DNA from: Oscillospiraceae bacterium | Lineage (GTDB): Bacteria; Bacillota; Clostridia; Oscillospirales; Acutalibacteraceae | NCBI GenBank assembly: GCA_015066295.1 | Contig: SVOR01000003.1 | Span: 1 to 64,000, forward strand | DNA length: 64,000 nt | Reading direction: 5' to 3' | In this document: one piece after another, positions 1 to 64,000 of the stretch | Layout: the number at the start of each line of letters is the position of its first letter | How positions within the stretch are numbered: position 1 is the first letter of the stretch | Translations under genes and position numbers: made by a program | Notes under the pieces: model-generated | Database searches by the model: none | What the model saw: only the letters and a program-made list of their open reading frames with translations | Told to the model about the DNA's origin: nothing

Positions 1-3
1 AAC

Positions 4-3000
4 ATGGCAAGACAGTTCAAAACCATGGACGGTAACAATGCCGCTGCTCACGTATCCTATGCGTTTACAGAAGTTGCTGGTATTTATCCTATCACTCCGT
101 CCAGTCCTATGGCAGACTATGTTGACCAGTGGTCAGCTCAGGGACGCAAAAACATTTTCGGTACAACAGTTAACGTTGTAGAGATGCAGTCAGAAGCCGG
201 TGCTTCGGGTACTGTACACGGCTCACTCGCAGCCGGTGCTCTCACCACAACCTATACTGCTTCTCAGGGTCTTCTTTTGATGATTCCGAATATGTACAAA
301 ATTGCAGGTGAATTATTACCCTGCGTATTCCACGTATCAGCTCGTTGTGTTGCTTCACACGCTCTCAACATTTTCGGTGACCATTCCGACGTATATGCCT
401 GCCGTCAGACAGGCTTCGCAATGATGGCTGAAACAAACACTCAGGAAGTTATGGACCTTGGTGCTGTTGCACACTTGGCTTCTATCAAGAGCCGCGTTCC
501 GTTCTTAAACTTCTTTGACGGTTTCCGTACATCACACGAAATTCAGAAAATTCAGATTTGGGACTATGATGACCTTAAGGAAATGTGCGATATGGATGCT
601 GTTGAGGCATTCCGTAAGCGTGCCCTTAATCCTGAGCGTCCTGTAATGCGCGGTTCTCACGAAAACGGTGATATCTTCTTCCAGCACCGTGAGGCCTGCA
701 ACAAGTACTACGATGCAGTTCCCGCTATTGTTGAGGAATATATGGATAAGGTTAATGCTAAGCTTGGCACAGACTACAAGCTCTTTAACTACTACGGCGC
801 AGCCGATGCTGAGCGCGTAATCGTTGCTATGGGCTCTGTATGTGACGTTGCAGAAGAGGTTATCGATTACTTAACCGCTAAGGGTGAAAAGGTTGGTCTT
901 ATTAAGGTTCGCCTCTATCGTCCTTTCTCTGCTAAGCATTTAGTAGACGCTATCCCTGCAACAGTTAAGAAGATTGCAGTACTTGACAGAACTAAGGAGC
1001 CCGGCTCACTTGGTGAACCGCTTTACCTTGACGTTGTTACTGCTCTTGCTGCTACCGGCAGACGTATTGATACAGTAATCGGCGGCCGTTACGGTCTCGG
1101 TTCTAAGGATACTCCTCCTTCAAGCATCTTTGCAGTATATAAGGAGCTTGCTAAGGATGAACCCAAGCCTTACTTCACAATGGGTATTGTTGATGATGTT
1201 ACAGGTCTTTCTCTTGAAGAGGAAGCTGCTCCTAACACCGCAGCAGAGGGTACTATTGAGTGTAAATTCTGGGGTCTCGGCGGCGACGGTACCGTTGGTG
1301 CTAACAAAGACTCTATTAAGATTATCGGTGACCACACCGACAAGTATGTTCAGGCATACTTCCAGTACGACTCTAAGAAAACAGGTGGTATCACAATTTC
1401 TCACCTTCGTTTCGGCGATAAGCCCATCAAGAGTCCTTACTATATAAATAAGGCTGACTTCGTTGCTTGTCACAACCCGTCATACGTTATGAAGGGCTAC
1501 AAGATGGTTAACGACGTTAAGCCCGGCGGTGTATACCTAATTAACTGCCAGTGGACTGCTGAAGAGCTTGACAAGCATATGCCTGCTGACGCTAAGCGTT
1601 ACATCGCTCAGAACAACATTCAGCTTTACACAGTTAACGCTATCGACTTGGCTGCCCAGATCGGTCTTGGCAAGCGTACAAACACCGTTTTACAGTCTGC
1701 ATTCTTCGCACTTTCTAAGGTTCTTCCTGCTGAAGAGGCTATCGGCTATATGAAGGAAAAAGCTCAGAAGTTCATGAAGAAGGGTAAAGAAATCGTTGAG
1801 ATGAACGAAAAGGCTATCGATGCCGGTGCTACTGCATTCGTTAAGATTGACGTTCCCGCAAGCTGGGCAAATGCTACCGATGATGCTCAAGAGGCTGCAT
1901 CTGTAGGTGCTGAAAAGCTCGTTAAGATGGTTGATACCATTATGAAGCCCGTTGCTAAGATGGAAGGCGATTCACTTCCTGTTTCTGCATTCGAGGATTG
2001 TGCCGACGGTACATTCGAGCAGGGTGCTTCTGCTTATGAGAAGCGCGGCGTTGCCGTTATGGTTCCTGAGTGGAATGCTGAAACCTGTGCTAAGTGTAAC
2101 AAGTGCGCATTCGTTTGTCCTCATGCAACAATTCGTCCCTTCGCTTTAACCGCTGATGAGGTTGCTGCTGCTCCCGATAATATGAAGGTTGCTCCGAAGC
2201 CCATCATCAGAACTGAATATAGCTACACCCTTGCAGTATCTCCGATGGATTGTATGGGATGCGGCGTTTGTATCGGCGTATGTCCGACCAACTCACTCAA
2301 AATGGTTTCTCGTGAATCACAGGAAGGCCAGCAGGCAGTATTTGATTACTGCGTAGATAAGGTTACCGAGAAGGAAGTAGCAAGTGATGCTAACGTAATT
2401 TCTTCACAGTATCTAAAGCCCTATCTTGAGTTCTCAGGCTCATGCGCAGGCTGTGCTGAAACAGCTTATGCTCGTATCATCACACAGCTCTTCGGTGACA
2501 GAATGTACATCTCTAACGCTACAGGTTGTTCGTCAATCTGGGGTGGTCCTGCTGCTACATCTCCGTACACCACAGATAAGAAGGGTCACGGTCCTGCTTG
2601 GGCTAACTCACTCTTCGAAGATAATGCTGAGCATGGTCTCGGTATGTATCTCGGTCAGAAGGCTATCCGCGACAGACTTATCGCTCAGGTTAAGGAAATG
2701 GCAGAGTCTGACAAGGCTTCTGCAGAATTCAAGGCTGCTGCCGAGCAGTACCTTGCAACCGTAAATGACGGTAAGGCTAACGTAGCCGCTTCTGATGCTC
2801 TTATTGTTGAGCTCGAGAAGGCTGCAGCTGCAGGTTGTCCTGTTGCTCCCGAAGTTCTCGCAAGCAAAGAATACCTCTCCAAGAAGTCTATCTGGATCTT
2901 CGGTGGTGACGGTTGGGCTTACGATATCGGCTTCGGCGGTGTTGACCACGTACTCGCTTCGGGCAACGACGTTAACATTATGGTATTCGATACCGAGGTT

Positions 3001-3540
3001 TACTCAAATACAGGCGGTCAGGCTTCTAAGGCTTCTAACATCGGTCAGGTTGCACAGTTTGCTGCTGCAGGTAAGGCTATCGCTAAGAAGTCATTAGCTG
3101 AAATCGCTATGTCATACGGCTACGTTTACGTAGCACAGATTGCTATGGGTGCTGACCAGAATCAGACCTTAAAGGCAATCAAGGAAGCTGAGGCTTATCC
3201 GGGTCCGTCAATCATCATTGCATACTCACCCTGTGAAATGCATTCGATTAAGGGCGGTATGGTTAACTGCCAGAGCGAAATGAAGAAGGCTGTTGAGTGC
3301 GGCTACTGGGATATGTTCCGTTATAATCCTGCTGCAAAGGCAGAGGGCAAGAACCCGCTCACCATCGACAGCAAGCCTGCAACTGCTGACTACAAGGAGT
3401 TCCTCCTTGGCGAAGCACGTTACTCTTCACTTACACGTTCATTCCCCGAACGTGCAGAAGAGCTCTTCAACACAGCTGCAAATGCTGCTAAGGAGCGTCG
3501 CGCTCACCTTGAAAAGCTCGCTGAAGTTTACGGTAAGTAA
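4..3540 (+). CDS. nifJ: Pyruvate:ferredoxin (flavodoxin) oxidoreductase
   Basis: This single-chain enzyme oxidatively decarboxylates pyruvate to acetyl-CoA and CO2 and passes electrons to ferredoxin or flavodoxin in the cytoplasm; it is the central fermentative enzyme of clostridia. The 1178-residue length is normal for the fused homodimeric form. The N-terminal domain opens with the family-typical MDGNNAAAHVSYAFTE stretch. Two 4Fe-4S motifs follow, CAKCNKCAFVCP near residue 694 and CMGCGVCIGVCP near residue 750. A further cysteine segment, CAGCAETAYA near 813, leads into the thiamine-pyrophosphate domain with GDGWAYDIGFGG near 968. The gene starts at the window edge, so its promoter is not visible. 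A strong terminator follows, so it is probably monocistronic. Identification is very secure. Confidence 0.98.
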   Translation: MARQFKTMDGNNAAAHVSYAFTEVAGIYPITPSSPMADYVDQWSAQGRKNIFGTTVNVVEMQSEAGASGTVHGSLAAGALTTTYTASQGLLLMIPNMYKIAGELLPCVFHVSARCVASHALNIFGDHSDVYACRQTGFAMMAETNTQEVMDLGAVAHLASIKSRVPFLNFFDGFRTSHEIQKIQIWDYDDLKEMCDMDAVEAFRKRALNPERPVMRGSHENGDIFFQHREACNKYYDAVPAIVEEYMDKVNAKLGTDYKLFNYYGAADAERVIVAMGSVCDVAEEVIDYLTAKGEKVGLIKVRLYRPFSAKHLVDAIPATVKKIAVLDRTKEPGSLGEPLYLDVVTALAATGRRIDTVIGGRYGLGSKDTPPSSIFAVYKELAKDEPKPYFTMGIVDDVTGLSLEEEAAPNTAAEGTIECKFWGLGGDGTVGANKDSIKIIGDHTDKYVQAYFQYDSKKTGGITISHLRFGDKPIKSPYYINKADFVACHNPSYVMKGYKMVNDVKPGGVYLINCQWTAEELDKHMPADAKRYIAQNNIQLYTVNAIDLAAQIGLGKRTNTVLQSAFFALSKVLPAEEAIGYMKEKAQKFMKKGKEIVEMNEKAIDAGATAFVKIDVPASWANATDDAQEAASVGAEKLVKMVDTIMKPVAKMEGDSLPVSAFEDCADGTFEQGASAYEKRGVAVMVPEWNAETCAKCNKCAFVCPHATIRPFALTADEVAAAPDNMKVAPKPIIRTEYSYTLAVSPMDCMGCGVCIGVCPTNSLKMVSRESQEGQQAVFDYCVDKVTEKEVASDANVISSQYLKPYLEFSGSCAGCAETAYARIITQLFGDRMYISNATGCSSIWGGPAATSPYTTDKKGHGPAWANSLFEDNAEHGLGMYLGQKAIRDRLIAQVKEMAESDKASAEFKAAAEQYLATVNDGKANVAASDALIVELEKAAAAGCPVAPEVLASKEYLSKKSIWIFGGDGWAYDIGFGGVDHVLASGNDVNIMVFDTEVYSNTGGQASKASNIGQVAQFAAAGKAIAKKSLAEIAMSYGYVYVAQIAMGADQNQTLKAIKEAEAYPGPSIIIAYSPCEMHSIKGGMVNCQSEMKKAVECGYWDMFRYNPAAKAEGKNPLTIDSKPATADYKEFLLGEARYSSLTRSFPERAEELFNTAANAAKERRAHLEKLAEVYGK

Positions 3541-3555
3541 TATTTCCAAAACAAA

Positions 3556-3588
3556 AATTCCCGATGAAATTCATCGGGAATTTTTTTA
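3556..3588 (+). terminator. Rho-independent terminator of nifJ
   Basis: A perfect 12-bp stem (3556-3567 with 3571-3582, AATTCCCGATGA arm) and 3-base loop is followed by a T-run, 16 bases after the nifJ stop codon. Confidence 0.9.
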
Positions 3589-3600
3589 TTTTGTATAATG

Positions 3601-3804
3601 CTATTTATCTTCGGTATACTTAATAATGTCCGAAACTTCGCAACCAAGTATGCGGCAAAAATCATCAATTTTCATAGTGCTTATGCCGCCGCCTTTTTTT
3701 ATACGGTCAATTGTGGCACTGCTAATGTTGTGCTTGTTTATAAGTGTATATGTTGTGATTTTTTTCTTTTTTAACGTTTCCCAAAACGGCTCATAGCTTA
3801 TCAA
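3601..3804 (-). CDS. Small Cro/CI-type HTH transcriptional regulator
   Basis: This 67-residue protein is almost entirely one Xre-type helix-turn-helix (TTYTLINKHNISSATIDRIK, then a recognition-helix region and GCEVSDII). Such one-domain regulators bind palindromic operators as dimers. No ATG fits. Two consecutive TTG codons (3807 and 3804) lie 6 and 9 bases after an AGGATGG ribosome-binding site. The second gives the usual family start MISYEPFW and is used here. The gene is divergent from the membrane/secreted pair at 3910-4790, and a perfect 20-bp palindrome lies in the promoter between them. It is therefore the obvious candidate to control that pair and perhaps itself. Target assignment is inference. 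Confidence 0.75.
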   Translation of the reverse strand: MISYEPFWETLKKKKITTYTLINKHNISSATIDRIKKGGGISTMKIDDFCRILGCEVSDIIKYTEDK

Positions 3805-3860
3805 CAAATTTCACCATCCTACTAATACCTATATATTTAGCATAAATGGGTAAAATTATG

Positions 3861-3889
3861 TTGACAATAGTCATAATTATGACTATAAT
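3861..3889 (+). promoter_or_regulatory. Consensus promoter with a perfect palindromic operator as spacer
   Basis: TTGACA (3861-3866) and TATAAT (3884-3889) are separated by exactly 17 bp. A perfect 20-bp palindrome, ATAGTCATAATTATGACTAT at 3867-3886, fills the spacer and runs into the -10 box. A repressor bound here would block RNA polymerase completely. It drives the gene pair starting at 3910 and lies just upstream of the divergent HTH regulator. Confidence 0.8.
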
Positions 3890-3909
3890 AAATTACGGGT
3901 GACATAATA

Positions 3910-4311
3910 GTGTCTAAACGCATTTTATTTATTTTATTTTCTGCGTTGTTCCTTTTGGTTGGCGCAACGATATATGTGTTGTTGCGACCAAACACCTATA
4001 TTGCTCAATTTATTGGAAATCTAATTGGTCTTAACCCGCTTGGCGAGGTTGGTTGTAATTTTTTAAAGTTCTACCTACCCGATTTTCTTTGGGCAATAAG
4101 TCTTTGCTTCGCTTTATATGCAATTTATCTGCCAAACCCTAAGACCTCAATAATACTGTCGGTAGTAGTATTTGTTTGCGGTGTGGTTTGGGAGGCATTA
4201 CAGTGGGCAGGAGTGCTCGGTGGAACGGGTGACTTATTAGATGTAATTATGTACCTCGTAGCGAGTATGCTCGCTGTAACATTTAACTTAAAAAAGGAGA
4301 AAACAAAATGA
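3910..4311 (+). CDS. Small integral membrane protein of unknown function
   Basis: The 133-residue protein has an N-terminal membrane segment (residues about 5-24), a hydrophobic stretch near 55-75, and two more near 80-97 and 105-122, with little soluble sequence. It starts with GTG. The central LPDFLWAISLCFAL and the later GTGDLLDVIMYLV segment loosely resemble VanZ-like or other four-helix membrane proteins, but not enough to assign a family. Its stop codon overlaps the start of the next gene by four bases, so the two are translationally coupled. The pair is probably controlled by the divergent HTH regulator. Confidence 0.6.
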   Translation: MSKRILFILFSALFLLVGATIYVLLRPNTYIAQFIGNLIGLNPLGEVGCNFLKFYLPDFLWAISLCFALYAIYLPNPKTSIILSVVVFVCGVVWEALQWAGVLGGTGDLLDVIMYLVASMLAVTFNLKKEKTK

Positions 4312-4790
4312 AAAAATTATTAACACTTTTATTGGCAGTTATTTTGGTTGTGACGTTTGGTGCTTTTGCACTTGGTAGCGGTGAAGACGGCGAGTCAGAC
4401 CAAGGTTCAGGAAATGCAGACACTACCGATATCGGCGATTATTCAGTAGTTATTGATAGTTGTAGATTGGCAAAGGACTTTGAGGGAGATAATGTTGTTA
4501 TAGTAAAATACAAGTTTACAAACAATGCCGACGATGCTGCAGCATTTTATCTTACCTTTGATGATGCAGTATATCAAAACGGTGTAGGTCTTAATGAGGC
4601 TTATGTGCTTAAGGATAGCGCTAACTACAGTGCCGATAATCAGACGAAGGAAATCAAAAAGGGTGCAACACTTGATGTTGAGGTTGCTTATGAACTTAAC
4701 GATAACACTACCGATGTAGAGGTTGAGGTAAAAGAGCTGTTCAGCTTTAGCGATAAGACTATCAAGAAAACCTTTAAAATCAAGAAATAA
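4308..4790 (+). CDS. Secreted protein with DUF5067-like domain
   Basis: A signal peptide (MKKLLTLLLAVILVVTFGAF) has no lipobox cysteine and is followed by an acidic linker. A roughly 120-residue immunoglobulin-like domain of the DUF5067 kind follows; its core NVVIVKYKFTNNADDAAAF and the final all-beta strands are typical of these small extracytoplasmic proteins of Firmicutes. The function of the family is unknown. It overlaps the membrane gene upstream by four bases (ATGA) and has a good ribosome-binding site (AAGGAG). A terminator follows directly, so the two-gene unit ends here. Confidence 0.65.
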   Translation: MKKLLTLLLAVILVVTFGAFALGSGEDGESDQGSGNADTTDIGDYSVVIDSCRLAKDFEGDNVVIVKYKFTNNADDAAAFYLTFDDAVYQNGVGLNEAYVLKDSANYSADNQTKEIKKGATLDVEVAYELNDNTTDVEVEVKELFSFSDKTIKKTFKIKK

Positions 4791-4804
4791 AATCCAAAAC
4801 AAAA

Positions 4805-4836
4805 AAGGCTCCCTCTGATGAGGGAGCTGTTTTTTA
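4805..4836 (+). terminator. Rho-independent terminator
   Basis: GCTCCCT (4808-4814) pairs with AGGGAGC (4821-4827), followed by a run of T. It lies between the convergent genes ending at 4790 (+) and 4845 (-); the A-run on the other side may let it work in both directions. Confidence 0.8.
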
Positions 4837-4844
4837 TGAAATGT

Positions 4845-5795
4845 TTAATACTGCTTTAAAATATCAAGTACGTATTCAAGCTCTTCGGGTTTAATCTTAT
4901 CGGTGGGTTTATCTTCTAAAATACATTCGGTGAAGTATTTTATCTCATCAAAATATGCGTCGGTAGCGGGGAGGTTTATACAGGTCTCAGTCGATACAAC
5001 ATCATTGTTAACCTCAATGGTTTCGCAATCGTTTTGATAGATGGTAAGCTTTTCGTTTTTAAGCTCAACCGTAGCCTCTTCAAAGGTAAAGCGGAAGCCA
5101 TACGAGAACTTGTATTTGCCGGCGTACCAAGCCGACTGTGCCGAAATAAAGAAATCGTCATACTCGTATATACCGTTCATATAGTCGTTGTTGCATTTTT
5201 GCACACGCTTAACCGATATATTTTTGGGTGCGCCAAAGGTGTATATAAGCCAGTCGAGGTCGTGAATATGTAGGTCAAAGGGGACAAGACCGCTACGGTC
5301 AGGGTCGGCCATCCAACCATCCCAACTCCATTTTGGTGTGTCACCCATACGCTCAACGTAGCCGTTAAGCAGTTTGCCGTATTTGCCCGAATCAACAAGG
5401 TCTTTAACAAATACGTACTCACTCCAGAAGCGAAGAACCTGTGCCACCATAAACTTAACACCCATTTTCTTGGCGGTGTCGTATACGCGTTTAACGTCCT
5501 CGCGGTTAAGCGAGATGGGCTTTTCGCAAATTACGTGCATACCCTTTTCCATAGATTTAATTGAATACTCAACGTGCAAATAGGTAGGCAGACAAATATC
5601 AATTATGTCAAGCTCCTCATTTGCTATCATATCCTCATAGCTTGTGTAAAGGTGATAGGGGGAATCTTTGTATTTTTCGAGTCGCTCGGGACGAATATCG
5701 CAAAGGGCAACAAGCTCAGCACCCTCAATTCTCGGCCAAGCAGTAATATGCGCACCGCTAATGCCACCAACACCTAAAACGCCTACTTTTAACAT
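4845..5795 (-). CDS. Gfo/Idh/MocA-family NAD(P)-dependent oxidoreductase
   Basis: The 316-residue enzyme has an N-terminal Rossmann fold (GVLGVGGIS, residues 5-13), the family EKPIS motif at 91-95 containing the catalytic lysine, and a C-terminal mixed alpha/beta domain with a conserved DLHIHDLDWLIYTFG segment. Members oxidise or reduce sugars, inositols and related polyols; the substrate cannot be read from the sequence. It lies 13 bases downstream of a sugar-isomerase-like TIM-barrel gene in the same operon. This pairing is typical of inositol or rare-sugar utilisation. The AraC regulator at 6753 is divergent and is the likely controller. The ribosome-binding site is AGAGGTG. Confidence 0.9.
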   Translation of the reverse strand: MLKVGVLGVGGISGAHITAWPRIEGAELVALCDIRPERLEKYKDSPYHLYTSYEDMIANEELDIIDICLPTYLHVEYSIKSMEKGMHVICEKPISLNREDVKRVYDTAKKMGVKFMVAQVLRFWSEYVFVKDLVDSGKYGKLLNGYVERMGDTPKWSWDGWMADPDRSGLVPFDLHIHDLDWLIYTFGAPKNISVKRVQKCNNDYMNGIYEYDDFFISAQSAWYAGKYKFSYGFRFTFEEATVELKNEKLTIYQNDCETIEVNNDVVSTETCINLPATDAYFDEIKYFTECILEDKPTDKIKPEELEYVLDILKQY

Positions 5796-5808
5796 AAATT
5801 ACACCTCT

Positions 5809-6636
5809 TTAAAATGTTTTGATAACGTCTTCAATAAGATTTTTAGCGTAAAGAATATCCTCTAACTGTTTTTCACCGCTGATTTCACGCTCAATAGTAA
5901 CGGGTCCGTCATAACCGATGGAGTGAAGCTTGCGTAAAAACTCGGGGAAGTTAGCCTTACCTGTGCCGAGCTTTACCTCTCTGCCTAAGTCGTGACCGTT
6001 GGTGGGGTATAGGCCGTCCTTTGCGTGAATGTTACGTATATATTTACCCACAACGTCAATGGCATCAACGGGGTTTGCCTTGCCATAAAGAATAACGTTG
6101 CCGGTATCAAAGTTAATGCCGAGATTGTCGGTGCCTACATCCTCAAAGGCTCTAAGCATTGCAACGGGTGTTTCCTGACCCGTTTCAAAAAGCAGATATT
6201 GCTCGTTTTTCTTTAAATGCTCGGCAACTGTGCGAATACCAACAATAAAGCCGTGGTAGTTCGGGTCATAAGGATTTTCGGGTATAAAGCCCATGTGAGT
6301 AACAACGTCGGTAACGCCTAATTTCTTAGCAAAATCGGCACCATCGCATAGATTTTTAATTCTCATATTACGGTATGAAACGGGGACGAGTCCCAGAGTC
6401 TCTTGTCCGTCGTAGAAGTCCCAAACGCAAGGACCTTCCCAACCACACCAAAAAGCGGTTATTGTAATGTTGTATTTATCTACCGCTGCCTTAATTTTTT
6501 CAGCTTCTTCATCGGTCCAAAGAGTCGGGTCCCAAGAAATAAGCTGACACTCGCAAAAACCGTTTTCAACAATTTTTGCAAAGCTTTTTTCAATGTCCTT
6601 ATCGGGCTTATGATTAACACATACGCCAACCTTCAT
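5809..6636 (-). CDS. Sugar phosphate isomerase/epimerase (xylose-isomerase-like TIM barrel)
   Basis: The 275-residue protein belongs to the AP-endonuclease-2/IolE-like TIM-barrel superfamily. It shows a buried metal-binding pattern: an early barrel strand (ITAFWCGWEGP), then VVTHMGFIPENPYDPN, LLFETGQETP, LGINFDTGNVILYG, IRNIHAKDG and VTIEREISGE, which supply the His/Glu/Asp ligands of this fold. Family members isomerise or epimerise sugars or dehydrate inosose. It is first in a two-gene operon with the Gfo/Idh/MocA oxidoreductase. The ribosome-binding site GGAGG precedes the ATG. The exact substrate is unknown. Confidence 0.88.
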   Translation of the reverse strand: MKVGVCVNHKPDKDIEKSFAKIVENGFCECQLISWDPTLWTDEEAEKIKAAVDKYNITITAFWCGWEGPCVWDFYDGQETLGLVPVSYRNMRIKNLCDGADFAKKLGVTDVVTHMGFIPENPYDPNYHGFIVGIRTVAEHLKKNEQYLLFETGQETPVAMLRAFEDVGTDNLGINFDTGNVILYGKANPVDAIDVVGKYIRNIHAKDGLYPTNGHDLGREVKLGTGKANFPEFLRKLHSIGYDGPVTIEREISGEKQLEDILYAKNLIEDVIKTF

Positions 6637-6660
6637 AAAATAACCTCCAAAGTGATTGAA

Positions 6661-6687
6661 ATTAGTATATTTTTATGATACACTAAT
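6661..6687. promoter_or_regulatory. Imperfect inverted repeat in the divergent control region
   Basis: ATTAGTATAT pairs with ATACACTAAT around a short spacer (one mismatch in ten). The repeat lies in the 116-bp gap between the epimerase gene (-) and the AraC regulator gene (+), a natural place for an operator. Assignment to the AraC protein is inference. Confidence 0.4.
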
Positions 6688-6752
6688 AATATGATTTTTT
6701 AAAGAGTAAAATTGTCTTATAATAGCATAATATTGACTTGTGAGGTGATATA

Positions 6753-7589
6753 GTGGGTAACGTTTTAAAAGAAATGGAGATTATCGATTATGGCAATTTC
6801 CCCGTGAAGCTTCTTAAAGCCGATACCTCGCCCAACCGCAATTGCTTTCCAATGCATTGGCACGACAGAATGGAGATTTTGCGCATAGAAGAGGGTCGTG
6901 TTAATATAAATTGCGGCAACACGGTGATAACTGCCCAAAAGGATGACATTGTTATAATAAATTGTAAGCAGGTTCACTTTGCCCGTACGGGTGACGAGGG
7001 TGTTAAATATGCCGTTATTATGTTCGAGCTATCCCGATTTTTAGAAAACGAATTTTTTGGAGATATTTACATACGTCAGCTGCTTTTTAAGCGGTTAAAG
7101 ATAAAAAATCTTATAAAAGATGATGAGCTTTTAAATATTCTTGACTCTATTATAAAATACGGCAAAATTCGCGGTGAGCTTTCTGCTATGATGATAGAGG
7201 GCAAGATTTTAGAGTTTTTGGCTATGCTTATTGATAGATATGTCGACGAGGATGAGTCCTACATGGCGAGTGACGAAAAATTCACTGGGGTGCTCGACTA
7301 CGTGGACGAGCATTTTGCAGAGGACCTAAACGTGCCAATGCTTGCGCAAATGTTTGGCTACGATAAATCATATTTTTGCCGAAAATTCAAATCACAGACC
7401 GGTGTAACCTGCGGCTCCTACGTTAATTCACTTCGTATGGAGGCGGCGGGAGCGCTGCTTCGAAAAAATAACGATAGTGTGTCGGTAATAGCGGCAAGGT
7501 GCGGCTATAACGATGCCAACTATTTTTCCCGTTCATTTAAAAAGACCTATGGCGTTACACCTGCCCAGTGGCGTCGGCTATATAAGTAA
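6753..7589 (+). CDS. AraC-family transcriptional regulator
   Basis: The N-terminal half is a small cupin (MHWHDRMEILRIEEG near residue 30, then DDIVIINCKQVHFARTG) that would bind a sugar or related effector. The C-terminal 100 residues hold the two AraC helix-turn-helices: LNVPMLAQMFGYDKSYFCRK, then VSVIAARCGYNDANYFSRSF with the typical ending GVTPAQWRR. It starts with GTG after a GAGGTGA site. Divergent orientation from the epimerase/oxidoreductase pair suggests it activates that pair in response to the sugar they consume. The SLOG gene follows 11 bases later and may be co-transcribed. Confidence 0.92.
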   Translation: MGNVLKEMEIIDYGNFPVKLLKADTSPNRNCFPMHWHDRMEILRIEEGRVNINCGNTVITAQKDDIVIINCKQVHFARTGDEGVKYAVIMFELSRFLENEFFGDIYIRQLLFKRLKIKNLIKDDELLNILDSIIKYGKIRGELSAMMIEGKILEFLAMLIDRYVDEDESYMASDEKFTGVLDYVDEHFAEDLNVPMLAQMFGYDKSYFCRKFKSQTGVTCGSYVNSLRMEAAGALLRKNNDSVSVIAARCGYNDANYFSRSFKKTYGVTPAQWRRLYK

Positions 7590-7600
7590 AGGAGCATATT

Positions 7601-8158
7601 GTGACAAAAACAAAAAGTTGTTGTTTTACGGGCTACCGACCCCATAAGTTCGGTTTTGAGTTTTCACCCGAAAATAAAGAGTTTGTTTCCCTTGAAAACA
7701 AGCTTATTGACGCCGTTTTTTCGTTGGCAGATGAGGGCTGTTATAAATTCTATTGCGGTATGGCAATGGGCTTTGACCTGCTTGCCGCCGAGAGTGTAAT
7801 AATGCTTAAAAAACTATACAAAAAAGCGCGTATAGATTTAGTCGCCGTTATCCCTTTCGAAAAGCAGAGTGATGCGTGGGACGAGCAGTGGAAAAGCCGC
7901 TACCAAAGGGCTCTTCGTCAGGCCGATTCGGTGGTGTATATTTCGCGGGAGTATAAAAAGGGCTGTTACCACACCCGCAACTGCTATATGGTTGATAATA
8001 GTGATACCATAATTACGTGGTACGACGGGCAGTCGGGCGGTACCGCCGCAACACTTAACTATGCTACACGCAAGGGCAAAAAAATAGTTAATTTATCCGA
8101 TAGCGGCGCCCACGAATATATAATGGATTCACCATACGATATAGTTTATGATGAATAG
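7601..8158 (+). CDS. SLOG-superfamily protein (DUF1273/YpsA-like)
   Basis: The 185-residue Rossmann-like protein has CFTGYRPHKFGF at the N-terminus and GMAMGFDLLAAESV near residue 62, the glycine-rich nucleotide-binding loop of the SLOG group. Relatives include B. subtilis YpsA and DprA-like proteins, thought to bind nucleotides or ADP-ribose derivatives; the precise role is unknown. Start is GTG after AAGGAG. It lies 11 bases after the AraC gene. The stop codon is the first TAG of a TTTAGGA repeat tract. Confidence 0.75.
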   Translation: MTKTKSCCFTGYRPHKFGFEFSPENKEFVSLENKLIDAVFSLADEGCYKFYCGMAMGFDLLAAESVIMLKKLYKKARIDLVAVIPFEKQSDAWDEQWKSRYQRALRQADSVVYISREYKKGCYHTRNCYMVDNSDTIITWYDGQSGGTAATLNYATRKGKKIVNLSDSGAHEYIMDSPYDIVYDE

Positions 8159-8196
8159 GATTTAGGGGTTAGGATTTAGGATTCAGGATTTAGGGG
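8156..8196. repeat. TTTAGGA/TTAGGGG tandem repeat tract, copy 1
   Basis: Five imperfect 7-base units (TAGGATT, TAGGGGT, TAGGATT, TAGGATT, CAGGATT) run from the stop codon of the SLOG gene into a terminator. Four other tracts occur in this window, all at gene ends. Confidence 0.8.
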
Positions 8197-8220
8197 CGAA
8201 CAAAGTTCGCCCGTTTTTTT
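8193..8220 (+). terminator. Rho-independent terminator after the SLOG gene
   Basis: GGGCGAAC (8194-8201) and GTTCGCCC (8205-8212) form an 8-bp stem with AAA loop, followed by seven or more T. Confidence 0.85.
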
Positions 8221-8260
8221 AGCATCATTTAGGTAGTGCTTGAAAAAATATACAATACCT

Positions 8261-8332
8261 ATAAAATGTTAGATTTTTTCATTAAATATATAACATTTTA
8301 TTGTTTTTTCGAATAAAAATCTTTGTTATAAT
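8261..8332 (+). promoter_or_regulatory. Inverted-repeat operator and promoter of the large secreted protein
   Basis: ATAAAATGTTA (8261-8271) and TAACATTTTAT (8291-8301) form a perfect 11-bp inverted repeat around a 19-bp spacer. A -10 box TATAAT lies at 8327-8332 with no good -35, which fits activator dependence. The same inverted repeat, with the same 26-bp gap from the right half-site to a -10-like box, recurs at 62152-62222 beside the AraC gene. The leader from 8333 to 8474 carries no evident gene; a GGAGGA site precedes the ATG at 8475. Confidence 0.7.
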
Positions 8333-8474
8333 TACTCTGTGGAATTTTATACAAATAAGGAAACAATAAAGCAATCGCGAAAAAATTTTTTATCCGTGAT
8401 GTTGGCATTGGCTGTCGAGATGGGTTATATGTCGATATGCTTCCACGCTACAAATTATTAGGAGGAAATTCACT

Positions 8475-11400
8475 ATGAAAGGCAAAAAACTTTCAAAAGC
8501 ATTGGCTTTTCTATTGGCCGTTGTAATGGTTTTCACAACGTTGCCGATGTTTGCCTTTGCTGAAGGTGAGGCAGAAACATATTGTGTTACTAAAGCTTCA
8601 CCCGCAATTCCTATGAATGCCATGACGCAGGTAAAACTTAGTGATTTAACATTTGAAATCGGCGATTCAATTGTTAATGGCGCTAATGTGGAAATCACAT
8701 TAGACGACACTACTAGCGATGTGGCTATCGGCAATGGTATTATTGTTGCTTATAACAAGGGTGCATACCCCGCAACAATCAGTTATCAAGGCCAAACACA
8801 GACTGTTTACATAGTAGTAAAGAGTTTAAGCGACACCGAATGGGTGCTTTACGAGCAAACATTTGGTGATTACTCGGCCGCTACTACTGAAAATCCTGTA
8901 CCGATTCCTGATGGTTGGGTTTCACAGGCTTACGCAAGTGAGAGCCATCTCGATGCTTCAATAAGATATACATACGTTGAATTTGAAAACGTAAGACCTT
9001 ATGCAACCAGCAATAATACGTTTACGGCCCCCGGTGTTGTACCGATTGGTAAGTACAGAGATTTACCGGGTGGTGTTAGCATGTATGGCGCACCGGCATA
9101 TTTTACACTTAATGATAGTGTTGTAAAGGATTTTGCCGATTACACTATAACCTCTAATATGATTATATATTCTAACAACTACTATTGTGCTTATACTACT
9201 TCACCGGTTGGCGCAGGTCTGTTTGGTCGTGCGCAGGTTAGTGCTACAGGTAGAATGGATGTAGAAAACACCGACTTTAGTGCTATTGTCGTTGACCCTG
9301 CGTCAAGAACTAAGGACGGCGTTGCATACGGTCTAAACGTAGCTCATCTTAAGATGATATCAAAACCCAACAACAGTAATGTTCGCGCAAAGAAAACGGC
9401 AACATTCTTTAAGGAGAATGATGCAAACATTCGTTGGAGCTACCTAAACGGCAAACAAAATAAAGAAGTTTCTTTAACACTTAAATACGACGGTACAACC
9501 GCTACATTATCATCATCTGCAGATACCGAGGCACGTACCTTTACTGTAAGCGACATTGCTGACAATAATGGTGCAGTTGGTGTTGCCGTACAGCAGTTCG
9601 ACGATAGCGGTCAGACAACAGCCGTTAATGTTAAGACCTTTAAGGTTGCACTTAATAACGCACCTGCCGATTGCCCCGTTTATAGCGATATTCCCACCTA
9701 TGAAGTTTCTAAAACGTCACCTGCTATCCCAATGAATGCCATGACTAAGGTTAATATGGCTGACCTTAGTTTTGAAATTCAGGACACTACAGTTAATGGT
9801 AAGTCGGTTGAGCTTACATTGATTGATAATACCGATAATGTAGTAATTAGTGACGGCGCTATTTTTGCTTACAAGAAGGGTATCTACGCCGCTACTTTAA
9901 CCTACGAAGGCGTAGAAAAGACTGTATATATTGTAGTAAAGGACGCAGAGGATAAAGAATGGGTGCTTTACGAAGAGACGTTTGGTGATTATTCAGACGT
10001 TACCTATGAAAGCAATACTGCTTTCCCTGCTGGTTGGGCTGCACAGGCTTATTTAGCAAAGGATGTAAAAGACCTTTCTAATAATGTCTTGACCGATCTT
10101 CAATATTCGTATTTTGATTTCCCGTACGTTTCACCGTATAAAACAAGCTATTACGATATGACTGCCGTGGCACCCGGTATCAACCCGATACCTTCTACGC
10201 GTCTACATCCTGATTACCAATTCAAGGCGTATGGTATGACCGGTTATATGATTCTTAACGATAGCGTTGTAAACGCATTTGCCGATTATACCATTACTTC
10301 AAATATGGTTGTTTTTGGTAACGCTCTATACGTTACACAGGGCACAACGGCAGGTGGCGGTCTATTTGGCCGTGCTATCGTTAATGCTGACGGTAAGTTT
10401 GAAGAAGAATTGACATCACTTACCGGATTTTTAGCTCAACCGACAACCGACCATAACGGCAATGCTGACACCGGTTTACACGTTCATCAGTTAACCGTAA
10501 CTCCGAAATCCGGCGCTACCAACGTATCAGTTTCAAGAACAAAGCTTACCAATAGTGCTTCAAGCACTCAGTGGGAATATTTAAGAGGTAAAAACAAGAA
10601 GGCAATAGACCTCTCTGTTAAATTTGATGGCGCAAAAGCTACACTTTCTTCACCAAGCGATGCAGCCGGAGTTAACTACGTAGTAAATGACGTTGCACAA
10701 AACAATGGTGCAGTTGGTGTTGCTACCAGCTATTTCGATGACGGTGGTCAGGCTACCGTTGTGGTTGTAAAAGAGTTTAAGGTTGCTCTTAACAACACTG
10801 CAGGTTATTGCCCCGCTTATAGCGAGCTTTCAATCTATAAGGTTGACGACAATACACCCGTTGTTCCGATGACTGCTCACTCATACACCAACCTTGCTAA
10901 CGTTATGTTAAGCTTTGGCGATGACCTTGTGTTAGCAAATGCTGCAGAGTGGACTTCACTTGATGAGCAGCCCGTATTTGAAGGCTCGAAGGTTACCGTT
11001 TACGGTGCAGGTACATATACCGCAAAGGCCACCTATAAGGGTGTTACCAAAACTGTTTACTTCGTAGTTAAAAATGCCGATGACGCAAATTACGTTGTTT
11101 ACGGTGCTGACTTTGACCGTGACGTAGGCAACGATTGGACACTTTATAACGGCAGTTTTGCTGTGCTTGATAAGACCGACGTTTACAACGATACGTCTAA
11201 CTACGAGATGTTCAATGGCTTTAAGATTGCCCAAAACAACTATTTGATGCTCGATAACGAGATTATCAGGAACCTGCGCGACTACACAATGAGTGTTGAG
11301 TTTGGTTACAGCGGCACAATGAGTGATAACTCATGGGGTTGTCTATATCTATTAGGACGTGCTGACGTAACAGTGCCTACTGCCGACTTTAACACCGCAA

Positions 11401-13403
11401 TGGTAGGCTTTATGCCGAGATTATCGTCAACACCTATCCGTTTGTTCTACAGGAACGATAAATATAACACCAACTGTAAGGATACCGCAGAGCAAGATTA
11501 CATCTATACCGTTGGTGATTTAGTAGAAGCAACCGTTAAGCTAAATGATAAGCAGGTTATCGCTACTATTGATGGTGTAGAAATTTACGACACCTTAAAG
11601 GATTCAGCTTATACCGCCACTATGAGAGACCGTCTCCCCGTTACGGGTGGTAACGTAGGTCTTAAGGCTTCCTACAACTATGCAATTAAGCGTTACGAAA
11701 TAAGACTTAACGCCGAAACAGTTGAGGGTGCACCTGCTTGCGCACCGCTTAACAACGTTCTTACCAACAACACCCTCTATATGACCGAGGGTACACGCCT
11801 CGCTATGTCAGACGTTAAGCTTGTATTCGGTAATGAAACCGTAGCAGGCGACAAGGCTAAGTGGAGCTACGTTCGAAATGACGTAACAGAGGTTAGTGAC
11901 TTCTTCAAGACCGTTTGTGCATTTACTGAAGGCAGTGAGAATATCACCGCCACCTACAATGGTCAGACCATCAACATCACTATTGTTGTTGAGACAGTTA
12001 AGACCGCTAACACCTATCCGGTGCTTACTTCAATGGTTGAGACCGACGGTAACGGTACAGCCGTTATTAAGCCGGTAGCAGATGACAACTATGCTTATCA
12101 AATTGCCATAACACCTAATGCAGGTTACGTTGTTGATACTGATAAGTCATACGTTTACAGCTACAAGACAACCATTAAGATGCTTGGACGTACTGCAGAC
12201 AGCACAGGTAACACACTTGTTGCCGACTTTGACGCACTTGACGACATTGTAGTTAACCTAACCTTTAAGGCTGACAAAGCTGCTGACGTTACCATGATTG
12301 GTAGCACCATTCGTTACGCAAATGAAGAAACAGGTGTTACCAACGGTATTCGTTTTGGTATGCGTTCATACAACGTTAAGAATGCAAGAATTGATACTAT
12401 AATCGTTGATGGCGTTGAGTATAATGTTGTTGGCGTAGGTATGGTAATGTTGCCGAAACCCTTGCTTGAGGGTGAGCTCACTGTAAACACCAAGAACGCA
12501 CGCTATAAGGAGTTTACCTCGGTAGTTGATTCTACCGCTAACTATGCCGACTTTGCAATGGTGCTTACAAATCTTCCTGAGGAATATCTAACACTTGATA
12601 TTGCTTCACGCGGATTTATTAAGTACGAAATCTCTGAAGGCAATTACGGTTACTACTATGCAGACGAATTACAAAGCTCGTTTGAAAAAATCGAGAAGCG
12701 TATCGAATCTGCAGAGCTCAAGTTTGACTTCTATTATTCTGATTTCGATAAGGGTTATATAACCATGGTTTACGACGACTACCGTGGTGACTTAGGTACA
12801 GTATTTAGTATCTTTGAAGAGAAAAATGTACCTCTCGTTGCTGCAATTCCGCCCGAAACCGTAACCTCTGACAGTAAAGCTGCATTACTTCACAATATTC
12901 AGAATGCAGGCGGCGAAATCATTGGTCACCACTTCACAGTTCTGACATCTGCTATGACTTCAGAGCAGAAGTTTGATAAGCTCAAGACAACCTACGATGT
13001 ATTAACAAGCTACGGACTAAATGTTAATGGTTATATATTAGCAGGTGGTACCAACCAGGGCGATATCAACCGTAAGGAAATTGAAACAATGCTTAGAAAG
13101 ATTGGTTTCAGTTATAGTGATCTTTATGGTATTTCACCTAACTACTACCATCCACGTTCTTCAATGGCTACAAGTAATGATAGCACAATTAAGAAAAATA
13201 TCACTACTGCGGGCAATAGCAAAACATGGCTTTCATTCTATGCTCATGACCTTAATACAGAACGTACGGCAGATGAGTTGCGCGAACTCATTGAGTATAT
13301 CCAGGCTGACCCTAACGTTGAGATTGTTACATATAAGTACATCTATCAAAACTTTGGTAACTTCCGTAATCCTGTAAATTGGAATAACGGTGTTACACAG
13401 TAA
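8475..13403 (+). CDS. Large secreted modular protein with polysaccharide-deacetylase-like C-terminus
   Basis: The 1642-residue exported protein has a signal peptide (residues 1-28, ending MFAFA). Three tandem modules of about 375 residues begin near residues 42, 415 and 793. Each pairs a short Ig-like unit (SPAIPMNAMT in the first two) with a LamG-like beta-sandwich that starts near WVLYEQTFGDY. A partial fourth Ig unit begins near 1095. A beta-rich region at 1275-1415 is common in clostridial surface proteins. The last 215 residues resemble polysaccharide deacetylase: YITMVYDDYRGD with an Asp pair, then GEIIGHHF. The usual HxxxH metal motif is not evident, so activity is uncertain. No sorting signal is seen. 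Its promoter carries an operator shared with the AraC gene at 60400-62142, which itself contains this protein's repeat module. Confidence 0.75.
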   Translation: MKGKKLSKALAFLLAVVMVFTTLPMFAFAEGEAETYCVTKASPAIPMNAMTQVKLSDLTFEIGDSIVNGANVEITLDDTTSDVAIGNGIIVAYNKGAYPATISYQGQTQTVYIVVKSLSDTEWVLYEQTFGDYSAATTENPVPIPDGWVSQAYASESHLDASIRYTYVEFENVRPYATSNNTFTAPGVVPIGKYRDLPGGVSMYGAPAYFTLNDSVVKDFADYTITSNMIIYSNNYYCAYTTSPVGAGLFGRAQVSATGRMDVENTDFSAIVVDPASRTKDGVAYGLNVAHLKMISKPNNSNVRAKKTATFFKENDANIRWSYLNGKQNKEVSLTLKYDGTTATLSSSADTEARTFTVSDIADNNGAVGVAVQQFDDSGQTTAVNVKTFKVALNNAPADCPVYSDIPTYEVSKTSPAIPMNAMTKVNMADLSFEIQDTTVNGKSVELTLIDNTDNVVISDGAIFAYKKGIYAATLTYEGVEKTVYIVVKDAEDKEWVLYEETFGDYSDVTYESNTAFPAGWAAQAYLAKDVKDLSNNVLTDLQYSYFDFPYVSPYKTSYYDMTAVAPGINPIPSTRLHPDYQFKAYGMTGYMILNDSVVNAFADYTITSNMVVFGNALYVTQGTTAGGGLFGRAIVNADGKFEEELTSLTGFLAQPTTDHNGNADTGLHVHQLTVTPKSGATNVSVSRTKLTNSASSTQWEYLRGKNKKAIDLSVKFDGAKATLSSPSDAAGVNYVVNDVAQNNGAVGVATSYFDDGGQATVVVVKEFKVALNNTAGYCPAYSELSIYKVDDNTPVVPMTAHSYTNLANVMLSFGDDLVLANAAEWTSLDEQPVFEGSKVTVYGAGTYTAKATYKGVTKTVYFVVKNADDANYVVYGADFDRDVGNDWTLYNGSFAVLDKTDVYNDTSNYEMFNGFKIAQNNYLMLDNEIIRNLRDYTMSVEFGYSGTMSDNSWGCLYLLGRADVTVPTADFNTAMVGFMPRLSSTPIRLFYRNDKYNTNCKDTAEQDYIYTVGDLVEATVKLNDKQVIATIDGVEIYDTLKDSAYTATMRDRLPVTGGNVGLKASYNYAIKRYEIRLNAETVEGAPACAPLNNVLTNNTLYMTEGTRLAMSDVKLVFGNETVAGDKAKWSYVRNDVTEVSDFFKTVCAFTEGSENITATYNGQTINITIVVETVKTANTYPVLTSMVETDGNGTAVIKPVADDNYAYQIAITPNAGYVVDTDKSYVYSYKTTIKMLGRTADSTGNTLVADFDALDDIVVNLTFKADKAADVTMIGSTIRYANEETGVTNGIRFGMRSYNVKNARIDTIIVDGVEYNVVGVGMVMLPKPLLEGELTVNTKNARYKEFTSVVDSTANYADFAMVLTNLPEEYLTLDIASRGFIKYEISEGNYGYYYADELQSSFEKIEKRIESAELKFDFYYSDFDKGYITMVYDDYRGDLGTVFSIFEEKNVPLVAAIPPETVTSDSKAALLHNIQNAGGEIIGHHFTVLTSAMTSEQKFDKLKTTYDVLTSYGLNVNGYILAGGTNQGDINRKEIETMLRKIGFSYSDLYGISPNYYHPRSSMATSNDSTIKKNITTAGNSKTWLSFYAHDLNTERTADELRELIEYIQADPNVEIVTYKYIYQNFGNFRNPVNWNNGVTQ

Positions 13404-13410
13404 TTAAAAC

Positions 13411-13446
13411 AAAAATCCCAAGTGTGAAAACACTTGGGATTTTTTT
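13411..13446 (+). terminator. Rho-independent terminator of the secreted protein gene
   Basis: ATCCCAAGTGT (13415-13425) and ACACTTGGGAT (13430-13440) form an 11-bp stem with GAAA loop and a following T-run. Confidence 0.9.
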
Positions 13447-13483
13447 AGGATTTAGGGGTTAGGATTTAGGATTTAGGGGTGGA
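13446..13483. repeat. TTTAGGA/TTAGGGG tandem repeat tract, copy 2
   Basis: Five 7-base units identical in order to the first part of copy 1 start inside the T-run of the terminator and end in GGTGGAGA, a tail also seen in the tract at 38408. Confidence 0.8.
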
Positions 13484-13488
13484 GACGT

Positions 13489-14053
13489 TTATTCAAAATA
13501 AAAACAATCGTCTTGCCATTTAATAGGATTTGTATCAATATATTTCCAAATCTTTTTGTAACCATTTTCACCACGTATTATATGGTCATGGAATGAACGT
13601 TGGAATATATTTGCGCCAACCTCACTATTCACAAAACATTTTAACGTTGAAACCGCGAGTGATATTTTATTGTTTGTAGGGGACGGCGCCTTCGACGTCC
13701 CGCCATTGCTATCAACCTTTAATATTATGTGAATATGGTTGGGCATAATAACATACTTATCTACCGATACCATAGGTACATTATTAGTTGATAATATATA
13801 TTTGTCTACTGTTTTTCCAACACTTGATAGTTTTATTTTCGGGACGTCGTGGGCGCCGAGTCTCGGCTGCCGCCTCGGTCGGTGCTTTTACTTCGTAGAG
13901 GTGTCCACCGGACACCCGCACCCCTACGATATTACCAAAAATCTTTTCTTTGTTTTTTGCACATATCGTCACAAAATAATAGCCGCTTGTGCTGTAATTA
14001 TAATTTTTTAATCGTGTTGGTTTGCGTTTAGGAATACCCATAAAATAACTCAC
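13489..14053 (-). pseudogene. Broken REP-associated tyrosine (Y1) transposase, RAYT
   Basis: The N-terminal part (PKRKPTRLKNYNYSTSGYYF, VTICAKNKEKIFGNIVG) and the C-terminal part (VDKYVIMPNHIHIILK with the HxH motif, then KIWKYIDTNPIKW) are both typical of IS200-like RAYT transposases but lie in different frames. The correct C-terminal frame can be read upstream as KLSSVGKTVDKYILSTNN, so the frame is lost within 13836-13927. That is exactly where a GC-rich dispersed repeat sits. A second GC-rich patch (about 13680-13705, encoding GGTSKAPSPTNN) also looks inserted. The gene is therefore inactive. It lies alone between the secreted-protein gene and a dehydrogenase gene. Confidence 0.8.
13836..13927 (-). 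repeat. GC-rich REP-like element inside the RAYT pseudogene
   Basis: Read on the minus strand, a roughly 90-bp GC-rich unit contains the palindrome GGTGTCCGGTGGACACC and the strings GCACCGACCGAGGCGGCAG and GGCGCCCACGACGTCCC. A second copy with few differences lies at 53072-53156 on the plus strand. It shifts the transposase reading frame. Confidence 0.8.
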
Positions 14054-14055
14054 TT

Positions 14056-15006
14056 TTACTTCGAAACCACGTTTTGCGGATTACCCTCTAAAAATGCTGA
14101 AATATTATTTTCTACAATATCAAAAAGACGTTGCCTTGTTGTGAGAGGTACCCAACCCGAATGGGGCGTAATTGTAATATTTGGGGCATTTAAAAGGGGA
14201 CAGCTATCGCTCATCGGCTCACGTTTTACAACGTCGACCGCGGCACCCGATAATTTGCCGCTTGTAAGGGCATCTCGCAGTGCGTCCTCGTCCACTAATC
14301 CACCGCGTGCGGTGTTGATAAAAAATGCACCGTTTTTGCATTTTGCAAAGGTGTCAGCATTAAACATATCTGCATTATCCTGCGTTAACGGGCAGTGTAG
14401 GGTTATAATATCTGAAGTTTTTAACAACTCATCAAACGATACGAATTCGGTTATGCCGTCTTTTCTTACAGTTCTTGTATAAACGATTACCTTCATATCA
14501 AATGCCCTTGCAATTTTGGCGACGGTTTTCCCAATACTGCCGTAACCTATAATGCCAAGCGTTTTACCCGCAATTTCATCGGTGGGGAAGGCTATGGGTG
14601 AAAATAAAGGGCTTCTTACCCAACCGCCATCCTTAACAAAGTCGTTATATTCGTTTATCTTGCAGTAGTGATTTAAAATATAGCCGAAGGTCTGTTGCGC
14701 TAAAGCACAAGTCGAATAACTACCCGCATTACAAACAGTAATTCCTTTTTGTTTGCAGTATTCAATATCAATATTATTGTAGCCCGTCGCAAAGGTGCCG
14801 ATATATTTAAGGCACGCGCCCTTATCGATTATATTTTTATCAACGTTTACCTTGTTGCAAAGCAAAATATCGGTATCAACAATTTCTTTTTCGAGTTCCT
14901 CATAGGTTAAATTATCGAAAATTTTTACCTCACCGAATTTATTAAAACGTTCAAAGGAAATATCGCCGCAGGATATAACGGCGCCCTCGGTTATTATAAT
15001 TTTCAT
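14056..15006 (-). CDS. D-isomer-specific 2-hydroxyacid dehydrogenase
   Basis: The 316-residue NAD(P)-dependent enzyme reduces 2-keto acids to D-2-hydroxy acids (hydroxypyruvate/glyoxylate reductase or D-lactate type). The NAD-binding loop is GKTLGIIGYGSIGKTVAKIA. The catalytic Arg lies in NTARGGLVDED, the Glu in VKREPM and the His in TPHSGWVP. The length is standard. It has no close functional partner: the RAYT pseudogene lies downstream, and a DUF896 gene followed by a terminator lies upstream. Substrate is unresolved; the family is secure. Confidence 0.9.
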   Translation of the reverse strand: MKIIITEGAVISCGDISFERFNKFGEVKIFDNLTYEELEKEIVDTDILLCNKVNVDKNIIDKGACLKYIGTFATGYNNIDIEYCKQKGITVCNAGSYSTCALAQQTFGYILNHYCKINEYNDFVKDGGWVRSPLFSPIAFPTDEIAGKTLGIIGYGSIGKTVAKIARAFDMKVIVYTRTVRKDGITEFVSFDELLKTSDIITLHCPLTQDNADMFNADTFAKCKNGAFFINTARGGLVDEDALRDALTSGKLSGAAVDVVKREPMSDSCPLLNAPNITITPHSGWVPLTTRQRLFDIVENNISAFLEGNPQNVVSK

Positions 15007-15016
15007 ATTTTTCTCC

Positions 15017-15052
15017 TAAAAAGGTGTGACAGAAATCACTTCCGCCACACCG
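15017..15052 (-). terminator. Rho-independent terminator of the dnaX-recR-DUF896 operon
   Basis: On the minus strand GGTGTGGC and GTCACACC form a mostly paired stem followed by TTTTT, just after the DUF896 stop codon. Confidence 0.7.
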
Positions 15053-15056
15053 ATTT

Positions 15057-15269
15057 TTATTGCTTAATATTTTTACGTGTCACCTTGGTTTTGCTGCCGT
15101 CCTTTTCGACGATATAGGTGTTTTCAAGCTGACCGATAAGGCTGTTTTTGAAGGAATCAATATATTCTCTGCGAAGCTTAAATTGCTCTGCCTTTTCCTC
15201 CTCGTTAAGCCCCTCAGCCTTTTGCTTGCGAGCAAGCTCGTTAATTCTTTTAATTTTTTCTTCTGTCAT
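15057..15269 (-). CDS. DUF896 (UPF0291, YnzC-like) protein
   Basis: The 70-residue protein matches the small helical-hairpin family found in Firmicutes: MTEEKIKRINELARKQKAEG, then an EEKAEQFKLRREYI segment. B. subtilis YnzC is the known structure; the cellular role is not established. It is the last gene of the dnaX-ybaB-recR cluster, 10 bases after recR, and is followed by a terminator. Confidence 0.88.
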   Translation of the reverse strand: MTEEKIKRINELARKQKAEGLNEEEKAEQFKLRREYIDSFKNSLIGQLENTYIVEKDGSKTKVTRKNIKQ

Positions 15270-15279
15270 ATCTTAACCT

Positions 15280-15879
15280 CTAAATTTCGTTTCTTCCGTC
15301 AAGCGCGCGGGATAGTGTAACCTCGTCGGCATATTCAAGCTCGCCGCCAACGGGTATGCCGTAAGCAAGGCGAGAAATTTTAATGCCCATGGGTTTTAGC
15401 AGTCGCGAAATATAGCTTGCGGTTGCCTCGCCCTCAACGGTGGGGTTGGTAGCCATAATTACCTCGGTAACAGTACCGTCGGCAAGGCGTGACATAAGCT
15501 CTTTAATCTTTAACTTGTCAGGGCCAATGCCGTCAAGAGGGGAGATGGCACCATGCAAAACGTGGTAAAGACCCTTGTATTCGCGTGTGCGCTCAAAGGC
15601 CATAATATCCTTTGGATTTTCAACCACACAAATAACGCTTCTATCCCTGTTTTCATCGGCACATATACTGCACTTATCCTCGTCGGTAAGGGCTTGACAG
15701 GTTTCGCAAAAATGTATCTTTTCGCGAGCGTTAACAAGCGCTTCGGCAAATCTTTTTGCCCTTTCGGGCGGTTGCTCTAAAATAAAATATGAAAGGCGTA
15801 GCGCTGTTTTTTTGCCAATTCCGGGCAGGCGCTCAAACTGTGCGGCAAGCTCGTTTAATGAAGTAATGTTATAAGACAT
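15280..15879 (-). CDS. recR: Recombination mediator protein RecR
   Basis: RecR works with RecO and RecF to load RecA on gapped DNA. The 199-residue length is exact for the family. It has the N-terminal helix-hairpin-helix (QFERLPGIGKKTALRLSYFI), a four-cysteine zinc finger (CETCQALTDEDKCSIC, residues about 57-72), and a TOPRIM domain (ICVVENPKDIMAFE, then MATNPTVEGEATA). The ybaB-recR order next to dnaX is conserved across bacteria and confirms the call. Confidence 0.97.
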   Translation of the reverse strand: MSYNITSLNELAAQFERLPGIGKKTALRLSYFILEQPPERAKRFAEALVNAREKIHFCETCQALTDEDKCSICADENRDRSVICVVENPKDIMAFERTREYKGLYHVLHGAISPLDGIGPDKLKIKELMSRLADGTVTEVIMATNPTVEGEATASYISRLLKPMGIKISRLAYGIPVGGELEYADEVTLSRALDGRNEI

Positions 15880-15891
15880 TTTTTTCTTCCT

Positions 15892-16230
15892 TTAGAAAAG
15901 TCCCGGCATATTAAGTCCGCTGGTAATTGCACCCATTTCGTCCTCGGCCGTTTTAATGGCGTTGCCGATTGCCTCGTTTACGGCAACTGTAATTAAATCC
16001 TCAAGCATTTCGCTGTCGTCCGGGTCAACTGCGTCGGGGTTTATCTTAATTGATTTTATAAGATGCTTGCCGTCAACCGTTACGCTTATAAGTCCACCGC
16101 CAGAGGTTGCGGTATATTCGCGATTTTCAAGGTCTTCTTGAAGGGTAGCCATATCGGCTTGCATCTTTTGTGCTTGTTTAAGCATGGCGTTCATATTTCC
16201 GCCGCCCGAATTAGGTATTCTGCATTTCAT
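15892..16230 (-). CDS. YbaB/EbfC family nucleoid-associated protein
   Basis: The 112-residue DNA-binding protein forms a tweezer-like dimer. The N-terminal coiled helix (NAMLKQAQKMQADMATLQED) and the beta-hairpin region (YTATSGGGLISVTVDGKHLI) are diagnostic. It lies between dnaX and recR, 10-12 bases from each, as in most bacteria. Confidence 0.95.
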   Translation of the reverse strand: MKCRIPNSGGGNMNAMLKQAQKMQADMATLQEDLENREYTATSGGGLISVTVDGKHLIKSIKINPDAVDPDDSEMLEDLITVAVNEAIGNAIKTAEDEMGAITSGLNMPGLF

Positions 16231-16240
16231 AAAAAAACTC

Positions 16241-17899
16241 CTATCTGTTACCGGGAACTTCGAGTTCCTTCAGTTTGTTTTTAAGTGATTCTAAAGCGTC
16301 GTCGGGGTTGCTTGCCACTTTCTTTCGGTAGGGTCCCAACTTATAGGTTTTGCCAAGCACCGTTTCTACCGCTCGGCGCAGCTTGTCGCGGTGGATACCA
16401 CTTTTTTGGTTCATAAGCTCGGGGAATTGGGGATTGACGCTATCAATCAGACAGAAATCACCGTTAATATACGCACTCGAACCCTCAAGTATACCCCTTA
16501 ATAGTGGGGAGGAGGTAGAAAGTTCGTTTAATACTTCAAGCCATACCATACTGTCAATAAGTCCGTCGCCGATTTGGTTTTGTTCGGGTTCGGGTGATTC
16601 CTCAACTATGGCAGGTTCCTCAATCTCATCCTCAATGGGTGGGATGTATTCTTCCTCAATTACCTTTGCGGGTTCTGGCTTAACCTCTTCGACAACGTCG
16701 GCAACCTTTTGGCGAATTTTAACTTCTTCGGTATCTTCACTTGGCTGAACGGCTATTTTTACTCCGCCTTTTTCAAGCGCTGTAACTCTGCGTTCAAGCG
16801 AGTCAATATCGTTTCGAAGCTTTGGTGAGCAAAGCTTAATAAGCGCTAACTCCATCTCGGTACGGCGGTTGCCGTTTTGCATACGTGTCACAGTTTCCTG
16901 CAAAAATGCGAGAGTTAGCATAACGTCCTTAATGTCATAATCGGCGGCCTGATTTTCAAGAGCCTCTAAATGCTTGGCCGAGCAGATTATCGGTCGCTTA
17001 GCGCCCCTAACCGTTTTAATAATCATTAGGTTTCGGTAGTGCGAAATCATATCATCAAGCAGTCTTAGCATATCAACCGATGCGCCGTAAAGCTTATCAA
17101 GTAAAACAAGCGCTGCCTCGCGGTCACCCGACTTAATGGCATCTGCCATTTTTATAAGGTGCACATTGCCTGCCATACCGCAAACCTTTGCAACCGTTTC
17201 CTCGTCTATTTCGCGTGAGGCCGAAACGCAAAGGTCAAGCACCGATAAGGCGTCGCGCATACCACCGTCGGCAATAGCGGCAATCATCGCCGTTGCATCG
17301 TCGGTAATGCTGAAGCCTTCGTTATTGGCAATAAACTTAATTCTCTCACAAATCTTATCGGCATCAATTCGCTTAAAATCAAAACGTTGACAGCGTGAAA
17401 GAATTGTTGCGGGTAATTTGTGCACCTCGGTAGTTGCGAGGATGAAAATAACGTGGGGTGGCGGTTCCTCAAGCGTTTTAAGAAGCGCGTTAAATGCGCT
17501 TATGGTTAGCATATGCACCTCGTCAATAATATAAACGCGGTATTTAGCATTAGCAGGGGTAAAGGCGACCTGCTCTCTAAGCTCACGAATATTCTCAACA
17601 CTGTTATTGGATGCGGCGTCGATTTCGACAATATCCATAACCTCGCCGTCAGAAATAGCGCGACAAGCATCGCACTCACAACAAGGGTCACCGCCTATGA
17701 GTGACAGACAGTTAACCGCCTTGGCGAGTATTTTAGCACAGCTTGTTTTACCCGTACCGCGAGTACCCGTAAATAAATAGGCGTGGAAAACCTTACCCGA
17801 ATCAAGCTCGTTTTTGAGTGTTTCGGTAATATGCTCCTGACCAACAACCTCAGAAAAGGTGTCGGGTCGGTATTTGCGGTATAAAGCCTTATAAGACAC
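16241..17899 (-). CDS. dnaX: DNA polymerase III subunits gamma/tau
   Basis: This is the clamp-loader ATPase of the replisome. Conserved parts are SYKALYRKYRPDTF at the N-terminus, Walker A GTRGTGKTSCAK, a cysteine zinc module near residues 64-79, Walker B YIIDEVHML, and the sensor region LATTEVHKLPATILSRCQRF. A variable acidic linker and a tau-like C-terminal domain follow. I use the GTG at 17899, 552 residues, because a GAGGTGG site precedes it and the protein then begins like the family. A longer reading to 17965 would overlap the SRP RNA gene. Confidence 0.96.
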   Translation of the reverse strand: MSYKALYRKYRPDTFSEVVGQEHITETLKNELDSGKVFHAYLFTGTRGTGKTSCAKILAKAVNCLSLIGGDPCCECDACRAISDGEVMDIVEIDAASNNSVENIRELREQVAFTPANAKYRVYIIDEVHMLTISAFNALLKTLEEPPPHVIFILATTEVHKLPATILSRCQRFDFKRIDADKICERIKFIANNEGFSITDDATAMIAAIADGGMRDALSVLDLCVSASREIDEETVAKVCGMAGNVHLIKMADAIKSGDREAALVLLDKLYGASVDMLRLLDDMISHYRNLMIIKTVRGAKRPIICSAKHLEALENQAADYDIKDVMLTLAFLQETVTRMQNGNRRTEMELALIKLCSPKLRNDIDSLERRVTALEKGGVKIAVQPSEDTEEVKIRQKVADVVEEVKPEPAKVIEEEYIPPIEDEIEEPAIVEESPEPEQNQIGDGLIDSMVWLEVLNELSTSSPLLRGILEGSSAYINGDFCLIDSVNPQFPELMNQKSGIHRDKLRRAVETVLGKTYKLGPYRKKVASNPDDALESLKNKLKELEVPGNR

Positions 17900-17932
17900 A
17901 AAAATCCACCTCACAAAAAAATCGCATATTCT

Positions 17933-18050
17933 GGCGCACGAATGGACCGATTTACTGCGGCGCACGGAAAGAACTACTTAATGCTGCTCGGTTCCCCGCC
18001 TGACATGGTTCGTAGTTTCCCGTCGCACAGGACCCGCCCATTCGCACGCC
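17933..18050 (-). ncRNA. ffs: Signal recognition particle RNA (small bacterial type)
   Basis: On the minus strand the ends GGCGTGCGAATGG and CCATTCGTGCGCC pair to close a long hairpin. The apical part contains ATGTCAGGCGGGGAACC followed by GAGCAGCA, the domain IV symmetric and asymmetric loops that bind Ffh. Length is about 118 nt. Its position immediately upstream of dnaX is usual in Clostridia. Confidence 0.93.
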
Positions 18051-18077
18051 AAAATACACGATTAAAATCTAATAACT

Positions 18078-18106
18078 ATTATAATATAAATATATAAATT
18101 AGTCAA
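18078..18106 (-). promoter_or_regulatory. Promoter of the SRP RNA and dnaX operon
   Basis: On the minus strand TTGACT and TATAAT are separated by 17 bp. They point toward the SRP RNA, whose mature 5' end lies about 28 bases beyond the -10 box. Confidence 0.75.
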
Positions 18107-18131
18107 CAAATTAAATAGTAAAAATTTTTGT

Positions 18132-18160
18132 TGTATTGCGGGGGCAAATTAGGTATAATT
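18132..18160 (+). promoter_or_regulatory. Promoter of the 18.2-21.9 kb operon
   Basis: TTGTAT (18132-18137) and TATAAT (18155-18160) are spaced by 17 bp, 34 bases upstream of the first start codon. Confidence 0.65.
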
Positions 18161-18194
18161 AAAATGTATATATCTAAATTTCGAGGTGTTTTTA

Positions 18195-18860
18195 ATGAAA
18201 GAATTTACAGCAAAGGAATTGTTTTCCTTCGACCACACAATAGCGGCTGAGGTTTTCAGCGACGTAAACTATGCTTGGGAGGTTTTGCCCAAAATAGGTG
18301 ATTTTATCTTAAAGCTCGGCGAAACGTTATCCAAAGACCTTTTCGACAAAAAGGGCGATAACATCTGGATTGCAAAGAGTGCTAAGGTAGCACCCACAGC
18401 CAGCATTACAGGCCCTTGCATTATTGATGAGAATGCCGAAATCAGACACTGCGCCTTTATCAGAGGCAATGCAATTATCGGTAAGTCGAGCGTGGTAGGC
18501 AACTCTACCGAGCTTAAAAACGTTATACTTTTCGATAACGTTCAGGTGCCGCACTATAACTACGTTGGCGATTCGGTGCTTGGTCATTACTCACACATGG
18601 GTGCCGGCTCCATTACGTCAAATCTTAAATCGGATAAAAGCCTTGTTACCGTTAAATATGATGGTGGCAAATTTGAAACGGGTCGTAAAAAATTCGGCGC
18701 AATGCTTGGTGATTTTGTAGAGGTTGGTTGCGGCAGCGTGCTTAACCCCGGTACAATTATTGGCAAAAATACTAATATATATCCCTTATCATCTGTGCGC
18801 GGTTACGTTCCGGGTGGCAGTATCTATAAAAAGCAGGGCGAAGTTGCCACAAGGAGATAA
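18195..18860 (+). CDS. Left-handed beta-helix (hexapeptide) nucleotidyltransferase-like protein
   Basis: The 221-residue protein has a left-handed beta-helix made of hexapeptide repeats such as AKVAPTASITGPCIIDENAEI, IGKSSVVGNST and VGCGSVLNPGTIIGKNTNIY. It resembles the C-terminal acyltransferase part of GlmU-like UDP-GlcNAc pyrophosphorylases, without the N-terminal nucleotidyltransferase domain. It probably binds or modifies a nucleotide sugar. The ATG at 18195 is chosen over the GTG at 18186 because the GTG lies inside the GAGGTG ribosome-binding site. First gene of an operon leading to galU. Confidence 0.75.
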   Translation: MKEFTAKELFSFDHTIAAEVFSDVNYAWEVLPKIGDFILKLGETLSKDLFDKKGDNIWIAKSAKVAPTASITGPCIIDENAEIRHCAFIRGNAIIGKSSVVGNSTELKNVILFDNVQVPHYNYVGDSVLGHYSHMGAGSITSNLKSDKSLVTVKYDGGKFETGRKKFGAMLGDFVEVGCGSVLNPGTIIGKNTNIYPLSSVRGYVPGGSIYKKQGEVATRR

Positions 18861-18866
18861 GGCTCG

Positions 18867-19397
18867 ATGGAAAAGTGGGATATTTTAAACGGGGACGGAG
18901 AGAAAACGCATAAGACTGCGGTGCGTGGCAGAACTATTTTGTCAAGCGGCGAATATCATCTTGTTGTGCACATCTGGTTACTCTCCGAGGACGGCAGGTA
19001 TCTAATACAACGCCGTTCGCGTTTTAAAAAGCTTATGCCGGGCGAATGGGCGGCAACGGGCGGCGCAGCTGTATCGGGCGAAGATTCTTTTATGGCGGCC
19101 TCACGTGAGCTAAAAGAGGAGCTTGGCATTAAATCAGACAGAAACAGTCTTAAATTTGTTAAAAGAATTAAGAAAAGAAATTCCTTTGTTGACGTTTGGA
19201 TGATGAAAACCGACGTACCCGTAAGTGAATTACGACTTCAAAGAAGCGAGGTTGAAAAGGCGCAGTGGGTAACAAAGGAGCAGCTTAAAAAAATGATAGC
19301 CGATGGTGATTTTCACGACTATGGTAGGTATTACTGGTCTATTATCTTCGGTCTTGATAAGCAGGGTGATAGGCAGGCTGTCCCCGAAGGAGTTTAA
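18867..19397 (+). CDS. NUDIX hydrolase
   Basis: The 176-residue protein has a complete NUDIX box near residues 66-88: GGAAVSGEDSFMAASRELKEELGI fits GX5EX7REUXEEXGU when read across residues. The N-terminal WDILNGDGEKT resembles the isopentenyl-diphosphate isomerase-like NUDIX group, which hydrolyse or isomerise diphosphate substrates; the true substrate is unknown. It follows the beta-helix gene by six bases and precedes the zinc-ribbon membrane protein by two. Confidence 0.85.
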   Translation: MEKWDILNGDGEKTHKTAVRGRTILSSGEYHLVVHIWLLSEDGRYLIQRRSRFKKLMPGEWAATGGAAVSGEDSFMAASRELKEELGIKSDRNSLKFVKRIKKRNSFVDVWMMKTDVPVSELRLQRSEVEKAQWVTKEQLKKMIADGDFHDYGRYYWSIIFGLDKQGDRQAVPEGV

Positions 19398-19399
19398 AT

Positions 19400-20311
19400 A
19401 TGAGTTTACAAAAAGAAAAACGCACCTGCGTTGTTTGTCATTCCTATTTTTTCGAGGATGATGACGTGGTTTTTTGCCCCACCTGTGGTGCACCGCACCA
19501 CCGCGAATGTTATAATTCGCTAGGCAAGTGTGCTCTTGAGGAGCTTCATGGCACAGATAAAGAATATGATTTCAAAAAGATAACGCTTGAAGCCGAGCAG
19601 GAGCCTAAGGAAGAACCTAAAAAGCAGCCAACAGAGGCGCAGTGTGCATTTTGTTATACAAAGCTTAAAGAGGACGACAAGGTTTGTCCCTATTGCGGCA
19701 AGCCCCGTATAGGTATGGGCTTTATTGGTGTTGATTTCCTTGGCGGTGTCGACGGTGCAACCGATATTGGCGACGGCGTTACCGCTACCGAAGCCAGAGA
19801 TTTTGTTGTCGTCAATACACATAGGTATATACCTAAATTTGCTTCAAAAAGAAAAACGTCATGGAATTGGATGGCGTTCTTGTTACCGCAAGCGTGGTAT
19901 TTTTCTCGCAAAATGTATGCACTTGGCGCCGTTATTTTGGCAGTAATGGTCGCGTCAAGCATCATTACGTTACCCGCAACCAATGCAATACTTGCACAGC
20001 TACCACAGGAATATACCAACGAAGAGTTTATAAGATATTTGTTTGAGTCCTTATCCACGATGGATATAGTTCCGCTTCTTTTAATGGCGGTTAGCAGTAT
20101 CCTGAACGTAGCCGTTCGCTTGTTTGGTGGACTGTTTGGTGATTATTGGTATAAAAAACACGTTATATCAAAAATAAAGGATAGGGCAAATTCAGATTTA
20201 GAAATCGAAGATTATAACCAAAAGTATGGCGGCGTAAATATAATTTTGGGTCTTATAGGTATTATGATAATATCTAACCTACCGTCACTGTTAACACTCT
20301 TTATTTCATAG
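19400..20311 (+). CDS. Zinc-finger membrane protein (RING-like finger plus DUF2628-like region)
   Basis: The 303-residue protein starts with a RING-like Cys/His cluster (CVVC, then CPTCGAPHHREC, residues 10-35). A second zinc ribbon follows near 80-97 (CAFC, then CPYCGKP). After a short linker, WNWMAFLLPQAWYFSRKMY and several hydrophobic segments (residues about 165-300) form a DUF2628-like membrane domain. This layout is common in clostridial proteins of unknown function. It lies between the NUDIX and galU genes in the same operon. Confidence 0.7.
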   Translation: MSLQKEKRTCVVCHSYFFEDDDVVFCPTCGAPHHRECYNSLGKCALEELHGTDKEYDFKKITLEAEQEPKEEPKKQPTEAQCAFCYTKLKEDDKVCPYCGKPRIGMGFIGVDFLGGVDGATDIGDGVTATEARDFVVVNTHRYIPKFASKRKTSWNWMAFLLPQAWYFSRKMYALGAVILAVMVASSIITLPATNAILAQLPQEYTNEEFIRYLFESLSTMDIVPLLLMAVSSILNVAVRLFGGLFGDYWYKKHVISKIKDRANSDLEIEDYNQKYGGVNIILGLIGIMIISNLPSLLTLFIS

Positions 20312-20338
20312 ACTTTCAGTTAAAGGATGTGTAAATGT

Positions 20339-21208
20339 ATGAAGATTAAAAAGGCAATAATCCCCGCAGCAGGTATGGGTACACGCGTTTTACCCGCATC
20401 TAAGGTTGTGCCTAAGGAGATGCTTCCCATTGTCGATAAGCCGGCAATTCAGTACATCGTCGAAGAGGCGGTAGCGGCAGGCATTACCGATATACTTATT
20501 ATTACAAACCGCGGCAAGGGTGCAATAGAGGACCATTTTGACCACTCTTTTGAGCTTGAAGCTCTGCTTCATAAAAAGAAAAAATGGCAGGCTTATAAAG
20601 AGGTTACCTCGGTAAGTCAGCTTGCCAATATTTACTTTTTGCGTCAAAAGGAAACAAACGGACTTGGCGACGCCGTTTTGCGTGCCAAGCAGTTTGTAGG
20701 GGACGAGCCCTTTGCGGTACTCTACGGCGATGACGTTATCGTCGGTGAAACACCTGCAATCGGGGGACTTTGCGAAGCGTACGAAAAGTATGGCAAAAGC
20801 GTAGTTGGTATAAAGAACGTTACCGACCGTGAGGTTACACAGTATTGCTCTTTAAAGGTTGAGTCTTTAGACGATAAGACCTTTGCGGTTAGCGATATGA
20901 TCGAGAAACCGAGCATCTACAATAAGTTTTCAAACTATGCAATTTTGGGCAGATGCGTGCTTGAAAGTGAGATTTTTGAAATACTCGAAAACACACCACT
21001 CGGTGTTGGCAACGAGCTTCAGCTTACCGACGCTATGAAAACAATTGCAAGGCGCAAGGGTATGATAGGCGTGGAATTTGACGGTGAGCGTCACGATATG
21101 GGCAATAAATTCGGCTTTATTAAGGCTAACATTGACGTAGGCCTTGTGCATCCCGAAACCAAGGGTGAGCTTCGAGCATACATCAAAAAATTAGCAGAGG
21201 AATTATAA
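20339..21208 (+). CDS. galU: UTP-glucose-1-phosphate uridylyltransferase
   Basis: The enzyme makes UDP-glucose from UTP and glucose 1-phosphate for cell-envelope polysaccharides. The nucleotidyltransferase signature is IPAAGMGTRVLPASKVVPKE. Other conserved blocks are KPAIQYIVEEAVAAGI, VLYGDDVI, EKPS and GVEFDGERHDMGNK. The start at 20339 (289 residues) gives the usual MKIKKAIIPAAG opening; an upstream in-frame ATG at 20327 sits on the ribosome-binding site. The stop overlaps the next start by one base. Confidence 0.95.
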   Translation: MKIKKAIIPAAGMGTRVLPASKVVPKEMLPIVDKPAIQYIVEEAVAAGITDILIITNRGKGAIEDHFDHSFELEALLHKKKKWQAYKEVTSVSQLANIYFLRQKETNGLGDAVLRAKQFVGDEPFAVLYGDDVIVGETPAIGGLCEAYEKYGKSVVGIKNVTDREVTQYCSLKVESLDDKTFAVSDMIEKPSIYNKFSNYAILGRCVLESEIFEILENTPLGVGNELQLTDAMKTIARRKGMIGVEFDGERHDMGNKFGFIKANIDVGLVHPETKGELRAYIKKLAEEL

Positions 21209-21888
21209 TGAAATATACAACCTTGCTTTTTGATTCGGACGATACCTTGCTTGATTTTGCACGCTCCGAAAAAGAGGCTTTAAAAATTGTTATGTGTGAG
21301 AACGGTCTGCCCTTTAGCGACGAAATTCATACTTGTTATTCTCGCGCCAATAAAAGCTTTTGGGAAGCGTATGAATGCGGAGAGATTGAGAAAAGCGAGA
21401 TATACGTAGGCCGTTTCAGAAAGTTTTTAAGTGATAGCGGCATTGATGCTGACCCTGCCTTTATAGCAAGAAACTATGAGGCTAATCTTGCAAAGCAATT
21501 TTTTATGATAGACGGTGCGGCTGACCTTATTAAAAAACTTAAAGAAAAGTACCGCATCTACATAGTTACTAACGGTAACGAGCAAATACAAAAAAGCCGC
21601 CTTAATGGTAGTGGACTTATAAATTTAGTTGACGGTGTTTTTGTGTCTGAAGCGGTAGGTGTGCCTAAGCCCGAAAAACGATATTTTGATTATGTTTTTT
21701 CTCAAATAGAAGAAAAAGACAAAGCAAAAATACTTATTATCGGTGACAGTCAGTCGTCAGATATTTTGGGCGGCATAAACGCAGGTATTGATACCTGCTG
21801 GTATAATCCGTTTGGTAAAACGGGCAAATACACCCCAACCTATGAAATTAAAAATTTAAGTGAACTCGAAAAAATGCTTGAGAGCTAA
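21208..21888 (+). CDS. HAD-family hydrolase, YjjG-like nucleotidase
   Basis: The 226-residue HAD phosphatase has motif I LFDSDDTLLDF at residues 7-17, motif II VTNGNEQIQKSR, and motifs III/IV VGVPKPEKRYFD and IIGDSQSSDILGG. The order and the cap domain match the YjjG-type pyrimidine nucleotidases, which dephosphorylate (non-canonical) nucleoside monophosphates. The substrate is inferred from family only. It is translationally coupled to galU through a TAATG overlap. Confidence 0.88.
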   Translation: MKYTTLLFDSDDTLLDFARSEKEALKIVMCENGLPFSDEIHTCYSRANKSFWEAYECGEIEKSEIYVGRFRKFLSDSGIDADPAFIARNYEANLAKQFFMIDGAADLIKKLKEKYRIYIVTNGNEQIQKSRLNGSGLINLVDGVFVSEAVGVPKPEKRYFDYVFSQIEEKDKAKILIIGDSQSSDILGGINAGIDTCWYNPFGKTGKYTPTYEIKNLSELEKMLES

Positions 21889-21905
21889 TCTCAAGCATTT
21901 TTTGT
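21869..21905 (+). terminator. Rho-independent terminator of the galU operon
   Basis: AAATGCTTGAGA (21872-21883) and TCTCAAGCATTT (21889-21900) form a 12-bp stem overlapping the stop codon, followed by T residues. A second palindrome, GATGCTAT with ATAGCATC (21958-21980), lies just upstream of the Rhs gene. Confidence 0.85.
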
Positions 21906-22025
21906 TTGCGAAAAAAACGGAATTTCTGCTACGTTTCGACAAAATTTTCGAAAAGAAGATGCTATAATTTTAATAGCATCTTTTTTATATGCGGAAATTT
22001 GTAAAATGAAAACGGAGGAGAAACA

Positions 22026-24665
22026 ATGAAAAAAAGAATTTTAGCTATTATATTAGCATTAGCGATGCTAATAGGCGTTTGCCCGTTGGAAACTCTTGTT
22101 TGTGCGAAAGAAGCAATTTCTGCGGCTTTTACCCAAACGGTAGAGGGCAACCTCGATGAGCAAGAAACAATTGCCGAAGAGGTCTTCGTTATAGGCGAGG
22201 ATGAAAGTCGCCGTGACGAAACCACAAAGCACTACATTTTAAGCAACGGCAACCGAAAAGCCGTTAAATATTCACAGCCGGTACATTATAAAAATAACGG
22301 CAAATGGGTGGATATTGACAACACACTTGAATATGACGAAACAACCAACGAATATACCAACAAAGAAAATTCGTTTAAGGTTAATTTTAATAAAAATTCA
22401 GGCAGCGAAAAATTATTTGCCATTGAAAATAGCGGCTACACAATGTCTTGGAAATACAAGTCAAATTCGAGCAATAGGTCGGTAGTTAACGGTAAACCTC
22501 AGGCAAATAAGAGCGAAAATCTTAACGGCTTTGAAAAATACACCGAAAAGGTTAATAGCAAGATAAAATATGAGGGCTTTGAAGACAAAAGCACGCTCGA
22601 GTATGTTGTAACCGCTACGGGTGTTAAAGAAAACATAATTTTACAGTCGGCTGACTGTAAAAACGAATTTACATTTGAGGTTAAAGCTGACGGCTTAAAC
22701 CTAACAAAAAATGAAGACGGCAGTATTACTTTCACCTCTAAAGAAACAAACGAAGTGGTGTTCTATATTCCTGCGCCATTTATGTATGATGCAAACAACG
22801 AAATATCATACGACGTAGAGTATAACATTATTTCAAAAAATAAGAAGCATACATTAACCTTGTCGGCAGACCGCGAGTGGCTTGACAGTGCCGACAGAGC
22901 CTATCCCGTAACCATTGACCCTGTTGTTGAAACACAACAGAAAAAATCGACAATTGCATCAACCTTTGTTTCGAGCGAAATGCCAAGCACCAATTTTGGC
23001 AACGCTGGTGACGCCTATGTTGGTGTTGAATCAGCGAATTACGGAATTTGCCGTTCTCTATTCAAAATTCCGTTACCAAGCTTAAACAAGGGCGATATGG
23101 TTGTTGGTGCATATATGGGACTTTATTTGCATAATAACAGCTTTTACACAAGCAGTATGCCAGACAAGCAAATCAATGCGCATGCCATAACTAAATCTTG
23201 GAACGAAACAAGTGTAACTTGGAACTCAAACGTTACGTACGATAGTGTTGTATTGGACTATAATTACATAAAACGAAGCGAAACCAGTGGCTCACTTTGG
23301 TTAAAACAGTTTGATATAACACGAACAGTTAAAGGCTGGTATGAGGGCACTTCTACCAACTACGGTATTATGATTAAGGCGGCGGCAGAGACGGGTAGTA
23401 ACGCCGACGTTGCGGCGCGCTCATGCTTCTGGACCGAAAATCAAGACGGGTCATCTGATTTATATCCTTTTATTGCCATTGAATATCGCAACAACAAGGG
23501 CTTAGAAGATTATTGGAGTTATACAACTGCAGGTGCAGAGGATGCAGGAACCGCATATATTAACGATTTTACGGGCAACCTTGTGTTTGCTAATACTATT
23601 GCATCAAGCAGTAGTGAATTGGGTGCTCTATCAATACAATTAGTATATAACGGATATGTTGCCGGCACAAAGTTTGTTGCAGCAAAGGGCAACAATATGA
23701 CGACCACCGTTGGACAAGGATGGCGACTTAACGTGCTGCAAACCGTTAGGCCGTCAAGCGTTTATAATTTAAGTGGTAGTGCCGCTACTAATTATCCATA
23801 CGTATACGAGGATAGCGACGGCACCGAACACTATTTTTATAAAGATACCTCGTCGGGTACAACCAAATACGTAGACGAGGATGGCTTAGGTCTTACCTTG
23901 TCTTTGGGAACAAGCTCTGTAAATTGGAAATACCGTATTACAGACAAAGCAGATAACAAATACTATTTCAATTCGGTAGGTAACCTTTATGTTATAAAGG
24001 ATGCCAACGGTAATGAACAATTAAGAGCAACCTACGATTCAACAAATAAGAGGATTTTAACCGCAAAAGATGCGGCAGGTCACCTATTCTCGTTTACCTA
24101 TACCAATGATTATATTACCAAAATCACCGACCCCGCTATGCGTGAAACCTCGTTTTATTACGGTGGTGTAGGCAGAACTACGACCGTCACATTCAACGAC
24201 GGCACCTATGCTCAATATGAATATGATAGTGACGGATGCTTAACTAAAGCAATCGCAAGTAGCGGATATACCATTGAATTTACCTATACAGAAGGTTCAA
24301 AAGGCAAAAGAGTTGCTAGTGTTTTTGAAAAAGGCGAAACAACCGAGAACCCCGGTTCTGAAGATGGTCAGATGATAACCTTTGACAGAGCACAATATAA
24401 TACAACCATTATTCGCACTGCTGGTCTTGACGGCATACACAATACCGAGGATGCAAATTGCGGCGCCGACGACGTTATTACTGTTTTACAGTTTGATAAT
24501 GCAGGTCGTACAATTTCACAACAGTTGCGTTACGGTAGCGGTGAGGAAATAGGCGCGGGCGCATATACCTATACTTCGGCAAGTATGACACCTCTACACT
24601 TGGCTCTAAAAACAAGGTTGCAACAAGTGCCTCGCTTGGTAAAAATACTTACAATTTACTTATAG
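22026..24665 (+). CDS. Rhs/YD-repeat (WapA-like) polymorphic toxin, N-terminal part before a frameshift
   Basis: The protein has a signal peptide (residues 1-28), an N-terminal beta region, and a DNRLRE-type domain near residues 300-470 (TFVSSEMPSTNFGNAGDAYVG, then ITKSWNETSVTWN), as in B. subtilis WapA. YD repeats begin near residue 600 (LRATYDSTNKRILTAKDAAG, YEYDSDGCLTKAI). The last 28 residues are out of frame: at about 24579-24583 one base appears missing. The natural frame continues without interruption into the gene at 24737-28522. Together they would make a secreted protein of about 2165 residues delivering a C-terminal toxin. The lesion may be a real mutation, a phase switch or an assembly error. 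Confidence 0.85.
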   Translation: MKKRILAIILALAMLIGVCPLETLVCAKEAISAAFTQTVEGNLDEQETIAEEVFVIGEDESRRDETTKHYILSNGNRKAVKYSQPVHYKNNGKWVDIDNTLEYDETTNEYTNKENSFKVNFNKNSGSEKLFAIENSGYTMSWKYKSNSSNRSVVNGKPQANKSENLNGFEKYTEKVNSKIKYEGFEDKSTLEYVVTATGVKENIILQSADCKNEFTFEVKADGLNLTKNEDGSITFTSKETNEVVFYIPAPFMYDANNEISYDVEYNIISKNKKHTLTLSADREWLDSADRAYPVTIDPVVETQQKKSTIASTFVSSEMPSTNFGNAGDAYVGVESANYGICRSLFKIPLPSLNKGDMVVGAYMGLYLHNNSFYTSSMPDKQINAHAITKSWNETSVTWNSNVTYDSVVLDYNYIKRSETSGSLWLKQFDITRTVKGWYEGTSTNYGIMIKAAAETGSNADVAARSCFWTENQDGSSDLYPFIAIEYRNNKGLEDYWSYTTAGAEDAGTAYINDFTGNLVFANTIASSSSELGALSIQLVYNGYVAGTKFVAAKGNNMTTTVGQGWRLNVLQTVRPSSVYNLSGSAATNYPYVYEDSDGTEHYFYKDTSSGTTKYVDEDGLGLTLSLGTSSVNWKYRITDKADNKYYFNSVGNLYVIKDANGNEQLRATYDSTNKRILTAKDAAGHLFSFTYTNDYITKITDPAMRETSFYYGGVGRTTTVTFNDGTYAQYEYDSDGCLTKAIASSGYTIEFTYTEGSKGKRVASVFEKGETTENPGSEDGQMITFDRAQYNTTIIRTAGLDGIHNTEDANCGADDVITVLQFDNAGRTISQQLRYGSGEEIGAGAYTYTSASMTPLHLALKTRLQQVPRLVKILTIYL

Positions 24666-24736
24666 GCGGCAACGGCGAGGATGCAAGTCTTTGGGAAAGC
24701 GTAATTGGAGATACCATCACAGGCACAACAACGGCG

Positions 24737-27700
24737 GTGAGCACACAAAAATATATGGGTGCAAAATCGCTGGAAATAAAAAATACAGCTTTGACGGATG
24801 GTGGCGTTAGCTTTTTAAGACAAAGGGTTAATAAATTTGAAATCGGCAAAAAATACACCCTTTCGGCATACGTTAAAACGGTTGGCCTCGCAAGTGTTGA
24901 CGGCATAGTATCGCCAAACGACTATAAAGGCGCATATATTCAGGTTAATGCCTGTGATTCGTCGGGCACCGCGATAGCCGAAGCGTATTCGGAATTATTA
25001 ACCGAGGATACCGACAAAGACATTAACAACGGCTTCAGAAGATTGTCGGCAACCATAGAAATCCCTGAAAATACGGCGCAAATAAGGGTTTATGTGGCAC
25101 TTAGAGATATGACGGGCTCGGCATACTTTGATTGTATCCAGCTTGAAGAGGGTGATGTCGCCAGCACCTATAATATGCTTGAAAATGCAAGCTTTGAAAC
25201 CACGTCGGGCGGTTTGCCGACCAAGTGGACGGTTAAAAACATTACCTACAGTATATCCGACGATACCGTTAAACAGGGCTTCAGCACTGCGACCAAAAAA
25301 CATGGCGCCGGTTCAATGCGTATACTTGGCTCGGCAAGCACACAAAAGCATATTTATCAGCGTGTGCCCGTTGAACCTAACGATAACGATACGTATATTG
25401 TAAGCGGTTGGGCAAATGCGTATGCCGTCAGCAATGTGTTACATTCGGCGAATTTTGATATCTGTCCCGAGGTTAAATATACAAAAACCGATGCAAGCGG
25501 TACCAAAACTACGGTTTACCAAAAGAAAACCGCGGCAAAATTCAATACTTCCGTAACAGGTTGGCAATATAGCGCCAGCTCGTTCTCGCTTAAATATACG
25601 GGTGGTGAATCGGGCTGTACATATAAACCAGAGATGGTTACCGTAATAGTTAGATATTACAATCAGGCAAATAGGGTTTACTTCGACCACATTATGCTTT
25701 GCAAGGAGCCCGCATCAACCTATACCTACGATAAAAAGGGTAACGTTGTTTCTGTAGCGGCAAACGGCGAGCAAAGCACAAACTCGGTATATGATGATAA
25801 TAACGACCTTGTTTCATACACCGATACGGTGGGCAACAAAACAGAACTGCTTTATAACGACTATCATCAATTGATACGTACAATAACACCAAAAGGTGTA
25901 TTTATCGTTAATGGTTATAACGATAACGGCACCTACAGGGCTACCGAAAAACGCAACAAAGCGAGCGCTGCAAACGCAACCCTGACTATAAGAACCCATC
26001 AGGATTATCATACCGATGATACAAGCACCGCAGTAAAGGAAAATGCCTACGTAAAATCGGTTTATGACGAGCACGGCAGAGCATCGGCGACCTATACTTA
26101 TGACTATGCTTCGGGTGCCGTAACCTCGGTTACCGATGCCAAGAATACCGAAACAGTTAACACCTATAACGATGATTTCACCCTTTTAACCGCAGTTCAA
26201 ACAGGCAATAGCAAGGTTTCTTATACATACAAAGAGGGTAGCAGTATAGTAACTTCCATATTGTTTGGTTCGGCGGCAAAAAATGAGCAGTATAGTTTTG
26301 AATATGATAATTTTGGTCGTGTAACGGCTACTAAGGTGGACAATACCGCCCTTGCAACCAATACCTATGCACCACGTAATGGTGCGCTCACCTTGACAAC
26401 CTACGGTAACGGTGATACAATAGGTTATAGATACAATCGTTTAGGTCTTGTTGACCAGACCGTACGCACTGATGGCGACAATGTAAGAACATTTAATTGG
26501 GCATATTCGTCGGTAGGTGTGTTATTAAGTCATACTGATAGCGCAAATAACCGCAAATATAATTACGACTATGACTCATTAGGCAGACTTATCCGTCAAG
26601 AAATTCGCACACAGGATAATTCGGGTCATATCGGTTTTGTTGAGCAGGGTTATGATTTACGCAACAACATAAACAAACTTATCCTTACCATCGGTAGCAC
26701 AACGGTTAAGCAAAACTATAGTTATTCAGCATATAGCAAAAACGATGCCGACGGTAATGCTATTGCAAATAGTTCTGCAAGTTATGCTAAGGATAATTTG
26801 CCTACGCTTTATGAAATAGAGTCAGGAGCATATGCTACCTATACCTATGACTCAATAAACCGACTTAACAAGCGTACACTTTCAACCGACAGACCAATAT
26901 ACAACAACTATGTATACTGGCTGTCTGATAGAAATACCGCCGATACCGTTGACCTTTACAGAACAACACAGCTATTAAGGGAAATTGTAGACAACACAGC
27001 GTATGACTACACCTATGATGTATCGGGTAATATAACAGCTATATCTAAAGCAGAACGAGCTGAAACTAATACCGATGCAATTGAAATTACAGGCTCGGCA
27101 GAATACCGTTCATACGCTTACGATAACCTGAATCAATTAATACGTGAAAACAACACAAGTAATGGTAAAACAACCGTATTTGCTTATGATGAGTTAGGTA
27201 ATATTACTTCAAAAACCGAGTATTCTTATACCACAGGCGATTTAGGCGCTGTAAACAAAACTATACTTTACGGCTACTCAAACGACGGTAAACAAGGCTG
27301 GAATAATCTGCTTACCTCGGTTGACCTTAACGGTGACGGTGTTATTACCGCTAATGAGCAGATAAGCTATGATGAAATAGGCAATCCTACAAGCTATCTT
27401 GGTAATACACTTGCTTGGGATGGCAGACAATTAACAAACTATAATGATATTATCTACAGCTACGATGCTGACGGTATCAGAGCAAGTAAAACCGCAGATA
27501 ATATTAAGACCGAATATTACTACGTAGGCGACGTAATACATTACCAGGTATCTACAGATATTACTACGGGTGAAAAGGTAAACGAATTATACTTCTTGTA
27601 TGATAGTTACGGTCACCTTACCGCAATTAAACTTATTACCGGTGAATCTAACGACATATACTACGTAACCACCAATATGCAGGGTGACGTACTGGGCATC

Positions 27701-28522
27701 TACACCGCAGGCGGCGATTTAATAACCGCTTATGATTATGATGCCTGGGGCAACTGTACTGCTACTAATTATATTGCCGAACATAGCCTAATTGGCGAAA
27801 TTAACCCAATTAGATACAGGGGTTATTATTACGATGTTGATACAGGGCTGTATTACTGTAATAGTCGGTATTATGATGCTAATACAGGTAGGTTTATCAA
27901 CGGCGATTCGCAACTTAATACGTCGCTTGGTGTTTTAGGTTGCAACATGTATGCTTATTGCTTAAACAATCCAGTAAGAAAAGCTGATTATGATGGTAAA
28001 AAGCCTGGAGATTTATTCGATACTATAGATGCGGCAGCAATTGATTTTGCAATGAATTATAATGCGCTTTCTATTGAATTCAATGTAGAACGCTCCGCAG
28101 CAATTTATGAAGTGGAGGCTACCGTTAGGAAGAAAATTTCGGTTACAAGAAATTTTCTTTGGTGGACCTGGACGGGGACCAAAACAGTGAAAACCACAAA
28201 AATATATTATGCATACAAAGTGAAACGACCTGGTAACTCAGAGGAAACAACGGCACCTCAAGCACCTGTAGGAAAGAAAAGAGTGGCTATTATACATACA
28301 CATGCGGCATATAGCAATGAACCGGGACACAGCAATGAGTTTTTTTCGCCACAGGATAAAATCACCGCGGGTAATGTGGGCGCGAAAGGCGTGCTGTTTT
28401 CTTATTTAGTTACGCCAAATGGAATAGTAAAAAGATTGGATATTAAAGGTGACACTGGAATTGTTCCAATATTTTATTATGCACCATACGACCCGTATCA
28501 CCCTGCTAGAAGGAGAGGCTAA
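24737..28522 (+). CDS. Rhs/YD-repeat polymorphic toxin, core and C-terminal toxin after the frameshift
   Basis: Coding sequence actually continues from about 24581 in this frame; the ATG at 24737 is only the first in-frame start. Carbohydrate-binding-like modules (residues 1-330) are followed by many YD repeats (YDYDSLGRLIRQE, YAYDNLNQLIREN). The conserved Rhs core ends at residues about 1030-1080 (NPIRYRGYYYDVDTGLYYC, then NSRYYDANTGRFINGD). The variable C-terminal toxin follows, with a DUF4329-like opening GDLFDTIDAAAIDFAMNYN and the sequence IIHTHA and FSPQD. HxH followed by SxxD resembles a JAMM-type metalloprotease motif. The immunity gene overlaps the stop codon by one base. Confidence 0.88.
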   Translation: MSTQKYMGAKSLEIKNTALTDGGVSFLRQRVNKFEIGKKYTLSAYVKTVGLASVDGIVSPNDYKGAYIQVNACDSSGTAIAEAYSELLTEDTDKDINNGFRRLSATIEIPENTAQIRVYVALRDMTGSAYFDCIQLEEGDVASTYNMLENASFETTSGGLPTKWTVKNITYSISDDTVKQGFSTATKKHGAGSMRILGSASTQKHIYQRVPVEPNDNDTYIVSGWANAYAVSNVLHSANFDICPEVKYTKTDASGTKTTVYQKKTAAKFNTSVTGWQYSASSFSLKYTGGESGCTYKPEMVTVIVRYYNQANRVYFDHIMLCKEPASTYTYDKKGNVVSVAANGEQSTNSVYDDNNDLVSYTDTVGNKTELLYNDYHQLIRTITPKGVFIVNGYNDNGTYRATEKRNKASAANATLTIRTHQDYHTDDTSTAVKENAYVKSVYDEHGRASATYTYDYASGAVTSVTDAKNTETVNTYNDDFTLLTAVQTGNSKVSYTYKEGSSIVTSILFGSAAKNEQYSFEYDNFGRVTATKVDNTALATNTYAPRNGALTLTTYGNGDTIGYRYNRLGLVDQTVRTDGDNVRTFNWAYSSVGVLLSHTDSANNRKYNYDYDSLGRLIRQEIRTQDNSGHIGFVEQGYDLRNNINKLILTIGSTTVKQNYSYSAYSKNDADGNAIANSSASYAKDNLPTLYEIESGAYATYTYDSINRLNKRTLSTDRPIYNNYVYWLSDRNTADTVDLYRTTQLLREIVDNTAYDYTYDVSGNITAISKAERAETNTDAIEITGSAEYRSYAYDNLNQLIRENNTSNGKTTVFAYDELGNITSKTEYSYTTGDLGAVNKTILYGYSNDGKQGWNNLLTSVDLNGDGVITANEQISYDEIGNPTSYLGNTLAWDGRQLTNYNDIIYSYDADGIRASKTADNIKTEYYYVGDVIHYQVSTDITTGEKVNELYFLYDSYGHLTAIKLITGESNDIYYVTTNMQGDVLGIYTAGGDLITAYDYDAWGNCTATNYIAEHSLIGEINPIRYRGYYYDVDTGLYYCNSRYYDANTGRFINGDSQLNTSLGVLGCNMYAYCLNNPVRKADYDGKKPGDLFDTIDAAAIDFAMNYNALSIEFNVERSAAIYEVEATVRKKISVTRNFLWWTWTGTKTVKTTKIYYAYKVKRPGNSEETTAPQAPVGKKRVAIIHTHAAYSNEPGHSNEFFSPQDKITAGNVGAKGVLFSYLVTPNGIVKRLDIKGDTGIVPIFYYAPYDPYHPARRRG

Positions 28523-28914
28523 TGAAAAATAAGATAATAATCAACGTTTTGGCGCTAGTTGTGATTATTGCGGTTTCTTTCAGTAGCGGAATGTTGTTAT
28601 CAAAAAAAAGGTTGACAAATGAGGAAATAGGAACCTTTGAATTAACGGACTATACCGAACAAATAGAAAAATTCTCGTCTGAATATTGTTGGGAAATGCC
28701 TTTAAGTAACTCCCATACCGTTAAAGATTTTGCGGTAATAGACTTTTCACTTCGTTTAGATGTTAAGGTAAAGAATTTAAAAGTCTCTTATGATGATGGA
28801 AATGATACATGGTATGTTTGTGCAGATGTGTGTAATAAACGTCGTTCTGCCTCAACGGCACATATTTTTTATCGTGCACAAGATGCTAAAATTCTCGCAA
28901 TATGGTGCCAATAA
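28522..28914 (+). CDS. Probable membrane-anchored immunity protein 1 of the Rhs toxin
   Basis: The 130-residue protein has an N-terminal membrane anchor (residues 5-25) and a small alpha/beta domain ending VSYDDGNDTWYVCADVC and ILAIWC. That is the pattern of NTF2-fold immunity proteins. Its ATG overlaps the toxin stop codon, the usual arrangement of a toxin with its cognate immunity gene. It is a diverged paralogue of the next gene: both start with the same Lys-rich anchor and end with a conserved Trp strand. Confidence 0.7.
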   Translation: MKNKIIINVLALVVIIAVSFSSGMLLSKKRLTNEEIGTFELTDYTEQIEKFSSEYCWEMPLSNSHTVKDFAVIDFSLRLDVKVKNLKVSYDDGNDTWYVCADVCNKRRSASTAHIFYRAQDAKILAIWCQ

Positions 28915-28935
28915 ACTACTAAAAGGGGGCATCCC

Positions 28936-29325
28936 ATGAAAAAGAAGATAATAACCAATGTTTTGATAATGGTTGTAATAGTTGCACTTTCTTTTTGGGC
29001 AGGTGTGTTAGTGAAGCGTTCAAAAGCAAATGCCGAAACAATAGGTGTTTTTAAATTAGAATATTGCGAAGAAGTTTTAGCTTACGGCGATGCTGGTTTA
29101 GAAGCATACGGACCGATTGACACCCCCGACGACGCAAAGGCGGCGGCAAAGTATTATTTTGAAAAATATCGTAAACTTCGCGACCCGTTGGCAGTAGCTT
29201 ACGATGCCGAAAGTAAAACGTGGTATATTAGAAATATAACTCCCAAAAATCAGCTTGGTGGAGGAATGAATTTGATAATTACCGCCGACGAAGGCAAAGT
29301 GCTGTCGATTTGGTTTGAAAAGTGA
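28936..29325 (+). CDS. Probable NTF2-fold immunity protein 2 of the Rhs toxin
   Basis: The 129-residue paralogue of the preceding gene has the same N-terminal anchor (MKKKIITNVLIMVVIVALSF). Its domain shows the NTF2-fold immunity hallmarks: DTPDDAKAAAKYYFEKY, then VAYDAESKTWYI, and a final GGGMNLIITADEGKVLSIW strand pair. Two adjacent immunity paralogues suggest protection against two toxin variants. A REP-like repeat begins eight bases after the stop. Confidence 0.72.
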   Translation: MKKKIITNVLIMVVIVALSFWAGVLVKRSKANAETIGVFKLEYCEEVLAYGDAGLEAYGPIDTPDDAKAAAKYYFEKYRKLRDPLAVAYDAESKTWYIRNITPKNQLGGGMNLIITADEGKVLSIWFEK

Positions 29326-29350
29326 GGGGTAGAACACAGGGGACGGTTCT

Positions 29351-29457
29351 GTGTGTTGACAAATTTCAGATAATTTAAAAATGCTTGACCTTTAAAGGTC
29401 AAGCATTTTTTTATATTTATCGCAAATAATATTTTTGGTGATTTGATGAAAAATTTT
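29351..29457. repeat. Left copy of a ~106-bp direct repeat flanking the accessory block
   Basis: It is nearly identical to 32877-32982 (one indel, one mismatch), and includes a terminator hairpin and the first 12 bases of the TauE gene. The coding sequence is cut after these bases, where a REP repeat begins. The two copies bracket a 3.4-kb insertion between the Rhs immunity genes and tauE. Confidence 0.88.
29381..29412 (+). terminator. Rho-independent terminator of the Rhs toxin-immunity operon
   Basis: The perfect palindrome ATGCTTGACCTTT with AAAGGTCAAGCAT (29381-29406) is followed by T residues. The same hairpin recurs at 32907-32932 in the right copy of the direct repeat. Confidence 0.85.
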
Positions 29458-29780
29458 TGCACACAAGGGGACGGTTCTATTGGCACACAAGGGGACGGTT
29501 CTATTGTGTTGACAAAGATCGCGTTCAATGGTATAATTTATTAGGGTGATAAATATGCCAGAGCACACAAGGGGACGGTTCTCTTGTGTGAACCTAAGCA
29601 CACAAGGGGACGGTTCTATTGTGTTGACAGCACACAAGGGGACGGTTCTATTGTGTTGACAAAGATCGCGTTCAATGGTATAATTTATTAGCAGGAACAC
29701 AGGGGACGGTTCTGTGTGTTGACAAATTCAGAGGAGACAAGGGGACGGTTCGATGCACACAAGGGGACGGTTCTATTGTG

Positions 29781-29809
29781 TTGACAAAGATCGCGTTCAA
29801 TGGTATAAT
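29781..29809 (+). promoter_or_regulatory. RAYT promoter starting in a REP-like repeat; two extra copies upstream
   Basis: TTGACA (29781-29786), a 17-bp spacer and TATAAT (29804-29809) form a full consensus promoter. The -35 box is the right end of a REP copy. Identical promoters lie at 29509-29537 and 29656-29684. The first extra copy even carries the ribosome-binding site and ATGCCA of the transposase before a new REP copy cuts it off. Confidence 0.8.
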
Positions 29810-29826
29810 TTATTAGGGTGATAAAT

Positions 29827-30570
29827 ATGCCAAGAGCAGCACGTAGAAAAAGTGAAAGCGGAATATATCATATAATACTTCGCGGAATAAATAAGCAAGT
29901 GATTTTTGAAGATGAAGAGGATTTTTCTAAATTTTTAGAAACACTTAAAAACTATAAGGCAATAAGTGAGTATAAAATATTCGCTTATTGCCTTATGTCA
30001 AATCATATACATTTGCTTTTAAAAGTAGAAAAAGAAGATTTAGATTTGATAATGAAACGAATAGCCGGCAGTTATGTTTATTGGTATAACTGGAAATATA
30101 AACGGAAAGGCCATTTATTTCAGGACAGATTTAAAAGTGAGCCGGTTGATGATGATGCATATTTTTTAACGGTTATCCGATATATTCACCAAAATCCTAT
30201 AAAAGCAGGTGTTAGTAAATTTATTGACAGATATAAATACAGTAGTTATAATAATTATGTTGAAACTCCTGAATTTGTTGATACGGATTTCTGTTTAAGT
30301 ATGATAGATTTAGAACAATTCATACAATTTAACAAAGAGTATAATGATGATGTATGTCTTGAACTCGAAGCTGATGATTATAGAATGACGGATGAAGAAG
30401 CAAGGACTATAATTAAAAAGGTTTCCAAATGCAATACTGCTGCAGAGTTTCAGTTGTTATCTATTGATAAAAGAAATAAATTTATAAAAATTTTAAGGGA
30501 GCAAGGTTTGTCGATAAGACAAATTTCAAGGCTGACGGGTATTAGTTTTAATATTGTCAGAAAATTTTAG
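29827..30570 (+). CDS. REP-associated tyrosine transposase (RAYT) with C-terminal HTH
   Basis: The 247-residue intact transposase of the Y1/IS200-like superfamily has the start MPRAARRKSESGIYHIILRG. The HuH metal motif is in SNHIHLLLKV near residue 60. The catalytic region GHLFQDRFKSEPVDDDAYFL and IRYIHQNPIKAG (residues about 95-140) follow. A C-terminal helix-turn-helix (LREQGLSIRQISRLTGISF) may recognise DNA. RAYTs are known to act on REP palindromes; this one is flanked by REP copies on both sides, direct upstream and inverted immediately after the stop codon. The ATG at 29827 is used, seven bases after AGGGTGA. Confidence 0.9.
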   Translation: MPRAARRKSESGIYHIILRGINKQVIFEDEEDFSKFLETLKNYKAISEYKIFAYCLMSNHIHLLLKVEKEDLDLIMKRIAGSYVYWYNWKYKRKGHLFQDRFKSEPVDDDAYFLTVIRYIHQNPIKAGVSKFIDRYKYSSYNNYVETPEFVDTDFCLSMIDLEQFIQFNKEYNDDVCLELEADDYRMTDEEARTIIKKVSKCNTAAEFQLLSIDKRNKFIKILREQGLSIRQISRLTGISFNIVRKF

Positions 30571-30597
30571 AACACAATAGAACCGTCCCCTTGTGTT
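30571..30597 (-). repeat. REP-like repeat, inverted copy at the left border of orphan cassette 1
   Basis: The GAACCGTCCCC core lies at 30580-30590, with AACACAA and TTGTGTT arms. It directly follows the RAYT stop codon and directly precedes an in-frame toxin-tail fragment. Confidence 0.85.
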
Positions 30598-30777
30598 TGC
30601 AATCCATCGGCAGGTACACAATTAACCAATATCACGTTGAATGACCCACGCTGGCCTTCATCTGAGGGATGGGTTAAAATGCAACAGATAGTACCTACAT
30701 CTCAGGGGAACATTAACATTCATTACGTTTATAATCAAACCTTGAAAATATTTGATGATTTCAAGTTCAAGCCATAG
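30598..30777 (+). pseudogene. Orphan toxin C-terminal fragment 1
   Basis: A 59-codon open frame without start codon begins right after an inverted REP copy and ends with TAG at 30775-30777. It reads SAGTQLTNITLNDPRWP, then GWVKMQQIV and INIHYVYNQTLKIFDDFKFK. This ending is typical of C-terminal toxin tails of Rhs/CdiA-type proteins; the toxin family name is uncertain. An immunity-like gene follows 20 bases later. It is probably a displaced toxin tip kept as recombination substrate or a relic. Confidence 0.65.
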
Positions 30778-30797
30778 CTTAAAGAAGGAGCAATACA

Positions 30798-31223
30798 GTG
30801 AAAGATAATATTATATTTAGCAAAATATGGGAAGATGATGACATAATAGAATTAAAAGTTGTGTGTTCCTCTCCCGTGGCAACAATCACATCACAAATAT
30901 ATGTTTCGGATTCTTTAATTGATGAATTGATTTGCCAAATTAAGCAATTTCTTGATGGGAATATCGAAGAGGGCTTGTGGGCAAACGAAGATAAAGGAAA
31001 TGATTCGACGGCGTGTGTATCATTGCGATTATTTAGTAAAGACAAACTAGGGCATATCATTATCGAAGTGTTTGCGGAACTCGACGATGGAGGAAACTTC
31101 ACTGAACACAATTGTTGCTTTTTCGTTGATACTGAGTATGGTTTATTAATGAAATTTTGCGAAAGTTTAATTTGCTTAAAGAACCATCCAGTGGGATATG
31201 AAATTCGCTTAAATGACAATTAA
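30798..31223 (+). CDS. Putative orphan immunity protein 1
   Basis: The 141-residue acidic cytoplasmic protein has no signal peptide. It alternates beta strands and helices (IIELKVVCSSPVATITSQIY, LICQIKQFLDGNIEEG, CVSLRLFSKDKLGHIIIEVF). I do not recognise a named family. Its place 20 bases after a toxin-tail fragment and before a REP copy is that of an immunity gene. Good ribosome-binding site (AAGGAG). Expression would need a promoter from upstream. Confidence 0.6.
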   Translation: MKDNIIFSKIWEDDDIIELKVVCSSPVATITSQIYVSDSLIDELICQIKQFLDGNIEEGLWANEDKGNDSTACVSLRLFSKDKLGHIIIEVFAELDDGGNFTEHNCCFFVDTEYGLLMKFCESLICLKNHPVGYEIRLNDN

Positions 31224-31245
31224 AGGGGAACACAGGGGGAACACA

Positions 31246-31570
31246 GGGGACGGTTCTGTGTGTTGACCGACCGCTCAATTAAGTGACATTATTTTAAGGG
31301 TAGTTAAGTTCGCTTAACTACCCTTTTTTACGGCACGCGTAGCGGTCTGTTAAACTTGACAACCTACGGCAACGGTGATACAATAAATTACAGATATAAC
31401 CGTTTGGGTCTAGTTGACCATAAGCACACAAGGGGACGGTTCTCTTGTGTGAACCTTAGGTGGGATTAAAATGAGTACAGAAAAAATAAAAAATTTACTT
31501 GGAGACAGAGTAGAAATATTAGAAATGACTATTAAAAATGTTGATAATCAACTGCAATTGCTGTTGAAAA
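31246..31570 (+). repeat. Tandem 325-bp duplication, copy 1
   Basis: This copy contains a REP repeat, a hairpin (GGGTAGTTAAG with CTTAACTACCC), and a 24-codon fragment of the Rhs core (LTTYGNGDTINYRYNRLGLV, compare 26393-26452). A second REP repeat and the first 33 codons of an immunity-like gene complete it. The unit repeats at 31583-31909 with a few substitutions. Confidence 0.85.
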
Positions 31571-31572
31571 CA
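31471..31572 (+). pseudogene. Truncated 5' end of the orphan immunity gene 2
   Basis: The first 33 codons (MSTEKIKNLLGDRVEILEMT and on) are identical to those of the gene at 31810. The reading frame is then lost into a REP repeat at 31577-31603. It is the product of the 325-bp tandem duplication. Confidence 0.75.
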
Positions 31573-31582
31573 GATAACACAA

Positions 31583-31909
31583 GGGGACGGTTCTATTGTG
31601 TTGGACCAACCGCTCGATTAAGTAACATTATTTTAAGGGTAGTTAAGTTCGCTTAACTACCCTTTCTTACGGCACGCGTAGCGGTCTGTTAAACTTGACA
31701 ACCTACGGCAACGGTGATACAATAAATTACAGATATAACCGTTTGGGTCTAGTTGACCATAAGCACACAAGGGGACGGTTCTCTTGTGTGAACCTTAGGT
31801 GGGATTAAAATGAGTACAGAAAAAATAAAAAATTTACTTGGAGACAGAGTAGAAATATTAGAAATGACTATTAAAAATGTTGATAATCAACTGCAATTGC
31901 TGTTGAAAA
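31583..31909 (+). repeat. Tandem 325-bp duplication, copy 2
   Basis: Same content as copy 1, displaced by about 338 bp. It includes a second Rhs-core fragment at 31691-31762 and leads into the longer immunity-like gene. Confidence 0.85.
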
Positions 31910-32124
31910 CACAACACGAAGAAGATGTTCTTTTGATGTCCTTTTACAATGTTTCACGTTTTAAGATGGGAGAAATATCAACGCCTTTAGAAATACAGGG
32001 CTTTGAAATGGTTGACCATTCTATAGACGGTTGGGCAAAGGATTCTATATATGAGATTCGTGATTTCGAAGATGACAATATTAAATTTTTCTGTGAGTCC
32101 TTTAAAGTTGAGAGAACACAATAG
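31810..32124 (+). CDS. Putative orphan immunity protein 2, stop codon supplied by a REP repeat
   Basis: The 104-residue cytoplasmic protein begins MSTEKIKNLLGDRVEILEMT and continues EDVLLMSFYNVSRFKMGEIS and GFEMVDHSIDGWAKDSIYEI. It ends in the first bases of an inverted REP copy (ERTQ then TAG). The natural C-terminus has therefore probably been lost. No named family is recognised. Its context after an Rhs-core fragment suggests an immunity role for a toxin tail that is no longer adjacent. Confidence 0.5.
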   Translation: MSTEKIKNLLGDRVEILEMTIKNVDNQLQLLLKTQHEEDVLLMSFYNVSRFKMGEISTPLEIQGFEMVDHSIDGWAKDSIYEIRDFEDDNIKFFCESFKVERTQ

Positions 32125-32141
32125 AACCGTCCCCTTGTGTT
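32114..32141 (-). repeat. REP-like repeat, inverted copy at the left border of orphan cassette 2
   Basis: The GAACCGTCCCC core lies at 32124-32134 between AACACAA and TTGTGTT arms. It ends one gene and abuts the next toxin-tail fragment. Confidence 0.85.
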
Positions 32142-32362
32142 CCTTGGGGGTCGGTAACTATATAGTGAATGTTGCTGTTCCCTCCGTCACAATTAATATC
32201 TTAGATAGACAAGGAAAGTTACCATATGACTATTATTCATATCCTTGGGAAGCAGAGGCTAACAAATTGGGTGGGGCTACACTTTCTCAAAAAGGGAGAA
32301 CTCCATTACCACAAGGAGAATATACTTCATATTGGAGTTTAGTGCAGTTGTTTTTTGAATAA
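32142..32362 (+). pseudogene. Orphan toxin C-terminal fragment 2
   Basis: An open frame without its own start follows the inverted REP copy and ends with TAA at 32360-32362. It reads VTINILDRQGKLPYDYYSYP, then WEAEANKLGGATLSQKGRTP and YTSYWSLVQLFFE, a C-terminal ending seen in polymorphic-toxin tails. Ten bases later the lipoprotein immunity gene starts. The tail has lost any link to an Rhs core here. Confidence 0.6.
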
Positions 32363-32372
32363 GGAGGATATT

Positions 32373-32795
32373 ATGAAACAAATTAAGGTGTCACTTTGTA
32401 TACTGTGCACCGCTTTTATGCTTTTATGTTGTTCTTGCGGCTTATTTGGTGATCAAGAGTATGCGTGTGTGATTGACCATGTGGAGTCAATTGAAATTGT
32501 CAGGCTTGAAGAATATGTGCAAGAGGAATATAGATACGAATATACAGTACTGTCTAAAATAACAGATTGCACTACGTTTGTTGATAGGCTTAACAATATA
32601 AAGCACTCTGTCAATTGGGGTGAACCGAGTCAGTTTGATATTGGGTATGTTGTTATTAAAATCGAATATCTTAATGGTGATTACGAATTGCTCTATACCA
32701 ATGCGCAAATGTTTAATCGTTCTGGCGTAAATCAGTATGGATATTTCTTTTTTGACGATGAGCAGTTTAATTCTCTAATTTCTGATTATATATGA
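32373..32795 (+). CDS. Putative lipoprotein immunity protein
   Basis: The 140-residue protein has a lipoprotein signal (MKQIKVSLCILCTAFMLLCC with lipobox LCCSC) and a small beta-rich domain (EYTVLSKITDCTTFVDRLNN, VVIKIEYLNGDYELLYT). The ATG at 32373 is used, after a GGAGG site; a TTG further upstream is inside the toxin frame. Position right after a toxin tail indicates immunity against an extracytoplasmic-acting or entering toxin. A REP copy begins about 16 bases after the stop. Confidence 0.62.
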   Translation: MKQIKVSLCILCTAFMLLCCSCGLFGDQEYACVIDHVESIEIVRLEEYVQEEYRYEYTVLSKITDCTTFVDRLNNIKHSVNWGEPSQFDIGYVVIKIEYLNGDYELLYTNAQMFNRSGVNQYGYFFFDDEQFNSLISDYI

Positions 32796-32876
32796 GGAAG
32801 AACGAGTGGAGAACACAGGGGACGGTTCTATTGTCTCCAAAAACAAAACTGAATAATAAACACAGACGACGGTTCT

Positions 32877-32982
32877 GTGTGTTGACAAATTCAGATAATT
32901 AAAAAATGCTTGACCTTTAAAGGTCAAGCATTTTTTTATATTTATCGCAAATAATATTTTTGGTGATTTGATGAAAAATTTT
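32877..32982. repeat. Right copy of the ~106-bp direct repeat flanking the accessory block
   Basis: It matches 29351-29457 and includes the same terminator hairpin (32907-32932) and the start of tauE. This copy is in its native place, since the gene continues intact. Confidence 0.88.
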
Positions 32983-33333
32983 AAGAAAAATATTAAGCGG
33001 TCGCTCGGCGGTGTGCTGATAGGCGTTATAAATGGACTGCTCGGCTCGGGCGGCGGTATGTTGGCGGTGCCCGTCCTTAAAAGAGCAGGCTTTGACCAAA
33101 GAAAAGCTCAGGCCAATGCAATAGCGGTAATTTTACCCATAAGCATTGTAAGCTGTGTGATGTACCTTATTCGCGGTGATGTTAATTTAACAGATGGTTG
33201 GTCTTTCTTGCCGGGTGGTATTTTGGGCGCTGTCATCGGCACCTTTTTACTCTCAAAAATACCCACAAATATACTTCGCAAAATATTTGCAGCATTTATG
33301 ATTTGGGCAGGCGTGCGCCTGCTTACAAAGTGA
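32971..33333 (+). CDS. TauE/SafE-family exporter, N-terminal half
   Basis: The 120-residue protein has three or four membrane segments and the family motif GVINGLLGSGGGMLAVPVL near residues 17-35. Full TauE/SafE permeases (sulfite/organosulfonate export) are about 250 residues and have two such repeats; here each half is its own gene. The next half starts within this gene's stop codon (GTGA). I use the ATG at 32971 rather than the TTG just upstream. The halves probably assemble as a heterodimer. Confidence 0.82.
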   Translation: MKNFKKNIKRSLGGVLIGVINGLLGSGGGMLAVPVLKRAGFDQRKAQANAIAVILPISIVSCVMYLIRGDVNLTDGWSFLPGGILGAVIGTFLLSKIPTNILRKIFAAFMIWAGVRLLTK

Positions 33334-33695
33334 ATATCGGCGCCCTTTTAGCAGGGCTTTTTTCGGGAATAATAGCGTCAATGGGTATGGGCGGCGGTGC
33401 GGTACTGCTTATATACCTTACGGTGTTTATGGGGGTCGAGCAGTTAAAGGCGCAGGGAATAAATCTTATGTTTTTTATACCCATAGGCATCCTCGCTTTA
33501 ATTATCTATACGGTGAAAAAACAAATAGAATGGAAAAAGGTGTTGCCAATAGCGGCATTTGGTATTGTTGGCTCGTTTTTAGGTATATATTTGTCGGGTC
33601 TTATCGGCGGCGATTTGCTATCCCAAATATTCGGCGGATTTCTCTGCTTGCTCGGAATCAAGGAAATTTTTACTAAAGATAAAAAGAGGTCTTGA
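33330..33695 (+). CDS. TauE/SafE-family exporter, C-terminal half
   Basis: The 121-residue partner has the second copy of the motif (GLFSGIIASMGMGGGAVLLI) and three further membrane segments. It starts with GTG overlapping the stop of the first half by four bases, so translation is coupled. A longer reading to 33198 overlaps the first half in another frame and is not supported. Substrate is unknown. Confidence 0.82.
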   Translation: MNIGALLAGLFSGIIASMGMGGGAVLLIYLTVFMGVEQLKAQGINLMFFIPIGILALIIYTVKKQIEWKKVLPIAAFGIVGSFLGIYLSGLIGGDLLSQIFGGFLCLLGIKEIFTKDKKRS

Positions 33696-33754
33696 AAAGG
33701 GGATAAATAGGTGCTATAATTAAAAAAGAATAAATGTTCGGTAGGATGTGAACA
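33692..33754 (+). promoter_or_regulatory. Promoter of lexA with a downstream dyad
   Basis: TTGAAA (33692-33697), 17 bp, TATAAT (33715-33720). Downstream, TGTTC (33735-33739) and GAACA (33750-33754) form a short inverted repeat. This is not the usual clostridial LexA box (GAAC-N4-GTTC), so autoregulation is only possible. Confidence 0.65.
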
Positions 33755-33757
33755 CAA

Positions 33758-34348
33758 ATGTCAAGACCAACTTTAAGCGAAAAGCAGTTAAAGGTATATA
33801 ATTTTTTAGTTAAAAAATCATCGAGCGGTTTGCCGCCAACCGTCAGAGAAATCTGTATGGCTACCGGTATTAAATCCACCTCAACCGTCCACGCCATTTT
33901 AAGCGTGCTTGAGGATGGGGGATATATCTACCGCGATGCAGGTTGTTCTCGCGCGATAAGAATCGAGGGCGCGGTTGAGTCGGCGGCGGTGCCGGTGCTC
34001 GGTCGTGTAACGGCGGGTCAACCTATATTGGCGGTTGAGCAAATTGAGGATTATATTCCTTATCCCACACGCGATGCCGAGGGTCTTTTTGCGCTTCGTG
34101 TTGAGGGTTACAGTATGAAAAACGTCGGCATTATGCCCGGAGACATTGTTGTTGCCGATAAAAACGCCTACGTTAGAAGTGGCGATATAATTATCGGTAT
34201 GGATGGCGACGAGGCCACCGTTAAGCGCCTTGAAAAGCTTGGCGACGGCACCGTTGTATTTATGCCCGAAAATGAAGATTTTGACCCAATTTACCCCGAG
34301 AATCCTTCGGTGCTCGGTAAGGTAATCGGCTCGTACCGTAAGTATTAG
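33758..34348 (+). CDS. lexA: LexA SOS repressor
   Basis: The 196-residue repressor has the winged-helix DNA-binding domain (KQLKVYNFLVKKSSSGLPPT, then STVHAILSVLEDGGYI). The Ala-Gly cleavage site lies in GRVTAGQPIL. The S24 peptidase domain has its Ser in VEGYSMKN and its Lys in DEATVKRLEK. It represses DNA-damage genes until RecA stimulates self-cleavage. It starts an apparent operon with rnhA, 9 bases downstream. Confidence 0.96.
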   Translation: MSRPTLSEKQLKVYNFLVKKSSSGLPPTVREICMATGIKSTSTVHAILSVLEDGGYIYRDAGCSRAIRIEGAVESAAVPVLGRVTAGQPILAVEQIEDYIPYPTRDAEGLFALRVEGYSMKNVGIMPGDIVVADKNAYVRSGDIIIGMDGDEATVKRLEKLGDGTVVFMPENEDFDPIYPENPSVLGKVIGSYRKY

Positions 34349-34357
34349 GAGAAGCAC

Positions 34358-34795
34358 ATGAAAAAGTACGTTGAATTATTTACCGACGGCGCCTGCTCGG
34401 GCAATCCGGGGCCGGGTGGCTGGGGTGCAGTTTTAAGATATGGCACAAAAGAAAAGGAGCTTTGCGGTGGCGAGAGTGATACCACCAATAACCGTATGGA
34501 ACTAACGGCGGTTATTATGGGTCTAAAGGCACTTAAAGAGCCCTGTGTTGTGCGACTCGTTACCGATTCAAAATACGTTGCCGATGCCGTCACTAAAGGA
34601 TGGGCGGTGTCTTGGCGCAATAACGGCTGGCGCAAGGCCGATAAAAAACCTGCCTTAAACAGCGACTTGTGGGAGGAGCTTTTAGACCTTCTCGAAATGC
34701 ACGACGTTAATATCGAGTGGGTTAAGGGACACGCAGGTCATCCCGAAAACGAGAGATGCGATAAAATGGCGGTAAATTTTTACAAAAATTTTTAA
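34358..34795 (+). CDS. rnhA: Ribonuclease HI
   Basis: It degrades RNA in RNA-DNA hybrids. The 145-residue protein has all four acidic catalytic positions: [32 protein letters not shown] and NERCDKMA, plus the basic handle region [14 protein letters not shown]. Length and order are standard. It follows lexA in the same direction. Confidence 0.95.
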
Positions 34796-34802
34796 TTTAC
34801 TA

Positions 34803-34831
34803 TTGAAATGTATACTAAAATGGTATACAAT
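34803..34831 (+). promoter_or_regulatory. Promoter of nifS-nifU with an overlapping inverted repeat
   Basis: TTGAAA (34803-34808), 17 bp, TACAAT (34826-34831). A perfect inverted repeat TGTATAC-N7-GTATACA (34809-34829) fills the spacer and overlaps the -10 box. It is a good candidate operator, for example for an Rrf2-type Fe-S regulator not present in this window. Confidence 0.7.
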
Positions 34832-34869
34832 AGTAGCCGAAAGAAATTTGTGCAAAAAGGAAATGCAGA

Positions 34870-36057
34870 ATGAAGAGATTTATTTATGCCGATAATTCGG
34901 CTACAACCAACCTTGATGCCGCAGTTTTAGAGCAAATGATGCCCTACCTTACAACACAGTACGGTAATGCATCAAGCCTATATAGCTTTGCTGCCGGCTC
35001 TAAGGAAGCAATAGAAAAAGCAAGAGCCCAGGTTGCTACGGCTATCGGTGCTTTGCCGCGTGAAATTTACTTTACCGCGGGTGGAAGCGAGTCGGATAAC
35101 TGGGCAATTAAGGGTATTGCCAAGCGTATGCTTAAAAACGGCAAAAACCATATTATTTCAACCAAGTTCGAGCATCATGCGGTATTGCATACGCTTGATG
35201 CACTTAAAAAGGAAGGTTTTGAGGTCACACTGCTCGAGGTTCATTCGGACGGTCTTGTACGCGTTGATGAATTAAAGGCGGCCATTAAAGAAACCACAGG
35301 ACTTGTTACGGTTATGTATGCCAATAACGAAATTGGCACAATTCAGCCCGTTGCCGAAATCGGCAAAATTTGTCGCGAAAAGGGTGTAGTTTTCCACACC
35401 GATGCAGTGCAGGCGGTGGGCAACGTGGCAATCGACGTTGAGGCGCAGTGCATTGATATGCTTTCAATGTCGGGTCATAAATTCCACGGACCTAAGGGTG
35501 TTGGCGCGCTTTATATTAGACGCGGTGTGTTGCCGCTAAACCTTATTGACGGCGGCGCACAGGAAAACGGCCGACGCGCAGGCACCGAGAATACGGCTGG
35601 TATTGTAGGCATTGGTGCCGCAATTGAAAAGGCAGTTGCTACAATGGATGCGCGCAACGAAAAATGTCAAAAAATCAGAGATTATATAATGGATGAGTGC
35701 TTAAAAATTGAGCGTTCAAGGGTTAACGGCGACCGAGTAAATCGTCTGCCGGGTAACGTAAATATGTGCTTTGAGGGTGTTGAGGGTGAATCTTTACTCT
35801 TAATGCTTGATGCAAAGGGCATTTGCGCTTCGTCGGGTTCGGCCTGTACATCAGGCTCGCTCGACCCGAGTCACGTGTTACTCAGCATCGGTCTTAAGCA
35901 CGAGGTTGCACACGGCTCGCTCAGACTCTCATTCAGCGATGATAACACAATGGAGGATGCCGAATATATCTGTTCGGTATTGCCGCCAATTATAGAAAGA
36001 CTTCGCGCTATGTCACCGCTTTGGGACAGAATTAAAGCGGAGGAAAGGGAGAACTAA
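34870..36057 (+). CDS. nifS: Cysteine desulfurase (NifS/IscS family)
   Basis: The PLP enzyme removes sulfur from cysteine for Fe-S cluster assembly. The 395-residue protein shows [11 protein letters not shown] at the start, [12 protein letters not shown], the PLP lysine in [10 protein letters not shown] (residue about 203), and the active cysteine in [12 protein letters not shown] near residue 325. The scaffold gene follows two bases later, forming a minimal nifS-nifU Fe-S operon. Confidence 0.95.
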
Positions 36058-36059
36058 AA

Positions 36060-36494
36060 ATGTATACTGAACAGGTTATGGAGCATTTTGAGAATCCACG
36101 CAACGTGGGTGAGCTTCCCGATGCTAACGGCGTTGGCGAGGTTGGTAATGCAAAATGCGGCGATATAATGAAAATGTATTTAAAGATAGAAAACGGCATC
36201 ATAGTCGACGTAAGATTTAAAACCTACGGTTGTGCTTCGGCTATTGCTACAAGCTCTATCGCAACCGAAATGATTAAGGGTCAGCCCATTGAGGATGCCC
36301 TTAAGCTTACCAACAAGGCGGTTGTTGAGGCTCTCGGCGGTTTGCCGCCGCACAAAATTCACTGCTCAGTTTTGGCAGAGCAGGCTGTTAAAATGGCATT
36401 GGCAGATTATTATACAAGACAGGGCGTTGACCCAACACCCTTCGTTGGCAAGATAAACTGCAATTGCGACCATTGTGATTCTTGTTCACACTAA
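36060..36494 (+). CDS. nifU: NifU/IscU-type Fe-S cluster scaffold
   Basis: The 144-residue scaffold has the three cluster-ligand cysteines in VGNAKCGDIM, TYGCASAIATSS and HCSVLAEQA. The C-terminus carries an additional cysteine-rich tail (CNCDHCDSC) not found in standard IscU, possibly binding another metal. The start MYTEQVMEHFENPRNVGEL is canonical. Co-transcribed with nifS. Confidence 0.94.
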   Translation: MYTEQVMEHFENPRNVGELPDANGVGEVGNAKCGDIMKMYLKIENGIIVDVRFKTYGCASAIATSSIATEMIKGQPIEDALKLTNKAVVEALGGLPPHKIHCSVLAEQAVKMALADYYTRQGVDPTPFVGKINCNCDHCDSCSH

Positions 36495-36516
36495 TATAGT
36501 TTAATCATTATTTACG

Positions 36517-36571
36517 CCTTTCTTTCATATAATTTTTTAGATAGCAAAATTATATGAGTAATAAAGAAAGG
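36517..36571 (+). promoter_or_regulatory. Long leader hairpin that includes the ribosome-binding site of the S1-domain gene
   Basis: CCTTTCTTT and CATATAATTTT (36517-36536) pair with AAAATTATATG and AAAGAAAGG (36546-36571). The right arm AAAGAAAGG is the ribosome-binding sequence seven bases before the ATG at 36579, so folding would hide it. It could be a translational switch or part of a terminator for nifU without a proper T-run. Confidence 0.6.
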
Positions 36572-36578
36572 TTTGATA

Positions 36579-37511
36579 ATGATGACTAAGTTTTTCCCTG
36601 AGGGTTGGCTCTCGGATACGCCCCAGAACAAAAAGGGGATGCACACACCCGTTAGCATAAGTGAGGCGGCGGGTAGGGCGGATATTCTTGAAGCGACTGC
36701 CTATATGTGCGATTCCGACCATAATTTACTTGTAAATCTTGGTTGTATGAAGGGAATAATACCACGCGACGAGGGTGCCATCGGTATTAGCGACGGCAGT
36801 GTGCGTGATATAGCACTTATTTCACGTGTCGGCAAGCCCGTTTGCTTTACCGTTAAAAGCGTACAAACCGATGAAAACGGCAAAATGTATGCGCGGCTTT
36901 CACGTCGTGAAGCACAGCAAATTTGCAGGGATGAATTTATATCAAAACTAACACCGGGGCAGGTAATTAGTGCCCGTGTTACACACCTTGAAAGCTTCGG
37001 CGCCTTTTGTGATATCGGTTGCGGCAACATAGCGCTTTTGCCGATAGATTCAATCTCGGTGTCGAGATTTTCGCACCCGAGAGACCGCTTTAGCGTCGGT
37101 ATGGATATTAGGGTGGTTGTAAAGCAAATAATGCCCGATGGTAAAATTTTGCTCACACACAAAGAGCTGCTTGGCACTTGGCAGCAAAATGCCGATTTAT
37201 TAAGCGCAGGGCAGACCGTTTCGGGTATAGTGCGCTCGGTTGAAAGCTATGGTGTTTTTGTCGAGATAACACCTAATTTAGCAGGCCTTGCCGAGTCGAA
37301 ATCGGGTGTATACATAGGTCAGCAGGCCAGTGTTTACATTAAAAGCATAATACCCGAAAAAATGAAGGTTAAGCTTATAATAATAGATAGCTTTGATGGG
37401 GATTATTCGTCCGACGTAAAATATTTTTACGAGGGCGAAAGGATGGACGAATGGGTTTATTCGCCCATCGGCGCAGGGAAGCAAATATATACACAGTTCA
37501 ATTCCGATTAG
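36579..37511 (+). CDS. S1 RNA-binding domain protein (RpsA-like)
   Basis: The 310-residue protein has at least three S1/OB-fold repeats. The first is DILEATAYMCDSDHNLLVNL (residues about 33-100). The second is GQVISARVTHLESFGAFCDI (about 127-200). The third is GQTVSGIVRSVESYGVFVEI (about 208-270). This arrangement resembles short ribosomal-protein-S1 homologues of Firmicutes (YpfD type). It probably binds mRNA or ribosomes. The ATG at 36579 is chosen; a TTG at 36573 is too close to the ribosome-binding site. The upstream hairpin suggests translational autocontrol. Confidence 0.85.
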   Translation: MMTKFFPEGWLSDTPQNKKGMHTPVSISEAAGRADILEATAYMCDSDHNLLVNLGCMKGIIPRDEGAIGISDGSVRDIALISRVGKPVCFTVKSVQTDENGKMYARLSRREAQQICRDEFISKLTPGQVISARVTHLESFGAFCDIGCGNIALLPIDSISVSRFSHPRDRFSVGMDIRVVVKQIMPDGKILLTHKELLGTWQQNADLLSAGQTVSGIVRSVESYGVFVEITPNLAGLAESKSGVYIGQQASVYIKSIIPEKMKVKLIIIDSFDGDYSSDVKYFYEGERMDEWVYSPIGAGKQIYTQFNSD

Positions 37512-37523
37512 GAGATGTTAAAA

Positions 37524-38372
37524 ATGCAGGAAGAAAGAAAATGCAATCAGACGGGTTGCAATGGCGACTGCAGCTCGTGTGCATCGGCCAATAAACAGCC
37601 CGAGTCACTTTTAGAGCCGCTTAACGAGTATAGCACCGTTAAAAAGGTTATCGGTGTTGTAAGCGGTAAGGGTGGTGTAGGTAAGTCACTTGTTACGGCA
37701 GGCTTGGCGCTTTCAATGAATCGTGCAGGCTATTCCACCGCAATTCTTGATGCCGATATCACAGGCCCGTCAATACCCAAAATGTTTGGTATAAACACAC
37801 GTGCCATGCAGGATGAAACAGGTATTTTACCCGCAGTTACCGAAAACGGCATTAAGCTAATGTCGGTTAATTTATTGCTCGAGGATGCCGAGTCACCGGT
37901 TGTCTGGCGCGGTCCCGTTATTGCGGGCGCCGTTAAACAGTTCTGGAGCGAGGTTAATTGGGCCGACACCGACTATATGTTTATCGACTGTCCTCCCGGT
38001 ACGGGTGACGTACCGCTCACCATTTTCCAAAGCTTACCTCTTGATGGTATTGTTATTGTAACCTCACCTCAGGATTTGGTTTCACTCATAGTTAAAAAGG
38101 CATTCAATATGGCAAAGCTTATGAACATTCCCGTACTCGGCATTGTTGAGAATATGAGCTACGTTAAATGCCCCGACTGTGGTAAGGAGTTCCATATTTT
38201 CGGCACAGGCAAGACCGAGAGTGTCGCTGACGAGCTCGATTTACCCTTGCTCGCAAGAATACCGATAGATACCGATATGGCATCACTTATTGATAACGGT
38301 ATGTTCGAAAAAATACAGAACAATTACTTTAAGGATGCGGCGGCATATATCGACGCTAAATTAAATAAATAA
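37524..38372 (+). CDS. Mrp/NBP35 (ApbC)-family Fe-S carrier ATPase
   Basis: The protein is a P-loop ATPase with deviant Walker A motif SGKGGVGKSLVTAGLALSMN. It has a cysteine-rich N-terminus (CNQTGCNGDCSSC), as in NBP35-type carriers, and a later CPDCG pair that bridges the cluster in the dimer. It moves Fe-S clusters to target proteins, which fits its closeness to nifS-nifU. The ATG at 37524 (283 residues) lies nine bases after GGAG; an upstream ATG at 37515 is too close. A terminator follows. Confidence 0.93.
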   Translation: MQEERKCNQTGCNGDCSSCASANKQPESLLEPLNEYSTVKKVIGVVSGKGGVGKSLVTAGLALSMNRAGYSTAILDADITGPSIPKMFGINTRAMQDETGILPAVTENGIKLMSVNLLLEDAESPVVWRGPVIAGAVKQFWSEVNWADTDYMFIDCPPGTGDVPLTIFQSLPLDGIVIVTSPQDLVSLIVKKAFNMAKLMNIPVLGIVENMSYVKCPDCGKEFHIFGTGKTESVADELDLPLLARIPIDTDMASLIDNGMFEKIQNNYFKDAAAYIDAKLNK

Positions 38373-38378
38373 CAAAAA

Positions 38379-38409
38379 ACGACACAGTGCAAACTGTGTC
38401 GTTTTTTTT
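38379..38409 (+). terminator. Rho-independent terminator after the Mrp gene
   Basis: ACGACACAGT (38379-38388) and ACTGTGTCGT (38393-38402) form a perfect 10-bp stem with GCAA loop, followed by eight T. Confidence 0.9.
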
Positions 38410-38452
38410 AGGGATTAGGATATAGGGGTTAGGATTTAGAGGTTGGAGATAA
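38408..38452. repeat. TTTAGGA/TTAGGGG tandem repeat tract, copy 3
   Basis: TTAGGGA, TTAGGAT, ATAGGGG, TTAGGAT and TTAGAGG units begin in the T-run of the terminator and extend into the end of the HAD gene (stop at 38436). They supply its last codons. Confidence 0.75.
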
Positions 38453-39125
38453 GCTCGGGTAGTTCGGCAACGGTGTCAATTTGTAGCTCGGGCTTTTCAA
38501 TTTCGGGGAATATCCAGGTACCCGTCGTTCGCACCCATACGGGCGTATAACCTGCTTTGCGTGATGCGTCAACGTCGTTTTGTGGGTTGTCGCCAACGTA
38601 AAGCATTTCGGATGGGTACAAACCTAATCGCTGTGCCATTATTTCATAGGGAATGGTTGACGGCTTTTGTGCGCCAACGTCGCCTGATACGATAATCTCG
38701 TCAAATTTATCGGCAAGTCCAACCCTGTTAAGTTTAGCATACTGTAATTCGTGTTGACCGTTAGTAATTAGTCCCAATTTAAAACCCATTTTACGTAAAG
38801 TGTCAAGGGTGGGTATTGCAAAATCATACGGTACAGCCACCTGTTTATAGGTAGGTGCTATGCAAACCTTATAAAAATCATCAATGGATATTACGTCATC
38901 CCTTAAAATGCCCTGTTTTACAAGTTGTTCAAAAACGGCATGCCACGGTTTTAGGTTGTGTATATAGTGGCGGTCGGTATATATAAGCGCTTCCAGTGCC
39001 TGTTCACGTGTTACACCGTCGCAAAATGGCCAAGCGGACAAATCGCATTCTTCAAAGATTTTTCTAAAGGTTGCGTATCGGTCAAACAAGGTATGGTCAA
39101 GGTCAAAAACAATTGCTTTTATCAT
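38436..39125 (-). CDS. HAD-family hydrolase (pyrimidine-nucleotidase/haloacid-dehalogenase-like)
   Basis: The 229-residue phosphatase has motif I IVFDLDHTLFD, motif II LITNGQHELQYAKL, the motif III Lys in VGAQKPSTIPYE, and motif IV YVGDNPQNDVDAS. The cap domain is of the C1 type. The ATG at 39125 follows an AGGTGA site; the longer TTG reading to 39140 would start before that site. Its last codons lie in a TTTAGGA repeat. The substrate is unknown. Confidence 0.88.
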   Translation of the reverse strand: MIKAIVFDLDHTLFDRYATFRKIFEECDLSAWPFCDGVTREQALEALIYTDRHYIHNLKPWHAVFEQLVKQGILRDDVISIDDFYKVCIAPTYKQVAVPYDFAIPTLDTLRKMGFKLGLITNGQHELQYAKLNRVGLADKFDEIIVSGDVGAQKPSTIPYEIMAQRLGLYPSEMLYVGDNPQNDVDASRKAGYTPVWVRTTGTWIFPEIEKPELQIDTVAELPELISNL

Positions 39126-39368
39126 AAAATCACCTATCAAATATTATATCATCCGCAACTTTAATTGACAAGTGCGTAATCACAAAAAAATGCGCCGATT
39201 AGCAAGAATAAAAGAACGCTTTTTTTGTTAAAAAATAGTCAAAGGAATAATATTTTCGCTGGGGTGTGCTATTTTTCCATTTGGCAAACGTCAATGAAAA
39301 TTATTTCCACGAAAATGAAAAAAACTATATTTTATCTAAAAATGCCGAAACATTTTTTCGCAAAACTA

Positions 39369-39397
39369 TTGCAACAAATTTGATAGTTTGGTACAAT
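39369..39397 (+). promoter_or_regulatory. Likely promoter of the sugar operon
   Basis: TTGCAA (39369-39374), 17 bp, TACAAT (39392-39397), 30 bases upstream of the first gene. The rest of the 300-bp AT-rich gap (39126-39426) shows no gene; a partial inverted repeat (ACTAT with ATAGT) overlaps the promoter. Confidence 0.5.
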
Positions 39398-39426
39398 AAA
39401 AATAATAAATTAAAAGGGGATTTGCT

Positions 39427-40827
39427 ATGTTATATTCCGGTTTAAATTACAAAGTAAAAATAGGTCTTGTACCTATCCGTCGTGACGTAACACCTCGCCC
39501 CGGTATCTTCAACTGGGAAAAGGCGGAAGAACGCGGAGTAGCCTGCGTTAAGTACATTATCGACAATTTCACAACCGAAAACGTTTCCTTCGTTGACCTT
39601 AAGGGTGTAAACGACGTTGAGGTTATGTATTGCGAGAATGACGTTGACAAGGCTCTCGAAAAGTTTAGGGCAGAAAAGGTTGATGCCGTTGTAATCATCA
39701 ACTCAAACTTCGGTAATGAGGAAGCAGCAGGCCGTTTTGCGAAAGAGATGGATAGACCCGTACTTCTTTGGGGTCCCATCGATGATGTATTCGAGCCCGA
39801 CGGTATGAGATACACCGATACCCAGTGCGGACTTTTCGGCACAAGCCGTCAGTTCCAGCGTCTCGGTGTTAAGTTTAGCTACATAGAAAACTGCAAGATT
39901 ACCGATGAAGCCTTTGCCGAAGGCTTAAATAAGTTTATTGCCGTTGCTTGTATGGTTAAAAACTTCCGCGGTATGCGTATCGCTCAGGTAGGTTGTAGAC
40001 CTAAGCCCTTCTGCTCGGTTATGATTAACGAGCACGAGCTACTTGCTAAATTCGGCGTTCAGGTTGTACCCGTGAATATGGCAACCGTAATTGACAAATT
40101 CAATCGCGTTATGAAAGAAAACGTTGATGAGATTAAGAAGGGTGCCGACCTTATTCGCGCAAGATACGAGATTGATGAAATTGTTGAAAAAGATGCCGAA
40201 AAGATGTATGCATTAGTTCTTGTATACAAGGAAATTTTTGAAGAAACCAAGGTTCAGGCAATTTCTTCTGAGTGTTGGACTTCAATGACTCTCGGTGTTG
40301 GCGTTGTGCCCTGTACCGCATTTAGCTTCTTGGCAGATATGGGCTACATCGTTGCTTGTGAGTCGGATATTTACGGCGCTATTGCCATGAGTATGCTTTC
40401 TTGTGCAACCTTGGGCGAAAAGATTCCTTTCTTTGGTGAATTTACCGTTCGCCACCCCGAAAACAAAAATGCTGAGCTTTTATGGCACTGCGGTCCCTTT
40501 GCTTATTCGCTTAAAGCAGAGGATAGCGTTGCTAAAAACATTAACCAACGTCCTTGGTTTAGGGTCAAAGACGGTAAGTACACTGTATGCCGTATGGATC
40601 AGGATAATGGTGACTACACCTTCTTAAACGGTACCTGTACTGCAACCGATGGCCCGTACACGTTCGGTACCTACCTTTGGGCGCAGTTCGACGACCTAAA
40701 CAAGTGGGAGAGAAAATTGGTTGAAGGTCCCTACATTCACCACATGGCAGAGATTGAGGGCGACTATACCGAACATATCAGAGAATTTTGTAAATACGCC
40801 GGTGACATTACTCCGGATAATGTATAA
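39427..40827 (+). CDS. L-fucose/L-arabinose isomerase family protein
   Basis: The 466-residue protein has the two-lobed sugar-isomerase fold: an N-terminal substrate lobe (KIGLVPIRRDVTPRPGIFNW) and a central region with VVIINSNFGNEEAAGRFAKE and RPVLLWGPIDDVFEPDGMRY. The C-terminal barrel includes SSECWTSM, CESDIYGAIAM and LWHCGPFAYSL, where the metal ligands of aldose-ketose isomerases lie. It is the first gene of the nine-gene operon, so it probably converts the entry sugar to a ketose. It is only distantly related to the FucI at 57125. Substrate is unknown. Confidence 0.85.
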   Translation: MLYSGLNYKVKIGLVPIRRDVTPRPGIFNWEKAEERGVACVKYIIDNFTTENVSFVDLKGVNDVEVMYCENDVDKALEKFRAEKVDAVVIINSNFGNEEAAGRFAKEMDRPVLLWGPIDDVFEPDGMRYTDTQCGLFGTSRQFQRLGVKFSYIENCKITDEAFAEGLNKFIAVACMVKNFRGMRIAQVGCRPKPFCSVMINEHELLAKFGVQVVPVNMATVIDKFNRVMKENVDEIKKGADLIRARYEIDEIVEKDAEKMYALVLVYKEIFEETKVQAISSECWTSMTLGVGVVPCTAFSFLADMGYIVACESDIYGAIAMSMLSCATLGEKIPFFGEFTVRHPENKNAELLWHCGPFAYSLKAEDSVAKNINQRPWFRVKDGKYTVCRMDQDNGDYTFLNGTCTATDGPYTFGTYLWAQFDDLNKWERKLVEGPYIHHMAEIEGDYTEHIREFCKYAGDITPDNV

Positions 40828-40842
40828 AAAGGAGAAAGAAAG

Positions 40843-42279
40843 ATGCAAATACAGATGAATGACTTTTTATTCTCAATGATTCTTACCGAGCTTGAGGATG
40901 CAGTTGGTGTTGAAAACTGTTCAACCCGTCAAATTGACAAGGTAACACATAGTGTTGACTATTATTGGCTTTCACGTATGTGGGCTGACCGTGGTCGTCG
41001 TATGCCCGAGGCAGACATCGTTGTTTGTCCTAAGGATGCGAAAGAGGTTTCAAAGGTAGTTAAAATTGCTAACTACTACAAGCTCCCCGTTACTACATGG
41101 GGCGCAGGCGGTGGTACACAGGGTGGTGCTATTCCTGTTTGCGGCGGTATTATTCTTGATACCAAGAGAATGAATCAAATTTACGAGGTTAACACCGAGG
41201 GTATGTACATAGAGTGTGGCACAGGTGCTATCTACAAGCACATTGAGTGGGCTGCAAACGAGGTAGGCAAGGCTACAATGCACTATCCTTCATCACTTAC
41301 CTGTTCAACCGTTGGCGGCTTCTTGGCTCACCGCGGTATCGGCGTTTGCTCAACCAAGTACGGCAAGATTGACGATATGGTACTTCAAATGGAGGTTGTT
41401 CTTCCTAACGGTGATATCATTTACACTTCACCCGCACCCAAGCACGCAGCAGGTCCCGACCTTAATCAAATTTTCATCGGTTCTGAGGGTACACTCGGTA
41501 TTATTACCAAGGCTCAGATTCGTATTTTTGACCAACCTGAGGAGCGTCGCTTCCGCGGCTTCTTGTTCCAGGATATGACAGGTGCATTCAAGGCTTCTCG
41601 CGAGCTTTTACAGAAGTTTAAGCCTTCTGTTATGCGTCTTTATGACGAGGCTGAAACCTCATCACTCATCAAAAAGATTGTTGGTGTTGAGCGCAAGGGC
41701 GCATTTATGAATATCGCAATCGAAGGCTGCAAGGAAATGGTAGAGGTTGAGGAGAAGATTCTTCTTGATACCTTTGCTAAGTACGGCGCAGAGGACTTAG
41801 GCAGCGAGTACGGTGAAAAATGGTGGGAAGAGAAGATTACGTTCTTCTATCCCGGTCACATGATGGACATTCCGCAGATGTTCGGTACAATGGATACAAT
41901 CGCTCCTTACGGCAAGATAGAGGAAATCTATTGGGCTATGAAGGAAGCTATTGAAACCAACTTCCCGCAGGCTAAGTTTATTGCTCATTTCTCACACTGG
42001 TACGAGTGGGGTGCAATGGTTTACGACCGCTTTATCGTTGAGGGTAAGGACGTTCCGCAAGACCCCGTTGAGGCACTCAGACTTCACCAGGCTATCTGGA
42101 CCTGCGGTGTACGTGCTGCATTGGCACACGGCGGTGTTGTTAACGACCACCACGGCGTAGGTATCAAGCTCGGTCGTCTTATGAAGGAGCAGTATGGTCC
42201 TGCAATGCAGGTATTTGAAGGTCTTAAGAAACAACTCGACCCCAACGGAATTATGAATCCGTTCAAGTTGGGACTTTAA
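40843..42279 (+). CDS. FAD-linked oxidoreductase, GlcD/lactate-dehydrogenase type
   Basis: The 478-residue flavoprotein has the FAD-binding-4 domain (VCPKDAKEVSKVVKIANYYK, then VTTWGAGGGTQGGAIPV). The C-terminal FAD-linked oxidase domain ends LKKQLDPNGIMNPFKLGL, as in GlcD. Such enzymes oxidise 2-hydroxy acids (glycolate, lactate) or sugar acids. The Fe-S gene follows 15 bases later and a fused EtfB-EtfA closes the operon. This parallels known lactate dehydrogenase/Etf complexes of anaerobes. The exact substrate is inference. Confidence 0.88.
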   Translation: MQIQMNDFLFSMILTELEDAVGVENCSTRQIDKVTHSVDYYWLSRMWADRGRRMPEADIVVCPKDAKEVSKVVKIANYYKLPVTTWGAGGGTQGGAIPVCGGIILDTKRMNQIYEVNTEGMYIECGTGAIYKHIEWAANEVGKATMHYPSSLTCSTVGGFLAHRGIGVCSTKYGKIDDMVLQMEVVLPNGDIIYTSPAPKHAAGPDLNQIFIGSEGTLGIITKAQIRIFDQPEERRFRGFLFQDMTGAFKASRELLQKFKPSVMRLYDEAETSSLIKKIVGVERKGAFMNIAIEGCKEMVEVEEKILLDTFAKYGAEDLGSEYGEKWWEEKITFFYPGHMMDIPQMFGTMDTIAPYGKIEEIYWAMKEAIETNFPQAKFIAHFSHWYEWGAMVYDRFIVEGKDVPQDPVEALRLHQAIWTCGVRAALAHGGVVNDHHGVGIKLGRLMKEQYGPAMQVFEGLKKQLDPNGIMNPFKLGL

Positions 42280-42294
42280 TGGGAGGAATAAAAA

Positions 42295-43380
42295 ATGAAT
42301 TTATCAGAGAAAAGTAAACAACACGTAGATTCCTGCCGTTTTTGTTGGATGTGCCATCACATCTGTCCGATAGGCAATGCCACAGGTCAGGAAAGAAATA
42401 CTGCACGTGCACGTGCACTTGGCATCTCACTTGTTAATCGCGGTGCTATTGATTTAGCCGAAATTATGGATAACATTTACGAATGTGGCGGTTGCTCGGC
42501 TTGTGTACACGACTGTACTACAGGTTGGGACCCCGTTATGTTCACAAAGGAAACTCGTTTACAGGCAGCGTTAGAGGGTAAGTTACCCGAGTATATAGGC
42601 AAGATGGTTGACAATTGTTTAGAGTTTGGCAACGCTTACGGCAAAACCGAGCTTTGCGAGAAGTTAACCGACGCTATTGCTAAGCACAGCGCCAAAACCG
42701 ATACACTTCTTTATCTCGGTGTTGATGCAAGATATATGGCTTGCAAGCAGGCTGTTAAGGCTATCGAGGTGCTCGAAAAAGCAGGTATCGACTTTACCGT
42801 TTTAGCTGACGAAGCACCAAGTGGCGCTCAGCTCGACTTCCTTATCGGCGCGGCCGACGAGGCTAAACAGCAGATGACTGCTGCCGCAGCAGTTATGGAC
42901 GACTACAAAACAGTAGTTATTTATGACCCAACCGATGCGAAGGTTATTAAGCAGCTTTACAAAACCTATGGTATCGACGTAAAGGCTAATGCCGTTACGT
43001 ATACCGCATTCTTGGCTGATTTAGTTAAGAATGGTCAGTTAAAGGGCGCAAACAGTGGCAAGACCGTTGTTTACCAAGACCCCTTCCAGCTTGCTCGTAA
43101 CCTCGAGGAAACCGAGGAGGCTCGTCAGGTAATCTCTGCTTTTGCCGACCTTCACGAAATGCTCCTAAACCGCGGCGAAACAGTATGGGCAGGTAATATC
43201 CTTATGGCTCAGTATATGCCCGAGGTTATTAAAAAGGTATCAGAGCGTCGTCTGTTCAACGTTAAGAGCATCGGCGAAAAGGCCATCGTTACCGCTTGTG
43301 TATCTGAATACGTTGCCCTTAAAAACGTAGCTCAGGATGATGTTGAAGTTCTTTCAATCGAAGATTTGATTTTAGGTTAA
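42295..43380 (+). CDS. Fe-S oxidoreductase (GlcF-like) with degenerate C-terminal cysteine domains
   Basis: The N-terminus has two 4Fe-4S motifs, CRFCWMCHHICP (near residue 15) and CGGCSACVHDC (near residue 65). The rest (residues 120-361) has the fold of the paired CCG domains of GlcF/HdrB proteins but lacks their cysteines: the usual DPC motif reads YQDPFQLARNLEE and the CCxxG segment is absent. It should relay electrons between the FAD subunit and ETF, but cannot bind the non-cubane cluster. Confidence 0.82.
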   Translation: MNLSEKSKQHVDSCRFCWMCHHICPIGNATGQERNTARARALGISLVNRGAIDLAEIMDNIYECGGCSACVHDCTTGWDPVMFTKETRLQAALEGKLPEYIGKMVDNCLEFGNAYGKTELCEKLTDAIAKHSAKTDTLLYLGVDARYMACKQAVKAIEVLEKAGIDFTVLADEAPSGAQLDFLIGAADEAKQQMTAAAAVMDDYKTVVIYDPTDAKVIKQLYKTYGIDVKANAVTYTAFLADLVKNGQLKGANSGKTVVYQDPFQLARNLEETEEARQVISAFADLHEMLLNRGETVWAGNILMAQYMPEVIKKVSERRLFNVKSIGEKAIVTACVSEYVALKNVAQDDVEVLSIEDLILG

Positions 43381-43393
43381 TGGGGGTATACAA

Positions 43394-44233
43394 ATGTTAG
43401 TATCATTACAAACCGTAATCGGTATGGCCGAAAAAGGCGATTACTGTATACCTGCATTTAACGTATATAACACCGAAACAGTTATGGGCGTTATAGCCGC
43501 AGCAGAGGAGGCAAAGGCACCTGTTATTATTCAGGTTTACCCCCGACTTCTCAACGAAGAGGTTGGCTACTACCTTTGCCCAACCGTAATTGCAGCTGCT
43601 CGTAAGGCAAGTGTTCCCGTTTGCTTCCACCTCGACCACGGTCCGAGTGAGTGGGAGGTAACCCGCGCACTTCGTTGGGGTTGCACAGGTATTATGCTTG
43701 ACGGCTCGGCTCACGATTTCGAAAAGAACGTAGAGATGACCAAGCACATTGTAGAAATCTGCAAATCGCTTGATATCGGTGTTGAGGGCGAAATCGGTCA
43801 CGTTGGTAGTGTAAACGACGACGCTATGTCAGAGTTTACCGACCCTGCCGAAGCCGCAGAATTCGTAAAGAAAACAGGCGTTACCTGTTTGGCAGTGCTT
43901 ATCGGTAATGCTCACGGCCATTACAAGAAGCCGCCGAAGCTTGATATCGAGCGTGTTAAGGCTATTCGCGAGGCAACGGGCGGTATTCCGCTTGTTCTTC
44001 ACGGCGGTTCGGGTATTCCCGACGAGCAGGTTAAGGCAGCTATTGCTGCGGGTATTCGCAAAATGAATATCGGTACCGACGTATGCTGTGCATTTGCAGA
44101 CGGCACACTTGAGAGTCTTAACGACCCCGCACGTAGCCTTGCGGTTGACCTCTTTATGAAAAAACCGATTGAAACTGTTAAGAAAATGGCACTTGAGAAA
44201 ATCAAGTTGGTTGGTGCCGAAGGAAAGGCTTAA
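43394..44233 (+). CDS. Class II fructose-bisphosphate aldolase family protein
   Basis: The 279-residue zinc aldolase is of the GatY/KbaY/IolJ group. Metal and substrate motifs are VCFHLDHGPSEWE, GVEGEIGHVGSVND, VLIGNAHGHYKKPPKLD and PLVLHGGSGIPDEQVK, with the phosphate site KMNIGTDV. It cleaves a ketose phosphate to dihydroxyacetone phosphate plus an aldehyde. Next to the PfkB kinase and IolB-like isomerase it resembles the lower inositol pathway (IolC, IolJ, IolB), but the true substrate is open. Confidence 0.9.
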   Translation: MLVSLQTVIGMAEKGDYCIPAFNVYNTETVMGVIAAAEEAKAPVIIQVYPRLLNEEVGYYLCPTVIAAARKASVPVCFHLDHGPSEWEVTRALRWGCTGIMLDGSAHDFEKNVEMTKHIVEICKSLDIGVEGEIGHVGSVNDDAMSEFTDPAEAAEFVKKTGVTCLAVLIGNAHGHYKKPPKLDIERVKAIREATGGIPLVLHGGSGIPDEQVKAAIAAGIRKMNIGTDVCCAFADGTLESLNDPARSLAVDLFMKKPIETVKKMALEKIKLVGAEGKA

Positions 44234-44235
44234 TT

Positions 44236-45147
44236 ATGGGTAAAATCGTCGGAATTGGTGCCTGTGTTATGGATACGCTTTTAAGCGTTTCCGAATATCC
44301 TAATGAGGATACCAAAACCCGTGCAATCAGTAGTACCTTAGCTGGTGGCGGACCCGTTGCAACGGGTCTTGTGGCCGCCGCTAAATTGGGCGAGGATACG
44401 GCTTTTATCGGTGTTTTATCGGATGATAATGCAGGTCAATTTTTAATAAATGACTTTAAAAAATACAATGTTGATACTGAATTTATAAGTGTAAAATCAG
44501 GCTATCGTTCCTTTACGTCGGTAATTTGGCTTAGTCAAAGCACCGCAAGTCGCACCTGTGTTTTCGATAAGGGCGATTTACCAAAGCTCATTTTAAGTGA
44601 CGAGCAAAAGGCGGCCATTAAGGCGTCACAGCTTTTAATGGTTGACGGAAATGAACTTGATGCGGCGGTGGATGCGGCAAGATTTGCTAAATCCAACGGC
44701 GTTAAGGTGCTTTACGATGCAGGCGGACTTTACGAGGGTGTTGAGCGACTTCTAAAATGCTCTGATATCCTTATTCCGTCTAAGGAATTCGCCCTCGGTC
44801 ATACAAAGTGTATGACGGTTGAGGGTGCGGCAGCACGTCTTTACGAAATGTATAATCCTGAGGTAGTTGTTATTACCTGCGGTAAGGATGGCGGCATTTT
44901 GTTCGACGGCAAAAAGCATATTTCGTATCCCATATATCCGGCTTCGGTGGTCGATTCAAACGGCGCAGGCGACGTTTTCCACGGCGCTTTTGCAGCAGGT
45001 GTTGCCAAGGGCTTCAATTATGAAAAATGCTGCCACTTTGCAAGTGCCGTATCGGCAATTAAGTGTACGGGTATAGGCGCCCGCCAAAGTGTGCCCACTT
45101 ATAGCGAAGTTCAAAAGTATTTAAAGGAGAACGGTTATGAATTATAA
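44236..45147 (+). CDS. PfkB-family carbohydrate kinase
   Basis: The 303-residue ribokinase-like enzyme has the N-terminal GIGACVMDTLLSV and glycine motif TLAGGGPVATGLVAAAKLG, and the C-terminal signature with catalytic Asp VDSNGAGDVFHGAF. It phosphorylates a sugar or keto-acid at a primary hydroxyl; IolC, KdgK and tagatose-6-phosphate kinases are relatives. The stop overlaps the next gene's start by 11 bases, and the aldolase ends two bases before it. Confidence 0.9.
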   Translation: MGKIVGIGACVMDTLLSVSEYPNEDTKTRAISSTLAGGGPVATGLVAAAKLGEDTAFIGVLSDDNAGQFLINDFKKYNVDTEFISVKSGYRSFTSVIWLSQSTASRTCVFDKGDLPKLILSDEQKAAIKASQLLMVDGNELDAAVDAARFAKSNGVKVLYDAGGLYEGVERLLKCSDILIPSKEFALGHTKCMTVEGAAARLYEMYNPEVVVITCGKDGGILFDGKKHISYPIYPASVVDSNGAGDVFHGAFAAGVAKGFNYEKCCHFASAVSAIKCTGIGARQSVPTYSEVQKYLKENGYEL

Positions 45148-45931
45148 AAAAGCATATAAATCGGCCAACGGTTACACCCCTATTTGCAAAATAGGTGAGT
45201 GCAGCTTAAAGAAGCTCGAGTTTGGTATAATCGAGCTTGAGGCAGGCCAGTCACTTAATTATAATACCGAGGATAAAGAAACAGCGTTCATTATGCTCGA
45301 GGGTCACTGTGACGTAAGCTTTGGCGATACCAAGTGGGAAAACATCGGTAACCGAAGCAACGTTTTCGAAAACCGCAAGGCAGAAAGCTTTTATATGCCG
45401 CGGCAGCAGGAGTGCGTAATCACCGCTATCGACCATATAAAGATTGCTGTTTGTGCAACCCCCGTTGCTGAAAAAACCGAGCCTCAGGTACTTCGTGAGG
45501 ACCACGTTGTATTAAAGCTTTTAGGCGAAGTACCGTTCGAACGTGAAACAAGCTTTATTATTGACGGCAATTCCAATGCAAAAATCCTCACAATAGGCGA
45601 GTGCTACTGCACCGAGGGTAACTGGGCAGGCTTCCCACCCCACAAGCATGATGAGGACAATATGCCTACCGAGTGCATTGCAGAGGAAATTTACTACTTC
45701 CTGTTTGACCCCAAGCAGGGCTTTGCCGTTCAGTGCCTTTACACCGCAGACGGCGAAATTGACGAGGCGTACCGCGTTAAAAATGATGAGTTGGTTGAGT
45801 TCCCCGTTGGTTATCATACCACCGTTTCAACCCCCGGTTATCAGACCTATTTCTTGTGGCTGATGGCAGGCGATTATCAGGGCTTTAACCGTAGCAACGA
45901 CCCCGAACACGACTGGATTGCAAACAGATAA
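45137..45931 (+). CDS. 5-deoxy-glucuronate isomerase (IolB)-like cupin enzyme
   Basis: The 264-residue protein resembles IolB/KduI bicupins. Two cupin barrels are seen; the second has the metal site (GFPPHKHDEDN, then CIAEEIYYFLFDPKQGF and VGYHTTVSTPGYQTYFLW). In the inositol pathway IolB isomerises 5-deoxyglucuronate to a 2-deoxy-5-keto-acid before IolC phosphorylates it and IolJ cleaves it. All three homologues lie side by side here, but the inositol dehydrogenase and dehydratase are absent from the operon. Confidence 0.85.
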   Translation: MNYKKAYKSANGYTPICKIGECSLKKLEFGIIELEAGQSLNYNTEDKETAFIMLEGHCDVSFGDTKWENIGNRSNVFENRKAESFYMPRQQECVITAIDHIKIAVCATPVAEKTEPQVLREDHVVLKLLGEVPFERETSFIIDGNSNAKILTIGECYCTEGNWAGFPPHKHDEDNMPTECIAEEIYYFLFDPKQGFAVQCLYTADGEIDEAYRVKNDELVEFPVGYHTTVSTPGYQTYFLWLMAGDYQGFNRSNDPEHDWIANR

Positions 45932-45939
45932 ATTTAAAA

Positions 45940-46017
45940 ATAGAGATATGCTTTGAAAGCGTATCTCTATTATGCTATAATAATGATTGTAGTTGTCAAA
46001 AAAACGACAATCATTAT
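45940..46017. repeat. Two hairpins; the second shares its ends with the cloverleaf at 56316
   Basis: ATAGAGATA pairs with TATCTCTAT (45940-45970). Then ATAATGATTGT (45980-45990) pairs with ACAATCATTAT (46007-46017) around a short loop starting AGTTGTC. The same outer stem, AATGATTGT/ACAATCATT, bounds a three-hairpin insert at 56316-56419. Confidence 0.75.
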
Positions 46018-46036
46018 AAAAAAGGTGGATTTTAAA

Positions 46037-46687
46037 ATGTTAGAAACTTTAAAGAAATTAAACCCCAATATTCCTTTTTATTCGGTTGACGATAAGGAAT
46101 TTGCACCCTTTGGCAGAGTTGTTAAAGACTTCGATGCATCGGCTATTATCGAAGCCGCAAAGAAGATTGAAAACCCCGCAGAAGGCTCATCATACGTACC
46201 GAGCGAGCCTACCTTTGAGTGCCTTGATGCCGCAAAGGTTATGCAGGATAAGCTTTATGGTCAGGTGGCCTGTCAGGTTGGTTACTGTTGGGGACATAAT
46301 ACAATGATGAACGCTACCGAGTGGCATACAGGCAGCGAAATCAATATTGCCATTACCGATATCGTTTTAATCCTCGGTCACGTTTGGGACGTTAAGGATA
46401 ATAAAATAGATGCTTCTATGTTCAAGGCATTCTACGTTCCGGCAGGCTATACACTCGAAGTATACGCAACCTCACTTCATTTCTGTCCCTGTCAGTTGTC
46501 TGACGACGGCTTTGGCTGTGTTGTAGGACTTCCTAAGGACACAAATACGGCGCTTGTTGATAGCAAGGAAAGCAGTCTTTTATGGGCTAAAAACAAATGG
46601 TTGTTAGCACACACCAAAAACGAAGGTCTTGTTGCACGCGGTGCAGTTGCAGGCATCACGGGCGAGAATTTTGAAATTAAATATTAG
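46037..46687 (+). CDS. DUF4867 family protein (cupin-like sugar-operon protein)
   Basis: The 216-residue protein matches the DUF4867 family that accompanies sugar-utilisation genes in Firmicutes: LKKLNPNIPFYSVDDKEFAP at the start, then QVGYCWGHNTMMNATEWHTG and a C-terminal AYTLEVYATSLHFCPC-like region. A cupin-like metal enzyme such as an isomerase or lyase is plausible, but no reaction is established. The ATG at 46037 after AAAGGTGG is used; longer readings run into upstream hairpins. Confidence 0.78.
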   Translation: MLETLKKLNPNIPFYSVDDKEFAPFGRVVKDFDASAIIEAAKKIENPAEGSSYVPSEPTFECLDAAKVMQDKLYGQVACQVGYCWGHNTMMNATEWHTGSEINIAITDIVLILGHVWDVKDNKIDASMFKAFYVPAGYTLEVYATSLHFCPCQLSDDGFGCVVGLPKDTNTALVDSKESSLLWAKNKWLLAHTKNEGLVARGAVAGITGENFEIKY

Positions 46688-46695
46688 GTGATAAA

Positions 46696-48165
46696 ATGAA
46701 ATACCTATTAGGTGTCGACTTTGGCGGCGGTGCCTCAAAGGCAACGCTTATAAGCGAAAAAGGGCAGATAATTGCCGAAAATACAGTAGAATATCCGACC
46801 TATCATCCGTCGGCCGATGCGTGCGAGCAAGCGCCGCAGGACTGGCTTGATGCGTTATGCACCAATACCTCCGCTATCATTAAAAAAAGCGGTATTTGCG
46901 CTACCGACATCAGCGCCGTTGCGATAGATTCGGCCACACACACAAGCCTCGTTTGTGATAAAGATTTTGTGCCGCTTAGAAACGCAATACATTGGACCGA
47001 TTCAAGAAGTCGTGCCGAGGCTCTGACTCTCGACCGCCTTTACGGTGACGAGATAATGAGCAAAACCTATCATAGACCAAGCACTATATGGACACAGGCT
47101 CAGCTTTTGTGGCTTAAAGAAAACGAGCCCGAGGTTTTCGGGAAAATAAGCTATATTTTCTTCGAAAAGGATTATATCCGCTTCTTCCTAACGGGTGTCT
47201 TTGTTACCGATTATATCGAGGCTGAGGGCAGTATGCTTTATAACTGTAACGAGCAAAAATGGGATGAGTCGCTCTGTGCTATGGCGGGCATTACTACCGA
47301 TATGTTGCCGCCACTCGTTAAGCCCACCGATATCATCGGCAAAATAACCGCCGAAGCATCCGAGAAAACAGGCTTAGCAGAGGACACACCCGTCATTTGC
47401 GGCACAACCGATACCGTTTTAGAGGTCTTTGCTTCGGGTGCGGTAAATAAGGGCGACGTTACGGTAAAATTGGCTACGGCTGGCAGAATTTGTGTTATAA
47501 CCGATAAGCCCTATCCCGACCGTCACCTTGTAAACTATTCACACGTGGCAGACGGTCTTTGGTACCCGGGTACTGCAACCAAGGCGGCGGCCTCAAGCTA
47601 CCGCTGGTATCGTGATACCTTTGGTGAGGATTATAGGGAGCTTGATAGCGGTGCCGAACAGATACCGCTCGGCAGCGATGGTATGTTTTTCCATCCGTAT
47701 ATTAACGGCGAATTAACACCCTATGGCGAGCCGTCGCTTTGCGGCAGCTTTACGGGTGTTCGCGCCACACATACAAAGCCCCACTTTACACGTGCAGTGT
47801 TGGAGGGGGTTGGTTATTCCTTGCTTGACAGTAAAAGATACCTTGATTCACTCGGTATTGATTACAATAAAACCGCTACCGTAATCGGCGGCGGCGCAAA
47901 GGGTAAGCTTTGGCGACAGATAGTTGCCGATATGCTCGGCATCGAGCTTGTCGTAACCACGAGCAGTGATTCGTCGCTCGGCTCGGCTATGCTCGCAGGT
48001 GTGGCAATTGGCGTGTTTAAAAATCCCGAGGATGCGGTTAAAAAGTGCGTACAAATTGCCGATAAAACCGTGCCAATCAAGGAAAACACCGAAAAATATG
48101 CCGAGTTATTTAAAGATTATAAACGAATAGCCGATGCGCTATTACCAATTTATCGGGAGCGATAG
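46696..48165 (+). CDS. FGGY-family carbohydrate kinase (xylulokinase-like)
   Basis: The 489-residue kinase has the two ASKHA-fold domains: YLLGVDFGGGASKATLISEK at the start and the FGGY signature region GVGYSLLDSKRYLDSLGIDY with VIGGGAKGKLWRQIVADMLG near the end. The catalytic Asp is in HWTDSRSRAE. Xylulokinase and ribulokinase are the nearest functional types; the preferred sugar is unknown. It gives the operon a second kinase besides PfkB. Confidence 0.9.
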   Translation: MKYLLGVDFGGGASKATLISEKGQIIAENTVEYPTYHPSADACEQAPQDWLDALCTNTSAIIKKSGICATDISAVAIDSATHTSLVCDKDFVPLRNAIHWTDSRSRAEALTLDRLYGDEIMSKTYHRPSTIWTQAQLLWLKENEPEVFGKISYIFFEKDYIRFFLTGVFVTDYIEAEGSMLYNCNEQKWDESLCAMAGITTDMLPPLVKPTDIIGKITAEASEKTGLAEDTPVICGTTDTVLEVFASGAVNKGDVTVKLATAGRICVITDKPYPDRHLVNYSHVADGLWYPGTATKAAASSYRWYRDTFGEDYRELDSGAEQIPLGSDGMFFHPYINGELTPYGEPSLCGSFTGVRATHTKPHFTRAVLEGVGYSLLDSKRYLDSLGIDYNKTATVIGGGAKGKLWRQIVADMLGIELVVTTSSDSSLGSAMLAGVAIGVFKNPEDAVKKCVQIADKTVPIKENTEKYAELFKDYKRIADALLPIYRER

Positions 48166-48166
48166 A

Positions 48167-49549
48167 ATGAAAATTGTTGTTTGCATCCGACAAGGGTTGG
48201 ATGGCGATATAAACCCATTTGATGCCTGCGCTTATGAGGCGGCATTGCAAATTGCGGGCAGTGAAATCACGCTACTCAGTATGGGTCCCGAAAAAACCAA
48301 GGACTTTTTGCATCAGCTAACGCGCAGAGGTGCAAAAAATGCTGTTTTGCTTAGTGACGCCGCCTTTGCGGGCGCCGATACCTTGGCAACGGCTTACGCA
48401 CTCGGGTTAGCCATCAAAAAAATAAAGCCCGATATGGTTTTTTGCGGCAGACAAACCTTGGTGGGTGATACCGCGCAAACGGGACCAATGCTTTCTGTTA
48501 TGTGCGATTATTCGCTTATAACGGGCGTAATGGAAATAAAGCAGATAGATAAAAATATCACCTGTATGACACGTACAGAGGGCGAAATTACGGCGGCGCT
48601 TCCGACACTTATAACGGTTGAGCGCATTAACAATCTGCGACTTCCTTCAATACGCTCTAAAACGGGCGAAATTGAGGTCTGGTCGGCCGACGATATTGGT
48701 GCCGATAAGAGCAAATGCGGTCTTATCGGCTCGCCAACTCGGGTGCTTAAAACCTACGAAAACTCACAGGGCAAGCGCAAATGCAAATTTATCACCCTCA
48801 GTGAGCTAGATGAAGTTGTAACCACCGCCCTTGCCGAGCAGAGCAAAAAGCTCGACATTAAAAGCAGTGGCGAGCATAAACTCAAAAAGGTTGTAATAAT
48901 AGGGGAGAACGTTCGCGAATTTGCCGATACTATAAGTGATGACATTTGCTTGCTAACCAACGATGACGAGCAAAAAATTATTGATTATATAGTTAATAAT
49001 AAACCGAATGCGGTTTTGTGGGGCAGTGATGCGCGCTCAAAGCGTATGGCGGCTACCGTAGCCGCAAGGCTCGGGCTCGGTCTTTGCGCCGACTGTACGG
49101 TACTCGAAACCGATGGCGAAAAGCTCATTATGTACCGCCCCGCACTCTCGGGTAGTATAATTGCTAAAATCGAGAGCCTGACAAAGCCCGCAATGGCAAC
49201 CGTACGCACAAAGGATTCGCTTAATAAGGACGTCTTTGTTGCGGTGGGCTATGGCGCAAAAGATAGTCTCGAATGGGTTAAAGACTTGGCGAAAAAGTAT
49301 GATGCCGAGCTATCCTCAACCCGCAAAGCAGTGGATAACGGCATTATGCCGTACGCCACACAGGTCGGTCTTACGGGTCGCAGCGTGGCACCCCCCGTAT
49401 ATATTGCGGTGGGTGTTTCGGGCGCTGTTCACCATATCGTTGGTATGCAGTCGTCGGGCACAGTAATCGCTATAAACAGCGATAAAAATGCCGATATATT
49501 CGACTATGCCGATTACGGCATAATTGAGGATATAGGATTTAGGATTTAG
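48167..49549 (+). CDS. Fused electron-transfer flavoprotein, beta and alpha subunits (EtfBA)
   Basis: The first 230 residues are EtfB (KIVVCIRQGLDGDINPFDAC, FCGRQTLVGDTAQTGPMLS). The rest is EtfA, with the FAD domain GRSVAPPVYIAVGVSGAVHH near residues 405-424. ETF is normally two proteins; the fusion fixes stoichiometry. It passes electrons between the GlcD/GlcF-like flavoenzyme of this operon and NAD/ferredoxin carriers, perhaps by bifurcation. ATG at 48167 follows GGGAGCGA. Its last six codons and the stop lie in a TTTAGGA repeat. Confidence 0.9.
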   Translation: MKIVVCIRQGLDGDINPFDACAYEAALQIAGSEITLLSMGPEKTKDFLHQLTRRGAKNAVLLSDAAFAGADTLATAYALGLAIKKIKPDMVFCGRQTLVGDTAQTGPMLSVMCDYSLITGVMEIKQIDKNITCMTRTEGEITAALPTLITVERINNLRLPSIRSKTGEIEVWSADDIGADKSKCGLIGSPTRVLKTYENSQGKRKCKFITLSELDEVVTTALAEQSKKLDIKSSGEHKLKKVVIIGENVREFADTISDDICLLTNDDEQKIIDYIVNNKPNAVLWGSDARSKRMAATVAARLGLGLCADCTVLETDGEKLIMYRPALSGSIIAKIESLTKPAMATVRTKDSLNKDVFVAVGYGAKDSLEWVKDLAKKYDAELSSTRKAVDNGIMPYATQVGLTGRSVAPPVYIAVGVSGAVHHIVGMQSSGTVIAINSDKNADIFDYADYGIIEDIGFRI

Positions 49550-49556
49550 GGTATAG
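49531..49556. repeat. TTTAGGA tandem repeat tract, copy 4
   Basis: TATAGGATTTAGGATTTAGG continues to GTATAG, overlapping the last codons of the EtfBA gene and reaching the terminator. Confidence 0.75.
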
Positions 49557-49590
49557 AAAACGGGCGACCATCGGTCGCCCGTTTTTGTTA
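49557..49590 (+). terminator. Rho-independent terminator of the sugar operon
   Basis: AAAACGGGCGACC (49557-49569) and GGTCGCCCGTTTT (49573-49585) form a perfect 13-bp stem with ATC loop. Confidence 0.92.
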
Positions 49591-49605
49591 AATAAATATC
49601 TACAA

Positions 49606-49634
49606 TTGAAAAATCATATTATATATGGTAAAAT
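49606..49634 (+). promoter_or_regulatory. Promoter of the BspA-like protein gene
   Basis: TTGAAA (49606-49611), 17 bp, TAAAAT (49629-49634), 41 bases before the start codon, which is preceded by GAGGGAGG. Confidence 0.65.
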
Positions 49635-49675
49635 ATAAATGTATATGATTTTATGCTTTCGAGGGAGGCAAAATT

Positions 49676-52600
49676 ATGAAAAAATTTGTATCGGTATTTT
49701 TAGTGCTTATGCTGCTCTTATCGGCTCTGCCGATGGGACTATTCAGCATCACCGCAAGTGCGGAAACGGTCGATTATGACGATTTTGACATCTACGATGG
49801 TATTCTTGTTGAATATTTAGGTCCAGGTGGCGACGTTGTAATTCCGGCAACCGATGCCGACGGCAACCCTGTTACCGAAATTGATAGCAAGGCTTTTTAT
49901 GATAACGATGATATCACAAGCGTTGTTATTCCCGAAGGCATCACATGGATTGGTAGCGAAGCATTTTCTTTTTGCGACTATCTCGAAACTGTAAAGCTTC
50001 CATCTACGCTCCAAAAGTGTAGAATTTCTGTTTTCCGTATGTGCACCGCACTTAAAAATATTACAATTCCTGCAAAGCTTAAGGACGTTCCTCAGGACTT
50101 CTGCTCAGGTTGTACTTCTTTAGAGGAGGTTGTTATTTCATACGGCGTTGAGACAATTGGCGGATATGCATTTAGCGGTTTAAAAAGTCTTGAAAGTATA
50201 GTATTTCCTGAAACCGTAACCGATATTTACGGCTTGGCAATGGCGAACAGCAAAATGAACGTATGCAACGTTACTATTTGTAACCCTAATTGCAGCCTGG
50301 GATATATGGGATATGCCGGAAAAGAAGGTCGTGAGGCACCATTCAGCGCTGCTGACGGCGCGAATACAACCTGGAATTTTTTTGTGCCTGAAGATTCAAA
50401 GGTATTGGAAATCCTTCAAAATTTAGAAATTGAACGTTCAAGACTAATTGTGGCACAAAGTGGTTATTTTGAGAATTTGCCGGAAAATCAAATAGGATAC
50501 GGTATACCCTCGGATGACCCAATCGATTGTTATAAATATACGGTTGTAGATGGTGAGGCCGTAATAACAGATGTTATGCACAGTATAAGCGGCGACATTA
50601 CCATCCCATCGACCTTGGGGGGATATCCGGTTACTATAATTGGTAGCTATGCTTTTAATTACTGCGATGAAATTACAAGTATAACCATACCGAGTAGTGT
50701 TATTGGTATCGGAATTTCTGCGTTTGGATTTTGCACAGGTCTAGAAAAAGTAACTATAGGAAAAAATGTTCAAAGCATAGGTGAGTATGCTTTTTCTCAT
50801 TGCGAAAATCTTGAAAGTATAGCCGTCCCTAATAATGTTAAAACTATTGAAGATTTTGCATTTTCACATTGCTATAAGCTTAAAGAAATAAAAATTCCCG
50901 CCAACGTAAAAAGTGTGGGCGTGGGTGCTGTTGTTGGTTGCAGAGCTCTTGAAAGTCTCGTTGTTGAAGAGGGCAATACCGTTTATTACAGTAAAGATAA
51001 TTGTATTATTAAGAAATCAAATAACGAGCTTGTCGCAGGTTGTAAAAGCAGTGTGATTCCTAACAATATTAAAACAATAGGAAGATACGCATTTGCAGTA
51101 TGTCAAGAATTAAATGGTATAACGATACCTGATAGTGTAACAAGTATTGGTTGTTCCGCATTTGCATTTTGTGAAAACCTTGAAAGTATAGTTATTGGTA
51201 GTGGCGTAAAAAGAATAGAAGAATTTGCTTTTGAGCAGTGCAATAAACTTAGCATTGTTAAATTTAAGGGTAACAAAAACAACCTTTATATAGCTGCAAG
51301 CGGTAACGATGTTTTAAAGACAACTACGTGGTATTATGTTGGTTGCGGAAATCATAAATATTCCAACAACTGTGACGCAAGCTGTAACGTATGTGGTGCT
51401 ACCCGTACTGCACCGCATAGCTATAAGTCAAGCGTTACAAAGGCTACAACCTCTAAAAATGGTAAGATAGTTAAAACTTGTAGTGGTTGTAAGAAAAAGG
51501 TAACAAGCACTATATACTATGCAAAGAGCTTCTCGCTCTCTAAAACAAGCTTTACCTATAATGGTAAAGTACAAACCCCCACCGTTACGGTTAAGGATGC
51601 AAAGGGCAAGGTAATTGACCCCAAATACTACACCTTAAGCTATTCGTCGGGCAGAAAGAATGTCGGCACATACAAGATAAAGGTAACTCTTAAGGGTAAT
51701 TATAGCGGTAGCAAAACACTCAGCTATAAGATAAATCCGATAAGCATATCCAAGTGTAAGGTTAGCATTTCGGGTACTTCCTACACCTACAACGGCAAGA
51801 CAATTAAGCCGAGTGTTAAGGTATTATCTGCCGGCGGCAGTACACTTAAAAACGGCACACACTATACCGTAACCTATTCAAAGGGCTGTAAAGCTCCCGG
51901 CACCTATAAGGTAACCGTTAAGATGAAGGGTAGCTATTCGGGTAGCAAGAGCTTTACCTACAAGATTAACCCGATTAGCATATCTAAGTGTAAGGTTAGC
52001 ATTTCGGGCACAAGCTATTACTATAATGGCAAGGTTATTAAACCGAGTGTTAAGGTATTATCTGCCGGTGGCAGCACACTTAAAAATGGTACACACTACA
52101 CCGTAAGTTATTCGTCGGGTTGTAAAAATCCCGGTACCTACAAGGTAGTAGTTAAGATGAAGGGTACCTACTCGGGTAGCAAAACCTTTACCTATACCAT
52201 TAAACCGCAAATAAAGATTTCTACCTGTCAGATAAGCCTTTCAGGAACATCTTACACCTACAACGGCAAAACGCAAACACCGAGTGTAACGGTAGTAAAT
52301 GCCGAAGGCACAACACTCAAAAACGGTACACACTATACCGTAAGCTATTCATCGGGTCGAAAGAATATCGGCACATACAAGGTAACCGTAAAGATGAAGG
52401 GTGCCTATACAGGAAGTAAAACCTTAACCTATAAGATCAACCCGATAAGTATATCTAAGTGTAAGGTAAGCATTTCGGCTACAAGCTACACCTACAACGG
52501 CAAAGCCAAGACCCCCAGCATAACGGTTAAGACCGCAAGTGGTACTACACTTAAAAAGGATACGCACTACACAGTAAGCTATTCATCCGGCAGAATTAAC

Positions 52601-53008
52601 GTTGGCACCTACAAGGTGACTGTAAAGATGAAGGGCACCTACTCGGGAAGTCAGACCTTTACTTTCGATATATTGCCGCCCAAAACGAGTATTACCTCAC
52701 TTGTGGAAAACGGCAAAACATTGAAGGTTGATTTTGCCAAGAAAACCACACAGGTGACAGGCTATGAGATACAGTATGCAACCGACGCTGACTTTACCGA
52801 TGCGCTCACTAAGACTATAGCCGATTATAATACAACAAGTGCTACAATAACAGAACTTAAATCGGGAGCAACGTATTATGTACGTGTTCGCACCTACAAA
52901 ACGGTAAACGGAGTTAATTATTATAGCGGTTGGTCAAGTGTTCAGTCCATCAAAACAACGGGATTTTTGCCCGATGATAATGCCGGCTGGATTCCGGGTT
53001 GGTATTGA
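49676..53008 (+). CDS. Secreted BspA-like leucine-rich-repeat protein with MBG-type repeats and FnIII domain
   Basis: The 1110-residue exported protein has a signal peptide (residues 1-30). BspA-type leucine-rich repeats occupy about 40-190 and 300-540 (ITIPSSVIGIGISAFGFCTG, TIGKNVQSIGEYAFSHCENL). A short Cys-rich linker follows. Five MBG-like repeats of about 78 residues occupy 620-1000 (SISGTSYTYNGK, then YKVTVKMKGSYSGSKSFTY). A fibronectin-III-like domain lies near 1005-1100. Such proteins mediate adhesion. Repeats 2 and 3 are almost identical in DNA, hinting at recent duplication. No anchor motif is seen at the C-terminus. Monocistronic between terminators. Confidence 0.88.
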   Translation: MKKFVSVFLVLMLLLSALPMGLFSITASAETVDYDDFDIYDGILVEYLGPGGDVVIPATDADGNPVTEIDSKAFYDNDDITSVVIPEGITWIGSEAFSFCDYLETVKLPSTLQKCRISVFRMCTALKNITIPAKLKDVPQDFCSGCTSLEEVVISYGVETIGGYAFSGLKSLESIVFPETVTDIYGLAMANSKMNVCNVTICNPNCSLGYMGYAGKEGREAPFSAADGANTTWNFFVPEDSKVLEILQNLEIERSRLIVAQSGYFENLPENQIGYGIPSDDPIDCYKYTVVDGEAVITDVMHSISGDITIPSTLGGYPVTIIGSYAFNYCDEITSITIPSSVIGIGISAFGFCTGLEKVTIGKNVQSIGEYAFSHCENLESIAVPNNVKTIEDFAFSHCYKLKEIKIPANVKSVGVGAVVGCRALESLVVEEGNTVYYSKDNCIIKKSNNELVAGCKSSVIPNNIKTIGRYAFAVCQELNGITIPDSVTSIGCSAFAFCENLESIVIGSGVKRIEEFAFEQCNKLSIVKFKGNKNNLYIAASGNDVLKTTTWYYVGCGNHKYSNNCDASCNVCGATRTAPHSYKSSVTKATTSKNGKIVKTCSGCKKKVTSTIYYAKSFSLSKTSFTYNGKVQTPTVTVKDAKGKVIDPKYYTLSYSSGRKNVGTYKIKVTLKGNYSGSKTLSYKINPISISKCKVSISGTSYTYNGKTIKPSVKVLSAGGSTLKNGTHYTVTYSKGCKAPGTYKVTVKMKGSYSGSKSFTYKINPISISKCKVSISGTSYYYNGKVIKPSVKVLSAGGSTLKNGTHYTVSYSSGCKNPGTYKVVVKMKGTYSGSKTFTYTIKPQIKISTCQISLSGTSYTYNGKTQTPSVTVVNAEGTTLKNGTHYTVSYSSGRKNIGTYKVTVKMKGAYTGSKTLTYKINPISISKCKVSISATSYTYNGKAKTPSITVKTASGTTLKKDTHYTVSYSSGRINVGTYKVTVKMKGTYSGSQTFTFDILPPKTSITSLVENGKTLKVDFAKKTTQVTGYEIQYATDADFTDALTKTIADYNTTSATITELKSGATYYVRVRTYKTVNGVNYYSGWSSVQSIKTTGFLPDDNAGWIPGWY

Positions 53009-53020
53009 TACTAATATAAC

Positions 53021-53050
53021 AAAAAAGCACCGAGAAATCGGTGCTTTTTT
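53021..53050 (+). terminator. Rho-independent terminator of the BspA-like gene
   Basis: GCACCGA (53027-53033) and TCGGTGC (53038-53044) with GAAA loop, six A before and six T after. It can act on both strands. Confidence 0.9.
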
Positions 53051-53078
53051 TAGGATTTAGGATTTAGGATGTAGGGTG
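53051..53078. repeat. TTTAGGA tandem repeat tract, copy 5
   Basis: TAGGATT, TAGGATT, TAGGATG and TAGGGTG units begin in the T-run of the terminator and lead directly into the GC-rich element. Confidence 0.8.
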
Positions 53079-53156
53079 CGGGTGTCCGGTGGACACCTCT
53101 ACGAGTAGAAGCACCGACCGAGGCGGCAGCCGAGATAGGTGTCCTCGACATCCTGT
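53072..53156 (+). repeat. GC-rich REP-like element, second copy
   Basis: It matches the element in the RAYT pseudogene (13836-13927, opposite strand). Both have the GTGTCCGGTGGACAC palindrome, CTCTACGA and GCACCGACCGAGGCGGCAG in the same order. Here the right end diverges to AGGTGTCCTCGACATCCTG, itself weakly palindromic. Confidence 0.85.
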
Positions 53157-53172
53157 TTTTATAGTCCTAATT

Positions 53173-54156
53173 TTAATCTTCTTTATATACTCTGACATAA
53201 TCTACAATCAATGCATCGGGCAGTAAATTATCATTAACAGCGCCGCCCCAAGAACCAAACTCGGTTGTGATTTTAAGATAAGTCTCCACCTCACAAGAGC
53301 CAAGGAAGTTGCTTTGTGTATTATCAAATTTATTTGTTTGAATACCGTCAACGTAAAAATAGTATCCGTTTTCATTCCAAAGTAGTGCAAAGGTATGAAA
53401 CTTGCCGTCATAAAGCTTTTTATTTCTGCTTTCACAACCTTGTGATTTATGGTCTGCACCATACCCGTCGCAATGAATAGCGTGGTTTATAAGGCCGTTT
53501 TTAACGTTAAAGCTCTCCATAATATCAATTTCGGCACCGTCTACTGCACCATTACCAACCTTTGAAACGTTGCTCATAAGCCAAAATGCCGACCAGCAAC
53601 CTGTGGCTTTGGGTAGTTTACATTTAATTTCAAAATATCCGCGTGCTTGTGCAAACAGGTTACGCTCCCGTTTAGTTCTTGAACGAACGCCGCCCGAAAT
53701 CAAACTGCCATCATTAGCCCTTGAAACACCTACGTGGAGGTTGCCGTCCTTGAGCCAGACCATATCATCATCCCATTTGCCACCTATATCACCGCGGTTC
53801 CATTCGGGGCAACGTTCCCACTTTTTCGAATCAAGCTTGTCGCCTTCAAAATCATCAAAGAACGAAAGGGTGTATTTTTGACCGTCTAAAATAAAGGTCT
53901 CTCCAACAGGTATAAATTTATCCACAGTGGGTTCACCGCTTTCATTATTATTGCTTTCGGTTGGTTTACTACTGCTTGAATCGCTTGAGCTTTGGTCGCT
54001 CGAAGTGTCAGACGGGGTAGAGGAGGATGAATAACTATTGGTACTGTTATCGTTTGATGATATAAGGTCATTGTTTGCAGTAATCTTTTTATCAGCACAA
54101 GCGCAAAGTGTAAAAAGAAGCGCCGTACAAGAAAAAAGTGCTAAAATTTTTCTCAT
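53173..54156 (-). CDS. Glycoside hydrolase family 16 lipoprotein (beta-glucanase)
   Basis: The lipoprotein signal MRKILALFSCTALLFTLCAC is followed by a Ser-rich linker (residues about 25-70) and a GH16 beta-jelly-roll. The catalytic EIDIMES motif lies near residue 214. Substrate-cleft residues (WSAFWLMSNV, AIHCDGYG) agree. GH16 enzymes cleave beta-1,3 or mixed-linkage beta-glucans, galactans or related polymers. ATG at 54156 follows AAGGAG; a longer TTG reading to 54174 would overlap that site. Single gene on the minus strand after the BspA gene. Confidence 0.92.
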   Translation of the reverse strand: MRKILALFSCTALLFTLCACADKKITANNDLISSNDNSTNSYSSSSTPSDTSSDQSSSDSSSSKPTESNNNESGEPTVDKFIPVGETFILDGQKYTLSFFDDFEGDKLDSKKWERCPEWNRGDIGGKWDDDMVWLKDGNLHVGVSRANDGSLISGGVRSRTKRERNLFAQARGYFEIKCKLPKATGCWSAFWLMSNVSKVGNGAVDGAEIDIMESFNVKNGLINHAIHCDGYGADHKSQGCESRNKKLYDGKFHTFALLWNENGYYFYVDGIQTNKFDNTQSNFLGSCEVETYLKITTEFGSWGGAVNDNLLPDALIVDYVRVYKED

Positions 54157-54181
54157 ATAAATAACTCCTTGCAAATGTATT

Positions 54182-55531
54182 TTACATTCTAAGTCCCTTT
54201 GGATAGTGGTTTTTAGCGGTGCCGTTTACTGCCTTTATGCCACCGAGTGAGTGGCCTTCAACCGTCACAACACCCCAACCGTTTTGGCAGTCTACCTCAA
54301 TTTCCTCGCCATGCAGATATTTTTGTATTTTCTCATCGGTGGGCGATAATTCAACTTTATTTTTAAAGTGTTTACCCATCGCCATAAAGAATTGGTGGTG
54401 CGGTTGGATATAGTTTTTCTTGATTTCACCAATAGTTACGCCACAACTAAATGCGCCGTCGGGCACGTAAAAGTCGGGTGTGAAATATACAACGTTGTCA
54501 CCGTAAAGGGCAACGTTTTCTTTTTTATAGGCGGTGAGAGTCTTATCCAAAAAATCAAACACAAGGGACGGTATTTTTTGTGTTTTACCGCCGCTTGTTT
54601 TGGTGTAAGGTACCGCTTCCTCGGTATTATGCAATACCGCCATAAACTGTCCTTCGCCGCTTGCTATGTGCGGGTAAAATCTGCGACAAAGATTTATGTT
54701 TTCGGTTTTACATCCGTAAAAGCAAATGCCGTCGGCCGTCGAGTCGGCAACACTTTGTTTAACACTAACAAGCTCAAATTCAGGGTGCGATGACAAGAAG
54801 TTATCAACCACCATCTCGTTTTCATCGAGCGAAAAGGTGCAGGTCGCATAGACGATATATCCGCCGTTTTTAAGCGCTTTTGCGGCATTTTCGAGTATAT
54901 CTGCCTGCCTTTCGGCACACATTTTTACGTTTTGCACACTCCACTCCGATATGGCAACGTCGTCCTTTCTGAACATACCCTCACCCGAGCAAGGGGCATC
55001 AACCATAATCATATCAAAGGTGCTTTCAAATTTGCTTGCAAGGCGCGACGTATCCATACAGGTGGTAACGCAGTTTTCTAATCCTAAGCGCTCAATATTA
55101 CCGGTCAGTATTTTACAACGCGACGGTATAATTTCGTTAGATACAAGTACGCCGTTTGCCCCAAGCTTATTCTTTATTTGTGTAGATTTTCCACCCGGTG
55201 CGGCGCACATATCGAGTATCTTCCAATCGGGTTTTATATCTATACATTCGGCAGGCGCCATAGCGGCAGGCTCTTGCACGTAGATAAGCCCTGCATGGTG
55301 GTAGGGGTGAAGCCCCACCTTGTCATAGTTAAGATAAAATCCGTTATCGACGTAAGGGATTTTTTCGTTGCCAAAAACATTGATTTTCTCAAAATCTTTA
55401 AGCGAAATTTTATCGGTGTTAACCCTGTATGCCTTTATGGGCGTCCCGTTAAGTGCCGCAATAAATTTATCATAATCGTCACCGAGAAGCGACTTCATAC
55501 GCTCGCAAAATTCAAATGGTAGCTGTTTCAT
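54182..55531 (-). CDS. RsmF/YebU-type rRNA (cytosine-C5) methyltransferase, RsmB/NOP family
   Basis: The 449-residue enzyme has the SAM motif LDMCAAPGGKSTQIKNKLG and the catalytic cysteine motifs VDAPCSGEGMFRKD and YATCTFSLDENE. A C-terminal RNA-binding domain (residues 300-449) follows. It methylates C5 of a cytosine in 16S rRNA. The stretch near residue 320 (SGGKTQKIPSL) is encoded by DNA that looks like a degenerate REP repeat. The start overlaps the end of rsmE by four bases. Confidence 0.9.
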   Translation of the reverse strand: MKQLPFEFCERMKSLLGDDYDKFIAALNGTPIKAYRVNTDKISLKDFEKINVFGNEKIPYVDNGFYLNYDKVGLHPYHHAGLIYVQEPAAMAPAECIDIKPDWKILDMCAAPGGKSTQIKNKLGANGVLVSNEIIPSRCKILTGNIERLGLENCVTTCMDTSRLASKFESTFDMIMVDAPCSGEGMFRKDDVAISEWSVQNVKMCAERQADILENAAKALKNGGYIVYATCTFSLDENEMVVDNFLSSHPEFELVSVKQSVADSTADGICFYGCKTENINLCRRFYPHIASGEGQFMAVLHNTEEAVPYTKTSGGKTQKIPSLVFDFLDKTLTAYKKENVALYGDNVVYFTPDFYVPDGAFSCGVTIGEIKKNYIQPHHQFFMAMGKHFKNKVELSPTDEKIQKYLHGEEIEVDCQNGWGVVTVEGHSLGGIKAVNGTAKNHYPKGLRM

Positions 55532-56280
55532 ATATTATCACCACTATCCATTTCGATTTGCAGCATGCACATACCTACTGCCGTTATTGCGGCGGTTTCG
55601 GTGCGAAGTATACGCTTGCCGAGTGAAATTGAAATGCCACCCATATTTTTAGCCTTTTCGATTTCATCCTCGCTAAATCCACCCTCGGGACCGATGAGTA
55701 TGCCGACGTTTTTGCAATTTTTAAGTTTTTGAAGGGCCAAAACCGTGTCGGCCATTCCGTTTTCGTTTTCGTAAGGTACAAGCAATAAATCGTAGTCTTT
55801 CGCCATATTTAGCGCGGTGTTATAATCACAAACGGGTAACACCTCGGGAATACTGCTGCGCTTGCTCTGTTTAGCGGCGCTTTCGGCTACTGCTTGCCAA
55901 CGCGCAACCTTTGACTTTTTCTTTTTATCGTCAAGCTTTACAACCGAGTATTTCATTTCAACCGGTGTAACAGTGGCAACGCCAAGCTCGACCGCCTTTT
56001 GTATAATAAGCTCTAATTTATCACCCTTAGGCAGCCCTTGCAGCAGATGAATTTTAACGGGCAATTCGGTCGCTTGGTAATCCTCACTTATAACTTCAGC
56101 TATAACAGTATCTGTGCTAAATTCGGCAAGGCGACACAAATCACTCTTGCCATCAAAACTAACAAGAAACTCGTCGCCAACGTTCATACGCAAAACGTTT
56201 TTTATATGATTATAATCAGCACCGATAATATAATATTGACCGAGTGCATCCTTGGGTTCATTAACAAAAAAGTTATACAC
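55528..56280 (-). CDS. rsmE: 16S rRNA (uracil(1498)-N3)-methyltransferase
   Basis: The 250-residue SPOUT-class methyltransferase has an N-terminal PUA-like domain (IIGADYNHIKNVLRMNVGDE). The knotted C-terminal domain has IGPEGGFSEDEIEKAKN and LGKRILRTETAAITAVG. It modifies U1498 in the decoding centre. It is first in a coupled pair with rsmF. Confidence 0.95.
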   Translation of the reverse strand: MYNFFVNEPKDALGQYYIIGADYNHIKNVLRMNVGDEFLVSFDGKSDLCRLAEFSTDTVIAEVISEDYQATELPVKIHLLQGLPKGDKLELIIQKAVELGVATVTPVEMKYSVVKLDDKKKKSKVARWQAVAESAAKQSKRSSIPEVLPVCDYNTALNMAKDYDLLLVPYENENGMADTVLALQKLKNCKNVGILIGPEGGFSEDEIEKAKNMGGISISLGKRILRTETAAITAVGMCMLQIEMDSGDNI

Positions 56281-56315
56281 GTCTTTACCTCACCAAAAAT
56301 ACTTTATTTAAGTAT

Positions 56316-56419
56316 AATGATTGTAGTTTGTCGAAGCGCGAAAAGCGCTTCGACAAGCCACTTTAAAAGTGGCATAGGCAAAATCAAATATTTGTATTTG
56401 ATTTCGCGCGACAATCATT
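56316..56419. repeat. Cloverleaf palindromic element 1
   Basis: A 9-bp outer stem (AATGATTGT 56316-56324 with ACAATCATT 56411-56419) encloses three hairpins. TTGTCGAAGCGC pairs with its complement at 56345-56356. GCCACTT pairs with AAGTGGC at 56367-56373. AAATCAAATA pairs with TATTTGATTT at 56395-56404. It lies upstream of rsmE with no gene. Confidence 0.85.
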
Positions 56420-56421
56420 GA

Positions 56422-56511
56422 AATGGTTAAAGGCAAATTTTCTTCGAAAATTTGCTATAAAATCAAAGATTTTATGTCGAAACTTATCAGTTTCGACTTT
56501 CAGTAACCATT
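56422..56511. repeat. Cloverleaf palindromic element 2
   Basis: An 8-bp outer stem (AATGGTTA 56422-56429 with TAACCATT 56504-56511) encloses three perfect hairpins. Their left arms are GCAAATTTTC (56433), ATAAAATC (56457) and GTCGAAAC (56476). Same four-way design as element 1 but unrelated stem sequences. Confidence 0.85.
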
Positions 56512-56541
56512 ATAAAACAATTATAAGGATTTTACAAGAAT

Positions 56542-56570
56542 AAAAAAACTCGTTCCTTCGAACGAGTTTT
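56542..56570 (-). terminator. Rho-independent terminator for tRNA-Leu
   Basis: On the minus strand a perfect 11-bp stem (AAAACTCGTTC with GAACGAGTTTT, 56545-56570) with tetraloop is followed by T residues. A second hairpin, AAAGCACTTG with CAAGTGCTTT, lies closer to the tRNA at 56591-56617. Confidence 0.8.
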
Positions 56571-56623
56571 GGTGCGGATATATAATAAAGAAAGCACTTG
56601 CTAAAAACAAGTGCTTTTAAAAA

Positions 56624-56710
56624 TGGTGCGGATAACAGGACTTGAACCTGCACCGAGTTGCCCCGACTAGAACCTGAATCTAGCGCGTCTGCCAGTTCCG
56701 CCATATCCGC
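56624..56710 (-). tRNA. tRNA-Leu (CAG anticodon)
   Basis: On the minus strand acceptor arms GCGGATA and TATCCGC pair. The anticodon loop TTCAGGT is closed by CTAGA/TCTAG and gives anticodon CAG. A long variable arm and T-loop GTTCAAG follow, and CCA is encoded at 56624-56626. Length 84 nt plus CCA is right for leucine. Partial copies of its 5' end lie upstream at 56859 and 57031, and a 3'-end copy downstream at 56571. Confidence 0.95.
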
Positions 56711-57052
56711 ATATTAAATTGTTTAATGGGGCAGCCGCGCCCCGCGTGACTCTTGCGGTGCCCGAAATTTTTAACGGCTCAGGTTTCGCCTAAAAATTTC
56801 GACCGCGGCGCCTTTTTGACCTTCGCCTAATCTCACACCGTGAGGGCTTGGTCAAAAACTGCCAGTTCCGCCATATCCGCATATTAAATTGTTTAACGGG
56901 GCAGCCGCGCCCCGCGCTTGCCCTCAGAAATATAGTCGCACTGCTCGCTTGGAGCGCATCGCATTGCTCCTTATTTCTTCACCTCAGCGTCACGCCTTTA
57001 TCGTCCACCGGACGCGGCGCACCGCTTCGCCCAGTTCCGCCATATCCGCATA
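56689..57052 (-). repeat. Repeated 5' ends of tRNA-Leu separated by hairpin-rich inserts
   Basis: The tRNA 5' end plus upstream flank (56689-56746) is repeated at 56859-56916 with one mismatch over 58 bases. A third, 22-base copy is at 57031-57052. The inserts hold GC-rich palindromes (GGGGC with GCCCC, CGAAATTTTTA with TAAAAATTTCG, TTTTTGACC with GGTCAAAAA). No protein gene is supported here. Confidence 0.85.
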
Positions 57053-57087
57053 GCAAATAATATTATATTCACAAATAAGATAAAAGT

Positions 57088-57119
57088 CAAGAAAAAACCG
57101 CGGCATATTGCCGCGGTTT
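57088..57119 (-). terminator. Rho-independent terminator of fucI
   Basis: AAACCGCGGCA (57095-57105) and TGCCGCGGTTT (57109-57119) form a perfect 11-bp stem, followed on the minus strand by T residues. Confidence 0.9.
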
Positions 57120-57124
57120 GAAAA

Positions 57125-58939
57125 TTACTTTCTTATATTTTTGTACATCGGTCCATAGGCTGCGCAGGCTCTGTAATCCTGTCCTTCCTTGTCCATACCA
57201 AATGCGTTCCAAGCTGATGGACGGAAAATCTTGTCCTCAGGTACGTTGTGCATTGATACGGGGATGCGGAGAATAGAGCAGAGCGTAATTAAATCGGCAC
57301 CGATATGCCCGTAAGAAATTGCGCCATGGTTAGCGCCCCAATTTGCCATAACCTCATAAACGGTCTTAAAGGGGCTGCCGTCTTTGCCGTCACAACGTGG
57401 TGCAAACCATGTGCAAGGCCAGGTGTAGTCGGTGCGCTTCCAAAGTGTATCCGAAACGTCCTCGGGCAGAGCAACTGTCCAACCCTCTGCAATTTGAAGT
57501 ACGGGGCCAAGACCCTTAACGAGGTTAAGACGAATCATTGTTACGGGCATTTCAGTCTTTGTTTCAAAGCGAGAGGAATATCCGCCGCCACGGAAGTAGC
57601 CAAGGTCGGCATAGTTCCAGGTTGTAGCGTCCATAATCTTCTGCTGGTCTTCTTCGGTAATATTATACCATTCTTTCATTACAGCATTACCGTTTTCATC
57701 ACGACATTCTCCACAAGCATCAAGACAGCATGCACCCGAGTTTATAAGGTGAATAATACCGTTTGAGTTCTTTGCCTTGCCTTCAAGCGAATAATTAGCG
57801 GCACGCTTAACGGCATCCTCGCTCCAATAAGTGCGAACGTCGGCAAACATTTGGGCACGATTGGTGAGCAGCTTCATAAACAGCATACCAAGGCCGTTAA
57901 GGACGTCGTTTTCGGTAGCAAGAATATATGGCTCGCGCGCACCCTCCCAGTCGAACGAGGTATTGAGCATTGCCTCAGGGAAGTCGCAGTTGGGGTAGAA
58001 GTCGGTCCATTGACGCTGACCCTGGAAGCCTGCGGCAATAGCGTTATGACCAACCATTTCCTCCTCGCAGCCTTCGGGTAAGTTTTTATTGCCGTTCATA
58101 AGGTCCTTAATTATAACCATCATTTTAACAACAAATTCCCAGTCGGCATCCTTACGCTCGCGAGATTTTTGTAATTCGGCAGGGTTCTTATCAAAGCCCT
58201 CTTTGCAGTATTTTTTAGCCCATTTTAAAGCCTTTTCATACTCAGACTTATCGTAAATCTCCTCGGTCATTCGACGGATAATTTCAACCTCGTCAACCGA
58301 TTCAACACGCATACCGAGGTATTCTTCGATAAATTCGGGGCTGATAATGGAGCCGCCAATACCCATACAAATAGAGCCAATCTGCAAATATGATTTACCA
58401 CGCATTGTGGCGGCGGCAACGGCTGCACGTGCAAAGCGGAGGAGCTTTTCCTTAACGTCCTCAGGCACACAGGTAACCTCATCAAGATTTTGTACGTCGT
58501 GGCCGTAAATACCAAATGCAGGCAGACCCTTTTGAGCGTGAGTTGCAAGCACCGATGCCAAATAAACCGCACCGGGACGTTCGGTACCGTTAAAGCCCCA
58601 AACACCCTTAATTGTCATAGGGTCGGTATCCATTGTTTCCGAACCGTAGCACCAGCAGGGAGTTACGGTAAGCGTAATATCAACACCGGCCTTTCTGAAT
58701 TTGTCGGCGCAGGCGGCAGCCTCACCAACGCGACCGATGGTTGTATCGGCTATAATAACCTTTACGGGCTCGCCGTTGGAATATCTAAGATTTTCTTCAA
58801 AGAGCTTTTTTGCGGCATTAGCCATAGCCATTGTTTGCTCCTCAAGTGATTCACGTACTTTAAGTACACCGCGTCGACCGTCAATGGTGGGACGGATGCC
58901 GATTACGGGATAATCGCCAATCAATCTGTTCTTAGCCAT
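57125..58939 (-). CDS. fucI: L-fucose isomerase
   Basis: The 604-residue enzyme converts L-fucose (and D-arabinose) to the ketose. Family blocks are [20 protein letters not shown] at the N-terminus, [57 protein letters not shown], and the C-terminal [20 protein letters not shown] with [20 protein letters not shown]. Length fits E. coli FucI (about 591). The rest of a fucose pathway is not adjacent. It is divergent from an AraC regulator, which likely responds to fucose. Confidence 0.94.
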
Positions 58940-59000
58940 ATTTAATATCCTCCTAATAAATTATGGTATTTTTATTATAATTGTAAAATATAATTTTTTC

Positions 59001-59101
59001 TTGTGTAATAATGAACACAATATAATAAAATTCACGTAAATATAATAAAAACGAACATATTTATTTAAAAACATTGAAATTAGCAGCAAATATGGTATAA
59101 T
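59001..59101. promoter_or_regulatory. Divergent control region of fucI and its AraC gene
   Basis: An inverted repeat TTGTGT-N8-ACACAA (59001-59020) and a plus-strand promoter TTGAAA (59074-59079), 16 bp, TATAAT (59096-59101) lie between the two genes. The repeat is a candidate operator for the AraC protein. Confidence 0.55.
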
Positions 59102-59136
59102 ATTCTTGTGTTAAAGACAAGGGGAGGGTGAGAATA

Positions 59137-60003
59137 ATGCAGGAATATGTATATCGCGAAACACAGGAGAGGGGCACCGCCGAATTTCCGCTTGAATACC
59201 ACTTTGTTGACGAAAATCATCCAAGGTATGAGATGATGTACCACTGGCACAGCGAGTATGAAATTATATATATAATAAAGGGCGAAATCAATCTTATCCT
59301 TGATGGAAACGAGTGTTTAGCCAAGGCCGGCGACGTTGTTTTTGTGGGGGACCGTGTGTGTCACGGCGGTCACCCAAGCGAATGCGAATATGTCTGCTTA
59401 GTTTTCGACCTTCACGCCTTTAATTCGGGCAATAATCTTATCACCAAGCATATAGATAAACTGCTTAATCACGAAATTAAAATTCAGCGGTTAATACCGA
59501 GAGAGCAAGCGCAGGTTACCGATATTGTTAAAGATATGGTAGGAACCGTGGCCGAGAAAAAAGCAGGGTATGAAATATGCGTTTACGGTCTGCTTTATCA
59601 GGTTATCGGCGCAGCGTTGTCAGAGGGCCTATATACAGCACGCAAAAACGTGGGCACCAAACGTGAGGGAACTTCAAATCATCGCGGTCGCATCCTTATT
59701 AAAAAGGTCATAACGTATATCGAGGAACATTATACCGAGCCTATAACACTCAGCGAGTTATCGGGTATCGCTAATATGTCGAATAAATATTTTTGCACCT
59801 TTTTTTATAATTACACCCATCGCACACCAATAGATTACGTTAATCATTACAGAATAGAATGTGCCTGTGAGCAGCTTCGCAACACCGATAAATCAGTTAT
59901 CGATATTGCGTATGATACGGGCTTTAATGATGCGAGTTATTTCACCAAGGCATTTAAAAAATACGTAGGCGCAACGCCGCTAAATTATCGTAAAAGCTCA
60001 TAA
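59137..60003 (+). CDS. AraC-family regulator, probable fucI controller
   Basis: The cupin N-terminal domain (MYHWHSEYEIIYIIKGEINL, AGDVVFVGDRVCHGGH) binds an effector. The C-terminal double helix-turn-helix (ITLSELSGIANMSNKYFCTF, then VIDIAYDTGFNDASYFTKAF, GATPLNYRKS) binds DNA. The ATG at 59137 is used, ten bases after GGGGAGG; a GTG at 59128 is adjacent to that site. The divergent fucI gene is the likely target. Confidence 0.9.
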   Translation: MQEYVYRETQERGTAEFPLEYHFVDENHPRYEMMYHWHSEYEIIYIIKGEINLILDGNECLAKAGDVVFVGDRVCHGGHPSECEYVCLVFDLHAFNSGNNLITKHIDKLLNHEIKIQRLIPREQAQVTDIVKDMVGTVAEKKAGYEICVYGLLYQVIGAALSEGLYTARKNVGTKREGTSNHRGRILIKKVITYIEEHYTEPITLSELSGIANMSNKYFCTFFYNYTHRTPIDYVNHYRIECACEQLRNTDKSVIDIAYDTGFNDASYFTKAFKKYVGATPLNYRKSS

Positions 60004-60020
60004 AAAAACAACACCCGAAA

Positions 60021-60056
60021 GGGAGACACTTCGTAAAGAAGTGTTCTCCCTTATTC
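60021..60056 (+). terminator. Terminator of the AraC gene ending at 60003
   Basis: GGGAGACACTTC (60021-60032) pairs with GAAGTGTTCTCCC (60038-60050) with one bulge, followed by a T-rich run. Confidence 0.75.
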
Positions 60057-60355
60057 ATTTTTTATATAAAAATTGACACTTTCTACAGATAAGTGTCATA
60101 GTGGGTTACGCAATTTCAAAATGTGCGTAACGGGAGTACATATTTTAAAATTAACCTATCTCAAAAACAAGAATATTAAGTGATATTGTGAGACAGGTCT
60201 CACAGTGATATTTTGCGTTATCACGCAAAGTGATATTGAAACTTGCAGTTTCAGTGATATTATATTCGCCCCAAAAACTCGCGAAGCGAATATAACTTGG
60301 GCGTAGCTCAAATATAACTGCGTAGCAATATAAATCGCCGCCCGCGAATATAACT

Positions 60356-60400
60356 GTGGCACCTTCCTTACGGAGGGTGCCACAAAGGGTGTTGTTTTTT
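60356..60400 (-). terminator. Terminator-like hairpin of the AraC gene ending at 60400
   Basis: GTGGCACCTTCC (60356-60367) and GGAGGGTGCCAC (60372-60383) form a 12-bp stem with one wobble pair, 17 bases past the minus-strand stop codon. The following sequence is not T-rich, so efficiency is uncertain. Confidence 0.6.
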
Positions 60401-62142
60401 TATTGTCGTTTAAGACTTTTAATATATTGCGTGGGTGTTTGCCCAAACTCTTTTTTAAACGCAAATATATACGAGTCGGGGCTTTTATATCCAAGCATTT
60501 CGGCGGTACGATGTATTGTTCTATTTTCAACTCGCAATAGATTTTTTGATGCTGCAAGTTTTTTCGAGATTATATATTGTTGCAATGTCATACCTGTTTC
60601 GTTTTTAAACACTGTGCTTAAATATTTACTGTTAAATCCGAATTTAGCGGCGATTGTCTCAACGGTAATCGTATTCCAATTATTGTTGCCGTTTTTATCA
60701 AGAAATGCTTTTATTTTAGACGATATGGATAACGCCGATGCATCCTCTTGATTTTTTGTTGCATTATCGCAGGCAATAAGCAGGGAATTTATAATATCGA
60801 AAAGCTCTTTTGGATTTTTGGTATTCTTTGCTTTTTCAAAAGTTTTATCGGCATCGGGTAGTGTGAAAATCATATTATAGGCAAGGTCGGGTATTTCTAT
60901 ATTGGTATCAAAGCCTATCCACACGTATTTCCAGTTTGCATTGTTTGCTTTAAAATAGAATTCGCTGTTTGGCGGCAAATAAAAGCAACGTCCCGTATTG
61001 GCACGGATAATACAATTGGATTTTGTGTCGCGTTTGGGTAAAGCAGATAATATATCCGCCTGTGCCTTTTGGCAGGTACGTGTGTTCGGGCGAGTAATCA
61101 GCTTATAATCGCTTACCGTAATTATTGCGCCGGCAGGCTGTGAGTAGGACGCGGCACAATAATCCGATTTAGCTATCGGTCTGTTCTTTTGATTAAGCCT
61201 TGTAATAAAGCCCATACGCTTATAAACCCAAAAGCCGTTATCTGTTGTGAAAATTTCACATGATAGGGTATAGTCGGCAAAATGCTTTACAATATCAGAA
61301 TTCAGCTTTAAAACAAATGGGATTACATTGTTGGTAATTTCCAAAAAAGCTTTAAAGGGTCCGCTTTCAATAAGTTTAACGTTTTTGAGCGGCAGCTTAT
61401 CAAAAAACTGTTCTACGGTAAACGGGTTGTCTTCTTTATTCCAATTTTTAAATTCGTAAGAAAATAAAACAAAATTGCCGTCCTTATCGGTTTTGCTTAC
61501 AATGAAGAACTTTTTAACCCTTTTTTGATATTCGCCGTAAAGGGTGTAGACGCCTTGCTTTTTAACCTTAAAGGTATTGTTTTTTAAAACTACGTCCGCT
61601 TCTTCACAGCTCCACTTAATTTGTCTGCCATTCACTGAAATTTTTTGTGAAAAGCCAAAGTTAAAATCATTTAAATTATATTCCGTATTAATGCGAATGG
61701 GTATTGCCGGGCTTGAATACTTTACGGTGTGTGGGGTGTTTGGCGCTATGGCATTTTTGTTATTAAGCGTTATGTTAAAGTTTTTGATATGTATAGCCAT
61801 ATCGTGCGAATATATACCTACCGTGCCGTTGCTCGTTGGTATTTTTTGCTTTTTACCTATAAAGGCGGGGTCTTTTTCGGTGTCGTATAATTCAATTTCG
61901 TCGTCGCCATTTTTCGCTATATACATTTTTATGTGTTGCCCGTTAAAACAAGTGCGCAAATTATAAATAACGTCGGTGCGTCTAATTGTACCACTGCCCG
62001 AGGTTGTAAAACCAAAAACGTGGTAGGGTATTCTAAAAGGCCCGCAAAGACTGTTTGCAGGTTCGCTTTCTTCGTTTACTGTTTTGGGTGTTATGTATAT
62101 ATCGCCGTGTGTTATATTTTGATAGTTTTTTAAATCGTCCAT
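60400..62142 (-). CDS. AraC-family regulator with an Ig/LamG-like module inserted in its cupin domain
   Basis: The 580-residue protein starts with an AraC cupin (YHVFGFTTSGSGTIRRTDVI, residues 40-59). The cupin resumes only near residue 376 (NCIIRANTGRCFYLPPNSEF, then WKYVWIGFDT). Residues about 64-372 are an insert matching the repeat module of the secreted protein at 8475. It has IELYDTEKDPAF, SSPAIPI with NLNDFNF, and SDIVKHFADYTLSCEIF. The half-sandwiches are in permuted order. The C-terminal helix-turn-helices (TVETIAAKFGFNSKYLSTVF, TAEMLGYKSPDSYIFAFKKE) are intact, so it should bind DNA. No signal peptide. The operator in its promoter is shared with the 8475 gene. Confidence 0.85.
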   Translation of the reverse strand: MDDLKNYQNITHGDIYITPKTVNEESEPANSLCGPFRIPYHVFGFTTSGSGTIRRTDVIYNLRTCFNGQHIKMYIAKNGDDEIELYDTEKDPAFIGKKQKIPTSNGTVGIYSHDMAIHIKNFNITLNNKNAIAPNTPHTVKYSSPAIPIRINTEYNLNDFNFGFSQKISVNGRQIKWSCEEADVVLKNNTFKVKKQGVYTLYGEYQKRVKKFFIVSKTDKDGNFVLFSYEFKNWNKEDNPFTVEQFFDKLPLKNVKLIESGPFKAFLEITNNVIPFVLKLNSDIVKHFADYTLSCEIFTTDNGFWVYKRMGFITRLNQKNRPIAKSDYCAASYSQPAGAIITVSDYKLITRPNTRTCQKAQADILSALPKRDTKSNCIIRANTGRCFYLPPNSEFYFKANNANWKYVWIGFDTNIEIPDLAYNMIFTLPDADKTFEKAKNTKNPKELFDIINSLLIACDNATKNQEDASALSISSKIKAFLDKNGNNNWNTITVETIAAKFGFNSKYLSTVFKNETGMTLQQYIISKKLAASKNLLRVENRTIHRTAEMLGYKSPDSYIFAFKKEFGQTPTQYIKSLKRQ

Positions 62143-62151
62143 ACGTCACCT

Positions 62152-62222
62152 ATAAAATGTTAGATTTCTTAGTAATTATATAACATTTTATTGTTTTTTT
62201 CAAGAAAAAATTCGGGTAAAAT
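62152..62222. promoter_or_regulatory. Shared inverted-repeat operator between the AraC gene and the plus-strand RNA
   Basis: ATAAAATGTTA (62152-62162) and TAACATTTTAT (62181-62191) form a perfect inverted repeat with 18-bp spacer. The sequence continues TTGTTTTTT as at 8301. A plus-strand -10-like box TAAAAT lies at 62217-62222, at the same distance from the right half-site as at 8327. On the minus side the repeat is 10 bases from the AraC start codon, suggesting autoregulation. Confidence 0.7.
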
Positions 62223-62226
62223 AAAA

Positions 62227-62400
62227 ATGGTCCTATTAAATTTAATAGTGACCTCCTAGTATTTACGTATGGCTGATGTAGAACGCTTATTTTAAGCGGT
62301 TATGCATCGGTCATACGGTTGTACACATTTATTTAATATTTAAAATGGTGAGGGAGAAGAGATTACCTGGAGTGACCTCTGGACTTCGGCCATGAACAAA
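62227..62400 (+). ncRNA. Structured RNA candidate, possibly 6S-like
   Basis: No protein fits. ATGGTC (62227-62232) pairs with GGCCAT (62388-62393) to close the structure. Inside, ATGGCTGATG pairs with CATCGGTCAT over ten bases and is capped by AACGCTT/AAGCGGTT. CTCC pairs with GGAG further out. A terminator follows at 62418. Size (about 170-200 nt), single long stem with open middle, and an upstream -10 box suggest a small RNA; 6S RNA is one possibility, but I cannot confirm a family. Confidence 0.45.
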
Positions 62401-62417
62401 CAGTAATATTTAGCAAA

Positions 62418-62456
62418 AATCCCGACAGAGTATTCTGTCGGGATTTATTTTTTTTA
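62418..62456 (+). terminator. Rho-independent terminator of the RNA candidate
   Basis: AAATCCCGACAG (62418-62429) and CTGTCGGGATTT (62435-62446) form a perfect 12-bp stem followed by T-rich sequence. Confidence 0.9.
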
Positions 62457-62517
62457 TTGTAAAATATAAAAATTTATGATAGAATTACTGTGAGTAAAAA
62501 TATATCGAGGTATATCT

Positions 62518-63189
62518 ATGCGAATGCGTAAAAAAAAGAATCTTGAAGCAAGGCTCGAGGCTTGTTCTGAACGACTTATTATTATCGAGCGTGATGATAG
62601 AGATTTTAATTCGGCCGACGAAAATAAAGATTATATTGATTTTTCAAACTATTTCGAAAACGATAATCCAATTCATCTTGAAATCGGTTGTGGCAAGGGA
62701 CAATTTGTTTGTGAATTGGCAAAGAGAAATCCGAATATTAACTTTATTGCGGTTGAAAAAATCGGTAACGTTATTGTCTCCGCAGCAGAAAATGCCATCA
62801 AAGAGGGCATAAAAAACGTCGTTTTCCTAAAATGCTCGGCAGAATATCTGCACAGTTATATAATGGATAGCGTTGTTTCGAGAATTTATCTTAACTTTTC
62901 CTGCCCGTATCCTAAAAAGGCGTACGCATCGCATAGACTGACTTCGCCAAGGTTTTTAAACATTTACAAAAAACTCTTAAAGCCTGAAGCCGAGATACAT
63001 ATGAAAACCGATAATAAAGGCCTCTTTGAGTTTAGTATTGAGCAGTTATCGGGAAACGGTTTTGCACTAAAAAACGTTTCACTCGATTTGCATAACAGCG
63101 ATTTTGAGGGTAATATAGTCACCGAGTATGAGCAGCGATTTGTTAATCTCGGTTGCCCGATTTATCGTTTAGAAGCATACATAATTTGA
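62518..63189 (+). CDS. trmB: tRNA (guanine(46)-N7)-methyltransferase
   Basis: The 223-residue SAM-dependent enzyme has motif I LEIGCGKGQFVCELAKRNPN and the segment IYLNFSCPYPKKAYASHRLT near residue 125. There most homologues read NFPDPWPKK; the Cys/Tyr changes are unusual but the PKK is kept. The C-terminal TEYEQRF is conserved. ATG follows GAGGTA. It modifies G46 in the variable loop of tRNAs. Confidence 0.92.
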   Translation: MRMRKKKNLEARLEACSERLIIIERDDRDFNSADENKDYIDFSNYFENDNPIHLEIGCGKGQFVCELAKRNPNINFIAVEKIGNVIVSAAENAIKEGIKNVVFLKCSAEYLHSYIMDSVVSRIYLNFSCPYPKKAYASHRLTSPRFLNIYKKLLKPEAEIHMKTDNKGLFEFSIEQLSGNGFALKNVSLDLHNSDFEGNIVTEYEQRFVNLGCPIYRLEAYII

Positions 63190-63204
63190 TGGGGGTTGAA
63201 AAAG

Positions 63205-64000
63205 ATGATTAAAAGGTTATTTGCATTGCTCTTGTGTGTAGCAGTTATGTTTTCGCTTGTTGCGTGTGGTGGCGGTAGCGAGAGCGGCGGCACCAATAAC
63301 AAGGGCGAAAAGGTAAATTATGGTAGCGTTAAGCTAATCGAAGAGTATGAAGACACCATAACGGGCGTATTTGACGAAAAAAATATTGTTCTTACGTTCG
63401 CAGCACTTAGTGACACACACTTAGCCGGAAATGAGCAACAGTATCAATCATCATATGATAGATTCACAAAGGCCATAAATTCGTGTGAAAAGTTTGCTAC
63501 TACCAAAAAGTTAGATGCCATTTGTATTGCGGGTGACTTGGGTAATTGTACAAATTCACCTGCTAACGTAATTGGGGTTAAGGACGGTCAGACTAAAGAG
63601 CAAGCACAGGCAGAACAGGGAAAAATTGAACGCGAAAACTTTTTACGCGCATATCTTGCCGCAGCCGATGTTAAAACAAAACTTTTTTACTGCCTTGGCA
63701 ACCACGATAGCATGAATGGATCTAACGCGCAGTTATACATTGATTCGTTCTCCGGTAAGAACAAGCAGTATTATAATCGCTTCTATGGTGATGACCTTGA
63801 TAAAGAAGCATTGGTTAAGGGTAACAGACACGTTAAAATTAACGGATATAACTTCTTGGCTCTTGAAGGTTCAGCTGAAGGAAAAACCGATGCCGATGGA
63901 CATGCATGGCTTGAATCGAAGATTAAGTCTATTATTGCTGAGGATCCGCAACAAACCATATTCTTATTCCATCATTATCCCCCTACAGGCCTTGCGTTTG
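63205..64000 (+). CDS. Secreted metallophosphoesterase lipoprotein (partial, runs off the window)
   Basis: The lipoprotein signal MIKRLFALLLCVAVMFSLVA is followed by lipobox cysteine in VACGGG. A calcineurin-like phosphoesterase domain follows with metal motifs LSDTHLAG, CIAGDLGN, CLGNHDS and FHHYPP. The frame is open to the last base, so the C-terminus is missing. Starts 15 bases after trmB. It probably hydrolyses phosphoesters outside the membrane; substrate unknown. Confidence 0.88.
   Translation, partial: MIKRLFALLLCVAVMFSLVACGGGSESGGTNNKGEKVNYGSVKLIEEYEDTITGVFDEKNIVLTFAALSDTHLAGNEQQYQSSYDRFTKAINSCEKFATTKKLDAICIAGDLGNCTNSPANVIGVKDGQTKEQAQAEQGKIERENFLRAYLAAADVKTKLFYCLGNHDSMNGSNAQLYIDSFSGKNKQYYNRFYGDDLDKEALVKGNRHVKINGYNFLALEGSAEGKTDADGHAWLESKIKSIIAEDPQQTIFLFHHYPPTGLAF

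What the first reader, a model, noticed from the sequence alone, without database searches (positions are those of the whole stretch)
8261..8332. The same inverted-repeat operator controls the secreted protein and the AraC gene 54 kb away
ATAAAATGTTA with TAACATTTTAT occurs at 8261-8301 and 62152-62191 with 19- and 18-bp spacers, near-identical flanks (GATTT on the left spacer, TTGTTTTTT after the right arm), and the same 26-bp gap to a plus-strand -10 box (8327 and 62217). With the shared protein module this suggests that the AraC protein regulates itself, the RNA candidate and the secreted protein as one circuit.
Basis: partly seen in the sequence, partly recalled or inferred. Interest (0 to 1): 0.72.

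Follow-up and report, generated by a model that had tools for sequence, protein, structure and literature searches.

The report
Operator linking AraC regulator and lectin-module proteins
The matching inverted repeats are most likely the binding site of a locally encoded AraC-type regulator that would switch on a huge secreted protein while limiting its own gene; unusually, the regulator's sensor part looks like a slice of that secreted protein's own lectin-like repeat.

Summary
ATAAAATGTTA/TAACATTTTAT occurs as a perfect inverted repeat at 8261-8301 and 62152-62191 and nowhere else in the 1.54-Mb genome; no dinucleotide shuffle of the window reproduces it. A paralogous circuit on contig C36 explains it: a second full-length AraC paralogue (39% identical) is divergent from another secreted-module gene. 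A related operator (half-site-N17-half-site) lies there and before two more secreted-module genes (C21, C18). In all five promoters the right half-site ends exactly 25 nt before the -10, the forward promoter has no -35, and the right half-site fills the spacer of the reverse promoter, which is near-consensus only at the two araC loci. This geometry predicts activation of the secreted gene and autorepression of araC. The 'RNA candidate' at 62 kb is a scar: a two-hairpin leader and the 3' end of a small-peptide gene, left by deletion of the secreted gene that once faced AraC. The AraC sensor is a register-shifted Ig/lectin slice of the secreted tandem array, predicted as a circularly permuted concanavalin-like fold. 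Full-length fusions were seen only in this genome. Binding, ligand and regulation remain inferred.

The parts
8261..8301 (.). class A operator, standalone copy: ATAAAATGTTA-N19-TAACATTTTAT
8327..8332 (+). -10 TATAAT of the secreted-protein promoter, 25 nt after the operator; no recognisable -35 (best 2/6)
8475..13403 (+). secreted protein (1642 aa): signal peptide-like N-terminus, tandem Ig-like plus LamG/ConA-like modules, C-terminal region 37% identical to a polysaccharide-deacetylase-family protein (C28)
60400..62142 (-). AraC1 (580 aa): LamG C-half, Ig, LamG N-half, linker, AraC HTH pair (HTH_AraC E=6e-17)
62152..62191 (.). class A operator, divergent copy: ATAAAATGTTA-N18-TAACATTTTAT
62175..62203 (-). 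araC1 promoter TTGAAA-N17-TATAAT (11/12); the right half-site fills 11 of the 17 spacer bases
62217..62222 (+). forward -10 TAAAAT, 25 nt after the operator; remains of the lost secreted gene's promoter
62229..62253 (+). leader hairpin 1 (counterpart in C36 and C21 leaders)
62267..62316 (+). leader hairpin 2; stem kept in C36/C21 with compensatory changes
62347..62406 (+). 3' end of a small-peptide gene (GEGEEITWSDLWTSAMNKQ*), no start codon in frame: deletion scar
62417..62456 (+). intrinsic terminator of the lost operon

Best explanation
The inverted repeat is the operator of AraC1 (60400-62142, minus). An AraC1 dimer contacts two facing half-sites. The half-site next to the forward promoter abuts the position of the missing -35, so bound AraC1 would recruit RNA polymerase to a promoter that has only a -10 (activation of the secreted protein at 8475). 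At the araC1 locus the same half-site fills the -35/-10 spacer of araC1's own near-consensus promoter, so binding would repress araC1 (autorepression). The 62-kb operator once faced a secreted-module gene, since deleted except for its leader hairpins and the 3' end of the downstream small-peptide gene, so 8475 is now the only intact target of class A. A paralogous AraC2 with a diverged operator (class B) runs a parallel circuit at C36, C21 and C18. The signal is probably read by the lectin-fold sensor of AraC, recruited from the secreted modules. Shown: sequence, geometry, genome-wide copy number, paralogous circuit, homology of sensor and module, and the remnant pieces at 62 kb. Inferred: binding, activation and autorepression, the deletion event, glycan-type ligand.
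For: Only two exact copies in the genome. A sequence model of all five promoters finds exactly those five (40-55 bits) with the next hit at 14.4; these five trained the model. Leave-one-out inside class B still ranks each omitted site far above background: 57, 50 and 43 against at most 17. All five have exactly 25 nt between right half-site and -10. Forward promoters match the -10 at 5-6/6 and the -35 at 1-2/6; reverse promoters match 11/12 at both araC loci and 8-9/12 at the three standalone sites. AraC2 is divergent from a secreted-module gene on C36. In E. coli the RhaS site overlaps the -35 by 4 bp at rhaBAD and ends 1 bp upstream of it at rhaT (PMC9429829), a similar geometry.
Against: No binding or expression data. 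Class B half-sites are imperfect palindromes (8-10/11). AraC1 and class A are paired only by adjacency. The sites are related by descent, so part of their similarity could be history rather than selection. Four of the eight secreted-module genes whose upstream DNA was compared (C23, C24, C38, C26) lack the operator.
Confidence: 0.75

Rival explanations
1. The two sites are only a duplicated promoter region that came along when secreted genes or regulators duplicated; the palindrome is not a regulator site.
For: 63 bp at 89% between the two sites, and class B sites are also alike beyond the arms.
Against: The perfectly conserved positions are the arms (0/22 against 11/43 differences). Palindromy and the 25-nt spacing persist across classes whose sequence has diverged. 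Surrounding DNA is otherwise unrelated. Forward promoters lack a -35.
Confidence: 0.12
2. The operator belongs to another DNA-binding protein (a global regulator) and AraC1 is just one of its targets.
For: Nothing here ties AraC1 to the site physically.
Against: Only five sites in the genome, all at secreted-module or module-AraC genes. Two paralogous AraC proteins go with two diverged operator classes, each adjacent to one.
Confidence: 0.1
3. The repeat is a mobile-element end, recombination site or invertible promoter.
For: Inverted repeats near surface-protein genes can be phase-variation sites (general knowledge).
Against: Two exact copies only, unequal spacers (18 and 19), always at a fixed distance from a -10.
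Confidence: 0.03

Closest known systems
RhaS/RhaR operators of E. coli (AraC/XylS family)
   Same: Inverted half-sites next to or overlapping the -35 of the activated promoter (PMC9429829 for the -35 overlap; inverted half-sites from general knowledge)
   Different: Different half-site sequence and sensor; the same operator also covers the regulator's own promoter; targets are secreted module proteins
YSIRK-targeted surface antigen regulator (TIGR04094)
   Same: AraC-type regulator encoded beside the surface protein it is thought to control (general knowledge of the model); best NCBIfam match of the HTH
   Different: Only the HTH matches (55 and 72 bits against a cut-off of 200); sensor region unrelated
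AraC of araBAD
   Same: Regulator divergent from target, activation plus autorepression (general knowledge)
   Different: AraC half-sites are direct repeats and looping is used (general knowledge); no looping site was sought here
Concanavalin A-like / LamG jelly rolls
   Same: The AraC1 sensor model matches a circularly permuted glucanase (1ajo, Z 11.7, rmsd 3.4, 168 aligned) and concanavalin A (Z about 10)
   Different: Intracellular, split by an inserted Ig domain, joined to an AraC HTH; no sugar-binding residues tested

Membership tests
AraC/XylS family (PF00165/PF12833) | C-terminal pair of HTH motifs above gathering score | tested here: met
   HTH_AraC 61.8 bits (cut-off 26.6), HTH_18 57.3 (33.6)
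AraC/XylS family (PF00165/PF12833) | N-terminal cupin AraC_binding domain (common, not universal) | tested here: inconclusive
   PF02311 at residues 380-412 only, 14.9 bits against 21.1
RhaS-type activator site | Inverted half-sites with the promoter-proximal one at the -35 of the activated promoter | tested here: met
   11/11 palindrome at both window sites; right half-site ends 2 nt before the 17-spaced -35 position
RhaS-type activator site | Binding by the AraC-family protein and activation | not testable with these tools
   needs EMSA or reporter
TIGR04094 YSIRK surface antigen regulator | Full-length score above 200 | tested here: not met
   55.2 and 71.6 bits, HTH only
Known structured RNA (Rfam) for 62.2-62.5 kb | Score above a family's gathering threshold | tested here: not met

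The most novel reading that the evidence does not exclude
A secreted effector's own repeat module was captured, out of register, as the cytoplasmic sensor of its regulator. AraC1 would then sense either the same glycan that the secreted module binds outside, or unexported secreted protein through module-module contact (secretion-backlog feedback).
Probability: 0.2. Interest if true: 0.75.

Novelty: new variant of a known kind. Interest (0 to 1): 0.52.

Why it matters
It gives a small, fully laid-out pair of paralogous circuits (two regulators, two diverged operators, five promoters) in which regulator and target share a protein module. This makes co-evolution of operator and DNA-binding domain, and recruitment of an effector domain as a sensor, directly testable. 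It also shows a regulator that kept its promoter region after its neighbouring target was deleted.

Tried and rejected
Rfam on the 62-kb RNA gave no family; sub-threshold hits are mostly terminator hairpins. Single-protein and alignment scans of viral and genome contigs found no module-AraC fusion; the last found only HTH matches (pattern-based, so not exhaustive). A structure of the whole AraC from two sequences was poor (pLDDT 39), so a module-slice alignment was used instead. Weak operator-model hits in genus mates (22 bits or less) are partial matches without the full two-half-site plus -10 arrangement; the best lies just past the 3' end of a plus-strand gene, and I dismissed it. The AraC beside a secreted gene in G003 (L117) has no module and only HTH similarity. 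An 'invertible promoter' reading was considered and dropped: unequal spacers, two copies only. Literature searches for an AraC regulator with a concanavalin-like or LamG sensor found none that fits (open-licence papers only, titles and abstracts read).

Full report
Observation. Both inverted repeats are present at the stated coordinates. They are the only exact copies in the 1.54-Mb, 44-contig genome; none occur in 59 relatives. In 100 dinucleotide shuffles, perfect 11-bp inverted repeats with loops of 3-30 averaged 0.88, and no shuffle had one arm sequence at two loci. The arm-to--10 gap is 25 nt in both.

What surrounds it. The secreted protein (8475-13403) carries tandem modules of an Ig-like domain plus a LamG-like domain. 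Seven further genes with this module were read in the genome: C36, C23, C24, C18, C21, C38 and C26. Some carry acetyl xylan esterase-like or metallophosphoesterase domains, and a GH5 ORF follows the C18 gene. AraC1 (60400-62142, minus) has one full-length paralogue in the genome, AraC2 at C36:638-2377 (39% identity over the whole length), and AraC2 is divergent from a secreted-module gene starting at C36:2588.

A second, parallel operator. Aligning upstream regions showed a diverged operator (class B) between AraC2 and its neighbour, and upstream of the C21 and C18 genes: AAATTTATT-type half-site, N17 between the 11-mers, facing half-site. In all five promoters the right half-site is followed by exactly 25 nt and then TATAAT/TAAAAT. 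A sequence model trained on the five finds exactly these five in the genome (40-55 bits) and then drops to 14.4. They score by construction, but leave-one-out within class B still recovers each omitted site at 57, 50 and 43 against a background of at most 17. Genus mates have no convincing copy.

Mechanism. Forward promoters have a good -10 and essentially no -35 (1-2 of 6), as expected for activator-dependent promoters. The reverse promoter is TTGAAA-N17-TATAAT (11/12) at both araC loci, with the right half-site filling 11 of the 17 spacer bases; at the three standalone sites the reverse promoter is weaker (8-9/12). One dimer would therefore activate the secreted gene and repress araC. The geometry resembles RhaS, whose site overlaps the -35 by 4 bp at rhaBAD and ends 1 bp upstream of it at rhaT (PMC9429829). 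Binding and regulation are inferred, not shown.

The RNA candidate. A BLAST of 62200-62460 hit three other loci over 65 nt. These are the 3' ends of a 46-aa peptide gene (MKKYVNPALTTEEISVEDVITVDYTVDGEGEEITWSDLWTSAMNNQ). At two of the loci (C38, C30) it directly follows a large secreted-module gene; at C39 the contig ends too soon to tell. At 62347-62406 only the last 19 codons and the stop remain: 10 synonymous and 1 non-synonymous codon differences, with an in-frame stop 2 codons upstream and no start. The bases before it (62229-62316) match the two-hairpin leader of the C36 and C21 secreted genes (fold z-scores -6.7 for the window and -4.2 for C36). In hairpin 2 an A-U pair is lost on both sides and a C-G pair is replaced by U-A (read by eye). 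The best reading is that the locus is a scar: the secreted gene that once faced AraC1 has been deleted, leaving promoter, leader, peptide tail and terminator. An assembly join cannot be excluded without reads.

The sensor. AraC1 residues 1-340 align to the secreted array out of register: C-half of LamG, Ig, N-half of LamG. AlphaFold2 with 15 such sequences gives pTM 0.70, mean pLDDT 67, Ig domain mostly above 90. The best VIA-align match is a circularly permuted beta-glucanase (1ajo, Z 11.7, rmsd 3.4 over 168 residues), then concanavalin A-type lectins (Z about 10). Foldseek alone gave low TM-scores, so the fold is suggestive rather than firm. Full-length module-AraC fusions were found only in this genome among 398 family and 394 order genomes.

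Verdict. The operator reading is well supported and extended by a paralogous circuit; the RNA part is corrected. The operator logic is of a known kind; the unusual part is a regulator whose sensor derives from its target's repeat module.

Noticed in passing
window 8156-8197; also L008, L059, L063: A dispersed TAGGATTTAGGGGTTAGGATTTAG repeat occurs at several intergenic places in this genome, often next to terminators.
   Followed up: partly
L060/L062/L063 (C38, C30, C39): A family of about 46-aa peptides (MKKYVNPALTTEEISVEDVIT...) encoded right after secreted-module genes at C38 and C30; relatives in one genus mate; no NCBIfam match.
   Followed up: partly
window 62254-62258 and C36/C21 leaders: Between the two leader hairpins lies an unpaired CUCCU, complementary to the AGGAG ribosome-binding site of the secreted genes; a possible translational switch.
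   Followed up: no
window 49454-49647 +: Rfam STnc540 (an enterobacterial sRNA) scores just above its threshold (38.5 against 38); probably a chance match in this genome.
   Followed up: no
L117 382-1236 and 1447-2328 (genus mate G003, C47): An ordinary 284-aa AraC regulator without the module is divergent from a secreted-module gene, a possible unfused counterpart of the arrangement.
   Followed up: partly
L058 1727-2692 and L055 2100-3554: Large secreted-module ORFs in C18 and C23 are each followed closely by a separate ORF (GH5 in C18; in C23 its C-terminus resembles that of the single C21 protein), possibly a split gene or frameshift.
   Followed up: no

Follow-up and report, generated by a model that had tools for sequence, protein, structure and literature searches.

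Among regulators of the AraC/XylS family with an N-terminal cupin (PF02311 + PF12833), members of the 'FGPA.R.YWLLHYV.SGxG' subgroup have, like the protein araW described here, a C-terminal double helix-turn-helix (HTH), and their cupin strands correspond to those flanking the araW insert, whereas araW carries a surface-type module of about 320 residues in one cupin hairpin. Divergent genes for an AraC regulator and a surface protein are a known arrangement (PMC7098570); it is found likewise for the YSIRK-adjacent AraC regulators (TIGR04094), such as Spy1337 beside Spy1336/R28, and control of R28 by Spy1337 has been proposed in Streptococcus (PMC7098570). araW is not a YSIRK-adjacent regulator: TIGR04094 was its best NCBIfam match, but through the HTH only and with 55.2 bits against a family cut-off of 200 bits, and the YSIRK motif was absent from the signal peptide of S36, the secreted protein encoded beside araC36, the paralogue of araW. 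To our knowledge, no YSIRK-adjacent AraC regulator carries a module of the surface protein under its control. In Btr of Bacillus, a siderophore-binding domain of the substrate-binding-protein-like type is fused to an AraC HTH. Like Btr, araW is predicted to be a cytoplasmic AraC regulator with an extracytoplasmic-type binding domain, which is the sensor in Btr and a putative sensor in araW; in Btr, however, this domain is joined end to end, whereas in araW it is inserted in the cupin, permuted and of another fold. Model NF049932 matched araW through the HTH only. As to the fold of the insert, related modules of the order, with a Big_2-type Ig unit, approach PF06439 (3-keto-disaccharide hydrolase/DUF1080-type, concanavalin-like sandwich), one module from another family reaching E 3.5e-5 (24.4 bits, cut-off 26.8), whereas the insert and the modules of the genus matched no Pfam sandwich family including PF06439. 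In the literature collection searched, nothing was found on insertions into AraC cupins or on the DUF1080 fold.

The gene araW lies in a window of 64,000 nucleotides, the whole stretch of DNA that was analysed, and the features of the locus are listed in Table 1. By its sequence, the product is assigned to the AraC/XylS family, with both the C-terminal double HTH and the N-terminal cupin present. The double HTH was above the curated Pfam cut-offs (HTH_AraC, E 6e-17, in two stretches; HTH_18, E 1.9e-15), and AraC_binding recognised residues 380-412 only, with 14.9 bits, below its cut-off of 21.1, presumably because the cupin is split. When araW was aligned with its nearest uninterrupted AraC relatives from the same bacterial family (mostly 258-307 aa), both cupin halves matched these intact proteins on either side of the insert, which bears out the earlier proposal of one AraC cupin divided in two. 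Residues 1-62 correspond to the first cupin strands (GPFRIPYHVFGFTTSGSGTIRRTDVIYNL) and the next strands begin at about residue 380 (TGRCFYLPPNSEFYFKANNANWKYVWIGF), the two stretches being joined directly in intact relatives (DDKTYSLKPGECFVIFP). The insertion point is in one cupin hairpin, between 'VIYNL' and 'TGRCFYLPP', corresponding to 'TYSL' followed by 'KPGECFVIFP' in the intact relatives. The insert comprises about 320 residues. Neither araW nor araC36 has a signal peptide or a membrane stretch (maximum 19-residue hydropathy, 0.88 and 0.78, respectively), in agreement with the cytoplasmic location previously assumed, and the lack of a hydrophobic stretch sets this regulator apart from the secreted module proteins.

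Table 1. Features of the araW locus and of the S6 region in the window
Feature	Position	Strand	Basis
AraC-family regulator araW, with inserted module	60400..62142	-	580 aa, single open frame
araW N-terminal cupin part, residues 1-62	61957..62142	-	alignment with uninterrupted AraC proteins
araW insert, beta-sandwich C-terminal half, residues 63-136 (match from residue 58)	61735..61956	-	sandwich profile positions 183-256, i-E 5e-11
araW insert, Ig-like (Big_2-type) unit, residues 137-218	61489..61734	-	Ig profile i-E 4.3e-13; AlphaFold pLDDT mostly 82-94
araW insert, beta-sandwich N-terminal half, residues 219-379	61006..61488	-	sandwich profile positions 49-164 in native order; from position 3 once halves are swapped back
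araW C-terminal cupin part and linker, residues 380-480	60703..61005	-	AraC_binding match and alignment with intact relatives
araW AraC DNA-binding domain (two HTH), residues 481-580	60403..60702	-	HTH_AraC E 6e-17, HTH_18 E 1.9e-15
Divergent promoter region of araW	62143..62225	.	62148-62209 homologous to 8257-8319
Two-hairpin leader element, divergent from araW	62226..62320	+	RNA fold z -7.6; model R1 70.8 bits
Terminator-like hairpin, ending a short divergent unit	62418..62453	+	ATCCCGACAGAGTATTCTGTCGGGAT then T-rich run
DNA upstream of S6, homologous to araW promoter region	8257..8319	+	sequence match
Secreted protein S6, tandem Ig + sandwich modules (module family of the insert)	8475..13403	+	signal peptide MKGKKLSKALAFLLAVVMVFTTLPMFAFA by eye

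The preliminary description had related the insert to the repeat module of S6, and this homology was confirmed by BLASTP (E 1e-12 for araW 101-235; E 3e-6 for araW 81-223 with S6 1033-1179, including an 'EIYDT' match) and by significant sandwich and Ig profile matches. The profiles were built from 23 sandwiches (263 positions) and 46 Ig units, taken from module-bearing ORFs of the three congeners and from seven secreted proteins with modules in the source genome. On araW, the sandwich profile matched twice, its positions 183-256 falling on residues 58-135 and its positions 49-164 on residues 258-368, and the Ig profile matched residues 137-218 (E 4.3e-13) between the two sandwich halves, giving the order C-half sandwich, Ig-like unit, N-half sandwich. 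The order in araC36 was identical (residues 59-135, positions 184-256; residues 233-326, positions 21-119), and the Ig profile matched there with E 4.3e-10; both regulators have the Ig-like unit of the secreted genus module, which is characterised by an 'SPAIPM' start. When the halves were swapped back, one continuous sandwich match was obtained for araW (3-255 of 263; from 57.5 to 66.9 bits) and a single match for araC36 (22-255; from 63.4 to 72.0 bits), compared with 10.6 bits for the best of 500 shuffles, which rules out a chance likeness of insert and module. A complete sandwich domain is thus present in both regulators in permuted order only, and the circular permutation is real; the limits of the permuted module, previously placed at residues 64-372, were moved to about 58/63 to 379. 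Since the modules are tandem repeats, the permuted order is equally that of one repeat unit cut out of register, which would be its simplest origin.

Structure prediction of the insert and the module was confident for the Ig unit only (pLDDT mostly 82-94); strands were predicted for the sandwich part, but with pLDDT <50 over most of it and only 3-5 sequences in the input, AraC proteins having been left out of the structure alignments as misaligned. Structure searches related the Ig unit to the Ig domains of LigA/LigB and S-layer proteins, and whole-model PDB searches returned mainly Ig matches, none at E <= 0.001.

A further insert-bearing AraC protein with a neighbouring secreted homologue, the search for which had been proposed earlier, was found in the source genome: the full-length paralogue araC36 (contig C36:638-2377, minus strand), beside S36. 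It is 39% identical to araW over residues 16-577 with a matching architecture, and identity was 46% in the sandwich C-half, 52% in the Ig unit and 37% in the N-half, compared with 29% in the N-cupin, 35% in the C-cupin and 34% in the HTH, so that conservation between the two proteins is highest in the insert. Codons of the two genes agreed at 32-45% of third positions and at 62-70% of the second positions of the insert. An error of assembly or of frame reading might be feared in a draft genome of 44 contigs, but matching architectures in single open frames, at 39% identity, on two independent contigs (C6 and C36) leave such an artefact next to no probability, and the second copy on another contig refutes it. 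The conservation of the insert also marks it as functional and not an assembly error, and it is under selection at the protein level, no less strongly than the DNA-binding domain. That it is a functionless piece of a surface gene, recently thrown into a regulator by recombination, would agree with its restriction to a single genome among the four of the genus and with the repetitive nature of the secreted arrays, which may recombine; this is nevertheless very improbable, because 320 codons have stayed open at a shared position in both copies despite 39% identity, and because the insert is the most conserved part, its second codon positions being kept and the third much less. A functionless recent insert is contradicted by this conservation.

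The common insertion point in araW and araC36 indicates that the insertion most likely took place once, before duplication, and the two inserts were recovered as one clade (100/97) when a tree was built from Ig units. This clade fell closer to modules from other families than to the S6 modules, with moderate support, the tree having few columns and long branches; capture of the insert from the gene at 8475, as implied in the preliminary description, is not supported by this tree.

The profile of the two regulators was searched against 398 genomes of the family, and the full architecture was found in the source genome only, the remaining listed matches covering the second cupin part and the HTH only. 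With the insert profile, the module was detected in each of the four genomes of the genus and in no other of these 398, insert-bearing regulators being present in one of the four. Eight other genomes among 394 of the order matched with frames of 880-1565 residues, two further families (63 and 146 genomes) gave a few more module matches, and 399 genomes of the phylum added none. No AraC HTH was found in the order-level module frames in the DNA examined; most of these frames have a secretion signal followed by a phosphodiesterase-type 'HRG' region. In other families of the order, secreted proteins combine the Ig + sandwich module, often placed near the N-terminus, with a glycerophosphodiesterase-type 'HRG' region (L136-L157). 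In the source genome, the module protein S18 has a metallophosphatase domain (PF00149) at its end, and two lipoproteins resembling free-standing relatives of this domain adjoin trmB, next to araW (coordinates of S18 and the two lipoproteins: L028 735-7181; window 63196-64000; L026 7197-10365). No insert-bearing relative was found in viral and genome collections with back-translated peptides as queries, and no third insert-bearing regulator in searches spanning 1849 genomes; these are drafts and samples, so that absence is not proof.

The gene araC36 is divergent from the gene for S36, a 926-aa protein with two such modules, and the genes are separated by about 210 bp. This back-to-back position suggests that araC36 controls that gene. 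The region upstream of S36 is homologous to those upstream of S21 (83% over 212 bp) and S18 (76% over 80 bp). araW, located between the gene for a 291-aa AraC protein and trmB, is not adjacent to any secreted module gene; its promoter DNA (62148-62209), however, is 89% identical over 63 bp to the DNA upstream of S6 (8257-8319; E 2.8e-16), about 54 kb away, and the next match elsewhere in the genome had E 0.005. This likeness suggests that araW was once the neighbour of S6 or of a copy of S6. Together, the divergence of araC36 and S36 and the upstream homologies link the insert-bearing regulators with module-bearing surface proteins. In the congener G002, araW was not found upstream of trmB as far as the contig extends; the DNA there is repetitive and stops at the contig end where araW would be (L132 5835-6416). 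In G002, moreover, an acetyltransferase gene like the neighbour of araC36 adjoins a related module gene without an intervening AraC gene, so that araC36 was either gained in the source genome or lost in G002. In the congener G003, two module genes each have a divergent, uninterrupted AraC gene (L120 4152-5006 and L127 581-1420). The pairing of AraC and module genes may have arisen more than once.

A two-hairpin element adjoins both insert-bearing regulators. Its three copies (window 62226-62320, plus strand; L025 2459-2546; L030 3412-3499) lie between araW and trmB and in the 5′ leaders of the secreted module genes S36 and S21, the latter having no adjacent AraC gene. The layout is a hairpin, the stretch CUCCU(A/C)GU(A/G)UUUA and a long hairpin. 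Two single sequences folded much better than shuffles (z -7.6 and -4.2), and model R1 scored 70.8 bits for the araW-side copy versus 106 for the other two. In this small set of three sequences, the helices stay paired despite two double changes, with several G-U pairs as well, which suggests an RNA rather than a palindromic protein site. No Rfam family was assigned, the scores being far below the gathering cut-offs, and among the loci examined no copy was found in congeners or ahead of further module genes. The element is a candidate new leader RNA, in which the CUCCU stretch might base-pair with the Shine-Dalgarno sequence. Past the element, window 62322-62453 contains a start-less 20-codon frame (NGEGEEITWSDLWTSAMNKQ) and the terminator-like hairpin. 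This stretch may be what is left of a deleted gene once divergent from araW, or may represent a short RNA.

As a whole, these data are best explained by regulation of module-bearing surface-protein genes by araW and araC36, with the insert as effector or sensor domain (probability, about 0.4). araW and araC36 are AraC-family regulators, predicted to be cytoplasmic, with a complete Ig + beta-sandwich module in one cupin hairpin; owing to the circular permutation of the sandwich, the insert should begin and end at one edge and fit the hairpin without breaking the cupin fold. The regulators would likely control the surface-protein genes bearing the module of the insert, along with their own divergent promoter, the presumed targets being S36, beside araC36, and S6, formerly probably beside araW. 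The insert, as a putative effector domain, might bind a small soluble form of the ligand of the surface module, for example an imported oligosaccharide, and the cupin might pass the signal on to the DNA-binding domain. Against such ligand sensing, intact glycans are not taken into the cytoplasm, and the identity of insert and secreted modules is only about 20-28%, so that the binding site need not be kept. The present separation of araW from any secreted module gene, the leader element of S21 with no AraC gene next to it and the low confidence of the predicted sandwich structure also count against the proposal. The more specific idea, that a regulator uses a permuted copy of the surface protein's own building block as its sensor and thereby controls that same protein, is rather unlikely.

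Two other functions of the insert were weighed. Somewhat unlikely is an oligomerisation or structural domain without ligand, holding the dimer or shaping the cupin, with any effector sensing left to the cupin. The residues common to insert and secreted modules do look mainly like core motifs (SPAIP, ADYT, NGTVG, KNF..LN), and the AraC N-terminal domain can also multimerise (PMC7098570), but this function predicts neither an insert conserved above the DNA-binding domain nor linkage with genes bearing the insert's module. Quite improbable is a protein-protein sensor of the not-yet-secreted surface protein, through which blocked or saturated secretion would feed back on its gene: regulator and presumed target protein share one module type, tandem modules may contact each other and regulator and surface gene are divergent neighbours, but association of modules would have to be assumed, and secretory precursors are usually kept unfolded. 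Regulation through an effector-binding insert is retained as the preferred reading.

The split cupin of araW indicates that the sensor domain of AraC proteins is extendable by insertion and not just by end-to-end fusion, and it is a natural counterpart of the joining of domains by protein engineers, who permute one domain to make its termini fit a loop in the other. Should the insert sense the ligand of the surface module, the regulator would help to tell what this uncharacterised family of surface modules binds, and would provide a ready intracellular reporter for that ligand.
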